The position numbers and the translations under genes are program-made. The notes beneath the pieces were generated by a model. That model was not told where the DNA came from, did no database searches, and saw only the letters and a program-made list of their open reading frames with translations. From Tausonia pullulans (Eukaryota; Basidiomycota; Tremellomycetes; Cystofilobasidiales; Mrakiaceae): DNA of 64,000 nucleotides. The stretch spans positions 248,001-312,000 of the forward strand of contig OX637634.1 in the NCBI GenBank assembly GCA_951802195.1. Reading direction: 5' to 3'. This document shows, in pieces, positions 1 to 64,000 of this stretch. Position 1 is the stretch's first letter. Each line of letters starts with the position of its first letter.

Positions 1-60
1 AGGGTTACCTCGTTCTCCACGTATAACTCATGACTTAAATACAAAAAAAAAAAAAAAAAA
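1..60 (+). mobile_element. 3' end of a LINE-A family or partner element
   Basis: This is the terminal tail of an element on the plus strand, cut by the window edge. It matches the 3' ends seen on the minus strand near 802, 1102, 6929, 34979 and 35412: a block around AACTCATGACTTAAATAC followed by an A-run of about 19. The bases after the A-run are CCCGT, which belong to an older LINE ORF2 copy, so this element was inserted into that copy. Confidence 0.8.
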
Positions 61-379
61 ACCCGTCGTGCGCGCGCTATCTGGTCGGCGGCGGCAGCGC
101 GTGCCTCTCCTTAACTCTCCTCCCATCCTCCCTCCCTCCAGACGCTTGTCTGCTCGACACCGTCGCCGCCTAGGGTGATCTTCCTCCTCCACTGCACCTA
201 CATAGCCCGGAAATGGCGATTAGTCTGGAGGCGGAGGTACAGCAAGATCGCAGCCCTCGACCCTGTCACGGATGAGGAGATCCGCGAGATCGCATCTACG
301 ATCTGGCAGACACACTGGCAGTCGAGTACGAGGTCGATGGCTGGTAGTGGCCAGATGGATGGGACTGTGACCGATTGAC
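61..379 (+). mobile_element. LINE-A ORF2 3' fragment, plus strand
   Basis: A fragment of the C-terminal end of LINE ORF2 in the plus orientation. It encodes the stretches VVRAIWSAAAARASP and RRRYSKIAALDPVTDEEI seen in the two full-length ORF2 copies. The original frame is shifted and the end diverges from the full copies after GMAGSGQM-like residues. It was split from the rest of its element by the insertion at 1-60 and runs head-on into the minus-strand fragment starting near 380. It is clearly a dead remnant. Confidence 0.8.
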
Positions 380-801
380 CTTTGTTTTGTTTTGGTTTGC
401 ATTTCAGTCACGAGGTATTCGTAGAGGACAAAGTAATCCTATGAGAGATAGCGAGTCGTAGCTAGGTAGAGGGAGAGCGAAAGTGAAGGTAGGGGTGGAA
501 GGAAAACAAAAGATGGGTTATGGACATAGGCCCATTAGAAAAGGTAAGATATTAAGATGACCAGATACACCAAGCATTGGCGATGTACCACCAGCCATAC
601 TTCCCCACCCGTGACCTGCTTTTCACCCGGGATCGATGGCGGCACCGACAGCAGTACCAGCCATCTGGCCACTGCCAGCCATCCACCTCGTACTCGACTG
701 CCAGTGTGTCTGCCAGATCGTAGATGCGATCTCGCGGATCTCCTCATCCGTGACAGGGTCGAGGGCTGCGATCTTGCTGTACCTCCGCCTCCGGACACGG
801 G
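380..801 (-). mobile_element. LINE-A 3' fragment, 5'-truncated
   Basis: The 3' untranslated region and the last ~50 codons of LINE-A ORF2 on the minus strand. Its former A-tail is a degenerate T-rich run at about 380-398. The 3'UTR matches LINE-A copy 2 closely, including GGGTTATGGACATAGGCCC on the plus strand. Homology stops after CCGGAC at 796, followed by ACGGG and then the T-run of the next element, so this copy is severely 5'-truncated. Truncation is typical of LINE target-primed reverse transcription. Confidence 0.85.
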
Positions 802-1101
802 TTTTTTTTTTTTGTATTTAAGTCATGAGTTATACGTGGAGAACGAGGTAACCCTATGAGAGATAGCGAGTTGTAGCTAGATAGAGGGAGAGCGGACATG
901 ACCGAGCGCGAGAACGTCGGGCGAGGCGCCGTGGGAAGAGGGTTGGCCGAACCACTGGGGATGGTTGGCCGGACGGCGTGATGGGCGCCGTGAGAGGGGG
1001 GGGGGGGGGGGTTGGTCGAACCACTGGGGATGGTTGGCCGGACGGCGTGATGGGCGCCGTGAGAGGGGGGGGGGGGGGTTGGTCGAACCACCGGGAACGG
1101 G
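802..1101 (-). mobile_element. Short non-autonomous element with LINE-A tail
   Basis: On the minus strand this ends in the LINE-A terminal block (CATGACTTAAATAC plus an A-run, T 802-813 on the plus strand). It has no ORF2 sequence. Upstream of the shared tail of about 90 nt lies a unique part, then about 2.5 copies of a G-rich unit containing GGTTGGTCGAACCA and the inverted repeat ACGGCG...CGCCGT. It is bounded by ACGGG at 797-801 and 1097-1101, a possible target-site duplication. It looks like a SINE-like partner mobilised by the LINE. No A/B-box promoter is certain. Confidence 0.75.
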
Positions 1102-1338
1102 TTTTTTTTGTATTTAAGTCATGAGTTATACGTAGAGAACGAGGTAACCCTATGAGAGATGGTGATTCGTAGCTAGATAGAAGGAAAGCGAAAATGAAAG
1201 TAGGGGTAGAAGGAAAACAAAGGATGGGTTATGGACATAGGCCCATTAGAAAAAGGTAAGATATCAAAATGTCCGGCTAATTCAAGCGGTGGCTATGGTC
1301 TATAGTCTAGCCATACTTCTCCATCCCTGACCTGCTGT

Positions 1339-4300
1339 TCACCCAGGATCGATGGCGGCACCGAGGGCAGTACCAGCCATCTGGCCACTGCCAGCCATCC
1401 ACCTCGTACTCGACTGCCAGAGTGTCCGTCGGATTGTGGACGCGATCTTGCGGATTTCCTCGTCCGTGACAGGATCGAGGGCTGCGATCTTGCTGTACCT
1501 CCGCCTCCGGACGAATCGCCATGTCCGGGCTACAAAGATGCAGTGGAAGAGAAAGACCGCCCTCGGCGGCGACGGTGTCGGGCAGACGAGCGTCTGGAGG
1601 GAGGGAGGATAGGAGGGGAGCGAAGGCGAGGCACGTGCAGCAGCCGCCGACCAGATAGCGCGCACGACGGGACACGGCTCGTCGAAGAGGTGGAAGAAGG
1701 ACTCGACGGGGGCCGTCAGGCACAGCGCACATCGCTTGGACCTGTTGTGCGGCGTAGCGGTTCCGTCGGCGAGGAATGGCGCAGCAGTGTGCTTTCCTGG
1801 GTGAAGACTGTACAGCGAGAAGCGGTGGGCCAAGTCGACGTCTTCGGGCGACGCTCGGGACACGGCCTTGAGCAAGCACCACTGCCGCTTCCAATCGATC
1901 TTGGTAAGCGCCGGAAAGTGGTCTTGCCATCCCTTTGGGGTGATGAGGTCGCGGTTGGCTAGAGTACGACTGTGTGCGCCGTGGGGCTCACGAGGGACGT
2001 TCAGCCGGCCAAGGTTCGTGTGGGTAGGGAGGAAACCCAGCCGCAACTGGCTATCTGTACCGAACGTAGACATCCAGTGGACAGTGTTCCTCCAGCGGTC
2101 TTGATTCCAGTAGCTCATGTCAAAGCTGATTTCTTCGAACCATGCCCGGAGGTAAGCCTGCCATCGTGCAGGGAGAGCTCTTCGGAGCCTTGGGATGGCA
2201 TTCCACCAGACGGCTGGGAAGAACCATTGACCTTCCACTGGGGAAAGGAATACGCCTAACCAGCTGAAATTGGCGGGCCGGGGTCCACTGATGAACTCTC
2301 CATCCCTGAAGATGGTGCGAGTCAGCTTTCTATAAGCTTCTGGATCGAGGCTCATGGTATGGATGATGCGCTTGCGAATGCGGATCGATGCGGGGAGCTC
2401 CGGGTGGAAGAGCACATCGCCCGCCCACTGAGCTCGCGCTTTGATGAGCCGGAATCGGAGTGGCGTGAAGCCGAAGCCGCCGAGGTCTCGAGGGGTTTCT
2501 AGACGTTCCCTGCTGACGTCGTGGTGTTTCGATCGGTAGAGGGACTTGTAGGCCGTTGTCTCGAGGTCTGTCAGGATATCGTCTGGGCACGGCAGGAAGC
2601 GGTCCAGGTAGATGACCTTCGAGTAGATGTACTGGTTGATGACGTTGCATCGCGCAAGGAGAGGGAGGTCGTGCAGCGGGATGCGAGCAAGACGAGCCTT
2701 CAGCTTGCCGATGATCTCTCGCCAGTGAGCAGGCCCGTTGACCGTGCGACCGCATGGAACGCCGAGGAAGTCAAATGAAAGCGTTTGGACACGCCACTCG
2801 CGGTACATCGTAGGCGCATCCGTCCGGCATGACCCTAGAGGATAGAGGAGTGATTTCTGGTAGTTCATCTTGCTTGCTGCGGCTTTCTCGTACTCTCGGA
2901 GGCAGACCGTCGCCTCATCGACCTCCGACCAGGTCCGACACCGGATACTTAGATCGTCTGCAAAGAGGAGGACCTTCCGCTCATGTAGAGGGGGCGGATT
3001 GGCCGGTGGGAGGCGATGGCGGAGCATACATGCCAGCGGCTCCAGAAGGAGGGCGAAGATCGTCGGTGCCGCGGGATCGCCCTGTCGGACACCAGACCGG
3101 ATGTCGATGGCTTGACCCATCCATCCGTTGATCATGAGGCGAGCAGTCTGAGAGGTCATCGTTGAGGTGATCCACGCGGCGGCGCGTGGGCCGAACCCCA
3201 TGTGGCGGAGGCAGGGGCCAACAAAGTCGTGCGATACTCTGTCGTATGCCTTCTCAAAGTCGACTTGGGCGAGGACGCCAGGCAAAAGGTCTTCGTCGTC
3301 AATGGCGAGCTGAAGAGAGGAGATGTTACGACCCGAGTCGCGGCCAGGGAGGAAGCCTGTCTGGTCCCCGTCGATGAGGGTGTCCACGACGGTGAGCAGG
3401 CGGCTGTTGATGGCAAGGGAGAAGATGCGAGCGTCAACGTTGATGAGCGAGATCGGACGATAGTTGGCAATCTGATCGCGATCTCCCTTCTTCTTGAAGA
3501 TGAGATGGATATGGGCCTCGCGCTGTGAGGCGGATCGGAGGCCTGTCTCCGGAACGAGGTTCAGCAGACTGAGGAGGATCGGGCCGACGACAGCCCATGT
3601 GGCCTGGTAGAACTCGACGGGGATCCCGTCGCTTCCTGGTGTCTTGTTACGGTTCGATCTGAACGTAGCCCGCCTGAGCTCGTCCGGTTCGAAGGGTTTC
3701 TCGAGGGTCCGACTCTGGGAGTCGTCGAGTGTGTTGGTGACATATCGGAGGGCGTTGGCGTGCTCGGCAGCTGGCGTCGGCTTGGGCTCATAGAGAGTCG
3801 TGTAGAAGGCATGTGCTGTAGTAAAAATGCTCTCGTTATGTGTGGCGGCTGCGGCTGCTGGGTTGTCGAGTGGCCGCAGGGCTGCGATGGTGTCGGCCTG
3901 GCGGACGATCTTGAGTCGCTGCTTGACGGCGTACTCGCTTGTGTTGGCTGGTTCGAGGTGGGCTCGAAGAGCGTGGCCTTGGAGGATCGACCTATGTGGA
4001 TCCCCGCCTGACACTCTGCTCATTCGGGCGAGGTGTCTTGAGATGCAAGGTGCATTCTCCTTTATCTGTAGCTTGGTCTTGTCCCAAGCCTCGAAGGGGT
4101 TCTTGCTCTCGGTGAGCGCATCTTGGTACCACTCGGGGATATGGAAGAGGAAGTAATCAACAAAACCTGTAATCTTCAGCAGGTGTGTGCCGATCTTGTA
4201 TGATCCGGGACCGTGCTCTATTGCACCGGGGAAGGTGAGGCTGAGTGCGATCGGCTTGTGGCTAGAGTATAGGTGGCCAGACGGTCGTGGGAGGAAGCGC

Positions 4301-5013
4301 TGTTGCACGGCTCGGCGAGCGAGTAGAGGCGACAGGTAGAAGCGATCAATGCGGCGATCTGCTCGCGTGATGCCAGTATAGTTAGTGTATTCGCGCTGGA
4401 GCGGATATAGGGATCGGTATGGGTCAGAAAGGGCAAAGTCCCGGGCTAGCCGGCACATTTCCTCCTTTCCCGCGTTCTGGGTAAATTGGCTCATCCCGTC
4501 GAGGTAGCTGTCCTCCACACAGTTCCAGTCCCCTCCCAGGAGGAGAGGAGTGTCAGAGTGGGCAGGTATCTTGCGAGATAGAGTAGAGAGGAATTCCTTT
4601 GTCGAACGGCCGTTTGTTTGGCTGTCTCGGCAGGGGACGTAGACTGCAGCCACCCTGACGGCTTCGCCGGCGATGACGAACACGGCATCCGTCAGGTTGG
4701 CTCGTAAGATGGAAGAGGAGCGGGAGATGGATCCGATCCTAGTCGGAGGGGTATCGGGAGGAAGGAATCGAGAGGCATGTCGCCAGAGGATGGCAGTCTG
4801 GCAGCTGACCGTAAAGATCGAGCCGAAGCCCATATCTTCACACTCAGCTGTCCAGGTCACCACCTGCTCTGGTGTCGTGCATGCCACTTCTGAGAGAAGG
4901 TATATGTCAGCCTTGGATCGTGAATAGAGAGAGAGGAGGAGACTGCGGGCGCGATCTCGCGTGAACACCCTCTGGATGTTCGCCGCGACGATCTGTACAT
5001 CATTGTACACCAT
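1339..5013 (-). CDS. LINE-A ORF2: AP endonuclease + reverse transcriptase
   Basis: A 1224-aa ORF2 protein. Residues 1-270 are an apurinic-like endonuclease (VAANIQRV, GGDWNCVEDSYLDG, SSHKPIALSL). Residues about 400-720 are a reverse transcriptase with NKTPGSDGIPVEFY, IANYRPISL, DQTGFLPGR, QVDFEKAYDRVSHDF, GVRQGDP and the catalytic FADD. The C-terminal region (about 1090-1125) has a CCHC finger, CALC...HLFDEPC, typical of LINE proteins. No RNase H domain is evident. It would nick the target and copy the element RNA there. Its ATG lies within TAATG at the ORF1 stop. The copy at 35646-39320 has the same length and is nearly identical, implying recent activity. Confidence 0.93.
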   Translation of the reverse strand: MVYNDVQIVAANIQRVFTRDRARSLLLSLYSRSKADIYLLSEVACTTPEQVVTWTAECEDMGFGSIFTVSCQTAILWRHASRFLPPDTPPTRIGSISRSSSILRANLTDAVFVIAGEAVRVAAVYVPCRDSQTNGRSTKEFLSTLSRKIPAHSDTPLLLGGDWNCVEDSYLDGMSQFTQNAGKEEMCRLARDFALSDPYRSLYPLQREYTNYTGITRADRRIDRFYLSPLLARRAVQQRFLPRPSGHLYSSHKPIALSLTFPGAIEHGPGSYKIGTHLLKITGFVDYFLFHIPEWYQDALTESKNPFEAWDKTKLQIKENAPCISRHLARMSRVSGGDPHRSILQGHALRAHLEPANTSEYAVKQRLKIVRQADTIAALRPLDNPAAAAATHNESIFTTAHAFYTTLYEPKPTPAAEHANALRYVTNTLDDSQSRTLEKPFEPDELRRATFRSNRNKTPGSDGIPVEFYQATWAVVGPILLSLLNLVPETGLRSASQREAHIHLIFKKKGDRDQIANYRPISLINVDARIFSLAINSRLLTVVDTLIDGDQTGFLPGRDSGRNISSLQLAIDDEDLLPGVLAQVDFEKAYDRVSHDFVGPCLRHMGFGPRAAAWITSTMTSQTARLMINGWMGQAIDIRSGVRQGDPAAPTIFALLLEPLACMLRHRLPPANPPPLHERKVLLFADDLSIRCRTWSEVDEATVCLREYEKAAASKMNYQKSLLYPLGSCRTDAPTMYREWRVQTLSFDFLGVPCGRTVNGPAHWREIIGKLKARLARIPLHDLPLLARCNVINQYIYSKVIYLDRFLPCPDDILTDLETTAYKSLYRSKHHDVSRERLETPRDLGGFGFTPLRFRLIKARAQWAGDVLFHPELPASIRIRKRIIHTMSLDPEAYRKLTRTIFRDGEFISGPRPANFSWLGVFLSPVEGQWFFPAVWWNAIPRLRRALPARWQAYLRAWFEEISFDMSYWNQDRWRNTVHWMSTFGTDSQLRLGFLPTHTNLGRLNVPREPHGAHSRTLANRDLITPKGWQDHFPALTKIDWKRQWCLLKAVSRASPEDVDLAHRFSLYSLHPGKHTAAPFLADGTATPHNRSKRCALCLTAPVESFFHLFDEPCPVVRAIWSAAAARASPSLPSYPPSLQTLVCPTPSPPRAVFLFHCIFVARTWRFVRRRRYSKIAALDPVTDEEIRKIASTIRRTLWQSSTRWMAGSGQMAGTALGAAIDPG

Positions 5014-6890
5014 TATTCTTCCATGTCCTCGGCTTCAGCCAAGGTCACGAGGGTGCGCTCGATGGATGCCTGGGAGGATGGCGTGGAGGAGATGAGAGAA
5101 GGAGTGGAGGGTGGGTTCAGGGGGATCGAAGATGGCGGGGATGGGGATGGGGGTGGGGGGGACGATGGTGACAGGGGAGGTGGAGTGGAAGGTGGATGCT
5201 CGTCTTCGACCTGCATCCCGTCTTCTGTCCTCGCCATACCCCCCTCGTTGTCCTCCTCTAGGGCGCTCAGGGTGCGAATGGGTTGCGAGTCCGCATTGCG
5301 CGGTGCTTGCTCTGAGTGGGAGTGGGAGGAATCGGCGTGGGCAGGAGGTGTGGTCATCTCCGTCGTGGCTTCGGTCGGCCTGTTCAGTGACCTCCTTTTG
5401 GATTTGTGTACGAGCTGGTATCCATCCAGGTCTGGTCCCGGTTCGACAGGTCGGTGGGGGGGTCCTCCTGTTGGTGCTCGTGCACTCGCTGGAAGGTTTG
5501 CCTTCGGACGACCTGGGCATCGGGTCGAGGGGTGGGCGCGCGATCCACATCCGCTACACTCTGGAGCGGTGGGACACTCGGGACGAGCGTGCTCAGATGA
5601 GTGGCAGTAGTAACAGTACGTCGAGGCTGGTTGGGATGGAGAGTTTTTCGCAGCGCCAGCCTGGACAGGTTTGAAAATGACGTTGTGGTTGACCCAGTCG
5701 GGGAACTGCTGGGTGAAGGCATTCGCCCCCGGTATCGTCTTGGAGCCAGAGAGATCGAGTAAGACTCTAATCCGGCCAGTTAGGGAGTTGGGTGCGCGGG
5801 GGTGGAATTGACGCTGGAAGAAGATGACTCTGTCTCCGGAGGCCTCTACCTGTTTGCGAAACTCCTCCTCAACTCCGTCGTCGTCTTCGAAGTTCACCAG
5901 TAGGCCTTCTTGCAGGAATTTGTTTTGGGAATTGTAGCACGCGTGAATCTGAGGTTTCACTCCTCTCACATTCAGCGGCAGGGACTGTAGTTGGGTCAGG
6001 ATATCTTGAGCATTGCCTCGAGGCTTGACTTGGATGAGCATTCTGCCTTTAGGGTCCTTGAAGGGACGGGTCAGGCCAGGCAGACGTTCGTCGCACTTGG
6101 CAATTGCGATCGCGATCTCGAGGGGGGTGGTATCTCGGGGGACGGAGATGGCTAGACAGTTCCCACGATCAACAGCCAAGGCTGGGGCGATTGGGGTCTT
6201 ATCCTGCGGAGGTTGTTGATCGGTTCCGAAGACGAAAGAGAACTGGGGCTGGGTGCCAGACGAGTCGCGTTGTCTCGCAGCTGAGGTTGTAGGATGAGCC
6301 TGTTTGGCGGCGTTCGCATATGAGCGGCCGATGGCGTTCGGCTGGGATTTCGCGGCGGCGCGAGTGCGAGTGCCGGCGGAGTTCGCCGGCGCGGGCGACG
6401 CGGCGCCGGGGACGAAGAGAGGTTGTTGAGGGAGAGTCTCGCCTGTAGAGCGAGACGGTGTGAGACGCGTCACTTCGGACGTTGAGGATAGAGCGGCATT
6501 GAGGTCGCTGATGGCTGAGCTCGACCGCGTGACACGGCGAGTTGAGGGGGTTGCAAGGGTCCTGCGGAGGGGGGAGGGAGAAGAGAGGAGAGCCGAGGGG
6601 CTGACATGGGGGGGAGGGTTGGTAGGAGTGGTAGGGTTGGTAGGGTTGGTAGGGTTGGTAGGAGTGCTAGGGGTGCTAGGACTGGTCGGATGGGTAGGTG
6701 GGCTGAGGGTGGGTTTGTTGGCGAGCGTTTGGGGACGTTCGTCGACGCGAGAGGGCGTATTGGTCGCGTCCTGGACGCTGGGGGTTTCATCGGATCCGCT
6801 CTTTCTCTTTGCTGGAGAGGGAGGGTCTGGGGGATCCTTGGGAGCCTTGAGGGCTTCTTGGAGTCGCTTGGGGGTTGATTCACTAGGCAT
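5013..6890 (-). CDS. LINE-A ORF1, nucleic-acid-binding protein
   Basis: A 625-aa ORF1 protein of LINE-A copy 1. The N-terminal 200 residues are Pro/Ser/Thr-rich and look disordered. A middle region (about 230-400) starting near CLAISVPRDTTPLEI probably forms the RNA-binding fold. It is followed by two CCHC zinc knuckles near residue 430: CYYCHSSEHARPEC (CX2CX4HX4C) and CSGCGSRAHPSTRC. The C-terminus is again Pro/Ser-rich and acidic. Such proteins coat the element RNA as a ribonucleoprotein. The stop TAA overlaps the ORF2 start as TAATG, which suggests ORF2 is translated by termination-reinitiation. Start ATG 6890 is the first in the frame. Confidence 0.85.
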   Translation of the reverse strand: MPSESTPKRLQEALKAPKDPPDPPSPAKRKSGSDETPSVQDATNTPSRVDERPQTLANKPTLSPPTHPTSPSTPSTPTNPTNPTNPTTPTNPPPHVSPSALLSSPSPLRRTLATPSTRRVTRSSSAISDLNAALSSTSEVTRLTPSRSTGETLPQQPLFVPGAASPAPANSAGTRTRAAAKSQPNAIGRSYANAAKQAHPTTSAARQRDSSGTQPQFSFVFGTDQQPPQDKTPIAPALAVDRGNCLAISVPRDTTPLEIAIAIAKCDERLPGLTRPFKDPKGRMLIQVKPRGNAQDILTQLQSLPLNVRGVKPQIHACYNSQNKFLQEGLLVNFEDDDGVEEEFRKQVEASGDRVIFFQRQFHPRAPNSLTGRIRVLLDLSGSKTIPGANAFTQQFPDWVNHNVIFKPVQAGAAKNSPSQPASTYCYYCHSSEHARPECPTAPECSGCGSRAHPSTRCPGRPKANLPASARAPTGGPPHRPVEPGPDLDGYQLVHKSKRRSLNRPTEATTEMTTPPAHADSSHSHSEQAPRNADSQPIRTLSALEEDNEGGMARTEDGMQVEDEHPPSTPPPLSPSSPPPPSPSPPSSIPLNPPSTPSLISSTPSSQASIERTLVTLAEAEDMEE

Positions 6891-6928
6891 AAGGTAGGGT
6901 GACCTGGATTGACCTGGTGGTGGTTGAG

Positions 6929-7102
6929 TTTTTTTTTTGTATTTAAGTCATGAGTTATACGTGGAGAACGAGGTAACCCTATGAGAGATAGCGAGTTGTA
7001 GCTAGATAGAGGGAGAGCGGACATGACCGAGCGCGAGAACGTCGGGCGAGGCGCCGTGGGAAGAGGGTTGGCCGAACCACTGGGGATGGTTGGCCGGACG
7101 GG
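6929..7102 (-). mobile_element. Short non-autonomous element next to tRNA-Glu
   Basis: A second short element with the LINE-A terminal block (T-run 6929-6938 on the plus strand), the same unique part as in 802-1101, and less than one repeat unit at its 5' end. It ends in GGACGGG at 7102. It sits between LINE-A copy 1 and tRNA-Glu, so if insertions enter at a fixed distance from the tRNA it is the newest of the stack. Confidence 0.75.
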
Positions 7103-7169
7103 TTTTTTTGACCTTTGATGATTGAAGAATAGTGTTGGTTTCTAATTCCTGGTGCTCAGAATTGAACTA

Positions 7170-7241
7170 TCCTCTGTTGTCTAACGGCTATGATATGACG
7201 CTCTCACCGTCAAGGCCCGGGTTCGACTCCCGGCAGGGGAA
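7170..7241 (+). tRNA. tRNA-Glu(CTC)
   Basis: A standard cloverleaf. The acceptor stem pairs TCCTCTG with CAGGGGA. The anticodon stem TGACG/CGTCA encloses the loop CTCTCAC, giving anticodon CTC. The T-arm has loop TTCGACT with its B box GGTTCGACTCC. The discriminator base is A 7241 and a T5 run follows at 7245. No intron. The only oddity is T at position 9, where G is usual. It lies 67 bp from the last mobile-element base upstream. Confidence 0.92.
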
Positions 7242-7244
7242 TCT

Positions 7245-7249
7245 GTTTT
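7245..7249 (+). terminator. Pol III T5 terminator of tRNA-Glu
   Basis: TTTTT begins 4 nt after the tRNA-Glu discriminator, the usual RNA polymerase III stop. Confidence 0.8.
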
Positions 7250-7754
7250 TGTGTGACCTGAAGATCATCTCCAGCCCACACGCGCATTATTCTTGGTCTT
7301 CAGGCCCCTCCCAAGCACGCTAAGCTCTCGTGTGCTCAGCGTCTTTCGGTACGCTAGGAGGCTTAGAATCGGAAGTTGCGCTTTAGCTAGTGTAGACGCT
7401 GTTCTCAAGCCTGGTTTGTCGATCGTCACTTTTGTTCATCCTCTGGCTTGCTCGTAGTCAGTCAGGCACCCAAGGAAAATTATTGATTATCCAGTGTTGG
7501 CCTTTGGCCGCGTAGGATCTTCATTCCTTCCCCTCTCTCCCCCATCTCTATCCTCCTCACGCCACCTCTTTCGAGAGCGCACCCCCGTCCTCCCTTTTTC
7601 CTCCTTTTCACTGACAATGATCGCTGCATTTTGAAGTTGTGGGTGGAATCCATGGTTGGAAACCAAAGATATGCCAGCATGCAGGATTACCGCGACTGTA
7701 CATCGTGTTCGCACTACCCGCGCTTCTTCTCGCACTCTGCTTGCTCATAACTTC
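7250..7754. other. Intergenic spacer between two tRNA genes
   Basis: No convincing coding region. A pyrimidine-rich stretch (about 7530-7640) contains CACCTCTTTCGAGAGCGCAC and resembles 10545-10640 on the other side of LINE-B (see finding). Short self-complementary words around 7310-7360 may form hairpins, but I cannot assign an RNA gene. Confidence 0.5.
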
Positions 7755-7759
7755 AAAAA
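7755..7759 (-). terminator. Pol III T5 terminator of the permuted tRNA
   Basis: TTTTT starts one base (C 7760) after position A37, directly behind the 5' half. This is where a permuted precursor should end. It would prevent transcription of any conventional downstream 3' half. Confidence 0.75.
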
Positions 7760-7760
7760 G

Positions 7761-7835
7761 TACGAGTGACGCGCTCTACCACTGAGCTATCAGGGCGCAA
7801 GCCCCAAACCAGGTTTGAACTGGTGACCTCATCAT
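7761..7835 (-). tRNA. Circularly permuted tRNA-Thr(CGT) gene
   Basis: On the minus strand the 3' half comes first (7835-7800, positions 38-73) and the 5' half second (7796-7761, positions 1-37). Three nt (TGC, 7799-7797) join the discriminator T73 to G1. All stems pair across the halves: acceptor GCCCTGA/TTGGGGC (two G-T wobbles), D stem GCTC/GAGC, anticodon stem CGTCA/TGATG (one G-T) and T stem ACCAG/CTGGT with loop TTCAAAC. Invariant bases T8, A14, G18, G19, A21, T33, G53-T54-T55-C56, A58 and C61 are present. The joined anticodon loop is CTCGTAA, the usual tRNA-Thr(CGT) loop. The break lies exactly between 37 and 38, the eukaryotic tRNA splice position, and a T5 run follows at once. I see no 5' half upstream and no 3' half downstream, so two ordinary tandem genes do not explain it. 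Known permuted tRNAs mature through splicing to a circle, then end trimming. Confidence 0.87.
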
Positions 7836-7868
7836 ATCAAACCGTGAAACGAGGAAGGAGGCTAAGGA

Positions 7869-7880
7869 GCAGCTGAGCTG
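7869..7880 (-). promoter_or_regulatory. A-box-like motif upstream of the permuted tRNA
   Basis: CAGCTCAGCTGC matches the Pol III A-box consensus TRGCNNAGYNGG at 10 of 12 positions. It lies 60 nt before the B box (T-arm, starting at 7820), a normal A-to-B spacing. The internal A box of the permuted gene is downstream of its B box, so an external A box could restore the usual order. It cannot be the missing 5' half: no acceptor strand matches TTGGGGC and no D stem forms. The role is inferred. Confidence 0.4.
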
Positions 7881-7899
7881 TTCCTCGGTCTGCATTCAC

Positions 7900-10445
7900 C
7901 TCGAATGTTGCAGGTTGCCTGCTCGCGGCTGTCCACAGCAGTGCGGGAAAGCGTGCTCCAAATGTGTTTCTTGGAGAAGACCGGCCAGCGCACGGTTGAG
8001 GGCGCAGCCTGGCAGACGACACGGTCGCATCTCCACAACTCATGCCATGTCTCTACACATGCCTCTCTTAGGGGTGTCAAACTCTCCAAGAGACAAAGCT
8101 GGCTGCCATCTCTTCAGTTCACCATTGACTCCCTCCGACCCATTGACGATCTGGAGGCTGAAGCTGTCACCTCCATCTGCGATATTCTCGCCATTGCCTA
8201 CTTCTTCACTATTCTCTACGAGCCCAACCCGACTTCAACCGACCAGGACGGCAAGATCCTCAACTACGTCACTGTCAAACTCGGAAATCCCAGAGCCGGA
8301 ACCTCGATCGTCCCTTTGACCTCGTCTTACTCAAGTTCGACGCTTTCAGTTCGAACTACAACAAGATGCCCTGAAGTGACGGGATCCCGGTTGAGTTCTA
8401 CCAGACTACCTGAAGTGTGACGGGCTCGATCCTCCTCGACTTGTTGAGCCGCGACCCCGAGACAGACTCTCGCTCCCTGCCCAGCGCGAGGCGCACGCAC
8501 ATCCACCTCATCTTCAATAAGGGGCGCCCGGGGGACAATGTCACTAACTACCGTGCCATATCCCTTCTCAACCTAGACGCCCGCATCATCTCCCTCGCCA
8601 TATACAGCCACCTGCTGTCTGTCATCGACTTGATCATCGACGTCGACCAGACGGGCTTCCTTCTGGGCCGCAACCCTGGCAGCAACATTTCCACTCCCCA
8701 GCTCTCCATCGCCGACGAATTTTCATATCTGGCATCCTCTCCCAGGTTGAATTTGGGAAGGCGTACGACAGGACGACTGGGTCGTCAGTCCATTACAACT
8801 TGGTCCGGCGTTCGTCAGGGCAACTGCTGCTCCGACTAGGTTCGCCATCATCTAGAACCCCCCTGTATGTTCCGGAAGCACGTTTCCCTAATATCTCCCC
8901 CACACACACTCCCCAACAACCTATATTCTCTTGCCAACACGACCCCAGCATTCGCTACCGGACCTGGGAGGATGTCGACGAGGCTACCGCCTGTCTTGGT
9001 GATTACGGGAAAGCTGCGGCGAGCAAGCTGGATTACCAAAATGTTTACTGTACCCCTTTGGAGTTCGACGTATCAACCACACAAAGAAAGGGGACGGACT
9101 CATCAAGACTAAGATTCGCTTCGCCCGTATCCCGTGTCACGACCTCATGCTCACCGCTCGATGCCACATCACCAGTCATCATGTTTGCTCGAAGGTGATC
9201 TACCTTCACCGTATACAGTCCTGCCCAATTCCTCTTCGACTACTTCGAGAATACAGCCCAAGACACTCTTTGGAGCTCGCGCCGCCCGCAGGTTTAATGA
9301 CTTCGACAGGAGACCACCCTCCGCAAGCATGGCGGGTTTGGTTCCCCCTCGCTCATTTACCGCTTCCTTCCTGCTCGAGCCCGGTGGTTCTGCAACATCT
9401 TCTTCCGACCAGAGCTCCATGCCTCGATCCTCATCCGACATTACTCATCAACAAGATCCGAAGTTAGCCAAATGACTTCATGATTGACACCGTCGTCCGT
9501 TGGGCCGAGGGCCACACGGTGCCTGACCGAGACGTCATCTACGGCTGGGCAAGTCTCTGTGTCTCCTCACCCATATGCCCTCGCCCTTCCTGGTGCTACC
9601 TCCCTATCCAGGAACTACGTCGCGCCTCTCTACTCACTGGCGCGCCTACCTGGATGCCTGGAACAAGGGGCTCTACCTCGACCCTAGGTATTGGAAGATG
9701 CAGCTCAGGAGCATAACAACAATACTCTATCAACAATAATATACTCTCCGCCTTATTACATCCTTTATACCTTCCCACGCGGCATGTGTCCGTCTCGACA
9801 TCCCCCAGCAAGCCCACCCGACGCGCGGCCGCCGCCCAACTGACTAAGTACTCCCGTATCATCCCGGACAGTTGACAGAATGACTTCTCACGCTGCACCA
9901 GCGCCGACTGGAAGCGATGCTGACGTCAGAGCGTCAGCTCAAGGCCCTTCCTTTCCCGAGCCTCGCTTGGAAACGTCGACCTCGCCCATCGTTTCTCCCT
10001 CTATCTTCTCTAACCTCCCCACCGGGCAAGAAAACTGCATTAGCCTCGCTGGCGGACGGAATACTGATGCCGCAACCCGAGAGCATACGTTGTGTGCTCT
10101 GTCTCGCTGCCCCAGTAGGGTCCTTCTACCATCTCTTCGAAGAGCCATATCCTGTGGCACGCGCCATCTGGACCGCTGTTGCAACACTTGTCTCTCTCCC
10201 GCTTCATCCCTCCCTCCCGGATCCCAACTCTCTCCATGTCATATTCTTCTATTTCCCCCTCCCACTTCTTCTCCTCCTTCACTCTTTCTACCCTAGGCAT
10301 TCTTCCCCTCTCCCCTTTCATCCCCTCCCCTTCCACTTCCCCCCCCCCCCCTCTCTATCTATACATTGTTCTCCCCTCCCACTCTTGCTGCCTCCCATAG
10401 CGTCATACCATCCTCTACGCTTGATCCATGACTTGAATTCATATT
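7900..10445 (+). mobile_element. LINE-B, decayed 5'-truncated LINE
   Basis: A degenerate relative of LINE-A on the plus strand. It starts within ORF2: the stretch SLRPIDDLEAEAV...FFTILYEPNPT (about 8130-8240) matches LINE-A ALRPLDNPAAAA...AFYTTLYEPKPT. Reverse-transcriptase pieces follow at 8417-8839 (HIHLIFNKGRPGDNVTNYR, VDQTGFLLGRNPGSN) and a region like RYRTWEDVDEATACLGDYGK at 8950-9010. The C-terminal finger (CVLCLAAPVGSFYHLF) is at about 10090-10140. The tail has GATCCATGACTTGAATTC. Many stops and frame changes make it dead and clearly older than LINE-A. The exact 5' edge (7860-8050) is unclear. It begins just upstream of the permuted tRNA. Confidence 0.8.
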
Positions 10446-11183
10446 TTGGTTGATAGGGAGTGCGAGTCATGAGGATATTGCAAGGTCAGATATTTATAAT
10501 GTGAAGCCCGCTGGACTTGTGACAAAAAAAAACGGGGCATGAGGCCCTCCCTTTTCTCCTCTCCTCATGCTTCTCATTCGCACTTCTTTCGGGAGTGCGC
10601 GCCTCTCTCGTTCCCTCCTGTTGACTACGGTACTTGTATCCTCGAATTGCGGGTGATCTGTTATTAATAAGAACACAAAGAAAAGGTCGTTGGCCGGGAA
10701 TTGCCGGAGTGGGATGGCGCGTCCTCCATGGTAGCTACGCCTCATGTAAATCACCTCGCTCGGCTATGGCCAGCTCGCTATTCAGACCGCGACGGTCCAG
10801 GTACCAGCTCAAAGTGGTATATCGATCGGTCTTGGCAGAGAGTCAACCCCTGATCTTCCGCGGACAGTTACTCAGATCCCTGCTACTGCCATTGCGAGGA
10901 GGGCAGGACCGAAATTCGTGCGCTTGACTTTCAGACTGCGGGCACAAGGGGCGGATCGGATTAGGGAGTAAGCCAACCGCGGCCGTGGAGGAAATGGGCG
11001 GGATGAGCGGGTGTGGCTCCGAAATTCCACATCCTAGGGCCCCTGCCACTGACACTACATGCGACAGGCACGCTCCAGTCCACAGAAGGGGACCTCCACC
11101 GGGAAGGTAACTTGAACTACTGTATGGACGTGAAAAGACGCGCGCGTCCCCATGCTCGTTATCATAAATAGTTACAAAATCAA
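10446..11183. other. Intergenic, downstream of the Och1-like gene
   Basis: No gene recognised. It contains an A9 run near 10523 and, at about 10545-10640, a pyrimidine-rich stretch with CACTTCTTTCGGGAGTGCGC that resembles 7530-7640. The right part is the probable 3'UTR of the minus-strand mannosyltransferase gene. Confidence 0.5.
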
Positions 11184-12937
11184 TCATCCACTCTCCTCCT
11201 TCCAGCGTCCCGCAAACTGCCGCACCCCAAAGGTCAGCTAGGAACCCCCTTCCTGCGTTCCATTTGAGAGAGAAAGGACTCACGTCATGCTGCACCATAG
11301 CCTGGTCGTCCCACATCCCGCCCGCGTTGAAGAGACCGACGCCAGGAGAGAAGCCCGTCACGGGGAGGATGGTGATTTCGCCAATCCGGAGCGGCTCTGC
11401 GAGGAGGCGACGATGGTCAGCCCGAGAAAGCAGATGCAAGGGAGTAAGGCCTCCTACCTCGAAGATCCTTGAGAGCCGGCCAGGTGAGATTGTGCCGTGC
11501 CATTAGGTATCTGTGAGGTAAGACAGGATCAGCGAAAAGCGTCCATCGTTACTCCCTAGCGAACGACTCACGAAAAGACCGCGTCCGTCCAAACACCTGG
11601 CCCCGTCCAGTCCATGACGCTCACGCCTTCCTCCAGCCCATCCCCACCCTTCCACTTGATCACACTCGCTTCCCGGACCCTCCTGGCCGCCTCCTGGTCC
11701 CCGGCCACCTCGAGCTCTCGCACCCGCTCAGCCTGGCGGGACCTCCAGTTCGCTGCTTGGGTCGAGGAGAGAAGGATTCGGCGAACAACGTCGAGGAAGA
11801 TCGGGTGGCCGGGTGCAGAAGCGAGAGTCCACTGGGTAAGCTGAAGCGGGCGAGGCCACCACTGCGGGAGAGAGATACGTATTAGTAAGCGTCCACGGAC
11901 GCAGCCCAAGCGAGCGCGGACAAACACTGTTCCAGTCCACTCGGTCCCCAACGTCCGCCTCGATGCCAATGATGACGCTCGGTTTCGACTCGCGCGAGAA
12001 TGTCTGCTGCCCCTCCCAGTCGCGGGGGTGCTGGCCCCAAAGCGAGATAGGCTTGAGACAGATCGTGTCCGTGTCCGTGTAGACGCCACCCTCGAGGCTG
12101 TCGGCCGGGCAAGCAAGAGTTAACGCGCGTGCTCCGCATACATACAGTCTCAAGAACTTAAAAAACGACTCACAGAAGCAAGAGATATCGCAGCGCATCG
12201 GCCTTGAGGATGCCCAACTCGAGATGATCCCAGCCTTCCTGCAACAGACTCGACTCCGATCCCAGCTTCTCCTTGATCCACGCATCCGCGTCGGCGTCAT
12301 CGAGAAGCTTCCACGCCCAATCTTCGTTCTTGGTCTGCCATTGGCCCTCGCTCTTGTCACCAGCCTTCTCTTTAGCCGTCTGCCATATCGTCTTGCTATC
12401 CACGACGGCGGGGAGGCCGTCGCCGCCTTTCCAATAGGTGTCAAGCGACGCCAGCAACTCCGGCTGCAGATGCGCCGGGAAGGAGTCTTCGATGAACGTT
12501 TGGAGCGTCGCGAGGTAGGCATCCGGATTGGTGTCGCCCAAGTGATACGTCGCGTCTGCCTCGAGTCCAAGCACTGAGAGACCGTCGATGAGTGGGTCCC
12601 GCGGCTTAGCAGGGATGACGGGTTTGGGTCGACGAGACGGGTCGATGATGCCGAACGACCCGTCGACGTTGAAGCCTACGGGGACGCCGATGTCATCTAG
12701 GAAGGTACCCGTCAGTCGGGCGTGCTTGAGGGCATTGCGACTTCGTTGAGAGTAGCCAAGGAGAAGGAGGACAATGACGGCGAGGAGGAGAAGGTGCAAT
12801 GGTCGTGTTGACCGAAGCGACGACGACGCCCAGCCCAGCGTCGGAGACGAGGGCCCCGCATGGCTGGGTTTGCGCTTCATCTGATGGTAGGGGAGCACTG
12901 GGGGAGAGGGCGGTCTGGAAGACGAGACGGAGACCAT
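11184..12937 (-). CDS. OCH1: Och1-type alpha-1,6-mannosyltransferase (GT32)
   Basis: A Golgi mannosyltransferase of the Och1/Hoc1 family (GT32), which starts the outer chain on N-glycans using GDP-mannose. I read six exons: 12937-12174, 12097-11926, 11861-11572, 11510-11458, 11396-11284 and 11216-11184; all junctions keep the frame. One transmembrane segment near residues 40-55 (PLHLLLLAVIVLLLLGY) makes it a type II membrane protein. Family signatures are in order: IWQTAKEKA, WAWKLLDDADADAW, LGILKADALRYLLLL, GGVYTDTDTICLKPISLW (the DXD metal site), IIGIEADVGDRVDW, LTQWTLASAPGHPIF, DWTGPGVWTDAVF and ILPVTGFSPGVG. It ends with HDFAGRWKEESG. Start ATG 12937 is chosen because the frame upstream reads like leader sequence; ATG 12880 is possible. 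Basidiomycetes carry several paralogs, so OCH1 versus HOC1 is not settled. Confidence 0.87.
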
Positions 12938-15263
12938 GTTGAGGAATTCTGAGGGGAGGGCTGCGAGACGCGCGAACTGCTTGACGTCAGCGCTTGCATG
13001 CTGACTTTCTTTCTCCCTCTCCTCTCTGTCGCTCCTCAGCGGATGATGAGAGACGCCAGCTCGAGGAACAGACCTTTGGGTGTGCCGGAAGCGGTTGTGG
13101 ATGATGGCAAAGAGGAGGGCTGCTAGGCATCCTCGTCCAGGAAGTTGAGAGGTGAGGAACCAGCTGGCTGTTTCGAGCGCAGGAGGGGAGAGCCGAGGCT
13201 CTTGCGGGCGAAGCGGGCCGCAGGTGTTTGCGGCACAGCTCCGCTTCAAGGGACAAGCAGCAGCCTTCCGACTTGCTCTCCTTCATCGCCTTCAAAAGTG
13301 TTGATGACATCGCCTCACTGCAACCCAAGTTACGGATTCACATTTATTCCCGCCGCTCCATCCAGTCCATTGCCAATCCACCGAAGGCCTGCAGTCACCA
13401 GCTGCGCAACAATGACCCTCGCCCGATCCTCCAGCCTTTGACCTAAATCTTTGAACAGAAGTGAAAGAGAGCAAGTTCCAAAGCGGGGTCTTAAGAAGGA
13501 ATACGAGGATTCCGAGCAGGCGATAGGAACGAAGGGGGTGGTGAGATGCAAGAGAACGACGCAGAAGGAAGGCAGGAAGATGGAAATAGGAATGCTGAGA
13601 GGGTTCTCGTGAGTGTTCTCTTCAACAGAACGCGGGCTCGCCCGCGGGAGGCTGAACCTCCCTCGCATGACTGTCCGCTGGAAATTCCTATGTAAAGTGA
13701 TGGCTCCGCGGACGCGTTTTCGGGTCTAAGCTCGTCCTCTTCTCGGCCAGACAATACCGACCTCGTGACATCGCTGGAGATGGGCAGTAGTTCTGCGGCC
13801 GTACGCGATCTGCTCTCGTCTGAAGAAAGGACTGACGCGATGTCGCGCGGACTTCTTTCTTGTCTGCCTCAGCCCAGCTGCTCGAGCTTCTCACCCTACA
13901 GGAGGTCACTGTAGAGATTAAGATGACCGTGAGAACAGTCCTCCGGCTGTCGATAGTAGGTCCATACGCTGTAACTCCAGGCTCGATCTCCTACCTCGGC
14001 CCTGACTAGAGCTTACCTTCCAACTTCTCTTGGGATATGTTGGCAGCATTAAGAAGCCCATTCGAGCGAAAATGATCTTCGATGAGCAGGTCTGCGAGCA
14101 TGGTGGTGGCCCAACTGAAGAGTGACTCTGAGTTTCTCTGTTGACTGATTTGTTAGCTCGTATGTATTGATTGCTTGCTCGTGATTGCATTTATAGGTTG
14201 AATTATATCAGATAGGTATCAAGCTCGTGTTATCCACTCGACTTCGGAAGACTTTGGGCTGCTAACAGATATGCAGATATCCCCCATGAGAGATCTTTGT
14301 TATTTGCTGCCGAATTGCTGCCGAATTGAAGGCTAGAGGGTAGGAGCTGGCGTACTTAGTGACCTCTGAGAGCTTGATTAGAAGCGGCACACGTTGGGAG
14401 AGAGTGGAACGAGGCTCACTGGGTGGTTCCCGTCCCATTCGCGCACAGGTGCGCGTCCCCTCTGGCGGGGACTGCGGGTGTGCTGGTATACATCGGTGTT
14501 GAGGTTCACGGCCGCCCTTTCTATGATTTCATGGTGGAGGACGCAAGAGGCAAGCATGCTTCGTCACGCCATTGGTCTGTTGCATGGCTCAAGCGAAGGC
14601 ACTGATTGGAAAGGGAAGATGCGGTAGGTGGAGAAGGGTGGAGGAGAAGGTGGAGGTGCAGAATGGAGGACAGAGGACGATAAGGCTTGATCTCGCACCT
14701 CCACGTAGATCGGATCGAGCGGCTTCGGCGCTCGGTCATTACGCAACTTCGGCGACGCCGGACGGCGGGATGCGCCAGACATGCTCGCTGAAGCACGCTT
14801 CGGGGAGGGTGACGCCGAGGCCGGCGCCCGCCTGTTCCGAAGAAGCGCGCCCTCCAATCTTATTCGCTTCTTGGGGGAGGTGTCTATCGATGAGGGGCTT
14901 CTCCAGGGAAAAAGAGCTTTTGGAACAGGTGTAGGTGTCTTCCATATTGTATAAACTTCTGGCCTCTCCTCCCATCGAGCGGAGAACAGAGCTTGGGCAA
15001 TGCAACGTTAGAAAGTTCCACGTTTCGCATCGAACTCCTTTCGGAAGCCGGGCCTCCGCTGCTCAGGAGTCAGTCATCAAGTGCCGTTGAGTTGCTGAAT
15101 AAACGGCGGGCCAGGCCGCCGAGGGAGGCGCGTCTCTCGGCCCCGGGCTGCTGCCTTCCTTGCATGATGACTCGACGGAGCCTTATAAGCGAGCCTCTCC
15201 CCCCCGAAGCCCTCTTCCCTCCAACACCCATCTTCCTCCCATCGACGTATCGCTGCTGCAAAT
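12938..15263. other. 2.3-kb divergent intergenic region
   Basis: It separates two genes that point away from each other, so both promoters lie here. I found no ORF with family features, no tRNA and no clear repeat. The last ~80 nt before 15264 are pyrimidine-rich (CCCTCTTCCCTCC), like a basidiomycete core promoter, with TATAAGC at about 15184. Confidence 0.4.
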
Positions 15264-15947
15264 ATGTCGAGTTCCTCTGCCATCCCCGCTCACCTTCTCT
15301 CCTCGCCCTGGCTCGTCTACCCCAAAGGCGCAGCCTCCTACTTCCTCGACCGCTCCGTGGCCTCGCCCTCGGACTCATCGCCCTCACCGTCGTCGTGCTT
15401 TACAAGCGACGACGACTACGGGCAGGAACAAGAGCACCTCGCCCTTTCGCCTTCGTCGGCCTCGTCTTCCAAGTTGCCGGCGCCTATGGACCAGTGCTAC
15501 TTCACCCTGCGCCGGTCTGCACCGATTGTCGACCCACTCTCGCCGGCTTCAACGATCGTCTCCCCGTCGGACACTCTCGCCGGCTGTCCCTCCAGCTTCT
15601 CGTCGTCGTCGTCGGCCTCGCCTTCCTCGGCCGGGGGAGATAGCTGCGACTGCTGTGCGCTCTCGTCGTCGTCCACCGGCGACTGCGCATCGCCGCCGCT
15701 CCCAACCACGCCTCCGGCGACCTTCCAGCTCCGCCTCCCGCCATCGCGCAAGTCCCTGCGGTTCTCCTCCACCACGCCCTCCTCCTCTCCCTCTGTCCTT
15801 TCTGTCGTCCGACCCATCTCCTTACCACCGGTCTCCAGTGGTCGGCCGCGGAAGGAGGACGTTCACGTCGACACTCCCTTCCCTCGTGGGCCGGACGCTC
15901 GCAAGGGCGACTACTTCATCATGGCGGGGGGGTCTTGTTGGATCTAA
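15264..15947 (+). CDS. Small Ser-rich protein with IPAHL-SPW motif
   Basis: A single-exon ORF of 227 aa, function unknown. The N-terminus reads SSSSAIPAHLLSSPWLVYPK followed by GAASYFLD. The rest is about 30% Ser/Pro, low complexity, with short basic and hydrophobic islands (TFQLRLPPSRKSLRF, RPISLPPVSSGRPRKEDV). There is no signal peptide or membrane segment. The same N-terminal block, IPAHLVASPWAVY...ASYF, occurs in the protein at 45689-44721, which also has an FTLRLPEG stretch in a similar place, so the two are distant relatives. Start: the ATG is the first after a pyrimidine-rich leader. It could be a regulator or an adaptor with short linear motifs; nothing in the sequence decides. Confidence 0.65.
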   Translation: MSSSSAIPAHLLSSPWLVYPKGAASYFLDRSVASPSDSSPSPSSCFTSDDDYGQEQEHLALSPSSASSSKLPAPMDQCYFTLRRSAPIVDPLSPASTIVSPSDTLAGCPSSFSSSSSASPSSAGGDSCDCCALSSSSTGDCASPPLPTTPPATFQLRLPPSRKSLRFSSTTPSSSPSVLSVVRPISLPPVSSGRPRKEDVHVDTPFPRGPDARKGDYFIMAGGSCWI

Positions 15948-16070
15948 GGTCTCCCATTAGAGGAGTTCTCTTTGATGGTGCGTACGTCTCATCTCCCTTC
16001 GTCCTCCTTGTCCTCTTGTGCCGAGTTTTGACTCTTTGTTCATTACATTCCTAGGGTTATACTTGCGGGT

Positions 16071-16120
16071 TTCGAGGGATTTCGAGGGGGTTCGAGGGGT
16101 TTCGAGGGGTTTCGAGGGAA
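16071..16120 (+). repeat. Five 10-bp tandem repeats TTCGAGGGGT
   Basis: Five consecutive near-identical 10-bp units lie about 120 bp after the stop of the 15264 gene. TTCGA is itself palindromic. They may be a minisatellite in the 3' flank; no function is evident. Confidence 0.8.
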
Positions 16121-16513
16121 CGATTTAATACGACATAACACTTGGGGCTATAGCTGGATTTGGATCCAAAAACACACCACCTCTCACGATTACATTCACC
16201 TACCATATACACATTACGAAATCATTCATGTCTTTTTACTGTGTCCACGCCATGCGACCGAGAACCACTAGCATGCGATAAAGTTGTTTGGATTGATTCT
16301 TCTGGGAAACTGCGAAAACTTGGATTCGAAAACGGATTGGGAGAGCGAAACGGAGAGCAAAGAAAAAAGAAGAAGAAAAAAAGCAGAGCGAGAAAGGAAA
16401 GGAAGATACAGTAGCACCGCTCGCTTCACCTGTGTTCCACTCTCGCTTCCTCCTTCCCTTCACACACCGATCCCAGTCTTATTTGACTCACTCGCTCGCA
16501 AACACACTCCCCA

Positions 16514-19500
16514 TTACCATCTGCCCCCTCCAGTGCCCCCAACACCCTGGTACCCGAACGCTCCCGCCCCATACGGCCCCGGCGAGGAAGCAACGCTCGC
16601 AAACACCGGCTGCTGCTGCTGCTGCTGCTGTTGTTGTGCCCCCTGGCCCTGCTGCTGGTGATGTTGCGGCTGGTGCGACATGTGTGGCGGACCTTGGAGG
16701 TGCGGCAGGAGAGCACGGTGCATCTGCTGTTGACCTGGCCCTCCTCCGCCTCCTGTCCGAGCATCCAGCGGGCCCCTCCCGCCATTGCTAAACATGCCAG
16801 ACGGCTGACCGCTGCCAGTGCCGCTGCCAGAGGGCTTCCCCGCGCCGCCGACGGCCGTGGTCGGAGCGACCGAAGATGGGATGGAAAAGTCCGAGAGGTT
16901 CCGCATGTGCTGGTGGGGGGAGTAGGGGACTGTTCCGCCAGGCGGGAGAGCCTGTGCAGGGCTGTAAGGCGAGGGGAGACGACCCCCAGCTCCAACGACG
17001 CCGCCGCCGAAGGCTGAGGCCCCCGGTCGAGAGGTGGAGAGACTGACAGGAAGCCAGACGCCACCTTGCTGGGGAATCCCGACGGGGAAGGGTGCCGAGC
17101 CGGGGCTCACCGATATCGCTCCGCCCACGGCTGAGGGATGCGTTCCCTGCTGCTGTTGCTGCTGCTGAGAGCGGAACGGCTGGCTCTGCTGCTGCGGTTG
17201 CTGCTGGGGATGAGGGCTCAGGGATGGTGGCTGGTTCATAAGCGGAGAGGGGTAGCCCGAGGACGAGCCAGAAGGAGAGAGCGAGACGTTGGAGTTGTAA
17301 GGGCTGAAGGTCGGCCGGGCAGGCACGTTTGGCGTGGCGCGGGCCTGCTGGCCAGAGTAGTGGAATGGAGGAGCAGCGGGGTTGGGTCGACCAGACGAGT
17401 AGGCGCCCCCGCCAGGCTGAAAGGGCGCTGCGGCTGGGTTGGGTTGACCGCTTGCCGAGCGAGCGACCCCGTACGACGACGCGAAACCCCCAGCAGGCGT
17501 CGAAGGCTGTTGCTGCTGCCCCTGCTGCTGCCCAACGTTGCCATAGTTGGGCCGCTGGACGTGGCCCCCAGGCCCAGAGACGGTCCGGTGACCGAATGCT
17601 CCGCCCACACCGCCTCCGGGGGATGATGCCGCCGCAATCTCCGGAGGCGTGTAGCGGTATCCGCCAGCGGACGAAAAGGCCCCGCGCATCCGAGACTGAG
17701 TCGGAGGACCGCTGGTCGAGCTATCCTGAGTCTGAGCCCAGACGTCCTTGACTTGCTGCTCCTTCGCGTTGAGGAGCGGCGCCGCTAGGGGCTTGGACCA
17801 CGCCGACGACGTCGCCTCGCTCGGTGGGGAGAGGGCGAGACTCGCACCGTTGTTCGGGAGCCGAGGGACTGAGGAGGTAGACTGACCAGGAAAGGCAGAG
17901 TTAGGGGCGTCAGTCAGGAATCCATTTCTTCAAGAGCAGCAGTTGTTGCGCGGGAACTCACGTCATCACCGTCAGCCGTCTCACGAAGGCTTGAGGGCGA
18001 CCGCATAATGGACGCAAACTCGAGGATATTCTCCCGGCCAGGTTCAGTGCTTTTAGGACCGAGCTCCTCAAGTTTGAAGTCGTCAATCTCGCTGGTCATC
18101 ATGAACCGGACAAGCGGCGCGAGCTGCTCCTCGGACTGAGCACCGATAGAGGAAGCTCGGTCACGGTAGAAGCTGACGTCTGAGTTGCCTTCGGGAATCC
18201 TGGACGGCTGGGCTTTGGGTTGCAACGTGTTCGTCGTCAGGGTCGCTGCCGAGGTGTTCGGCAGCCCCTTGGCGAGCGAGATCTAGAGCCGCAGGAAAAT
18301 CGTTAGTCGATGTCTTCCCAAGACCAAGCGATGGACTAAAGGAGAAGCTTCACCTGTTGAGAGATCGAGTTCGCAGCGTCCAAGGGTGTAGACTCGACCT
18401 TCCCCAGCGTACCACTACTCGCGGGGTCTAGCTTGGCCTCATTGACGGCCGCCTCCTTCGACCACACAGGCGTCATCGGCTTGGCTGGTACGGATTTTGG
18501 CGGCTCGACTGTCTTGCGCCTCCATGAGGCTTCCTCCATCGCCCGACCGGCGGCTGGCCGAGGAGCCCGCGCAGACGTCGGAGGCTGGACTGAGATGGCC
18601 GGGAGAGAGTGGTTCGGGGAGGCCTTCGTCGCCCTTTCGGGTGCAGAGGCCACAGCGGGTGCTGCAGTGACCACAGCAGGGGCTGGGGCAGGAGCGGGCG
18701 CGGGATCCGTTCGTGGCTGGTCAATGACCGAGGTGAGGATGACGGGGACGGGAGCCGGGGAGGGAGGCCGAGTAGGCATCGGCGAGGCGACGGGCGTCAC
18801 CCTGGACGACCTGGGTTGGGAGGGGGCTGACGACGAGCCCTTGCTCTTGCGATCAGACCCCTTGGGGACAGGTTTGAGACGGACAATGGGCGTCATAGGC
18901 CGTATGTGCTTGCCAGGCCGACGTCCATACATTGAAAGGAGGAGCATGTCGTCGCGCGAGTATGTCTTGGAGTTGAGGCTCTTGTAGAGTGTCGGTGACC
19001 ACGTCAGGATGTCGATCCGGTCCATCTCCCGACGGAGAAGCTTGGCCTGCCGCGGGTCAATCGGGGGTCGCTTCCTCTCGTCCTTGGGCAACCGAACGTT
19101 GTAGACTTTCCACGGCAGCGGGGGGGATGCCGGCCGCTCGTAACGAGTGACAATGTCCTCGGGAACGATGGACATCGGCTGGGCCCTCTTAGGCACAGGC
19201 TGATGGATTGAAGACGACTGGTAGTCATTGGCCCGACCCTTGCCGACCGGCCCGCTCATAGCAGAAGCCTTGGCCACGTCGCCGCCACTGTCCATCGCAC
19301 CCTTAATACGGAGGAGCATATCGTCGAAAGATGCCGGCGAAATACCAGTCTCGCGGAAGGACGACTTCGCCGAAGACGGAACAACTTTCGGGAAGCCTCC
19401 CGGTGTGAGACCGGAGGGCTGAGCCGGAGGAGCACTCGCCGACAACTCGGATGACCGAAGAGGGGAAACGACCTGCTCAGAAAGCAAAGAGGGGGAAGGC

Positions 19501-22500
19501 GTTTGCTGAGACGCCGAGCAAGCCGGAGCGGAGGTGGGGGGAACGAGCACCTTGACCGCCTCGGATGAGGGCGACGTCTGAGGAGGGCGAGTTGGGAGGG
19601 TGAGATCGAGGTCGGACTTAGCCTGAGCCTGAGGGCCGAGGCGCGAGGGAAAAGGCTTAAAGATGGATGACGAAGTAGAAGAGGAAGTAGAAGGATTGTC
19701 GAAAAAGTCAGCAGCCGCAAGACGACGAGGTTTGACAGGCGAGGAGGGGGCAGGCGCAGCCGAGGAAAGAGCGGGCGCTTTGGTAGGGGGTGGAGGAGGA
19801 GCAGAGGTGGGCGAGACGAGCTTGCCGAGGTCGGCGAAGTCGACGACGTCGACATCGCTTGGAACAGGCTGGTTCTTGAAGATTTTGGGTGGAGGGGGGA
19901 GCTGAGTCCCCTTTCTCGTCCAAACGGAGGCAGCAGGAGGATTCAAGACGGGAGGGGAAGGGACGGGGGCAGAAGAACCGGCGGCAGACGCCGGCGCAGC
20001 GGGAGGTGGAGGTGGACCAGCAGGGGTGGCAGGCAGCGCCGCGGATTTCTTCGAGGCAATCTCAGCCGGTCGAGGAACAGCTGCAATTGCAGGGCCGGAT
20101 GGCGGCGCGGCTGACTTCTGCTGTTGCTGCCGAAGGGCGATGGGAGCCTGATTCGGAGGAAGAGCTCGAGGCGCAAGGACCGTGACCGGCCGCTGCGACG
20201 CCATATCCAGCGGTTCACCACGGTTGCCCTTGGGCGGCTCTGCCTTGGCCACAGGGGAGGGGTCAACGACCTTGGGCGTCATCGTCTCAGTCGGCTTGGC
20301 CTTGAACCGCTCGGCGAGCTCCTCGGCCTTCTTCTTTGCCCGTTCACGCGCCGCGTTCCGCTCCTCCTCCTCCTCCTGCCGCCTCAGCCGAGCACGCTCA
20401 GCCGCCGAGTGCATCTCGTCCTTCTGCATGGCCTCCACCTCCTCCTTGGTCATCTTCTGGGCCGCCTCGGCAGCCGAGAGCCGTCGAGTGGCAAGACTAG
20501 ACTCCTGACCGGGCGACGGGACCGCGTCCTTCCGCGGAAGCGAGGAGGTGGCGATCGTCGGCGAAAGCGATGGCGGTGCGGCGGGCCGGTCGAGGGTAGC
20601 AGAAGGGCGACGGGCTTGAGGACCCGCTCCAGTAGTGAAAGCATGTGATTGAGACACAAGAGGCCCTCGTGCCGATGCTGAAGGAGCGGCTGCTTGTGGC
20701 GCTACACCTCGCTGCTGCGACAGAGGAGAAAGCCCGCTGCGCGCCGGATCCGACATAGGAAGCGACGACCTTCCTGCCGGTTCTCGAGGCAGGCCCCAGG
20801 GCGACCGGGCAGGCGGTGCCGGCACGGCGGACTTGGCCGCGCTATCGTCTTGGCCCTCGAGGTGCGGCGGGAGCGAGCGCTGAAGCTCGACGTGCGGCGG
20901 CGGAGGTCGGTCGAAACCCCGTGCTGGTGCCCGCTCCTGCGACATGCGAGGACCACTGCTGGGCGGCATGGCCGAAGGGTGGCTAAGAGGAGGCCGCGCA
21001 CCAGCGGCGGGGCCCATTCGGGATGACTCAAACTGATTGGACCGCTCGTTGAAAAGGACGCGGCTGGACTCATCCTGCCGGGAGCGGCCACCAGGCGCGG
21101 ATGACGATCCGCGAGACTGATGAGGAGGGAGGGATCGAAGCTGGTTCGTAGGCGAACGCAAGACCGACGAGGGTGGAGGAGCACGAGGAGCGGCGGGAGG
21201 AGGGGGAGCAGTGGGAGCAGGCGCCTTCCGCGCCCACGCGTTTCGTTCGGACTCGCGCTTCTCCGTGTCTGATGGAGATGACTCGGGCTCCGGATTGGGG
21301 TTCTCGTGTACCTTGTACTGAGTGCCGTCGCCGAACTCGACGACCTCATCGAGGAAGTTGTCATCCTCGTCGTCGACCTGGTGTGTCCCCGGAGCAAGCG
21401 CCGTCAATCAGCGCGATGGAACAAGAATAAACGAGCTTGGACTGACATCGTCCCAATGGTGAGCGTTCGGGTTGAGATGAGCTCCTCGAAAGGCGTCGAG
21501 TTCTTCCAGCCGGGCCTGCTGAGCAGCTGCTGAGGTCGCGGCAGCTTTCTGCTTGGCAGCCTGAGCCAGGGCCTTGCCTGAGAGGAGCGACGCGGAAGGT
21601 GTCAGTCTGGTTAAAGCGCTTATGAAAGCCAAGTGGAGGAATGTACCCTCGGCCGACTCCTTCGTTGTAGGAAAGTTCTTCTCGAGCGACAGCGCGCCAG
21701 CAGCAGCTGCCTGTCGCCGAGCGTCGCCCCAGGGGGTCGAACTCGCCTTGCCCATGCCAGGACCACGAGCCTCGGCGCCTAGGCCGATGGGCTTGGGCGA
21801 GGGTGTCGTGCCCCATTTGCTCGAAGGCGCGGGCGCACTGGCGGCCTGAATGGGTCTCGGGTGGACGAGTCGGGTGGTTAGGAGACGAGAGGTCGGAAGC
21901 GTAGGGGGTTTGGCTAGGTGACGTGTGGAGTAAGGTTAGAGTGAGCATTATAGGGCAGTGTGATCCGAGAGAGCCGTGTCCAGAAGAAGGAAGGACTCAC
22001 CAGCAGGAGCGGCAGGAGCCGTAGGCTTGGATATGGAGAGTGTGGGAGATGGCGTCGCGCTCTTCTCGAGAAACTTCTTGTTGACATTGAGCGAAGCGAA
22101 CTTCTTGACCGGCGGAGGATGGGAGGAGGAGGTGGACGAAGGTGCCGGAGAAGCGCCTCGCGAGGAAGCGGCCTTGGGCGCCGGCAAAGAAGCGCTATTG
22201 GCCGCTGGCGAGGCTAAAGACGTTGAGGCATCCTTGGAAATCGTAGACTGAGTTGTCGTAGGAGCAGCAGAGGAAGCGTCTGACGCTGACATCGACGGCG
22301 GCTGGGCGGACGAGCCGGATCCGAGGGTGGAGGCCACCTCGGCGTCCTTGGACGCAGGAGTCGTAGCAGCGGCGGATGGCGCTACTGGGAGCCAGATCGG
22401 TTATCAGTGAGGGCCCTCAAAAGACATAGACGCACACAAGGTCCCTCGAGCCACTCGAGGCGACCACCCAACAATGATGCTACGCGACGAGGCGGGCCGG

Positions 22501-23138
22501 GCGGACCCTCGAGACCGCTTTCCTCCAGTCCAGCGGCCGCCAGCGGGCCACAACTCGCCCGCCTTGACGCGCCTGCCTCACGCCCAAAGACTCGCAAAGC
22601 CATGGCGACCTGATTCGGCGAGGATCTAACTCGCGTTGATATGACCGAGGAGCGTTGAAGACGACCCGGTTCCGGACGTCGCTCCCCGCATCGCACGCAT
22701 CGAGGAAGCACGACCTTTCGACCTCTCGCGACGCTGCCCGGCCGCTCATTGAGCAGTACCCCGTTTGACGTTCTCCTCCTACACGTTTCGGACAGCTCGA
22801 GGAGAAGGCAAGGGAGACTCACAAGCCTCGGCCGGCGCCCCAGCCTTCGCCTTCTCGGACGACTCACCGTCGCCACTTCGGGCCTCGTCCGTTCCCGTCG
22901 TCGCCTTGGCCTTCAACTCGACCTGGCCCTGCCTAAGACCTTCGGCAGCGGCCTGCTCCGTCGTAGATGCTTCTTTGCTGGCGTCGTTGCTTCCCATCGT
23001 CAACGACTGAGCCGTGGCCCCTGCCGGCACCCGAACGCCGCCACTGCCGCTGGCGTCGTTGTCCTGAGCGGCAACGGCGGGCGCTACCAAGTTGGCAGGC
23101 GCCAGGCGATGGGTGGCATCGGTGGCGTCAGAGCTCAT
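16514..23138 (-). CDS. Large disordered Pro/Ser/Gln-rich protein, 1936 aa
   Basis: One gene of seven exons: 23138-22823, 22384-22001, 21913-21647, 21577-21447, 21377-18354, 18282-17962 and 17881-16514. Lengths and phases add up to exactly 1936 codons, so I join ORFs that look separate. Most of the protein is low complexity. Short ordered islands stand out: KKFASLNVNKKFLEK, SKWGTTPSPKPIGLG, ASSTPWGDAR, AHHWDDVDDEDDNFLDEVVE with FGDGTQYKV, a charged helix of about 50 residues (KMTKEEVEAMQKDEMHSAAE onward) that may be a coiled coil, ILTWSPTLYKSLNSKTYSRD, and TSEIDDFKLEELGPKS. YSRDDML resembles the eIF4E-binding pattern YX4L-phi (Met in place of Leu). The C-terminus is Gln/Gly/Pro-rich with CAG-type polyQ (CTG repeats near 16610-16633). 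A role in mRNA or translation control is only a guess. Intron 1 is long (438 nt). Confidence 0.72.
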
Positions 23139-23706
23139 AGCCTGAGGGATCTGGTACGCGAGATGCAGCAGGAGGAGAGGCGGAGGGGGAAGAGAGCAGG
23201 GTGAATGGGGTAGAAGAGGGAAGAGAGGAACGAGTCGTCAGCACATCCCGCTCGTAGGCTTGCCCTCTCAGTCGAAGAGGGGCTGAAGGGAAGCATGGTT
23301 CGCTAGACACTGAGCTCACTACGTGCGTCCCTGGTGGGTCTGGGCGGGACCTGGGTCGAAGGAGGAGATCCCGGCGATGGTTGAGAGGCGAGAGGCGAGG
23401 AGCCAGCGGGCGCGCGCCTTCCCCGTTCCTGCCCGCCCTCGCTCGACCCCGCGCCAGCAACAAGGGGAGGAGAGAGTCGCTTCCCTCGACGACGATAGGA
23501 CCAGATCCGACGCTGACTCAACAAATCGCCTTTGAAAGAGAATGAGTCATTTTTAATATTACATAATAGTTAGGGCTGAGAGATCCGAGATGACGGCTGG
23601 GATAAGGGCGAAGGCGGCGAAGAGCGCGCGCGTAGACGCCACTCAACATCCCATGAATTCATTCCGATGGACAGCCACGAGACATGATTCCTCCCGTCCC
23701 CACTCC
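23139..23706. other. Intergenic between two minus-strand genes
   Basis: Promoter and 5'UTR side of the 1936-aa protein gene (right of 23138) and the 3' side of the paraoxonase-like gene. No ORF of note. An AT-rich patch at 23540-23570 (TTTTTAATATTACATAATAG) may carry the polyadenylation region of the paraoxonase-like gene. Confidence 0.4.
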
Positions 23707-25427
23707 TCAGACGGCAATTTTGCACATGACCACCTCGGACGATGACAAGCCCGTCGTGATAATCCAGTTCTTGTAGATCGCGGCCGTAGTGATGCTGCTG
23801 ATCTTCTCGCCCGGGTCGGCGAGGACGAGGCTTGTCTCCATGGCGCTGCAGTAGCCGACGGTCAGTCCAGGCCGTTCGACAGTGGAAAGGGCCATGAACG
23901 AATACGACGAACTTTTCGTCAACCGTGCTGTTGGCGATCCTCCAAACCTCGACACCCGACGTCGCTGTCGACGACGGATTGGCGCCCTCCTTGACGACGT
24001 GCACAAAATCAAGAATCTTGGGGAGCGTCGCAGCGTAAATGGCGCCCGTGTGGGGGTCGACATGGATGTTGTCGATCATGCGGCGGAGCTGAGTAGTCAG
24101 AGTGAGATGAGTCAGAGCGGATCCAACATATACATGACGACGGACGAGCGACCCACGTTGACCCCTCCCAGGCTCTTGAGTGTGTGGTTCTCGGCGATGT
24201 GGTACTGCGAGACGATACCGCCAAACGTCGACGCCGAGTACAAAGTGTTGTTGGGTCCCTGAGGGACACCAAAGGACATGAACACACCGCGATGACAGCA
24301 AGACCAAGAAAGGAGTAAGGGAACCGACCAGGGCTATGCCGTTTGCCATGTTGATGCCCGGGAAGGCGATGTTGCACTCAGGCTCCTTACCGCTTGCGTC
24401 GCAGTAGACGATATTACTGTCCTCGGGGTAGATGGCGTCCAACTTGCGGGTCTGCGAAGATGGGAAGTCATGGAAGATCAGCAGGCATTGGAGATCTGGG
24501 AAGGAAGGCTCACCCAATGCGTTTTGGTGGCATGGTCATTTGTGAAGTAGAACTGGCGAGGTCCGACGCTTGCAATGTTGTTGGGAGTTATGATGAGGGG
24601 GTGCCTGACAGTCTTGACCCATTTAATCTCGTGGGCTCCCGTTTCACCCTCCAAGATCTCAATGACCGAGTCGGCCCCAAGCTCAGGGGCGCGAGCCCGG
24701 TCCTGGGGTGGGCGGTGCGAATTAAGGAAGAGCGTGACGTGACCGTCTTCTGTGGCCTGGCCGTCGATTCCGTGCACATAGATGCCCGGCCAGTCGGCGG
24801 GCGTTCCGGTGATGGTCACTTCGTGGTGCGAGGGCGGAGTATCGGCAAGATCGAGAATCTGAAGGGTATCAGTCGACTTGGGAGGCAAGCTCGTAGCGTT
24901 GAGATGCATCAGGGCCGGAGTCCAGTAGGCACGAGTCTTTAGAGACGAGCAGGGCCTTAGATCCATGCCAAGGGAAGGCGTCAGGAGTATAAGGAGAGGA
25001 GGATATCAACGGAGCGATGCACACACAGGTACGCCAGCGCGCCCGCCTCAGACACCCAAGCATCCTCGCAAGCCTCGAGGTCTGAAGCGTTGGTGAGGTT
25101 AAGAAGGGCCCCAGACGACTTCAAATCAGGATAGACTCACTGATGTGGATGCAGTTGTCCGTACCGACAGAGGGCACCTTGCGAGTGATGCCGAGGATGG
25201 AGACCTTGGGAAAGAGATTCTGGTAGGCGAAGGTCGCGATTGCGATGCTGTGACACCACCCGCCTGGTCAGCATCAAATACTTCAAAGGGCCGGTCAGAG
25301 AGGGCGCACGATCCGAAGAAGAGCGGTCCCGGCATGCCGGACAAGAGTGGAAGTGATTGTGGTAGTTGGCAGGAAGACGAAGGAGACGACGACCACCTCC
25401 GGCTGTAGGACGGCTCCGGACCGGAGC
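23707..25427 (-). CDS. Paraoxonase/arylesterase-like beta-propeller protein
   Basis: Similar to the fungal branch of the serum paraoxonase (PON) family, six-bladed calcium-binding lactonases or arylesterases. Exons (junctions partly approximate) give, in order: FAYQNLFPKVSILGITRKVP, GTDNCIHI, DLEACEDAWVSEAGALAYL, CSSLKTRAYWTPALMHLNAT, WPGIYVHGIDGQ (the PON GIY region), SVIEILEGETGAHEIKWVKT, ITPNNIASVGPRQFYFTNDH (the conserved NDI-like region holding calcium ligands and a catalytic His), PECNIAFPGINMANGIAL, LRRMIDNIHVDPHTGAIYAA and a last beta-strand ending VVMCKIAV. The N-terminal exon and start (about 25427) are uncertain; a hydrophobic anchor is expected in this family. The cysteine pair seen in animal PONs seems kept (CIHI...CKIAV). 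It is divergent from the complex I subunit gene about 370 bp away. Natural substrate unknown. Confidence 0.75.
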
Positions 25428-25797
25428 GCGCATCGACCACACGTCGATGTCAAGGACTACGGTTTCCGTTACAAGGTGGAGACAGAAGGAAGAGGTTCCT
25501 GAAGTGATGAAGCTGAGTTCTCAGGAAGAGGTGACAGAAGGGCGGTATGGCATCTCGCTAGGATCATGACTACGGGTTCAAACTCGGATCGAGGTACTCG
25601 CTCCCAATGCGTTCTTACCATGCAGATTAAAATCTTACAAAACATCTGGAAACCCACATTGGAGGGGTTCCTCCATCAATTCACTTCCCTCGGTCGTCAA
25701 GGACGGGTTCTCGGACCGATTCGCTGCTCCTTCGTCTCGCCTGGCCCTCTATCCTTCTCTCCTTCGACCTCCTCAGCCATCGTCCTCCCCTCTCACC
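25428..25797. promoter_or_regulatory. Shared promoter region, PON-like and NDUFS3 genes
   Basis: About 370 bp lie between two divergent starts. The last 60 bp before 25798 are pyrimidine-rich (CTCTATCCTTCTCTCCTTCG), typical of basidiomycete start regions. A B-box-like GGGTTCAAACTC at 25572 does not fold as a tRNA (see rejected). Confidence 0.4.
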
Positions 25798-27418
25798 ATG
25801 TCGCGCTCTCTCCTCCGGACGACCCTCACCCTCGCCTCGCGTCCAGCCCCTGCCGCCGTCCTTCCCCGGGCAGCTGTCGTCTCCTCGTGCTCACGACGAG
25901 CCTTCCGGTCCTCGCCCGTGGCCGCCCTCGGTCCGTCCCTTCTCACCGTCCTTCCTCCCTCGCCTGGGTCCCCCCTCCCCCTCCCTTCCTCTCCCAACTG
26001 CCCTTCAATTCCTCTTCGCTCAAACCCTCAAGTTTACACTGCGTCACAGATATCTCAAGCTAACCACCATGGTCCCTTCCCCCTTGTCTGACTAACAGCT
26101 GAGCCGTCCGCCGGATCGCCAGCGCCCTTCCTGGAGAAGGCCGGAGTCAACCCGGCCGATGCGACCCAGGGTCAGACCGAGGAGCTGCACCAATACGGAC
26201 AGGTCAGTCCCTCTATCCAACGGACAGGACATCTGCCTGTCAGATGTCAGCGAGCGCTAGGACCAGGAGGAGAAGGGATGGGCGAATGATCCCCTTGAGC
26301 GAGCGTATGCGGACGGACCGGTGTCGCCGATGGGAGGCAGCCGGTTGGCTCGTCGTTCGCGAACGAATCAATGTTGTGTCTTCGACCAACTGTCCTGTGA
26401 ATGTTCCGGCCAGCTTGAAATGCCGATAAGAACTGTCTTCTGGCACTCTACGGCGTTTCCTCCTGTTTTGAGGCGACTGTTGCCTCTTTGGCAGCGCGCG
26501 CTCCTTCCCACTCCTGTCCAACTGCGTTATTAACATTCGACGCTCCCCCTCCCCACCTCACCACAGTACCTCCTGTCGTGCCTCCCCAAGTTCATCTCGC
26601 AATTCTCGGTGTACAAGGACGAGCTTATCCTCTACACGGCTCCGTCCGGGGTCGTGCCCGTGATGCACTTCCTTCGGGACCACTCGCAGGCGTACTACAA
26701 GGCCATGATGGACATCACCGCCGTCGACTTCCCGACCAAGGAGAACCGCTTCGAGGTGGGCCAGAGTCTAGCTGCATGTCTTTCGCTCTGCGCTGACTGT
26801 CTCTATGATCGCTATCTTGTTCGTTCATCTGTCTGTTCCATGCGCCTCCTGCTCGCAGGTCGTCTACAACCTGCTCTCTGTCCACCATCACGCCCGGATC
26901 CGCGTCAAGACGTACACGGACGAGGTGACGCCCGTGCCTTCGGTCGTCCCGCTCTTCCGCGGCGCCGACTGGTACGAGCGCGAAGTCTGGGACATGTTTG
27001 GCGTCTTCTTTGTCGGCCACCCAGATCTTCGTCGAATTCTGACCGACTACGGTGCGTGCACGCGTCAAAGTTGTAATAGGAACGAGGCTGATAAGACATC
27101 TCGCTTGTTCTTCAGGGTTTGAGGGCCACCCGCTCCGAAAGGACTTTCCTCTCACTGTTCGTTCTTTTTTCTTTTTTTTTCTTCTCCTTTCAATCGACTC
27201 ACACCACTTTCACCTTTCTTATTCAGGGATACACCGAGGTCAGGTGGGACGAGGAGAAGAAGCGCGTCGTTTACGAGCCTCTCCAGCTCACGCAGGCGTT
27301 CCGCAACTTTGACGGCGCCGCTTCGCCCTGGGAGCAAGTTGGCCCGGGTGTTGACTCAACGCCGGAGAGCTTCAAGATCCCTCCGCCGCAGGAGGAGAAG
27401 GCGGAGGAGAAGAAGTGA
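25798..27418 (+). CDS. NDUFS3: NADH:ubiquinone oxidoreductase 30-kDa subunit
   Basis: Nuclear gene for the 30-kDa subunit (NDUFS3, N. crassa NUO-30.4, bacterial NuoC) of respiratory complex I, in the matrix-facing arm near the quinone site. Six exons: 25798-25930, 26099-26202, 26567-26755, 26857-27051, 27116-27156 and 27227-27418. An Arg/Ser/Ala-rich N-terminus ([17 protein letters not shown]) is a mitochondrial presequence. Family blocks: [40 protein letters not shown], the diagnostic [60 protein letters not shown], then [17 protein letters not shown]. The C-terminal tail is charged and Glu/Lys-rich. Nothing is missing. Exon 5 is only 41 nt. Confidence 0.95.
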
Positions 27419-27723
27419 GGGAGGGAGATGTTCAAGTAGAATGAAACTGCAGGAAGATGGCGGCTCGTGCTTCGGATGCAGAATGATTGTTTAGTTCCTC
27501 TTACACATTGGCGGTGCTCTTGTGATACTCTCCTCATCGCATGCTATTCCTGCGAGAGAGAGCATGTCAGGGAAAGGGCAGCACTGTAACGAGCTGCCTG
27601 GTCGTGGGAAGCCCTCGTTGCCAGTACCCGAAGCTTGGGCCAAGCCGAGTGAGAGCCAGCGCGTCTGAGCCTCCGAACGCTCATCCTCCTCTCATCCCTC
27701 CTCTCCACCAACCCACCGAGTCA

Positions 27724-29758
27724 ATGTCGATGGCGATGCTGCCCTCGCTCGCCCTCTTACTTGCCGCCGTCTCTGCCGTCTCTCCCGCGACCGCAAAGTC
27801 CAACACGCAGTCCAAGCTGCCGTTGGAGAAGCTCACCGCCGAGACGGTACGTGGCTGACGTCGCGCTGTCACTCGCTAGGTCGCGCTCCTCCCTCTGACA
27901 CTCTCTTTCATTCCTCACCTGGCAGACGGTGCCTCTGCGGACGCACTCTCTCTACGCTCGTGCGTTCAGATCTACTAGTTACGTGACGTGAGACGACAAA
28001 CGAAGGCTGAGCGTCATCGCGTGCTGCCCTTCTTTCGTCTCCCTCCCTTCAGCATATGTCGACAGCGATCTCCAAAGTACGCGTTGTCTCCCGCTCCGCC
28101 TTCCCTTGGTCTCTCAGTGGTGTACATACCTGACTAAGATTGAACCCTTCCTCTTCCTCGCTCTAGATCGATGGTGGGACTTTGGTCAGGACGCCATCGT
28201 CGATACGTCCAAGCACATCCGCCTTACCCAGGATCGACCGTCCGAGTTGGGCTGGCTCTGGTCCCGACTCCCGCTCACGGCGTCGTCGTACCAGATCGAC
28301 TTCGAGTTCAAGGTCGGCCATGACCGGGTGAGAGCGCTCATTCTGCGGAGCGCCGAGGAAGGCTGACCGGTCACCTTCCGTCATGCGTGGCTAAACTCAC
28401 GCTGGCTGGCTTACTTCCCTTGCTTTCCTTCAGATCGACGGCAAGAACCCAAGCTTGTTCGGTGACGGCATGGCTGTCTGGCTCACGAAGGAGCGGGCGA
28501 GTCCTGGGCCGGTGTTTGGCAACCGGGGTGAGTTCTGACGTGGCCGAGGAGAGGATGGGAAGGCGAGCGAGAGCGACGCTTCCGAGGCGCGTCCATTGTC
28601 TCGACGCGAAAGCAGTCGAGGGCCTCCTCCTCTCTCGACTGGTGGTGAGACAGGAGCCGCGCCGCACTTGGCTAGTCATCTCGCCACCTCTGCTGCTGTA
28701 GCTCTCGTTGCTCGGCGCTTCACCTCCCAACACCTACGAGACGCGCGCCTGCTTTCTCGGCGCGTCTGCCTTCCTGTCCCTCTCGCGATGCTGACCCATT
28801 CCAATCCTCTCCACCCAGATTACTTCGAGGGTCTCGGCATCTTCTTAGACACGTACGCCAACTCCCGGCACTCGTACTCATTCCCCCGGATATCGGCCAT
28901 GATGGGCGACGGCCGGACCAGCTACGACCACCACACCGACGGAGCGAACCACGAGTTCGCTGGGTGCTCGGTGCGCTTAGTCGAGATGGCTCGAGTGGGC
29001 AAACCTCGGCTGACGAATTTTATATTTTATCTATTACTTTTCATCCGCTAGGCCAACTTTAGGAAGTCGGACATTGCGAGCAAGGGTCGGATCACCTACA
29101 TTCAGGGAGAGTACCTCGAGGCGCGTCCCATCCTCTCGAGATACTGAAAGAAAAGGACAGGAATACTGACTAATACCTCCTCTCCAGTTCTCGCTCCACT
29201 ACAAGGGTCCGTCTTCTCTCTCTTTTTTTTTCCGCGCTTGAGTGATCACTCCTGACGCTCTGCCCTGCCTACTCTCGTAAAACAGCCTGGGACGAGTGGT
29301 CGCCTTGCTTCAAGATCAACATGACCATGCCTTCATCTCCCTACCTCGGCTTCACTGCCCTCACCGGCCAGGTCTCGGACGCTCACGAGTGAGAGCCGCT
29401 CTCCCTCCTCCCTCGTCCTGGCGCGCCTGCTGACTGAATAGTCACCGGCCACCACAGCATCATCTCTGTCTCGACGTCCGCCGCCGTCCTCTCGACAGGT
29501 AACGAGGCTGGCGGAGGGTCCTCGGGCCGTGGAAGGCGTGGAGGGAGATCGGGAGGCGGAGGCATGGCGTGGTTCTTGTTCATGATCAAGGGAATCGGTG
29601 AGTTGTCAGCTGAGGCTGCATCTGAGTCAGGCGAGCTTGTGACTGATGGAGTTGCTCGTTCCCCAGCGTTCCTGGCGCTTGTCGCGTTCGGTTGGTCTGG
29701 CTACAAGACGTGGGCTGCCAAGAACCGCAAGAAGGCGAGGGGGCGGAGGGATTGGTGA
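27724..29758 (+). CDS. L-type lectin cargo receptor (VIP36/LMAN2-like)
   Basis: An early-secretory-pathway lectin that binds high-mannose glycoproteins and moves them between ER and Golgi. A signal peptide is at the N-terminus (LPSLALLLAAVSAVSPATA). The lectin domain starts HSLYAPYVDSDLQNRWWDFG and continues with IRLTQDRPSELGWLWSRLPL, DGMAVWLTKERASPGPVFGN, DYFEGLGIFLDTYANSRHSY, and the metal/sugar-site stretch SYDHHTDGANHEFAGC. A Gly/Arg-rich linker follows, then one membrane span (FLALVAFGWSGYKTW) and a short basic cytosolic tail ending NRKKARGRRDW, which may serve as ER/Golgi sorting signal. About ten exons; one is 24 nt (28053-28076). The junction at 29120/29121 would need a GC donor (GCGCGT) to keep YLEFSLHYKAWDEW in frame. 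ATG 27724 or 27730 may start it. Confidence 0.88.
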
Positions 29759-30387
29759 GAGGGGGAGCTGGACTCATGTACTCTCTATCTCTCCTATTTC
29801 TTCCTCTCGTTCTTTTCGCTATTTGGATCTTCAAAAAGGCCGCGACGTGTTCCTCGCGAGTCGAGGGGTCGTGATGCTGGCAGGAGGGGGGGGGGGGGGG
29901 ATGGAGCGACATGTCGAGTGGGAGAAGGGATGGGGACGACCGAAATGGAACGTTAAATGCAAACTGGGTGTGTTCTCAGAACCCGATATCGCGTCTTTTG
30001 TGGCAAAAGCGGACTTGCTCGTATGTGGACCGACCAGCTCCGGCCACAAATCCGACCTGATCTTCGCGTCGACTTGAGGCGGGAGGCGCGTCTCGTCGTT
30101 GTCCTCTCTCATCCACCACCGACCCGACCCGTTCACTACTCCCTGGCTTGACCCCCCTTAACCCTCTAAGCATACACACATACGCTCAATCCTAATTCAT
30201 AGGTTCAGACATCCACGCCCCCACCTCGCCCCCAGCAGCTCTCTCTCTATAGTTGCGTCCCCGCCCGCCGCCACCGAATCTCCCGTACCCAGACAACCCT
30301 CTTCTCTCTACGCCCCTTCCCCCACACACCTCTCTCAATACCTTATCGCCCGTGTCTCTAGGCTGCGTGGCGGCGGGTCACCCCACC
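29759..30387. other. Intergenic with G15 tract
   Basis: 3' flank of the lectin gene and promoter of the next gene. A run of 15 G (29886-29900) lies 127 bp after the lectin stop. The upstream region of 30388 is CT-rich. No further gene seen. Confidence 0.5.
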
Positions 30388-33300
30388 ATGGGCAGCATCA
30401 AGCTCCAGCTTCGCTCCACCCTCTCCCCTAAAGTTGTCAAGACCAAGGCCCGCCCCTCCACGTTTGTCGCCTCCCTCCTCCACACGTACCTCGTCACTGC
30501 CGGCCTCGACCTCGGACTCAAACCCGAGCTCGAGCTATGCATCGCCGGTGGTGCAGTAACGCTTGACCTGGAGGAGACGGTCGGAGGTGAGGCGCTGTCG
30601 AAGGGGACGATCGTGGAGGTGCGAAGGCGGCGGAAGGCGAGGCGACCTCCTTCTTCACCGCTGTTGCTGTCACCTCGCTTGGGGGTAGGGAATGAGAAGG
30701 AGGTCATGTCGAGAGGTACTGAAATGAAATTTGAATCCTCGACGGAGGAGGGTGGAGGACTGGATGAGTGGGAAGATACCCCCTCTCGTCTCCCTCGACC
30801 GAGGCAGATGTCTTCGGGGTTGGCCGTCTGCACCTCTGCCTACTCCTCGTCAACTCCGACTGTCGCCTCTCGTCCAGGACCAGGCTCATCAGTGTCGCCA
30901 GAGGACTCTAGCACATCCGAAGTGAGTCCTAGAATCCACCTTACCCCTGGTTCGCTCTTCTCTGATATCTCTACCACGCACATGCGCAGGCCATCGCCCC
31001 CACTCCCCCCACTCGCTCCCTCTCCGACGAGTTTGACTATGACAACCTCGATGATGCCTTCTTCGCTGCATTCGAACTCCCACCAATACCGGACGAGATC
31101 CCCTCCCGACTGGGGGGATCCCCGAGTCAATTGCGCATGTCCACCAGAACCGTCGGTGTCTCGCCTGCCTGGGCACCACCATCATCGGAGCCTGGATGCA
31201 TCTCACCGATCAGGTATAGGGCCTTACGCAGGTCAGTGGGCAGCAAGGGGAAGGTTGAGTGTAAGGGCAAGGTCGAGGATAAAGCCGCCGTCGGAGTGTC
31301 AGGCGGCTCGAAGCGGTGGGATGGGACAGAGCGGGAGAAGAAGCGCCCTGCAACAGGTACGTGGCTAGACGCACGCTCGCTCCTCGAGCATTGCGTGCCT
31401 GACAGTCGTCATTTACGCTGTACATAGACTTCCTGGGACCGGTCCACTGCCCAGCGCTGGCTAGCGCGTCCAACTCTCCGAGCCAGCGATCGGTGCCAGA
31501 TTGGGAGGAGCTCTCTCCGGCGCTGGAACCTAGACGAGCGCAGCCCGACGACGACATTAATGACGACTTGCCACAATGGGTCGTTGCAACGCAGGTTGTG
31601 AAGCCAGCACCTACCACGTCGTTGCCACCACCAAGTCCAGGAGATAGTGCGAGTGGCGATGGGGACGCGGACGAGCTTGATCAACTTGACCCCGACAGCC
31701 AAGAGCGGGAAATTGATCGTGCGAGCATGGAGATCTGTGAGTTGCATGCTGAGGGCGATTCTGTAGGGCCTGTCTGACCTAGATTCCTTTCCTCTACTCA
31801 GTTACTCGAATGTCCAGGCACTCGCCCAAGAAGCCAGCAACATCCGGTGGTCCTGCTCACTCTCAAGCCGAAGACATTTCGGCTCAGATGGCCCTCTCGA
31901 TACCATATTCTGCTCCTTCACATCGCCCTCCTCCTCATAACCGACCGCAAGTCTACCTCGGCCCACCCAAGTCTTCCCTCTTTGCCTCAACATGCCCGAC
32001 TCTCAGCCCATATTCTGATCCCCGCCTCAACCTACTCGATGCAAGTCACTCTTGCAGCCCAACCAATACTAGCCTGTTGCCACCTTCTCCATCTTCGCTC
32101 ATTAGACCCACCAAGAAGGCCAAGCTTTCCTCAACAGCACTTCGCAAGCCACCTTCCTTGCCCCTCTCCTCTTTACCATTGTACCACTCCCACCCCCGCT
32201 ACCAGCCGTCAATGCCAGCGGTTCAGAGGCAGGACACTCCCGCTTCCGTCGTTCCGTCGGTCACCGAGCCGCCTCCCTCACTTTTGACAAAGACGTTCTC
32301 CACCTATCTTCCTGTGGCAACACCAGCATCCTCGTTCGTCGCCGAGTTGTGCTCTGCGATCACGCCGCGCGCCAAGTTGGCAAAGCTCTCGTTCCAGCGG
32401 CCGTCAACCGGAGCAGCAGCAACCCTGTCATCGGTGTCAGCAACAGCGTCGGCGTCCCCCGCTCCTCGGCAAGAAATTGCGAGCAGTCAGTCGAACGATG
32501 AGGACGCCGAGTTTGACGAGATCGAAGACTCGACCTTGGCCAAACTTGAACTACCCGCTGTGGCTCCTAACAAGAAGGAGGTCCGTTGGCGCCGGTCCTG
32601 GCTTGTGCCCGCACCCGGCTTACTTCCTCTTCCCATCTCACCATAGACGCCCATCTCAATGATGGTCAGTTTCTCGCCGTCAACGTCACCTTCAGCCTCT
32701 TATGCTCCTCAGCCGCAGCCTTCTCCGGTCACCTTCCACGACATCGATTCGACAGTGTCAGCCGATGACGACTCTGTCATCGACCGGCTGATGCTCGGCT
32801 GCAAGGGGCTTCTCGGAACGCAGATCGCCAGAGAGTGCGGCCTCTTTGGAGGAGAGGATGGCGAGGACGAGGATGACGAGGATGAGGTGGCAATCTACGG
32901 GCTTCGCTACAAAGTGAATGCGCGAGAGGTTGCGACGTCTCGTTGGTTGAGCTCGCTGATGGAACCTTGCGCCTTTTTAGACTCCGCCTCCTCCCAACCA
33001 ACCGCTTTCACCACCCAAGCCCCTGGTCGCAAACCCAACGCCTCCTGACCTCGACGCCGACGTTTCTCTCAGCCTCCGCCTTACGGCCCTGATCCCACCG
33101 CCCAGCACGCCGCCCGAGCTCCACACAGCGTACCACGCAGCACATCTTCCACAATCTATCCTTCACCAGATTCTCGCATATGCGATTGACCCCTCGCGCA
33201 CCACTAACATTTCCTTTCTCCTGGTCTCTCATCTGTTCCACGCCCTCTCCCGGCCTCTCCTCTACACGGACGTCTCGCTCCGCTCTTTGAACGGCTGGGC

Positions 33301-33997
33301 GGCGCTCTTCCTACAACCCTCGTCGTTGTTCACCGTCGCCCGAGCCCGAGGAGCTCGCCGAGCGGACGACTACGCGCATATCCGCAAGCTCTCCCTCCTC
33401 TCACCCGCTCCCATGCCAGACGACTACGCCGACGACCCCGGTGACGACGACGAAGCCATGAAACGACGGCGACAGATCGTACTGGCGATTAACATGACGC
33501 TTGCGCATCACCGCCTTGCGTACGACAAGACGACGGGTCCTCGCCCTCTCTTCCCTCGTCTGGAGCGACTCACGATTGACCTCTCCGCCTCGCTCGGCCA
33601 AACTCAGCTCGCACAGTTCAACCTCGACTTTCTCTCTACGCTTGCCCCGCTGCCTGCTGGAGGGTTCAGCCGTCTTGCTAGCGGTCGCTCGAGGGAGACG
33701 ACGACGATGAGCTGGGAATCACAGCAGCCACGCCCGCCACTCGACGTCATTATCATCGGCGCGAGAGACCCCTCCCAGGTCCTAGGCGTGCTCGCGTGCC
33801 TCCCGCGCGCTCGAGGCGTCCGGCTTCGCTGGCCTGAAAGGGGGGCGAAAGCCGCGCTGGAGGCAGTTGCAAGGGACGCTGGGGAGCAAGGGAAACCCGT
33901 TTGGCTGCCTTCGACGGAGGGGGACTCGGGGTGGGCGGAGAATTGGGTAGATGAGGAGGAGCGGAAGGAGAGCTGGAGGAGAAGGGCTAGGAAATGA
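30388..33997 (+). CDS. 1095-aa protein with C-terminal F-box-like region
   Basis: Six exons (30388-30921, 30990-31356, 31428-31736, 31802-32580, 32647-32928, 32981-33997) join without a frame break into 1095 aa, so I treat it as one gene. The first ~85 residues (SIKLQLRSTLSPKVVKTKAR ... VTLDLEETVGGEALSKGTIV) have alternating hydrophobic pattern that could be a small ubiquitin-like fold. The middle (90-790) is Ser/Pro-rich, acidic and disordered, with DEFDYDNLDDAFFAAFELPP. Near residue 790, HLPQSILHQILAYAIDPSRT then NISFLLVSHLFHALSRPLLY has the spacing of an F-box (Leu-Pro start, helices, LVS/F-H pattern), followed by a region that may be a degenerate repeat scaffold. If the F-box is real, it would recruit a target to an SCF ubiquitin ligase. 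An N-terminal ubiquitin-like fold plus F-box would be unusual. Not recognised as a named gene. Confidence 0.65.
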
Positions 33998-34395
33998 ACC
34001 GCAATGCGATCCTCATATCTTCTCTCTGTAATGGTCTCTGACCTGGCGATGGACCGTTCAAAGTGCACGCACTCGTCAATTCGTCTCAAGCGTATTTACT
34101 TTAGTATTCTTCGTCAAATCACCTACGGTTTGTAAGTATACCGGTCGTAGCCAATGGGATAGAGCGGATGGGGGATGGGGAGGCGCGAATAGAGATAAGA
34201 AGGGAGAAAAGAGTGAGGACGGGGAAAGGGGAGGTTAGGAAAGCCGAAAGGGTGTGGAAGGGAGGGCGTGAAGGAAAAACAGAGAGAAAAGAGAGTTGGA
34301 AGTAAGAGATTAGAGGGAGAGAAGGAGAAAAGAACACCAGGAACGCACCTCTACAACTATTCACCCCCATCTCGCCCCAAACACCCAGCACCGGC
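33998..34395. other. Intergenic, purine-rich on plus strand
   Basis: 3' flank of the F-box-like gene up to the LINE stack. It is mostly GA-rich (about 34180-34330) on the plus strand. No gene seen. Confidence 0.45.
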
Positions 34396-34842
34396 ATCAT
34401 GACTGCCACCAATCTAGTCAGAGACCCAGTCCATATCTCACCTCAGCCGCCCTACGACCGTCTTTTCCCCCGCCCGCGCGCGACCTCTCGGCGCGCACCA
34501 TCGCCACCTGGAACATCCTCCCATTCACCCAAGCAATCTCGGCGACGTTTCCGGCCTCGACCTTCCCCAGCATCTCTGCATGGCTGGACCCCTGCTCCTG
34601 AAATGGCGGCATATGAGTGAAGTCGATGATGTTACGTAGGAGGGTGTGGTAGGAACGCTCCGCGACCAGCGGGCAAGCGATGTCGCGCAGGTGGCTCGCT
34701 CACTCGACGTCGTGGGGAGAGGAAACGCGGGAATGGAGACGAGCGCTGTTACGGCAGCCGACATCTTTCGCGGGACTGAGCACTCAATGAAGAGGTGAGG
34801 GAAGTCCTCCTTGGGCCGACCGGGGCAAAGCACTCGCCATGT
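34396..34842 (-). mobile_element. LINE-B type ORF2 C-terminal remnant
   Basis: On the minus strand it encodes CPGRPKEDFPHLFIECSVPR, the C-terminal CCHC finger region of a LINE ORF2 (compare CLTAPVESFFHLFDEPCPV in LINE-A), then LARWSRSVPTTPSYV and, after frame changes, MPPFQEQGSSHAEM. No reverse transcriptase part remains. It is degenerate, older than LINE-A and closer to LINE-B. The left boundary is uncertain. Confidence 0.6.
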
Positions 34843-34978
34843 ACTATTTTTGTTTGTCTTTAAGTCATGGATCGATCAAGGTAGAGGACGACATGAGCCT
34901 ATGAGAGACTGCAAGAGGGAGGAAAGAGAGAGAAAATGTAGCTGGGAAGTGAGGGGATGGGAGAGCATGAAAATTCTA
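34843..34978 (-). mobile_element. LINE-B type 3'-end fragment
   Basis: On the minus strand this ends in CTTGATCGATCCATGACTTA and an A-rich run (T-rich 34843-34857 on the plus strand). The ending matches LINE-B (GATCCATGACTTGAA near 10425) better than LINE-A. CCTATGAGAGAC on the plus strand corresponds to the CCTATGAGAGAT of LINE-A 3'UTRs. It is truncated by the element beginning at 34979. Confidence 0.6.
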
Positions 34979-35411
34979 GGTGTTTTCTTTTGTATTCAAG
35001 TCATGAGTTATACGTGGAGAACGAGGTAACCCTATGAGAGATAGCGAGTTGTAGCTAGATAGAGGGAGAGCGGACATGACCGAGCGCGAGAACGTCGGGC
35101 GAGGCGCCGTGGGAAGAGGGTTGGCCGAACCACTGGGGATGGTTGGCCGGACGGCGTGATGGGCGCCGTGGGAGGGGGGTTGGTCGAACCACCGGGGATG
35201 GTGGTTGGCCGGAAGGGGGTTGGTCGAACCACCGGGATGGTGGTTGGCCGGACGGCGTGATGGGCGCCGTGGGAGGGGGGGGTTGGTCGAACCACCGGGA
35301 TGGTGGTTGGCCGGACGGCGTGATGGGCGCCGTGGGAGGGGGGTTGGTCGAACCACCGGGGATGGTGGTTGGCCGGAAGGGGGTTGGTCGAACCACCGGG
35401 ATGGTGGTTGA
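34979..35411 (-). mobile_element. Short non-autonomous element with minisatellite head
   Basis: Same architecture as 802-1101 and 6929-7102: LINE-A tail with A-run (T-rich 34979-34989 on the plus strand), a unique middle of about 70 nt and a long 5' head of tandem repeats. The head (about 35118-35410) has five units of about 62 or 39 bp. Each carries GGTTGGTCGAACCACCGGG and GGTTGGCCGGA; the long ones also have the hairpin ACGGCGTGATGGGCGCCGT. Copy number varies between the elements, so the array expands and contracts. Confidence 0.75.
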
Positions 35412-35645
35412 TTTTTTTTTTGTATTTAAGTCATGAGTTATACGTAGAGAACGAGGTAACCCTATGAGAGATGATGATTCGTAGCTAGATAGAAGGAAAG
35501 CGAAAATGAAAGTAGGGATGGAAGGAAAACAAAAGATGGGTTATGGACATAGGCCCATTAGAAAAGGTAAGATATTAAGATGACCAGATACACCAAGCAT
35601 TGGCTATGTACCACCAGCCATACTTCCCCACCCCTGACCTGCTTT

Positions 35646-38600
35646 TCACCCGGGATCGATGGCGGCACCGACAGCAGTACCAGCCATCTGGCCACTGCCA
35701 GCCATCCACCTCATGCTCGACTGCCAGTGTGTCTGCCGGATCGTAAACGCGATCTTGCGGATCTCCTCGTCCGTGACAGGGTCGAGGGCTGCGATCTTGC
35801 TGTATCTCCGCCTCCGGACGAATCGCCATGTCCGGGCTACAAAGATGCAGTGGAAGAGGAAGGCCGCCCTCGGCGGCGACGGCGTTGGGCAGACGAGCGT
35901 CTGGAGGGAGGGAGGATGGGAGGGGAGTGAAGGAGAGGCACGCGCTGCCGCAGCCGACCAGATAGCGCGCACGACGGGACACGGCTCGTCGAAGAGGTGG
36001 AAGAAGGACTCGACGGGGGCCGTCAGGCACAGCGCGCATCGCTTGGACCTGTTGTGCGGCGTAGCGGTGCCGTCGGCAAGGAATGCCGCAGCGGTATGCT
36101 TCCCTGGGTGGAGGCTGTACAGCGAGAATCGGTGGGCCAAGTCGATGTCCTCGGGCGACGCTCGGGACACGGCCTTGAGCAAGCACCACTGACGCTTCCA
36201 GTCGATCTTGGTAAGCGCCGGAAAGTGGTCCTGCCAGCCCTTTGGGATGATGAGGCCGCGGTTGGCTAGAGTACGACTGTGTGCGCCGTGGGGCTCACGA
36301 GGAACGTTCAGCCGGCCAAGGTTTGTGTGGATAGGGTGGAGACCCAGCCGCAACTGGCTATCTGTACCGAACGTAGACATCCAGTGGACAGCGTTCCTCC
36401 AGCGGTCTTGATTCCAGTAGCTCATGTCAAAGCTGACTTCTTCGAACCATGCCCGGAGGTAAGCCTGCCATCGTGCAGGGAGAGCTCCTTGGAGCTTTGT
36501 GATGGCATTCCACCAGACGGCTGGGAAGAACCATTGACCTTCCACTGGGGAAAGGAATACGCCTAGCCAGCTGAAATTGGCGGGCCGAGGTCCTCTGATG
36601 AACTCTCCATCCCTGAAGATGGTGCGAGTCAGCATTCTATAAGCCCCTGGGTCAAGGCTCATGGTATGGATGATCCGCTTGCGAATACGGATCGATGCGG
36701 GAAGCTCCGGTCTGAAGAGCACATCGCCAGCCCACTGGGCGCGCGCTTTGATGAGCCGGAATCGGAGTGGCGTGAAGCCGAAGCCACCGAGGTCTCGAGG
36801 GGTTTCCAGACGCTCCCTGCTGACGTCGTGGTGTTTCGATCGGTAGAGGGACTTGTAGGCCGTTGCCTCGAGGTCTTCCAGGATATCGTCTGGGCACGGC
36901 AGGAAGCGGTCCAGGTAGATGATCTTCGAGTAGATGTACTGGTTGATGACGTTGCATCGCGCAAGGAGAGGGAGGTCGTGCAGCGGGATGCGCGCGAGTC
37001 GAGCCTTCAGTTTGCCGATGACATCTCGCCAGCAAGCAGGCACGTTGATCGTGCGACCGCAGGGGACACCGAGGAAGTCGAATGAAAGCGTTTGGACGCG
37101 CCAATCGTGGTACATCGTAGGCGCATCCGTCCGGCATGACCCTAGAGGATAGAGAAGTGACTTCTGGTAGTTCAGCTTGCTTGCTGCGGCTTTCTCGTAC
37201 TCTCGGAGGCAGACCGTCGCCTCATCGACCTCCGACCAGGTCCGACACCGGATACTTAGATCGTCTGCAAAGAGGAGGACCTTCCGCTCATGTAGAGGGG
37301 ACGGATTGGCTGGTGGGAGGCGATGGCGGAGCATGCATGCCAGCGGCTCCAGAAGGAGGGCGAAGATCGTCGGTGCCGCGGGATCGCCCTGTCGGACACC
37401 AGACCGGATGTCGATGGCTTGACCCATCCATCCGTTGATCATGAGCCGAGCTGTCTGAGAGGTCATCGTTGAGGTGATCCACGCGGCGGCGCGCGGACCG
37501 AACCCCATGTGGCTGAGGCAGGGGCCAACAAAGTCGTGCGACACTCTGTCGTATGCCTTCTCGAAGTCGACCTGGGCGAGGACGCCAGGCAAGAGGTCTT
37601 CGTCGTCAATGGCGAGCTGGAGGGAGGAGATGTTGCGACCCGAGTCGCGGCCAGGGAGGAAGCCTGTCTGGTCCCCGTCGATGAGGGTGTCCACGACGGT
37701 GAGCAGGCGGCTGTTGATGGCAAGGGAGAAGATGCGAGCGTCAACGTTGACGAGCGAGATCGGACGGTAGTTGGCAATCTGGTCGCGATCTCCCTTCTTC
37801 TTGAAGATCAGATGGATATGGGCCTCGCGCTGTGAGGCGGATCGGAGGCCTGTCTCCGGGACGAGGTTCAGTAGGCTGAGGAGGATCGGGCCGACGGCAG
37901 CCCATGTGGCCTGGTAGAACTCAACGGGGATCCCGTCGCTTCCTGGTGTCTTGTTACGGTTCGATCTGAACGTGGCCCGCCTGAGCTCGTCCAGTTCGAA
38001 GGGTTTCTCGAGGGTCCGACTCTGGGAGTTGTCGAGAGTGTTGGTGACATATCGGAGGGCGTTGGCGTGCTCGGCGGCTGGCGTCGTCTTGGTCTCATAG
38101 AGAGTTGTGTAGAAGGCGTGTGCTGTAGCTAGAATGTTCTCGTTGTTTGCGATGGCTGCGGCCGCTGGGTTGTCGAGTGGCCGTAGGGCTGCGATAGTGT
38201 CGGCCTGGCGGACGATCTTGAGTCGCTGCTTGACGGCATACTCGCTTGTGTTGGCTGGTTCGAGGTGGGCTCGAAGAGCGTGGCCATGGAGGATCGACCT
38301 GTGTGGATCCCCGCCTGACACTCTGCTCATTCGGGCGAGGTGTCTTGAGATGTCTGACGCGTGATCCGCTATCTGAAGCTTGGTCTCGTCCCAGGCCCCG
38401 AAGGGGTCCCTGGTCTCTGTAAGCGCATCGTGGTACCACTCGGGGATATGGAATAGGAAGTATTCGACAAAACCGGTAATCTTCAACAGGTGTGTGCCGA
38501 TCTTGTATGATCCGGGACCGTGCTCTATTGCACCGGGGAAGGTGAGGCTGAGTTCGATCGGCTTGTGGCTAGAGTAGAGATGGCCAGACGGTCGTGGCAG

Positions 38601-39320
38601 GAAGCGCTGTCGTACGGCTCGGCTAGCGAGCAGAGGGGACAGATAGAAGCGATCAATGCGGCGATCTGCTCGCGTGATGCCAGTATAGTTAGTGTATTCG
38701 CGCTGGAGCGGATATAGGGATCGGTATGGGTCAGAGAGGGCAAAGTCCCGGGCCAGCCGGCACATTTCCTCCTTTCCCGCGTTCTGGGTAAATTGGCTCA
38801 TCCCGTCGAGGTAGCTGTCCTCCACACAGTTCCAGTCCCCGCCCAGGAGGAGAGGAATGTCAGAGTGGGCAGGTATTTTGCGAGATAGAGTAGAGAGGAA
38901 CTCCTTTGTCGAACGGCCGTTCGTTTGGCTGTCTCGGCAGGGGACGTAGACTGCAGCCACCCTGACGGCTTCGCCGGCGATGACAAAAACGGCATCCGTC
39001 AGGTTGGTTCGTAAGATGGCAGAGGAGCGGGAGATGGATCTGGTCCTAGTCGGAGGGGTATCAGGAGGGAGGAATCGAGAGGCATGCCGCCAGAGGATGG
39101 CCGTCTGGCAGTCAACCGTAAAGATCGAGCCGAAGCCCATATCTTCACACTCAGCTGTCCAGGTCGCTACCTGATCTGGTGTTGTGCATGCCACTTCTGA
39201 GAGAAGGTATATGTCTGCCTTGGATCGTGAATAGAGGGAGAGGAGGAGACTGCGGGCGCGATCTCGCGTGAACACCCTCTGGATGTTCGCCGCGACGATC
39301 TGGACATCGTTGTACACCAT
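35646..39320 (-). CDS. LINE-A copy 2 ORF2: endonuclease + reverse transcriptase
   Basis: A 1224-aa open frame, the same length as copy 1 and differing by scattered substitutions (for example ERKVLLFADD and SIRCRTWSEVDEA unchanged; FVEYFLF for FVDYFLF). The AP endonuclease, reverse transcriptase (FADD, QVDFEKAYDRVSHDF, GVRQGDP) and C-terminal CCHC finger are all kept. The start ATG again overlaps the ORF1 stop as TAATG. With few changes and no stops over 3.7 kb, insertion is recent or the frame is under selection. Confidence 0.9.
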   Translation of the reverse strand: MVYNDVQIVAANIQRVFTRDRARSLLLSLYSRSKADIYLLSEVACTTPDQVATWTAECEDMGFGSIFTVDCQTAILWRHASRFLPPDTPPTRTRSISRSSAILRTNLTDAVFVIAGEAVRVAAVYVPCRDSQTNGRSTKEFLSTLSRKIPAHSDIPLLLGGDWNCVEDSYLDGMSQFTQNAGKEEMCRLARDFALSDPYRSLYPLQREYTNYTGITRADRRIDRFYLSPLLASRAVRQRFLPRPSGHLYSSHKPIELSLTFPGAIEHGPGSYKIGTHLLKITGFVEYFLFHIPEWYHDALTETRDPFGAWDETKLQIADHASDISRHLARMSRVSGGDPHRSILHGHALRAHLEPANTSEYAVKQRLKIVRQADTIAALRPLDNPAAAAIANNENILATAHAFYTTLYETKTTPAAEHANALRYVTNTLDNSQSRTLEKPFELDELRRATFRSNRNKTPGSDGIPVEFYQATWAAVGPILLSLLNLVPETGLRSASQREAHIHLIFKKKGDRDQIANYRPISLVNVDARIFSLAINSRLLTVVDTLIDGDQTGFLPGRDSGRNISSLQLAIDDEDLLPGVLAQVDFEKAYDRVSHDFVGPCLSHMGFGPRAAAWITSTMTSQTARLMINGWMGQAIDIRSGVRQGDPAAPTIFALLLEPLACMLRHRLPPANPSPLHERKVLLFADDLSIRCRTWSEVDEATVCLREYEKAAASKLNYQKSLLYPLGSCRTDAPTMYHDWRVQTLSFDFLGVPCGRTINVPACWRDVIGKLKARLARIPLHDLPLLARCNVINQYIYSKIIYLDRFLPCPDDILEDLEATAYKSLYRSKHHDVSRERLETPRDLGGFGFTPLRFRLIKARAQWAGDVLFRPELPASIRIRKRIIHTMSLDPGAYRMLTRTIFRDGEFIRGPRPANFSWLGVFLSPVEGQWFFPAVWWNAITKLQGALPARWQAYLRAWFEEVSFDMSYWNQDRWRNAVHWMSTFGTDSQLRLGLHPIHTNLGRLNVPREPHGAHSRTLANRGLIIPKGWQDHFPALTKIDWKRQWCLLKAVSRASPEDIDLAHRFSLYSLHPGKHTAAAFLADGTATPHNRSKRCALCLTAPVESFFHLFDEPCPVVRAIWSAAAARASPSLPSHPPSLQTLVCPTPSPPRAAFLFHCIFVARTWRFVRRRRYSKIAALDPVTDEEIRKIAFTIRQTHWQSSMRWMAGSGQMAGTAVGAAIDPG

Positions 39321-40659
39321 TATTCTTCCATGTCCTCGGCTTCAGCCAAGGTCACGAGGGTGCGCTCGATGGATGCCTGAGAGGACGGCGTGGAGGGGAT
39401 GAGAGAAGGAGTAGAGGGTGGGTTCAGGAGGAGCGAAGATGGCGGGGATGGGGATGGGGGCGGGGGAGACGATGGTGACAGGGGAGGTGGAGTGGAAGAT
39501 GGATGCTCGTCTTCGACCTGCATCCCGTCTTCCTTCCTCGTCAGATCCCCTTCGTTGTCATCCTCTATGGCGCTCCGTGTATGGCTGGGTTGCGAGTCCG
39601 CATTGCGCGGTGCTTGCTCTGAGTGGGGGTGGGGGGGGCCGACGTGGGCAGGAGGTGTGGCCACCTCCGTCGTGACTTCAGTCGGCCTGTTCAGTGACCT
39701 CCTTTTGGATTTTTGTACGAGCTGGTATCCATCCAGGTCTGTTCCCGGTTCGACAGGTCTCTGGGGGGGTCCTTCGGTTGGTGCTCGCGCATTCGCTGGA
39801 AGGTTTGCCTTCGGACGACCTGGGCATCGGGCCGATGGGTGAGCGTGCGATCCACATCCGCCACACTCTGGAGCAGTGGGACACTCGGCACGAGCGTGCT
39901 CAAAAGAGTGGCAGTAGTAGCAGTACGTCGAGGCTTGACGGGATGGAGAGTTTTTCCCAGTGCCGGGTTGGACAGGTTTGAAGATGACATGATGGTTGAC
40001 CCAACCGGGTAGCTGTTGAGGGAATGCATTCGCCCTCGGCATCGTCTTGGAGCCAGAGAGGTCGAGCAGAACTCTAACCCGGCCAGTTGGGACGCCGGGT
40101 AAGCGGGCGTAATACTGGCGCTAGAATATGATGACTCTGTCTCCAGAGGCTTCTACTTGTTTGCGGAACTCCTCCTCCACTCCTTTGCCTTTTTCGAAGT
40201 TCACCAGCAGACCTTCCTGCAGGAGCTTGTTTTGGGAATTGTAGCACGCGTGGATCTGAGGTTTCACCCCTCTCACGTTCAGCGGGAGGGACTGTAGTTG
40301 GGTCAGGATGTCTTGAGCATCTTCTTCAGAGTCGACTAGGAGGAGCATTCTGTCTCGAGGGTCCTTGACAGGACGGACCAGGAAAGACAGTCGTTCGTCG
40401 CACTTGGAGATTGCGAGAGAGATCTCGAAGGGAGTGGTATCTCGAGGGACTGAGATGGCTAGACAGTTCCCGCGGTCGGTAGCCAAGGCTGGGGCGATTG
40501 GGGTATTATCCTGCGGGGGTTGTTGATCGGTTCCGAAGGCGAAGGTGAACTGGGGCTGGGTGCCAGACGAGTCACGTTGCCTCGCAGCTGAGTTTGTAGG
40601 ATGAGCCTGTTTGGCGGCGTTCGCATAAGAGCGGCCGATTGCGTTCGGCTGGGATTTCG
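39320..40659 (-). pseudogene. LINE-A copy 2 ORF1, truncated
   Basis: The C-terminal two thirds of ORF1. It begins inside KSQPNAIGRSYANAAKQAHP. The RNA-binding region and both CCHC knuckles (CYYCHSFEHARAEC, CGGCGSHAHPSARC) are present. One in-frame TAG follows RVIIF in the sequence RVIIF-stop-RQYYARLPG near 40120. Otherwise the frame is open. The N-terminal disordered region was lost through 5' truncation and inversion. Confidence 0.85.
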
Positions 40660-40783
40660 TCCCCGGCACCGCGTCGCCCGCGCCGGCGACCTCCGCCGGC
40701 ACTCGCACTCGCGCCGCCGCGACGGGACGCACTCTGTGAGCAAGATCACAGTAATAATTTTTGGCTATGTGATAACGACCGTC

Positions 40784-40864
40784 AATGGTGTGGTGAAGTG
40801 GCTATCATTGGTGCTTGCCATTCGCAGTTTGCACTAGGCCCGGGTTCAATTCCCGGCACCATTA
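40784..40864 (+). tRNA. tRNA-Gly(GCC)-like gene with 9-nt intron
   Basis: The acceptor pairs AATGGTG with CACCATT perfectly. D arm GTGA/TCAT (one G-T) with loop AGTGGCTA. Anticodon stem GGTGC/GCACT (one G-T). T arm CCGGG/CCCGG with loop TTCAATT and B box GGTTCAATTCC. Discriminator A 40864. The anticodon loop has 16 nt; removing 9 nt (40821-40829) after position 37 leaves TTGCCAT, the usual Gly(GCC) loop. The variable region is 4 nt. T5 follows at 40868-40872. Oddity: A1-T72 and A2-T71 replace the G-C pairs usual for tRNA-Gly, so identity or function is not certain. Confidence 0.75.
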
Positions 40865-40867
40865 AGA

Positions 40868-40872
40868 TTTTT
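40868..40872 (+). terminator. Pol III T5 terminator of tRNA-Gly
   Basis: TTTTT four bases after the discriminator base. Confidence 0.7.
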
Positions 40873-43145
40873 AGCACCCATCTGCCGTGAATATCGTGAT
40901 GAGAAGTGACTGGATGCTAGTGCTATCTGTTGCAGCGGCGTGCGCGATGCCTGCCCGAGTCCCCTTTTTCACCCGTCCTCTGAGCAGTGAACTGCTGGAT
41001 AGGAGCAAAAACACCCTGGACTCTTCAAGTGGGTTTGACAAACAATATTAAAGTGACTGTCAGAGAGAGTCAGCAATCGAGACGTGGTAGGCGTAGGATT
41101 GGGTAGGTCCGCGTAGTGCGCCTCGGTCGAGAGGTCAACATCTACTTCCTCGGAGACATGGTGGGATAGAGGCATCTGGAATAGGGCGCGGGAATCCGAC
41201 ATGCTTCTCTGGCAGCTGAAGCTGGGCGAACACTTAAGTAACAAGGGTAACGACGGCAACTTCATCGATCAGGATCGATTGCGATTACCTCTTGTCACTC
41301 ACATCTGCCAGTTCTACCGGATGATGAATGTAGGAGGGGGCTTGTCATGGTCGCAAGTGATGAGCCAGGTTGAGAGCCTGCTCCAAGGAACTTCTGAAAG
41401 TCACTCCGATTTCCAGTAAATCGCGGTTGACGTTGAAGAGGCCTACAAGCCGGGATCGCATTCATCGACGGCTTCCTCGGATCAGCTGGCCTCATGATCT
41501 CCATGGTCAAGGGTGTCATGTTCATCTTTCTCCTCAAGCCAGAGGCCGATTGTGTCATCTTTCAACACGCCTGCTTCGGCCGAGGTCTCTCATGACCATA
41601 CTTCCTCCCGCTGCGTCCCACAGGAGGGAGAGTAGGGTTGGCGGTCCGTTGAGCTTCGTCCCTCAACAAGCAGACATCATGTGCACCTGCACCGAGCGCA
41701 GAAGCTGGTGGGATCGTATAAATTTGAAAGTTTGTCTCTGCTCGACGATAAGATATCGAGACGGTTGTCCTCCAGTCGAGACCTAGACCTAGCTCCTCTC
41801 AAGGTGGGCACAGCATCGTAGACTGGACCGCGCTGGTCTCTGGCTCAAACATTCTGACTTGCCTACTAGTTCTTCCATCCCTCCCTCCCTTTCACTCGTA
41901 GATCTTCATTCCTATACCAGGTAGGGGTGAATCATCAGCGTGCGGTGTATCTCCTACCTCGCTTTTGCCTCACGCACATAACGACAGATGACCTGGCATT
42001 CCTTAGCCTCTGGCCATCGGCCGCGTTGCGCTCGCTCACTCGCCTGCTTGATCTCTTTCTGTCTCCTTTCCTTCGTCTTGTTATACTCTCATGTATACCC
42101 ACTGTTGTCCTGCAGGCAGCACGCTACCCTTTTTGTTAGAGACCTTCAAAGAGGAACGAGCGGCTTCGCCGCCTTTATGAGCTCGCTAATCACCGATGCT
42201 TTCTCTTTCTCTGGCCGTCTTGGCCACCTGATGTGCGCGTGTGCATTGAAGCGAGACCGAGACGTGATGGATGCGAGAAGAAATGAGCTAATTCCAAATG
42301 TCGATGGGAGAGAGGGAGAGCGAGCCCTTCGGACCGATGATCCGCAGGGCGGTAGGTGCGTGTGGCTCGTGTGTGGCGATATTGAATAAAGGCGACGTGA
42401 AAAGGTTGCGAAGATGAGTGTCGGATGAACGGGTGAAGCATGAGACGGCGGCGTTAGACGGGGGGAGAGGGGGGACCCCCACCGACAGACGTAGGGACGG
42501 TAGGAGAAGGCGGTGGATGAGGCGCGAAGGTGGTGGTGGTGGCGGGCGGACGACGGCATGGCGACCGCGTGTAGATGGCATGCTGCTCTCTGATGTTCTT
42601 CAGTTGTTGTCTGCTGTTGAGAGAGAAATAAGGAGGAAACAATGCGAGCTTCTTTACACTCGAGAGAGAAGGGAGAGACAGGAAAAGAAGGGAGGCGCTT
42701 CGATCAAGGAGGGTCATCTGCTCATGACGATTAGCGTCACGCGATCTCTGCAGTGGCGGCGGGCGCAGTCGCTCGGCCGGCGGCGAGTCTTGAGAAGAGG
42801 GTCCGTCGGTCAGGGCGAGAGGGCCTGCGCCACGCTCTTCCCATCGAGGAACCTTCAGCCAGCTCTTATAACATTCCCTCGACCCATCCTCAACTGACCT
42901 TCAACGGCATCTTGCCAGTTTAGCCAACTCAACCTCCAGCGCCCCACCGCCTCCTGCCACCCTTCCACCACCCAACCACCACCACAACGTCAGAGGGTAC
43001 GTTTCCTCTTCCGTCCACACTCACTCGAGCGGGCGAGCGGCATGACTCATCCCTCCCTCGTTCTCCCCATATCATCACTCCCGATCTCCCTCACTCTCTC
43101 CGCCCCTCCTTTCTATAGTCTCCTCCACCCACTCTACGTCCAGCC
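40873..43145. other. 2.3-kb intergenic region
   Basis: No gene I can support. A 72-codon plus ORF at 41201-41419 (LLWQLKLGEHLSNKG...) has balanced composition but no recognisable family and no clear exons around it; it may be a gene relic. The right end, a CT-rich stretch with ACCACCACC, is the promoter of the gene at 43146. CTTTATAAC-like TATA words are not evident. Confidence 0.4.
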
Positions 43146-43780
43146 ATGTCGTCATACACCTCAAACTCGTCCTTCGGCTCCCGCACGTCGTCCGACCTCG
43201 GACCAACCTCACCTCAGCACGACTTCGCCAAGCTTCCTACGTTCAACGAGGAGGCCAACGAGCCTCTCGACCATCCCGTTCTTTCCTCCTTCAACAGGGA
43301 TACCGTCGTCGCCGGCGAATTCGGGCTCCCCAAGATGCAGGTAAGTATTCAGTCGAGTCGAGTCGAGTTGCCCCGGTGGAGGCTTGGGGCCAAGAGGGGC
43401 AGGCGCGGCGGGTGCACTGCCTGCTGCTCGCGCGAGCGATGGATTCCACGCTCGCCGACTGCCCGCCTCCCTCTCTCGTCCAGGCCCGGCCCGCCGGGAC
43501 TGAGTTAATCCTCAAGATCGTTATCTCTGATCCCGCTTCCTCCTCTCCTCCATCCCTCCGCCTCCCTCATCCTCCTCCCTCACCTTACTTCTCCTCCCCA
43601 AAGACCAAGTCCGCTTGGCTCAAGCAAATGGCCAAGTTCGACAAGGAGGATGCAAAGAAGGCCAAGAAGGACGCTCGCCGCGCTCGCCACCAGCACGCCG
43701 AGCCCGAGCCCGTCAAGACCAAGGCTCAGAAGAAGAAAGAGAAGAAGGCCAAGGAGGAGGAGGCCGAAGACGAAGAGTAG
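43146..43780 (+). CDS. Small charged protein with Lys-rich tail, 123 aa
   Basis: Two exons, 43146-43340 and 43604-43780, with a 263-nt intron. Exon 1 encodes a Ser-rich polar N-terminus and PTFNEEANEPLDHPVLSSFN then RDTVVAGEFGLPKMQ. Exon 2 begins TKSAWLKQMAKFDKEDAKKA and continues as a Lys/Ala/Glu-rich helix ending KKEKKAKEEEAEDEE. The tail looks like a long charged helix or coiled coil. There is no membrane segment. Not recognised. The 3' splice site is AAAG, slightly unusual, and the intron is long for this locus, so the joint needs transcript support. Confidence 0.6.
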
Positions 43781-44720
43781 ACTGGGGAAGTGAGTAGTTC
43801 GTTTTCATCATATATCTGTCGCGTGCCCAAGGTCGCTTGATAGATCCACTTATTTCGCGCGCTCTTGCTCTTCCCATCTTTAGTCCCTTACTCTCACCGC
43901 CACACCAAGCCCAACAATAGCAATAGCAAAATGCAAGTTTCAGTCTCCTGTCTCCGTCTCGTCTCGATGAGGTAGGTCTCCCTTCTTTTCCTTTTTCTCG
44001 ACCACCGATCTCACTCTTCCATTCCCAATACAAGGCCTCCTACCACGGGTTGTCGCGTTCTCCCCTCGGCCGGCCCGTGTAGCATAAGTCCTCGTTGTCT
44101 TTCGCCGTGTGCCTCGTGTTTCTTGTACCACCACCCTTCCCGGCCTCCGTGTAGCTCGTTTATCTCGTTTGATTAGTTGGACTCGTTTGACGTTCTTGAT
44201 TTCGAACGCCTGTATCTCGGGTCCTACAGCCTTTGTTGAATTTTGATTGATGTGTGTTGATGTAGGGCTGCTGGGTGAACAAGCAGCAGCAAGGATACGG
44301 AGCAGATTTGACGCCGAGGAGGACGAGGCTTGCTCCCGGTCGGCTTGACAGTCGCGCTCACCATCTGCTCGCCGAGCCAGCCTTTTGAGATCAGATCCTG
44401 AAACAATCTCCAGTTTTGCATCCGGCCATCCTGAGCCGCGGATGGATCAACGATTGGCAGAGCAGACGAGGTACAAGGTCATCTCACTCGAGGCTGAATT
44501 GAGCATGAGTGCAACTTGGATGCGACACATTCTTCCCTTCCTTCGTTTCTCTCTCTCGCGCTCTCTTTCTCGCATCCAACATCAGGAAAAATTAGGGGAT
44601 ACATCGTTACCAACCAAAAGACAAGGACAAAAACAAGTACAAAACCCAAGCAGGCAGCCTCCGACTGCCTCCCACCCAATTCCAACTGAGATCCAACGCA
44701 CCTCCTCGTTCCTCCATCCA
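43781..44720. other. Convergent 3' intergenic region
   Basis: Two genes converge here. The region holds their 3'UTRs (T-rich 43970-44010 on the plus strand for the left gene). No other gene seen. Confidence 0.45.
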
Positions 44721-45689
44721 TCAAAATCCAAATGAAATCAACGCCCTCCTCCTTCTTGAACCCCCCGCGGGCGACGACGACGACGACAGCCCTCCCACCA
44801 AGGACTCGATCGGCTGACGTCGGGACACCCACCGAGGCTGCTGCCGCCTTACCACCTCAGCAGCTGCGATAGCGTGGTCGATGGGGACAATGTCCTTCGA
44901 TTCAAGCGGAGGAGCGAGGGCTGGGAGGGAGAGTGAGAGGCGCAGGAAGCGGTCCGGTGAAGACGAGGATGAGTGTGAGGCGATGTCGTGGTTGCGTTGC
45001 TTCTCGGCACTTCGCCGCCGGCGAGTGATGAGACCGCCTTCGGGGAGTCGAAGGGTGAATTCTTGCCGGTGAAAGGATGTGGGCGGAGTGGATGGAGAAG
45101 AGAACGTCGAGGAAGAGGAAGAGGAAGAGGATGGGGAGTCGATGGCTGTGCTGGCTGTGCTTTCCGCTGGGGAGTGTAGCTGGCCGGCGAAGGAGGCGAC
45201 GACGAGTGTCGGTGTAGGAGAGTAGAGGAGGAGGGAAGGGGTGACGGCCGCTGCGCTGCTGTTGGTGCCGGTGGCGTTGGTACTCAGGACAGGGGAGCGG
45301 CCATCGCCAGGCGAACGACCGCGGATTGGGGAAGGCGACAAAGACGAAGACGACGACGACGAGGAAGACGCTCCGCGGTACGCAAAGTAGTCGAACGGGA
45401 GCTCGTCCATGTCGTAGAACGTGTTGGCTGGAATGGCGCCGGAGCTCGATGACGCCGAGGCCGAAGCCACCGTCGTAGGTGGGAAAGCGGGCCGCAAGGC
45501 GTACGTAGGGAAGGGCGAGTAGACCGCCCCAGCCGGGCTGGATGAGGTCGAGGTCGAGTTGTGCGGGTCCAGGTCAAAGTAAGAGGCGACGGCCGTGCTG
45601 GAGTAGACGGCCCAGGGCGAGGCGACGAGGTGCGCAGGGATCGCTGGCACGGCCTGCGAGAAGAGTGATGAGGACGTCGAAGAGGCCAT
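44721..45689 (-). CDS. Ser-rich protein with IPAHL-SPW motif, 322 aa
   Basis: Single-exon ORF of 322 aa, function unknown. The N-terminus VPAIPAHLVASPWAVYSSTA then VASYFDLD matches the protein at 15264 (IPAHLLSSPWLVYPKGAASYF). A second shared region is EFTLRLPEGGLITRRRRSAE versus FQLRLPPSRKSLRF. The rest is Ser-rich with one acidic-aromatic island, FYDMDELPFDYFAYRG. The C-terminus is more ordered: SKDIVPIDHAIAAAEVVRRQ, then RWVSRRQPIESLVGG and RRRRALISFGF. No signal peptide or membrane span. It may be a nuclear or cytosolic protein with binding motifs. A two-member family within 30 kb supports both being real genes. Confidence 0.7.
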   Translation of the reverse strand: MASSTSSSLFSQAVPAIPAHLVASPWAVYSSTAVASYFDLDPHNSTSTSSSPAGAVYSPFPTYALRPAFPPTTVASASASSSSGAIPANTFYDMDELPFDYFAYRGASSSSSSSSSLSPSPIRGRSPGDGRSPVLSTNATGTNSSAAAVTPSLLLYSPTPTLVVASFAGQLHSPAESTASTAIDSPSSSSSSSSTFSSPSTPPTSFHRQEFTLRLPEGGLITRRRRSAEKQRNHDIASHSSSSSPDRFLRLSLSLPALAPPLESKDIVPIDHAIAAAEVVRRQQPRWVSRRQPIESLVGGLSSSSSPAGGSRRRRALISFGF

Positions 45690-47042
45690 ACTTTCTGAGC
45701 GAAGAGAGATGGTTGTTGGGTGTTGGTCAGAGATCAGATGGAGAAGAAAGCCCGTTTTGATCTCGCTTGGTGAAGATCACGTCAGGTCAAGGTCTCGCCG
45801 AGGACCCTGGGTAAGCATGTGGTGTTGGATGGCGACACGCCGGTGACTGGCTGACTGAGGTGAGAGCGAGGACGACGCGCGGCGCGGCGGGAGGTGAGGG
45901 AGAGCACCAGAGGAAGGCGGCCTCGGTCAGTCAGCAAAGACCACCGGGGCCGGGGCTGATTCATCGGCAAGGCCGTTCAATTTCCGTGGTGCTGTGCGGC
46001 CCGTCCTCATAAGCGAGACGTTCAAGGCCGAGCGAGATGCCTGAGAGGAGCTAGAGTGAGCCAGAAGGCTGTCGACGGCGACAGGAGGGAGCTGAAGGGC
46101 GGGTTTGGAGAGAAGACAAGAGTGAGCGTTGGGCGGTCGCCGTTTCTCTTCTTGCACGTGACCCACATGCACCTCCTCTCTTCTAGATTTCACAGAATGA
46201 CCTCTTTCAGCAGGGGAGATAAGACAAAAAGGGAATCCATGCATAAACCGAAGCCTGAAGGCCCTCGTTTCCCTCCGTTCCTTCCAACAAATCATGAGCG
46301 AGCAAGCAAGGGAATGTTCGACCACGAAGTCAACAGAGTCCTACGTCTCCCTCAGCCCTTTCGGGCCAGAGAGCTTTCTCTTGGAGAGGACCTGTCCGGC
46401 TTAAATGCGTTGACTGCCCATCGTCCGCCCCTCCCGAAAGAAGAGCGGCAGGAAGGGACCATATTCTGACCGCCCCACAACATCAGTACCGCCCCCCCAG
46501 GGTGGCGAAGGGAGAGGCAGTGGCGATCTATGCGTTGAGGGAGAAGGCGAGGGGAAGGTCGTTGTTGGGAACCAACCAGCGAGAACGGACAGACAAGAGA
46601 GCGAAAAGAAAGCGCTTGCGACCCGCTTCGCCTACTGTCGCCTGGGCCTCCTGCTATCCAGGCCCGTGCTACGGGTCGAGACACGGCTGGCTCCCGCGGT
46701 AGAGGCGCGCTTAGGGAGATTCTCGCAAGCGCGGCTCGCTTGCAGCCTCGCCCATCCCCATCATCCAGTTCGCCCTTGGATGACTCGCGAACCTCTGACG
46801 ACGACGATCCTCTTACCCGTTATTCCTCGTTATTCAAAGGCTCCTCAGGCTGGCTATACCTGCCTTCTCAGCTACCCCCTGCCCTCGTATCTACGTCATT
46901 GAGAGAGAAATCCAAGTGCGTAAGGGCCAGCCGGCTCTGTCCGAAGGCACTCGCCCCCAGGGCTGTCTTTCTTTCACCTTCAGCCGTCTAAGCTGAAAGT
47001 TGTTTTCGCCTACATTAACCTTAGCTCTACCCACACCTTTAA
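45690..47042. other. 1.35-kb divergent intergenic region
   Basis: Contains promoters of the Ser-rich gene (left) and the Zn2Cys6 gene (right). No ORF with family features. ACCTTTAAATGCC just before 47043 may place the TSS very near the ATG. Confidence 0.4.
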
Positions 47043-49381
47043 ATGCCCGCCGACCGCTCTCACTCTCCAGGACCGTCGGCCTCTCGCGACGACGACGGCG
47101 TGGCCGGCACGTCCACCGGTTCCCGCAAGCGGGTCAAGAAGTTCACGAGGACGAGGACAGGGTGTCTCTCGTGCAGAAAGAGCAAACACAAGTGTGACGA
47201 GCAGGTAAGTTGGATGGATGAAGGAAGCGCACCGAAAGCTGGACTCACCCTTTTCGCATCAACAGAAACCCGTTTGCGCTCGGTGCCGGACGTCTGATAA
47301 AGAGGTTCGTCTTCTGCTCTGCGAGGAAAATGAGCATGTTGTAGACCCTTCTTCCGCAGTGCTCCTGGCCGACAACCGTCCTTAATGAGATCGGCGAGTT
47401 CGTGGCAGCGGCGTCCCACGTTGCCACTCCCAACTTCACCAGCAACAACAGTCTCGTTCAGCCGACCCCCTTAGAATTTCCTGCTCAGGGGGTCCTCCAT
47501 CAGCCTCATGACTCGCATGTCTCCTCCTCTCCCCGCTCAACGCTTTCCGTCACACCGACACTAGTGACGGCATCCAACGGTCAAGACATGAGCGTACACC
47601 CTTTCATGACCCCCACCCCCGAGGGTCCTGCGCTCCGGCTAAAGGAAGCCCAGCTTGCGGAGAAGAGAAGCACTTCCGAAGCACTCGCCATCTGCTTCCC
47701 GAACGCCGAAGAACGGAGCCTCGTGAGTTCCACGGCGACGTCGTCTCCGAGGACGGCCTTCTGATTATCTCGCGCTTTCAAAAGATGGAACATTTTCTCT
47801 CCCATGGAGCCTCGCTCTTTCAAGCGATTCCTATACCGCAAGTACCGCTCCTCTTCCTCCAAACATCGCAAATTGTCGCCTCCCCAAGAGGGCTGTCGAT
47901 CCCCTCGGACGCCCTCCTCTTTGCGCTCCTCTCGCTTGCATCCGTCCATCAATCGTACCTCGAGACTTTCAACCCACAAGCCGAGCCGCCAACGATCAAT
48001 GATCCTACATCAGCAACTGCAGCTGCCGCCTCAGCGACGACGCGAACGCGGCTCCTCTCGAGTCACCTCGCTCAGACTAGCCATGCGCTCGTGCTCTCCT
48101 CCCTCGCACTCAATAGCTCGCCTCTCACGGGCGACTCAACGCCTCCTCCGCAATGTGATGTGATGATTGCGACAGCCGTCTCGCTTGTCTTCTCAGCGGT
48201 TCTCGCGGCGTCGACGCTCTGGAGCGAGAGCTTCGCACTCGCAAAGCAGATGGTTCGAATGCGAGGTGGGCCGAGGGCGATGCTCGTCGAGGAGAAGGCC
48301 AAGATGGACAGAGGCGAGACAGCTCCGGGGGCGCTCATGCGATGTCGGACGATGCTCGAGGCGCTCGTCTGGATTGAGGTATTCGGTGAGTCCGATATTG
48401 CTTTCTTGCAGCCAGTCAGTCAGGCATGCCGACCCTGAACTTTTCACCACTCAGACTGCATGGGCACGGGACGCTACCCAGATATCATGAACGAGCCCTT
48501 CTCCCCGTGGTTTTTCGAGTTTTCCGGACCCGCCTCTGCCAACCCTGTTCCGCAAGCTCCTGGCGCGCCCATCCCGAATCCCTTTCCGGATGACTGGGAG
48601 ACTGTCGAGGTCCGTCCTCATCCTTGTTTGTCTCGCTTGACTGTGCCGACGCTTTCCTCTTTTCCTCTAGACGGCCGTAGGCATGGGCCGAGGTATGCTC
48701 GAGCTTATCAACCGAGTCAACATGCTCGTCGCCCTCGTTCGGTACCCTCAAGATGTGCCGTTCCCTGCTTCAGCGAGCCTCCCTGTGCTCGACGTCGACA
48801 GCCGGGCGAGGAACCTCCTCCTTGAACTGGAGATCTGGAAGGGTGAAGCTGGGAGAAGCCTTGATGGCATCGGGAGAGTCGAGTTTGGCAACATGATCTG
48901 TGAGATCTCACGTCATTGACTTCGTGTGACTCCTTCACTGAATGGACCCCTTGGTCAGACGCCTACACTCTTCAAATCATCATCATCACTGACATTCTCG
49001 CTCAACCACATTCGCATCCGACCGTTCAGCACTCGGCGACGTGCGGTCTCCAACTTCTCGTCAAGTCCAACGTTTCCAACGGCATCGTCGTCGGGTATGT
49101 CACGTCCATTCCTTCCCGTCCCTTCTATCCTTCTCACCGAACCACTGTTGACTCTATCCTCCAGCTTGATGTGGCCAGCCGTCATTTGCGGCTCCACTTC
49201 CCTCTCCCTTCCAATGCGCGCCACCACGCGAGCGATCCTTGCGTATTTTCGGGAAGGATGCTGCTACGACACAGATGCGGCCGTCGCGCTGCTCGAGGCG
49301 CTTTGGGAGAGGAGGGACGCAGGCGAGGTGGATCCGGGGTGGAGGGATGGCTGGAGATTGGGCGGGCTGTTACTCATCTGA
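47043..49381 (+). CDS. Zn2Cys6 transcription factor with Fungal_trans_2
   Basis: A fungal binuclear zinc cluster regulator. Near residue 38, GCLSCRKSKHKCDEQ-KPVCARCRTSDKEC gives the exact CX2CX6CX6CX2CX6C spacing; the two dashed parts come from exons 47043-47204 and about 47265-47304. The preceding RKRVKKFTRTRT is a basic nuclear-localisation type stretch. A Ser/Thr/Pro-rich linker follows, then the regulatory domain: FLSHGASLFQAIPIPQVPLL, ASPRGLSIPSDALLFALLSL, ALMRCRTMLEALVWIEVFG. The C-terminus LMWPAVICGSTSLSLPMRAT, CCYDTDAAVALLEALWERRD and GGLLLI is typical of the Fungal_trans_2 (DUF3468-like) domain. At least six exons. Target genes unknown; no metabolic cluster is next to it. Confidence 0.85.
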
Positions 49382-52304
49382 TAAGAGGGCCGGGGGGGGG
49401 GGGGAGAAGGAGATAGTCTATATTCAGATGAACTGTGTTTACGTTCTGAATGTTTCCTTTTGCTGTTGTCATAACGCGCAAGAGCGCGAGGAGGTGGGGG
49501 ACTTCGAGGTTTGATTATGGAGAAATCAGGACTTGATATCTATTCGGTGGGCGCCGGAAATCACGCCGCGCTCCTGCCGTCGGTTAAAGGCTTGACAATA
49601 GCCGAGGTCGGCAGGGGGTTTGCTGGAAAGGAGGTGAAAAGGAGCGAAGAGAGACTGGGCGTCCATGTCGACGAAGGACAAAAGCCGCCACAATCAATGC
49701 ATGAGAGAAAGCGACGTGGGGCAGGGGGGTTGGGGTTGGGGTACTTGATCGCGTGCTGTCTCAGAACTTCGTGGGATAACACCTTTCTCCGCATGTCGGA
49801 AACAGTCAGGGGTGAAGAAGAGGCTTTGTTTCATGTTGCAAAAGAGTGGGCCAGAGTGAAGAGGTCAAAGTGAGCGGGTGAGTGGGTGACGACGTCGGTG
49901 CTTAATGGTCAGCTTTCGTCAGCACTCCTTCCTCCTCCCTCCGCCCTTCGCCCGCCTCCTTTGACTGACATGAACAAGCTCGGGACATTTGGCTCTCAAG
50001 ATGTCAGCGGTTGCAACTTTGAGTTGTGGCTGTGCAGACGCCGAGCGAGCGTCGCCAATGGCGGAAAGCCTAGAAGAGAGGTGAGGGGATATGTGGGGGG
50101 AAGTGTGGTGTGCATGGCGAAATGGAGCGTGTCAATCACTGTCGCGACAGCGGCGCGGTCGTCAAGGTGCGTCATTGACAGACAGGCACGCTCACTCCTC
50201 CACCCCTCACGATGAGCCGCCGGTCATGTCAGGAGAGGAGAAGAGGAGCAGAATCTCGGGCGCTCTGCAGGAACAAGGATGACAAATGCATTGCGAAGGC
50301 ATATGGATGAGATGCAGATCCATCGCTAGTACAGCCTTCTTTTAATGAACAAACAGCTCGCTTGCCTTCATCATTGCTAGACTGCTGAGCACATGCTGGC
50401 GATGGCGCCGAATGATTTCGAGATCATCCGTACCACAGTCGGTCAGCAGCCAGCCCTCCGCCCAAAATGACAAGAGCAGCCAAGCAACTGAGATGGTATG
50501 ATAAGCGCAATATGAACCCTGGATAAGTTGGACGGGTGAGTTTCTACGGGCGTGCCGTCTTGACTCTAAGGCTTGCCCGCCTGCCCACCTCCGAATCAAA
50601 ATGCAACCAACACGAAACCAGGTCGCCTCCGACAGCAGGGTGTCATCTTTGTAGTCTTGCGCTTGTTCTTCGAATCGCACGAGGGAAACCGCGGGACGAA
50701 ACCCTTGAACGTACGACCGAGAGAGCAGCCGAGGGCGATGATGAAGCCAAAAGAGACCCTTTCACACACAGCTGCTTGTTCAACGGGAGCGTTAGCGAAG
50801 CTTTAAAGAACTCAGATTAATCGTCTTGCCCTTCGGCACGGGAAAGGGCTAACGTAAAATGAGGTAACCTTCGCATCGAGGAATTTGGCTTAGTTTCGGC
50901 CGCCGGGACGCCTCCTTTTACTTTGAAAGAGAGGGGGAAGTTTGCCGGCAAAACTCCTCCCGAAGGGGGAGAGGTGTGTGTGAGCTGCTGCTTCTGCCCC
51001 TGGGATCTTTGTGTCTGGTCTCAAGTTGAAAAGGGGAGCTGGGGGAGAGAGGGAGAGAGGACCTAGGGGGCTGGAGGACAAAGACCACTTCCACCTCCTC
51101 TCCGGCCCCCACCCCAATCCATCGATCCGTCTCCTCATTGAGCAGTGAGAGTAAGCGCGAGATGCTAAGACAGATGGCTTAGACAGACGTAGTGGCGCGC
51201 GCGCCTTTCTCCTGCAGCCGAGACCCGAGCAAGGGCCCACTCACATCTCCCGCCCGGATGGCGTACCACAGCGAGACATCGGCCGTGTTCGAAAGCGCTC
51301 AAGTTCAGTCTCTGATCGTTGGCTTGTGTCGGCTCATTCAACTTGGCGCCCCCCCCCCCCCCCCCCCTGTGTCTCCAGCTGTCTTATCATCTCGTATAAA
51401 ATTTCCGCCAGACTGAGCACCGAAAGTGGTCTCTCCTTGCTACATACGGCCCACATTTCCCTAACTGATTTCTCCCCCAACGCGGCTCGGCTCCCCGCCC
51501 CACGACAAGTCGCCGACGGATGGATGGGAGAGCACAAGCTTTTCGGAGGAGCTTGCCCCGACCTGCCCGTGAGGTCGAACTTGGGTTTCTCGGCAAAGAG
51601 CGAGCGAGAAGCGGAGTCACCGTGCGAGCAGGCAAGGCTACTCTCGCACATGGAGTCGTTGGGTCCGCGAGCTACTTTCAAGCGCGCGCTCCTCTTGGGA
51701 ACCAGGATGAGAAAGTAGTGACATCGAGAGATAAGGCAAACTGAGTATACGCGGTCTCAGAGGGCCAAGAGTGGCGGTGATGCCACAGACGTGAAGCTAT
51801 GTCTAGGGTTACCCATTGCCCATCTTCGTCCTCCATTCATCGTCACTTGGCACTCACCCACCCACCTCAGACCTCCACACTTCTGCTTCGTCATCCCCAC
51901 AGCACTTCCTCGGGTCGGCACGAGGGCACGCGAGAGAAAGGATCGCGATCGAGTCGCGTGGGGTGGGGTGGGGTTACGGTGTTCGGCGGGGTTTGTTCAA
52001 CGGTGTCAGGGAGAAGCTTGCTCCCGCTCTGCTCTCTCTCTGAGCTTGAACGGACTTTTTCCTTTGAAAAAGCCCCTCACATACGTCCGTTCTCCCCGCC
52101 CCTCAGACTTCACTCAACTCCTGACGTCCCCAAACGCTTTCCACCCCTCGACGTTCACTCTCGCTCGCCGCCTCTCTCGCCGCTTCTTTCCTCGCCGCCT
52201 CTCTCCTCCCTCGACTTCTTCCCTCTCTTATAGACGACTAACGACGACGACACAGAAAGGCAGCTCGGGTCCTCCGACCTCATCGACTACACTCGCCCAA
52301 AGCA
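49382..52304. other. 2.9-kb intergenic region, long C and G runs
   Basis: No gene I can support; a 120-codon plus ORF at 49511-49873 lacks family features. It includes G13 (49392-49404) only 11 bp after the regulator's stop and C19 (51349-51367). The 300 bp before 52305 are CT-rich with a (CGACGA)-like GACGACGACGACAC stretch, probably the cyclin promoter. Confidence 0.45.
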
Positions 52305-53938
52305 ATGACCTACGCCTCGACGGCGTCCGCGCTCAACAACGCGGCCGCTCCTCACCACGACTTTTGGACGGGTGAGGACGAGTGGGTTCTCGCTCCAGCA
52401 CGCTATGTAAGTTCCAGAGACCAGCGACAAATTGGGCATTCTCAAGGTTGGGCTAGGGTCTGCGTGATATTCAGGCCAGGGGGTGTTGCTGTACAATCGG
52501 AGCCCGCGCCCCCTGCATGTGCTTCCCTCCCGCCACACCTGTCCGAGCCGAGTAAACGGCGCTGACCACCGCCTGTCTCATCCCCTTCCCTTGCTCTCCC
52601 TCGCCTCCTTCCTCCCATACCGGGGATTGTCTTTCTTGCAGATTAACCATCTCTTCGCGTGCTCAGCCCCAGAGGCCTACCTCGCCAATTTCATCAGCCA
52701 CGTGGGTGTCCTGCAACTTGCACCGTACTCGAAAACCGCGTTTCTGATTGATCCTCCACCTCTCTCCAGATCTACAATCGAACGCAGATCCGTTCGCAGA
52801 CGGTCCTCATGGCTTCCCTCGTCCTTCTCACTCGTCTTAAACGCCGATTCCCCTCTGCCAAGGGTTCGTCGGGCCACCGTCTTCTGCTCGCGGCGTTCAT
52901 GATCAGGTTAGTTTCACTTTCGGCTTAAAAGAAGTCCGCGAACCCCCCCCCCCCCCCGGCCCCCTCGGGGATGGCGACCGCTGCATTCGGAAAAATCCGT
53001 CTCCTGAGTTCGTGGTGCTGATCTCGGCTAAAAACAATCTTATTCGTTCGTACGTTGCCGTCTCTCCTTGGGCTTATGTAGCCACAAGACGCTTTGCGAC
53101 GCTTCCTTCTCGAACCAGAGCTGGACGATTGTCTCGCGCGGCATGTTCACCCTCAAGGAGGTCAACCAGATGGAACGCGAGATGCTCGACTACCTCGGCT
53201 GGGATCTCGCCATGGACCGCCGTGAGCTCAACCGGATCACTGTAAGCTCCTCTTTCTTTCCGATTTTACATCATCTCGTCCGCGGGTGGCAGGTGGGGGG
53301 CGGTGACTGCGCAAGCAATTTTGAACCACTCTCTGCAAGTCATTGAACCTGATCTTCCTGCCCTCCCTCTTCAGTCCATCGTTTTCACGCACTACCTCTC
53401 TCGACCGGCTCCTCCGACCGAGACGCTCCCTTCAGCGCCCATCCCGACGCCCGAGGAGGCTGCCGCCTGCTACCCTTCCCCTCCCTCCTCGCCCGAGTCA
53501 CTTCCGTCTCCGCCACTCCCTCTTGTGTCGTCCACGTCCTCCTTCCAGGCATTCTCGTCAGGCGACTCGACCCATTCCGCATCCCCTTCCTCCGTAGACG
53601 TCACTCCGCTACACACCCCGAGGATGTCGACAGAGGCTCATGCGGCGTCATCGTCCCTACCCCCGGCAGACGATGTCGTTCACGCGTCCTCACCGTCGAG
53701 CGATAGCCTCCCCAACCAAGGCGTCTACCGCTCGGCGCCAGATGGTGAGGTAACAGTTGTTTCCCCTCCTCGGAAACGAGCTCGTCGCAACGTCTCGCTC
53801 GCCACCTTCCATCTTCACCACTCCAATAGCAGCACGTCCGAGGAGCCCACCAGGGCTGAACCACCGAGTCCGACGGACAAGGCGATGTGTTGGGTCCACA
53901 GGGCGTCGATGAGCAGCGTTGCAGCTCTGAGTTTGTAG
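52305..53938 (+). CDS. Cyclin, Pcl-like (Pho85 cyclin type)
   Basis: A cyclin-box protein of the Pcl1/2-like group, which activates a Cdk such as Pho85 in fungi. Five exons: 52305-52406, 52642-52701, 52770-52906, 53082-53241 and 53375-53938. The cyclin box is spread over exons 2-4: INHLFACSAPEAYLANFISH, IYNRTQIRSQTVLMASLVLL, RHRLLLAAFMISHKTLCDAS-like pieces with HRLLLAAFMISHKTLCDASF, SNQSWTIVSRGMFTLKEVNQ and MEREMLDYLGWDLAMDRREL. This order (helices 1-5) fits the fold. The C-terminal half is Ser/Pro-rich, with TPEEAA and several SP/TP sites, probably phosphorylated or degradation-prone. The third intron (52907-53081) holds a C16 run (52943-52958). No nuclear signal is obvious beyond RKRARRNVS. 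Confidence 0.83.
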
Positions 53939-55977
53939 TTGCTTTTCTCGTTCACTGGACTCCTCCTCGCTTTTGCACTCGTCTCCTCCTCTGCACACTT
54001 TGTATCACTTTGCTTCTCTTCCGCCTCGGACTGTAGCACTCACTCTTCCAATATCTGTCGCTGTTCGCCTTGCAACATATACTTTCGTTGTCTCCGCTTT
54101 TGATGCAGCCTTTTACCTCATATATTCCCCTTGCCTTGCTTCTTGCCTGCGCCTTTAGTCTCAGCATTCTGCTATTGATGCGCAATGCCGCCTCTGATCC
54201 CCTCTGTCTTCTCGTGCATTTCATGCCGGTCCTGGGAGCATCACGACGACGACGATGTCGACCTCTCGCGAAAGCTTGAGTCAAAGTGACGGCGTCGTCG
54301 GCCTCCTGGAACGAACGAGCCAGCCCCCTAACTCGAACGCCTTCACTCATCCTTGTTTTTGTTTCGCTCCCGCTCCGCCACCACTAAAAAAACGGTGCTC
54401 GAACCCACATCAAGAGGAAGTGAGATCAGGGAGCAACTCCCGCTCGTTTTGTTTTATTGCGACGTTGAATAAACCAGGAGAGGATAGGTAGAGCGAACAG
54501 CACAAGGTGTGTCTCCATCCCTCCCGCCCGCCCACCTGCCTTTACCGTGCAAACCATCTCGCACGCACACCTGCACTCGGCCATCCGCTAGTCTTTGAGC
54601 CGGCGCACACAAATCAGACGTTCAATGGTTCCTATTAGGTTTGCGCATGCCTCCACATTTGATCTCTCCCTCCCCCCTAGCCAAGAGTTGAGACAAGAGG
54701 TAAGGTGGGCGGGGTAGCGCGGATTACATTGGTGGGAGAAGAGAAGGGGACCGAAACAAGAAGTGAGGTTTCCGACGGATTGTGCGAGCAAGAGCAGGCA
54801 AATCGACGGATTTGGAGCCTGTCAGACACCGGAGAATCGGGCACGCCGGGGTTCTCTGGAGCCTGCCTCTCGGGTTTCTTTCTCTCTGTATCATGACTTT
54901 CGTGTGCGAGCCACCGTCGATCAGTTCGCTCTGCACTAGAGGGCTAGTAGTCATCGGGCGGCAAAGCTAAACATCGCTCCATAACATGGAAAGGCAGGAA
55001 AAAAGGGAGAACAGTCAGACTGACCAGATAATGAATGGCTTCGAACGGGAGTTTTTCTCTGCTTTCCTTTGCCTTCCTTTGCCTACCTTTGCCTACCTTA
55101 GCCTGTCTCCCTCCTTTCCTTCTCTCCATTGTGACCACTTCGTTGCCACATCAGCTCGCCCTCTTTAAAAAGGTCCATCTAAGCAGCCAGCCAGCGCGGT
55201 CATGTCTTGGAGGCTCAGGCGGCACCCTAGCATCCGTGTTGCCTCCGTTCTTTGGCTGGTTTGAGCTAGGAAACTCAAAGTTCGGTGATGACCAGGCTGA
55301 GGCTGACAGAAGGAAAAATACCAGCTCCTGGCCTGCCTGCCCTTCCGCTTTTCAAGGGGTCTCAATTCTTGCAGCCCAGCTAGACACGTCACTGCAGATG
55401 AAGCGGCTTTGAGGCAGCGTCTTTGAGGCAGTATGCTTGGATAACTCTGCCACCTGTTTTCATCTTCTTCCCGGGAATCCTCCATGGTATTTAAATTGAG
55501 TCTGGGACGTGTCAGTGGAGGGGGGCGTCAAGGGGGCCATAAAAGAGTCGATCAGCTCTTCTCCAAGGTGACTGGGAAGAAAGGCAAAAGATGGAACATC
55601 TTGCTGCGCCTCACCGAGCAGCTGACGTACAGCAAAGCTTTTTTTTGCCTTTTTCCTCCGTGCTCAAATGACCAACCAATGACCAACAAGCCCGCTCGCC
55701 TGCCCCGCCGATCTATAAGGATATGGCTAATGAGCGCTTCTCGTGCGCACGCTCGCCTCCTTCCCCCCCAACGCGAGCAGCGGCCTCTGTACTACGAGCG
55801 AGCCAGGCACTAGACACCATGGGAAAGATATCGACACGGATAGCCCTGAGGATCGTGTACGGAAGGCAAGTCAGTGTCGTCACTCGTGTGCAAAAAAGGG
55901 CGTAATGCGCAAAATTGTATGCACGCACTGAACAAGGATGACGTAGTCGCAATAGAACGCGCGTCATCGGTGGCTGC
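53939..55977. other. 2.0-kb convergent intergenic region
   Basis: 3' sides of the cyclin and PTH2 genes. No gene recognised. A 10-bp tandem repeat sits at 55066-55105. Confidence 0.45.
55066..55105 (+). repeat. Four 10-bp tandem repeats CCTTTGCCTA
   Basis: Four consecutive units, CCTTTGCCTT, CCTTTGCCTA twice and CCTTAGCCTG, in noncoding sequence. Confidence 0.75.
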
Positions 55978-57247
55978 TCAGAGGAGCTTGAGGTGGCCGG
56001 TGATCTGAGAGGATGAGAAGAGGCAGTCAAGGCGTCAGCCCGGCAAGCCTGGCGAGGAGGCTTGCTAGTGGCCGCATCTCTTCTGCTGTTGATCGACAAC
56101 GTACCTGGTTGATCAACTCGACGGGCGCAGGCCCGACACCCAGAACAGTGCGGCTCCCAGCGGCGATCTGCGTTCGGCCGGCGTCCTGAATGTCACGCGC
56201 GCAGACATTGAGGGAGGCGGCAATGGCCTGGAGCTCGAGCAAATCGTCCTCTGACTTGACTTGGAGGGCAATTTTGGCCTGACTGTTCGCGATAAAGGAT
56301 ACGAGAATGTCAGCCCTCAAGGGCTCGGTTCAATCGTCGCAGGCGAGTGTGAACAGATGCCACAAATCCGCATAGCCCTCCAGATAACATGCAAGCCGCC
56401 TGACGACTGAACCTCTGACAGTGTTCTGGCAGGATATCGTAAATCCATATGCGCCCAGCTGCAGCGAAGCAGACGTCGCTCACCTAGCGGCTGGCTGGAT
56501 TGCGTACACTCCCTTGGACTCACCCGGTTCGCTCCCAGTGTGCGAGAAGCTTGGGGTTGCTGGCCAGAAGGGTCTTGTAGCAAGCCAATGTCGCGTGACT
56601 AGGGTAGAGAAGCAGTAAGCGTAAGTAGGCCGTTTGCGTTCTACCATATCACAGCGCGCGCGTCTGTCTATCCTGATTCACTTACCCGCACTGGGCCGCA
56701 ATTTTTCCCTTGGTCATGCCGAGGTCAGTCCGGACGAGAAGCACCTGTCCAATCAGTAAGCGAATGTAAGCGTGACTTCAGTCTCAGTCTACGCCATGAT
56801 GACAGGGCAGGATAGAACGCACCATCTTGCACGGTTCAAACAGGCCCGCCTGGACCTGGTCAAGACCCTCCACCGGTCCGTCCTCATCCTCCGAGTCGTC
56901 CTCCGAGTCCCACTCGTCCTCATCATCGTCGTGCTCGTCCGTCTTCTCAGCTTTCTTCTCGCTGACAGCCACGATGGAGGCAGGCGCATCGGTGGACGCG
57001 ACGCCAGGCGAAGTCGCAGGAGAGGCATTGTCCATGTCGTCCAAGGAAGACGCGTTTCCCCGACCAAGGACACCTGAGAGAGACGCTCCGACTCCGATCC
57101 AGTAACCAAGCGTCCTATGAGGTCGAAAAGCAGCGTCGTCAGTACTGTCGTGGGAAGTGAACAGCGCCATTCCCTCTCCAGACGGTCACAACTCGACACG
57201 TACAGGCTGAGGATCGCGGTCGCGACGAGAGATGAAGTCTGAGCCAT
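55978..57247 (-). CDS. PTH2: Peptidyl-tRNA hydrolase 2
   Basis: Releases tRNA from peptidyl-tRNA that drops off ribosomes; archaeal/eukaryotic Pth2 family (human Bit1). Exon 1 starts MAQTSSLVATAILSL and joins TLGYWIGVGASLSGVLG, forming one hydrophobic N-terminal anchor, as in membrane-bound Pth2. An acidic linker (DEHDDDEDEWDSEDDSEDED) comes before the domain. Domain blocks: CKMVLLVRTDLGMTKGKIAA, QCGHATLACYKTLLASNPK, HWERTGQAKIALQVKSEDDL, LELQAIAASLNVCARDIQDA, GRTQIAAGSRTVLGVGPAP and VELINQITGHLKLL at the end. The catalytic-region residues KGK, QC.HA and D..GRTQI..GS are all present. About six short exons. Divergent from the septin gene with 533 bp between starts. Confidence 0.92.
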
Positions 57248-57780
57248 TCTAGAGCTGCTCGAGCCTGTCTAAACCGCTGAGGTGGAGGCGTTGGGGTGGT
57301 AGTTCGAGAGGAGGAGAGCCCAACAGTGAGCGCATGGGTCGAGTGGTGACCAGTTGTTCATGAACACGTCTCCAAGACGACAAGCCATACGACATCATAT
57401 GTAAGATGTTGATATCAGAAGAAACCCATCAGGGGGATAAATCGATAACAAGGGTCCTTTCTTATACAAGAGAGGATAATGGTCATCCTGCCAAGCGTTT
57501 CTCGCGGATGGCAGATGATCAAGCGTCAATTTCAGACTTCCGGCCAAAATTACAGATGATCTAGGAAACATTTCCCGCCTCTTCCATATGCGAAATAGTC
57601 TACCATCTCTCTGTATGCGTGCGTGCCTGACGATGGAGGCAACGACTGGCGGTCCAAGCTCGTTCCCCGTCGAGGAGGGAGGCGGGCGTCGCGCTCGGAC
57701 TCCCCTCGCGCTCCCTCAACCATCACTCCTGTTCCTCTCCCCCCCCTCCCCTCCCACCTCCTCCGGCTCTCCCTCGATCA
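57248..57780. promoter_or_regulatory. Bidirectional promoter of PTH2 and CDC3
   Basis: The only space between two divergent starts, so both promoters must lie here. The septin side (57690-57780) is strongly pyrimidine-rich with CCCCCCCTCCCCTCCCACC. No TATA box is certain. Confidence 0.55.
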
Positions 57781-60550
57781 ATGTCCGACTACGGCGACGA
57801 CAACGAGCGGCAGCAACCCGCCGAGCAGCAGCAGGATCAGGCTTACGAGAACGGCAACGGCCACGCTGAAGGCTACGAGTCGCCGGCCCCGGCAGCGGCT
57901 GCTCCCGCCGATGCTCCTACTCCTGCCCCCGTCGCCCAGCGGCTTCTCGGAGGTTTCGTTGGATTCAGCAACCTCTCGCTTCAGCACCACAGGAGGAGGT
58001 GAGTGCGGCCGATCAACGCGAGCCTTGCAATCGAGAGAATGGGAGGAGGAGATCTCTGTGCACGCTAGAGCATGGACAAGCCAGCGCGAGCTTGCCTTCA
58101 GCGCCGACGACACACCTTTAGCTCTGGATTTCATTATCTACACGAAGGGTCAAATCTCGACTCGAGGCCTGATATTGAGCTAGCGTCGAAAGGCGGAGCA
58201 TGGTGGGAAAGGAGCGGGTGACGACCGGCCGGACGCGTGGGCCGGATCGGACGATATTGTGATGGACCTCGCTGTCGACGGTCGAGGATGTATCCGACTA
58301 GACATCGTGTCACCGGCTCTCTTGAGTTCCATATGTTGGCCTCGAAGGTGTCTGTGGGGTTGGCGCTATTACGAGATCCCCGACCTTCCTTGCCCCCCCC
58401 TCGTCGCGCGTCGCTTGCCGGGGCCGTCGCGTGGTGTGCTCGCTCGGCGTCCTTCACTCTACTCGTCCGTTCGGAGGCTTGGACGATGCTTTCGGCGTGA
58501 TGTTGCCGTCTTGAGGAATCTCCCATACTCGAATGTATCCTCGATAGCGTCGTTATACCTACCGAATCTATCCGCCCAACGCTCTCTTCGTTCTCTGCTT
58601 GTCTGGTCTCCCTTCTCTCTAGCGGACTTCGCGTTGACCCCTCTTTCGCCCCGCCCTCTTCCTCAGTGTCCGCAAGGGATTTACCTTTACCGCCATGGTT
58701 GTCGGTGAGTCTTGTTTCATTCCTCTTGCTCGATATCTGCACTAGTATGGTGGAGCTCGATGTGACGAATCGTAGTCGAATTCGAAGTGGCACGCGCGCC
58801 GGTGCGATCCCGTCTAACGGACGATTCGGTCCGAGAGTGTTCAGTCTCCATGGCGTTCAAGAAGAAGAGCTTTATCACGAGTTTTCCCCTTTGGGAACTT
58901 GCCACTTACACAACGCTTGATCGACTTCCAGGCGAGTCCGGTCTCGGCAAGTCGACCCTCATCAACACCCTCTTCGCCACCCCGATCCGGCCCAAGAAGG
59001 CTCACCCTCCCCCGGGTTCGGAGGTCCCTTCGACGGTCGCTGTTGAGAGCACCAGTGCTGGTCAGTTGCCTGGCTATACGCCGTCGCGATCATTCCCGGC
59101 TAAGCATCTGCTTTCTTGCTCAGACATCGAGGAGAACGGCGTCCGGCTGCGCCTTAATGTCGTCGACACTCCGGGTTTCGGAGACTTCGTCAACAACAGC
59201 GACTCGTGAGTGATGACACGACGTCATCCATCATCCATGCTGCTGATGGCCTCCTCCCTCCCTCATTCCTTTCCTTTCCCTAGCTGGAAGCCTATTGTCG
59301 ACAACATCGAGGCTCGGTTTGACGCCTTCCTCGAGCAGGAGAACCGCGTGAACCGACTCAAGGTCGTCGACAACCGCGTCCACGCATGCATCTACTTCAT
59401 TCAGCCGACCGGTCACTCACTCAAGCCGATCGACATCAAGTTCATGACCGAGCTCCACGAGAAGGTCAACCTCATCCCGGTCATTGCCAAGTCAGATACC
59501 CTCACCGATGACGAGATCAAGGCGTTCAAGACCCGTGTGAGTGGACGGCTGTGGACCCATGTCGTGTCGTCAGAACTGATCTCCATATCTCGCTCGTAGA
59601 TTCTCGCCGACATCGCCCACGCCGGTATTCGTATCTTCCAGGCTCCGGTCTACGAGAACGAGGATGAGGAGACCATTGCCGAGAACGAGGAGATCTCCGT
59701 GAGTCCATCTCATCAGAAAGACGACCAAGTGTTCACCTCCTGACGTCTTGCTTTAGTCTAAGATCCCCTTCGCTGTCATCGGCTCAGACTCGCTCGTCAC
59801 CACCCCGGACGGCCGACAGAACGTCCGCGGTCGGGCCTACCCGTGGGGAGTCGTCGAGGTCGACAACGAGGACCATTGCGACTTCGTTAAGCTGAGGCAG
59901 ATGCTCATCCGGACGCACATGGAGGAGCTCCGGGAGCACACGAACGACGTGCTTTACGAGAACTACCGGACGGCCAAGCTTACGGGCATGGGTGTCGCGC
60001 AGGATCACACGGTGTTCAAAGAGATCAAGTAGGTCTTGCTTGTATCTCTCTGTACTACTCCGCGACTTAACGCTTCCCGCCCCCCTCCCTCCCTCCCTCC
60101 CCCTTTCAACCCATCCAGCCCCGCAGCCAAGATGGCCGAGGAGCGATCGATGCACGAGGCCAAGCTCGCCAAGATGGAGGCTGAGATGAAGATGGTCTTC
60201 CAGCAGAAGGTCCAGGAGAAGGAAGCCAAGCTCAAGCAGTCGGAGGAGGAACTGTACGCTCGCCACCGCGAAATGAAGGACGCGCTCGAGAAGCAGCGAC
60301 TCGAGCTCGAGGACAAGAAAAGGAGGGTCGTGAGTGGTGGTCCTTGTTTTTTTGTCGATTCATCGGGGGTTTGGAATTCTGATCACCGCTGTCGTTTTGG
60401 ATGCGGTCGTCCTACAGGAGCAGGGCCGTCCGTTGACGCCGGAGAAATCTAGCGTGAGTCGCGTCCCTCGACGTCCATCCGGTCGTGAAGACTGACCTCT
60501 CCCTCTCCTTTTCGTAGACCAACAAGAAGCGCTTTGGTCTCGGCAAGTAA
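57781..60550 (+). CDS. CDC3: Septin, CDC3 type
   Basis: A GTP-binding septin that assembles into filaments at the bud neck and septum. The N-terminus is Gln/Ala/Pro-rich. The GTPase core has G1 [10 protein letters not shown]3 DTPGFGD, G4 AKSD, and the septin-unique element ending [18 protein letters not shown]. The region [20 protein letters not shown] and [20 protein letters not shown] then [20 protein letters not shown] leads into a C-terminal coiled coil ([20 protein letters not shown] onward). The sequence matches the Cdc3 group best. Ten or so exons. Intron 1 (57999-58666) is 668 nt and splits the polybasic region before G1; others are 60-230 nt. A short exon of about 34 nt (60419-60454) precedes the last one. 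The end is [10 protein letters not shown]. Confidence 0.93.
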
Positions 60551-61552
60551 TGGAAGGAATAGCCCGTCAGACGACGCAATAGGAGAGACAGAGGTGCCAA
60601 CAGTGGCAGCGTGCTCTCTCTCCCTCCCCTTCATCTCCTCTCTTTCTCTCTTCTCCAAGTTGTCCCTGGCTGGGGGGGTTTTTTTTTTCTTTTGTCTGCT
60701 TGTTCCCCTCCTCCTCATCCCCATTCTCCCCTCCCCGCTCTTTCCGTTCTTCTTCTCTTCTCAATTTCTCATTAGGTTGCGCAACGCTCGCCCACCGCCT
60801 CGTTTCGCCTGCACCCACGCCCAAGATACCCCCCCTCCCCCCCCCCCCCCTCTCTCCCCCCTCGGCCTCCTTTTTCTCCCCCTCTATCCCTGTCCCTTTC
60901 TTTCCCTTGCTTGACCCTTAAATCTGTCTTTCCTCTGCCCGTCCTGCTCTCCTTCCTCCCTCTCTCTCTCTCTCTCTCTCCCACCCCTTCCGTTCGCCAA
61001 TCGGTGTCACTCGCTCACTTGCCCGCCGCGTTTCGCTCTGGAATGGACAGAGGCGCTGAATCACTTAGCCCGAGGGAAGGAGGAGAAGAAGAAAGGGCAG
61101 TGTAGGCAAGTAGGGAGGCCAAAGGCAAAAAGAGAGAAGAACAAGAGGAGAAAGAAAGAGAAGGGATGATCCGGAAAAAGAAAAAGAAGAGAGAAAAGAC
61201 GAGAGAGAAGAAGGGGGGGGGGGGGGGAGGAACGAGCAAACCAGAACAAAAAGGGGTAAGAGTGTTCGAAGGGAGAAAACGCCAACAAGGGAAGTGGCGG
61301 ACTGAGAGAAAGAGGTTGAAAAAAAGGGGGGTATCTGTGGAGACGAGGAAGCAGGGTTTGTAGACGTCTGACGAGCCGAACTAGTGACAAGGGAGAGGGC
61401 AAGACCAAAACAAGCAGACTAGAGCTGGGGAGGCAGAGGGCGAGGGTTGTTGGCGGGTTGGTTAGGCTTGGCTAGGCTCGCTAGCCGGCGTTAGAAAGGA
61501 AGAAGAAAGGCCGAAAGCGAAAAGGAAGGAGACGAGCGAGACTCGTTCTCTC
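60551..61552. other. Convergent 3' region with C14 and G15 runs
   Basis: 3'UTRs of CDC3 (left) and the GPI protein gene (right). The left part is pyrimidine-rich with C14 (60837-60850) and a (TC)n run near 60960-60980; the right is purine-rich with G15 (61213-61227). No gene. Confidence 0.55.
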
Positions 61553-63547
61553 TTAGACGAGAAGGTAAGCCGCCGCACCAGCGAGCGTGAGAACGAGGAG
61601 CGAACCGCTCGCGTGAACCTGGATGAAGCCAGCGGAGAGACCCGTGGTGCTAGTGTCTCCCGAACCGGAGGTGGTACCGAGGGCGGCGTAGGCCGCCTGC
61701 TGGATGTTCTGGGTCCAGGTCGGGCCGCAGGTGGCGGCGGCGCCCTTCCAGAGTTCAGCCTGAGGATGACAGGGAAAAGGTCAGGAATGCTGCCAAGGAG
61801 GGATGGAGGAGAACAGAGCGAGCGGACGAAAAGGACCCACCTGACCACCGAGGATAGGCGACTGAGCAAGACCAAGCGCGTACACCGTGCTCGCCTCCCA
61901 GTAAGCGTAGGCAGTCAAGGTAGCATTGGCGCACGACGAGCAGAGAATCGAGCTGGGCGAGTCGGGTTGGATGAAGAGGTACGGGAGGTTCTCGTTCCGG
62001 TAAGTCGTCGTGTTCGGGAAGACGACCTGCTGGGTGGTCGAGGCACGCTTGCGAAGCGAGGAGGGGAAGATGGCATTGGCGAAGTAAGTGAGAGGGCCGG
62101 TGAAGGACTGGACCGAGGCGACGGCGGCGAAGGAGCCTCCGGTGACGGCGGTGGTGCCGTTGCCAGCAGTGGTGCCGTTGCTAGCAGCGGTGGTAGAGTT
62201 GCCACCGAGCGAGATCTTGCCGACATCGGTAGTCGCGTTCCCAGCGGTGGCCGAGATGGCGGTGACACAGTACTCGTTCGTCTTCTCATCCTTAGTGCAG
62301 ACGACGTTCCTGAGGGGCTGGACGACGTAGAGAATGTCGTAGAGCTCGCGGATGGAGGACGAGTCGGACGAGAGTTCGTCCTGGCATGCCGAGTAGAAGC
62401 TCGTGAGGTTGGACCGGATCGAGGTGTCGGAGCAGCCGCGGGCGCTGCAGAGCTTGCCGAGCGACGACGTCAGGGCCGCCTTGTCCGTTGACGTCGCGGC
62501 CTGGTTGGTGAGCGTGAGGAGGGGTGTCACGCAGAGGGAGAGGGTTGAATCTTTGTCGAGCAACGTGAGGAACTCCTGGCACCCGGCCGAGGTCGTCGAG
62601 GGAATAAGCGACGCGGCCGAGGACGACGAAGAGGCAGCCGGGGCGCTGGCCGAGCCAGAGGCAGAGGCAGAGACTGAGACTGAGCCGGACGAGGACTGGA
62701 CGGGGGAGCAAGACGACGAAGATCAGCCACGGTTTCCTTCCTACGACATGACGACGCGGCGAGAGAGCAGAGAAGCAGGGCAGCTAGGTTTCGGCGGGGG
62801 CAGACGGCGCAACACGTCCGTCGTCTTGCGCCGGCGAAAGAGCAGAACGGCGTCCACTCCCATGCCAGAGTGCAGGCTGCATGCTTCGGGACGGGACAGC
62901 GGCCAAGAGAGTGCGGAGAGAGGGACTCTGGAGGGGGACACAGATGGCGCTGAGGCAGGCAGGCAGGCATCCATGGGCCACGGGAGTCGAGTCGACCCCT
63001 TGCCCGCCCTCCCCCCGTCTGCCCTCAGGTCGGGTCGGAGAGGGACCAGCTGGTGCTCCTCGGCCATCGTGGCAGCTACCTGGATGTGAGAAAAAAGAGG
63101 GAGAGGCAGAAGAGAAAGAAGGAGGAGGCGCCCTCGCTTCGCATCCAGGCTCCTCCCCCCCTCCCCGCTTGTTCCCCCGTACCTTCCTCACGTCTGCCCT
63201 CCCCCTTCCTTGCGTGATGGGTCCGTCAAGGAGCCCCGAGCCACTGCTGCCTGTACGAACCCATCACCACCACCGGCAGAAAGGGATGGCCGAGGAGCGA
63301 CCGAGGACCAGGAGCGCTTCCCTCTTCGCGTCGATCGCCCCTCTCTTGGCGCCCGCGCCTTCCCCTGTGCCCTTGCGGGGAGAAGGGGAGGGAGGGGCAA
63401 GCCTCTCTCTCTCTCTCGGCGCGCGGGCTCTTCATCTGCTCCTCGTCTTCGCTTGAGAAGCAGAAGTCAAGCAAGCTGTCTCACCTGGGCGTGGGCTCCA
63501 CCGATGGCGAGAGCAGCAGCGAGGAAGGCGGCCGGGGCGAAGTACAT
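61553..63547 (-). CDS. GPI-anchored secreted protein (DUF7729-like)
   Basis: Three exons, 63547-63485, 62695-61841 and 61759-61553, give 374 aa in frame. Exon 1 is exactly a signal peptide, MYFAPAAFLAAALAIGGAHAQ. Exon 2 starts with a Ser/Ala stretch, then GCQEFLTLLDKDSTLSLCVT, LGKLCSARGCSDTSIRSNLT, YDILYVVQPLRNVVCTKDEK and LYFIQPDSPSSILCSSCANA-like sequence with paired Cys residues. This resembles the basidiomycete family of surface proteins with a DUF7729 domain. Several NXT/S sites (NGTT, NATT) are likely N-glycosylated. The C-terminus, TTSGSGDTSTTGLSAG then SGSLLVLTLAGAAAYLLV, fits a GPI signal (small omega residues, spacer, hydrophobic tail). A cell-wall or plasma-membrane protein of unknown role. 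Intron 1 is 789 nt; a hidden exon inside cannot be excluded. Confidence 0.78.
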
Positions 63548-64000
63548 TGTGGGGCGGCCGGGTCGACGGGGGGTGTGTTGATCGACGGGGAGGAGCGGGT
63601 GCTGTGAGGGCGGACGAGCGAGGCGGACGACGGTGGTTGGTAGGTGTAAAGACTGTGTGAAGGTGGGCTGGGTTCCTGCAAGGAGCGACTGGGAGGCGGA
63701 GGTCGGAAGAGAGGGGGGTGGGGGGCTGTTGACGAGTGACGGACGGGGGGAAGAAGGGCGAACCGAGGGCGGCACGGCGGCGCGGCCTGGCGTGACCCAC
63801 GACAAGCAGGCCTGCAGAGGGCGACGACGCGCAGCTCCATGGGTCGGGCCATCATCGACATCCGTGGGGTCCGGTCGTCGATGCACCGGGACTGGGGGTT
63901 CCTACGTGCGAGCGAGGAGGGCTTCCAGCTGCAGCTGGGCCGCGGCTGGCGGGTCCGTCGCCCGGCAGGGGCTCTCTCGGGCTGGGCCCAGACATCCTCC
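63548..64000. other. Upstream region of the GPI protein gene
   Basis: Promoter and 5'UTR of the minus-strand GPI gene. GC-rich, no ORF with features; cut by the window end. Confidence 0.4.

Follow-up and report, generated by a model that had tools for sequence, protein, structure and literature searches.

The permuted gene in the window

The window analysed here, a stretch of 64,000 nucleotides, corresponds to positions 248001-312000 of contig C15 in an assembly of 23,855,473 bases on 21 contigs. On its minus strand, at 7761-7835, lies a tRNA-Thr(CGU) gene in which the 3′ half precedes the 5′ half. The part that is read first, at 7800-7835 (ATGATGAGGTCACCAGTTCAAACCTGGTTTGGGGCT), represents tRNA positions 38-73 and contains the B box. 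A linker of 3 nt, TGC (7797-7799), joins position 73 to position 1 and leads into the 5′ half at 7761-7796 (positions 1-37, GCCCTGATAGCTCAGTGGTAGAGCGCGTCACTCGTA), which carries the anticodon CGT and the internal A box. The trailer is a single C (7760) followed by TTTTT (7759-7755), a putative polymerase III-type terminator. In the leader (7836-7925, same strand) base -3 is a G (7838) that can pair with C32, and an external A box is non-significant (p 0.14).

Bringing the halves together at 37/38 restores a complete set of 21 stem pairs (seven in the acceptor, five in the T, five in the anticodon and four in the D stem), with G-T wobbles at 5-68, 6-67 and 28-42. The initial annotation had described a 3′ half before a 5′ half on the minus strand with TGC between them, four stems that pair with only three wobbles, a joined loop CTCGTAA with the usual invariant bases and a breakpoint at 37/38, and the letters bear this out. 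It also had a run of five T following at once; the run is present but starts one base past position 37. The gene is missed by ARAGORN and by Rfam at the gathering threshold.

Permuted families across the genome

The genome contains at least 34 permuted genes on eleven contigs, comprising at least ten for tRNA-Thr(CGU), 21 for tRNA-Gln(CUG) and three for tRNA-Thr(UGU). A BLAST query of 181 bases around the window gene finds ten places on four contigs, so that a single copy need not be essential; the suggestion that this might be the lone, possibly essential tRNA-Thr(CGT) gene is therefore not upheld. The joined mature threonine body as query gives 20 half-matches, which make up ten loci, and the Gln(CUG) unit gives 21; every one of these loci is in permuted order. 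A pattern with two gaps, in which the B box precedes the A box, occurs at 13 places, nine of them permuted Thr(CGU) genes and four others.

Permuted Gln(CUG) and Thr(UGU) genes were first revealed by our permuted-order scanner on 40 short stretches of contigs C1 and C2, picked mostly at B-box places. The same stretches gave 28 ARAGORN calls, to which this cloverleaf scanner added one permuted gene of each of the two kinds. It made zero matches, at whatever score, when run on reversed and complemented versions of 308,516 bases, partly overlapping, or on five one-strand shuffles of them. BLAST found one of the three Thr(UGU) copies and a pattern search added two, so the BLAST counts are lower bounds and a contiguous gene could be missed in the same way.

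The 3′ half lies upstream of the 5′ half on one strand in all 34 loci. The break falls between positions 37 and 38, the joined loops (32-38) reading CTCGTAA, TTCTGAT and CTTGTAA. All 21 cloverleaf pairs are present in each of the 31 Thr(CGU) and Gln(CUG) genes. The Thr(UGU) copies have 20, 18 and 18 of the 21, the latter two with one acceptor mismatch, two of four D pairs and no G18G19. These two copies (L169, C9:854.5k; L170, C11:569.6k) have leaders that contain CACTTGTACACG, a match to the 5′-half end and trailer of the third.

Differences between copies preserve pairing. Three types of Gln acceptor stem occur, GGTGGCA/TGCTACC, GGTTGCA/TGCGACC and GGCGGTG/CACTGCC. Joint changes across the linker are seen at 3-70 (T-A/C-G), 6-67 (C-G/T-A) and 7-66 (A-T/G-C), while 4-69 shows a wobble swap of G-T to T-G. 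In the T stem of Thr(CGU) the pair 49-65 undergoes a compensatory change from A-T to G-C. Since the acceptor partners flank the linker and change jointly, the halves, though reversed in order, behave as parts of a single RNA.

Six loci of 3 kb with a permuted Thr(CGU) gene (L002-L007, on C4 and C9) all contain a tRNA-Ser(CGA) gene as well, its intron being called at 62-86 nt.

Contiguous genes and the remaining tRNA set

Is there a conventional gene for the same tRNAs? The initial annotation named a normal tRNA-Thr(CGT) gene with a matching body as evidence that would count against its reading. In a non-exhaustive search by BLAST and anticodon-arm patterns we found no contiguous gene for either Thr(CGU) or Gln(CUG). 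The Gln(CUG) anticodon arm CTCGGTTCTGA occurs at 30 genomic places, the 21 permuted genes and nine that yield no ARAGORN tRNA. The pattern GCGNNNCACTCGTA occurs at 18, ten permuted genes and eight, all fetched, in which no tRNA was found. Of 33 places with GCGNNNCACTNGTA, ten are permuted Thr(CGU) and three permuted Thr(UGU) genes; of the 20 others 14 were fetched, and no tRNA was found in them. These counts apply to genes with the anticodon arms used, the patterns being blind to any other arm, and to stretches that extend approximately 120-130 nt past the anticodon, such that an intron longer than approximately 85 nt could cut a gene off.

The tRNA genes called in ordinary order include those for Ala, Arg (ACG and CCT), Asn, Asp, Cys, Glu, Gly(GCC), Ile, Leu, Lys, Met, Phe, Ser, Trp, Tyr and Val, with His recognised by eye. 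Two ARAGORN calls were set aside on inspection: Thr(tgt) in L091 looks like His(GTG) with an intron and SeC(tca) in L118 like Leu(CAA) with an intron. Neither form of Thr(AGU), Pro or nuclear Gln(UUG) was seen in the stretches searched. A proline pattern matches six places, and no tRNA was found in the four fetched; a guessed nuclear Gln(UUG) arm, CTCGGTTTTGA, matches 18, all fetched, again with no tRNA found. The Gln(ttg) called on C21 is probably mitochondrial. At C6:684000-1020000 (L029-L036) there are repeated clusters of tRNA genes, Leu, Lys, Asn, Glu and often Ala, approximately 500 bases apart and on either strand.

Codon use was counted in three stop-to-stop stretches taken as exons. 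In this small sample of 608 codons CAG occurs 11 times against three for CAA, and ACG accounts for 16 of 36 threonine codons; the tRNAs for Gln(CUG) and Thr(CGU) should therefore both matter.

Host and splicing machinery

The Sen34 gene (L073:1459-2418, minus strand) has its best named matches in Mrakia frigida (47% over 92%) and Phaffia rhodozyma (57% over 24%). With these as the nearest among named matches the host is a basidiomycete, probably near Cystofilobasidiales, which confirms the fungal host proposed at the outset. The search for splicing endonuclease sequences covered Sen2 and Sen34, and a Sen2 exon (L072) is encoded in addition to Sen34. A T4-type RNA ligase domain (RNA_lig_T4_1) is present at C6:341837-342704, and on the basis of family membership we infer that this protein is Trl1.

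These components allow a route from gene to tRNA to be proposed. RNA polymerase III would transcribe the leader, 3′ half, linker, 5′ half and a U run as one precursor, which would fold with the linker closing the acceptor stem and the anticodon loop open. Leader and trailer could then be cut off at 38 and 37, respectively, by the Sen endonuclease, which would treat them like the ends of an intron that has been opened; the mature body and a pair between base 32 and leader base -3 or -4 would guide it. Sealing of 37 to 38 by a Trl1-type ligase would give a circle, from which RNase P and tRNase Z would excise the linker before addition of CCA. On the sequences available the permuted genes would thus presumably mature through a circular intermediate.

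In yeast introns base 32 pairs with intron base -3. Here, in all 32 introns of ordinary genes, which are distinct ARAGORN calls kept by script from eight isotypes and hence not independent, base 32 has a potential partner at intron base -3 (28 cases) or -4 (four, all Ser GCT). In the permuted genes the corresponding leader bases offer base 32 such a partner in 22 of the 23 leaders (seven Thr(CGU), 13 Gln and three Thr(UGU), of which two Gln share one class and two Thr(UGU) look alike), the C11 copy of Thr(CGU) being without such a pair. Among the 54 other adjacent offset pairs used as a control, pairing averages 60% and never exceeds 82%. Counting against the trend, which was spotted by eye before its test, -3 alone pairs with base 32 in 14 of the 23 leaders and -6, expected to be irrelevant, does so in 15.

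A helix between leader and trailer, resembling the bulge-helix-bulge (BHB), was rejected as a general feature. In Gln, using the 21 loci and 13 representatives, it is at the level of shuffles (combined p 0.26). By eye there is a possible short helix of this type at the C9 Thr(UGU) locus. When four precursors were folded by minimum energy, the structures were not cloverleaves, were no better than those of shuffles and proved uninformative.

Transcription signals

In permuted genes the A and B boxes are swapped in order (Soma 2014, PMC3978253), and Cyanidioschyzon merolae is described there as seeming to rely on an upstream TATA-like signal. In the leaders studied here no position bin stands out for a TATA-like signal; single AT-rich 10-mers, counted without a control, occur in some threonine leaders. 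A strong external A box is found upstream of the 3′ half in three of the seven Thr(CGU) leader classes, at -51, -27 and -38 (p ≤0.003 each), but in none of the 12 Gln classes, and it is also lacking in the window copy. The combined p over all 19 classes is 0.010. Given this distribution the external A box was rejected as a general promoter and retained only as a partial feature.

The window contains two copies of a non-LTR-type retroelement on the minus strand (940-7090 and 35103-40120), each with an ORF of 1231 amino acids; the first copy gives a reverse transcriptase match, with an endonuclease only below cut-off. Pfam searches of stop-to-stop ORFs returned this reverse transcriptase, a fungal transcription factor domain and two matches under cut-offs, and the transcription factor ORF gave no match in a protein search. 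Of nine ordinary tRNA genes examined, eight have a motif from the end of the retroelement upstream in antisense orientation, as do three permuted genes. On account of this placement the retroelement may target polymerase III genes.

The distance from the motif end to the gene is 83-113 nt in seven ordinary cases and 164 nt in the eighth; there is no motif within 400 nt of the ninth gene. For the permuted genes it is 119, 135 and 141 nt. When the A box is taken as the end point, the two permuted genes that have a strong external A box give 90 and 92 nt, against 90-120 nt for the seven ordinary genes. The values agree with the idea that the external A box serves as an A box, in a comparison that is post hoc, involves few loci and includes two related Ser genes among the seven. 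No motif was seen near other Thr(CGU) classes among the matches listed, and all but one of the Gln loci had an upstream flank too short for this check. One further motif (L027) is more than 1 kb from any tRNA.

Origin and alternative explanations

A route to permuted tRNA genes by tandem duplication has been set out (PMC3978253). The C4_640 leader aligns with almost the entire 5′ half of the same gene (p 0.009) and the C11 leader of Thr(UGU) likewise (p 0.03), with p >0.05 in the 21 other leaders. Over these 23 tests the combined p is 0.02 for Thr(CGU), 0.07 for Thr(UGU) and 0.81 for Gln, a hint, and only that, that leaders may keep decayed 5′ halves by way of tandem duplication.

These traces of decay are one reason to ask if the loci are dead or drifting tRNA fragments, either leftovers of tandem duplication or a dispersed, functionless tRNA-derived repeat. 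Such a reading would also account for the worn appearance of two Thr(UGU) copies and for the many copies, some of which have near-identical leaders (for example three on C9, two on C4, three on C11 and several on C18), a likeness that suggests segmental duplication. We nevertheless judge it very unlikely. The leaders of Thr(CGU) and Gln sort into seven and 12 classes, respectively, and behind them the body has been kept, that of Thr(CGU) near-invariant. Joint changes link the two halves and the T runs stay in place, with four or more T beginning within 15 nt past position 37 in 32 of the 34 genes and within 17 nt in all of them, compared with 3.8% of random places (≤15 nt) in the larger loci. 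The failure to find a contiguous gene for Thr(CGU) or Gln(CUG) also argues against fragments.

Halves in the wrong order would fit equally well with separate transcripts joined in trans, like archaeal split tRNAs. The halves are, however, only 3-53 nt apart (the linkers of the ten Thr(CGU) copies being TGC, TGG, CCT or AAA), no run of four T was noted by eye in the linkers inspected, and the T run occurs only past the 5′ half, which makes joining in trans extremely improbable. For an assembly or sequencing artefact we found no supporting point, and we give it a negligible chance, since the 34 loci are spread over eleven contigs, their leaders differ and their linkers range from 3 to 53 nt.

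We conclude that the window locus is very probably a working type II permuted (37/38) tRNA-Thr(CGU) gene, one of at least ten, in a basidiomycete that also possesses permuted genes for Gln(CUG) and Thr(UGU). The original proposal of a permuted tRNA-Thr(CGU) gene in a fungus thereby gains support from ten copies, a near-invariant body, seven leader classes, the compensatory change in the T stem, the T runs and the sequences of splicing enzymes.

A more extended model is, on balance, doubtful. It combines a split promoter, formed by the B box of the 3′ half and an A box in the leader that derives in places from the decayed 5′ half of a tandem duplication, with a wholesale move of several isoacceptors to permuted multi-copy families that tRNA finders miss.

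Comparison with known systems and implications

The architecture is known from red and green algal type II genes. As described in PMC3978253, those of C. merolae and prasinophytes also place the 3′ half first, with the junction at 37/38 and a linker from 73 to 1, have a T run past the 5′ half and lack a CCA ending the 3′ half. Table 1 of that article lists permuted Thr(CGT) and Gln(CTG) in C. merolae as well. The differences are several. The host here is a basidiomycete and not an alga. According to the same source C. merolae has one gene per anticodon, except for two in the case of Gly(CCC), as opposed to families of ten, 21 and three; it has a TATA-like signal, with TFC1 and TFC3 given as not found, where we see an A box in three of seven Thr(CGU) leader classes; and algal permuted genes are described as having a BHB-type helix between leader and trailer, which for Gln here is not above chance.

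The archaeon Thermofilum pendens also has permuted genes (Chan et al. 2011, as cited in PMC3978253), the shortest linker being 1 nt as opposed to 3 nt here, but as related in that article the junction is at 59/60, CCA is encoded and the endonuclease is archaeal. In the green alga Auxenochlorella reversed halves were likewise reported, having been found after tRNAscan-SE gave an incomplete set (PMC12633428). We met no fungal permuted tRNA among the papers listed in literature taken mostly from outside subscription journals, nor in the accessible content of PMC4033280, PMC4090602 and PMC8450103.

Counts of tRNA genes obtained with standard tools may run low in this fungal group. The genome of Phaffia rhodozyma is credited with 49 tRNAs of 12 anticodon species by tRNAscan-SE (PMC5103461), and it is possible, as a conjecture, that permuted genes are the reason for this count.

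Permuted tRNA genes have so far been known mainly from a few unicellular algae and one archaeon. If our interpretation is correct the arrangement arose again far from the algae, and transcription with swapped A and B boxes becomes testable in fungi. With no contiguous gene found for the permuted families of ten and 21 copies, it would also follow that splicing in fungi is able to sustain a main tRNA supply by this route.
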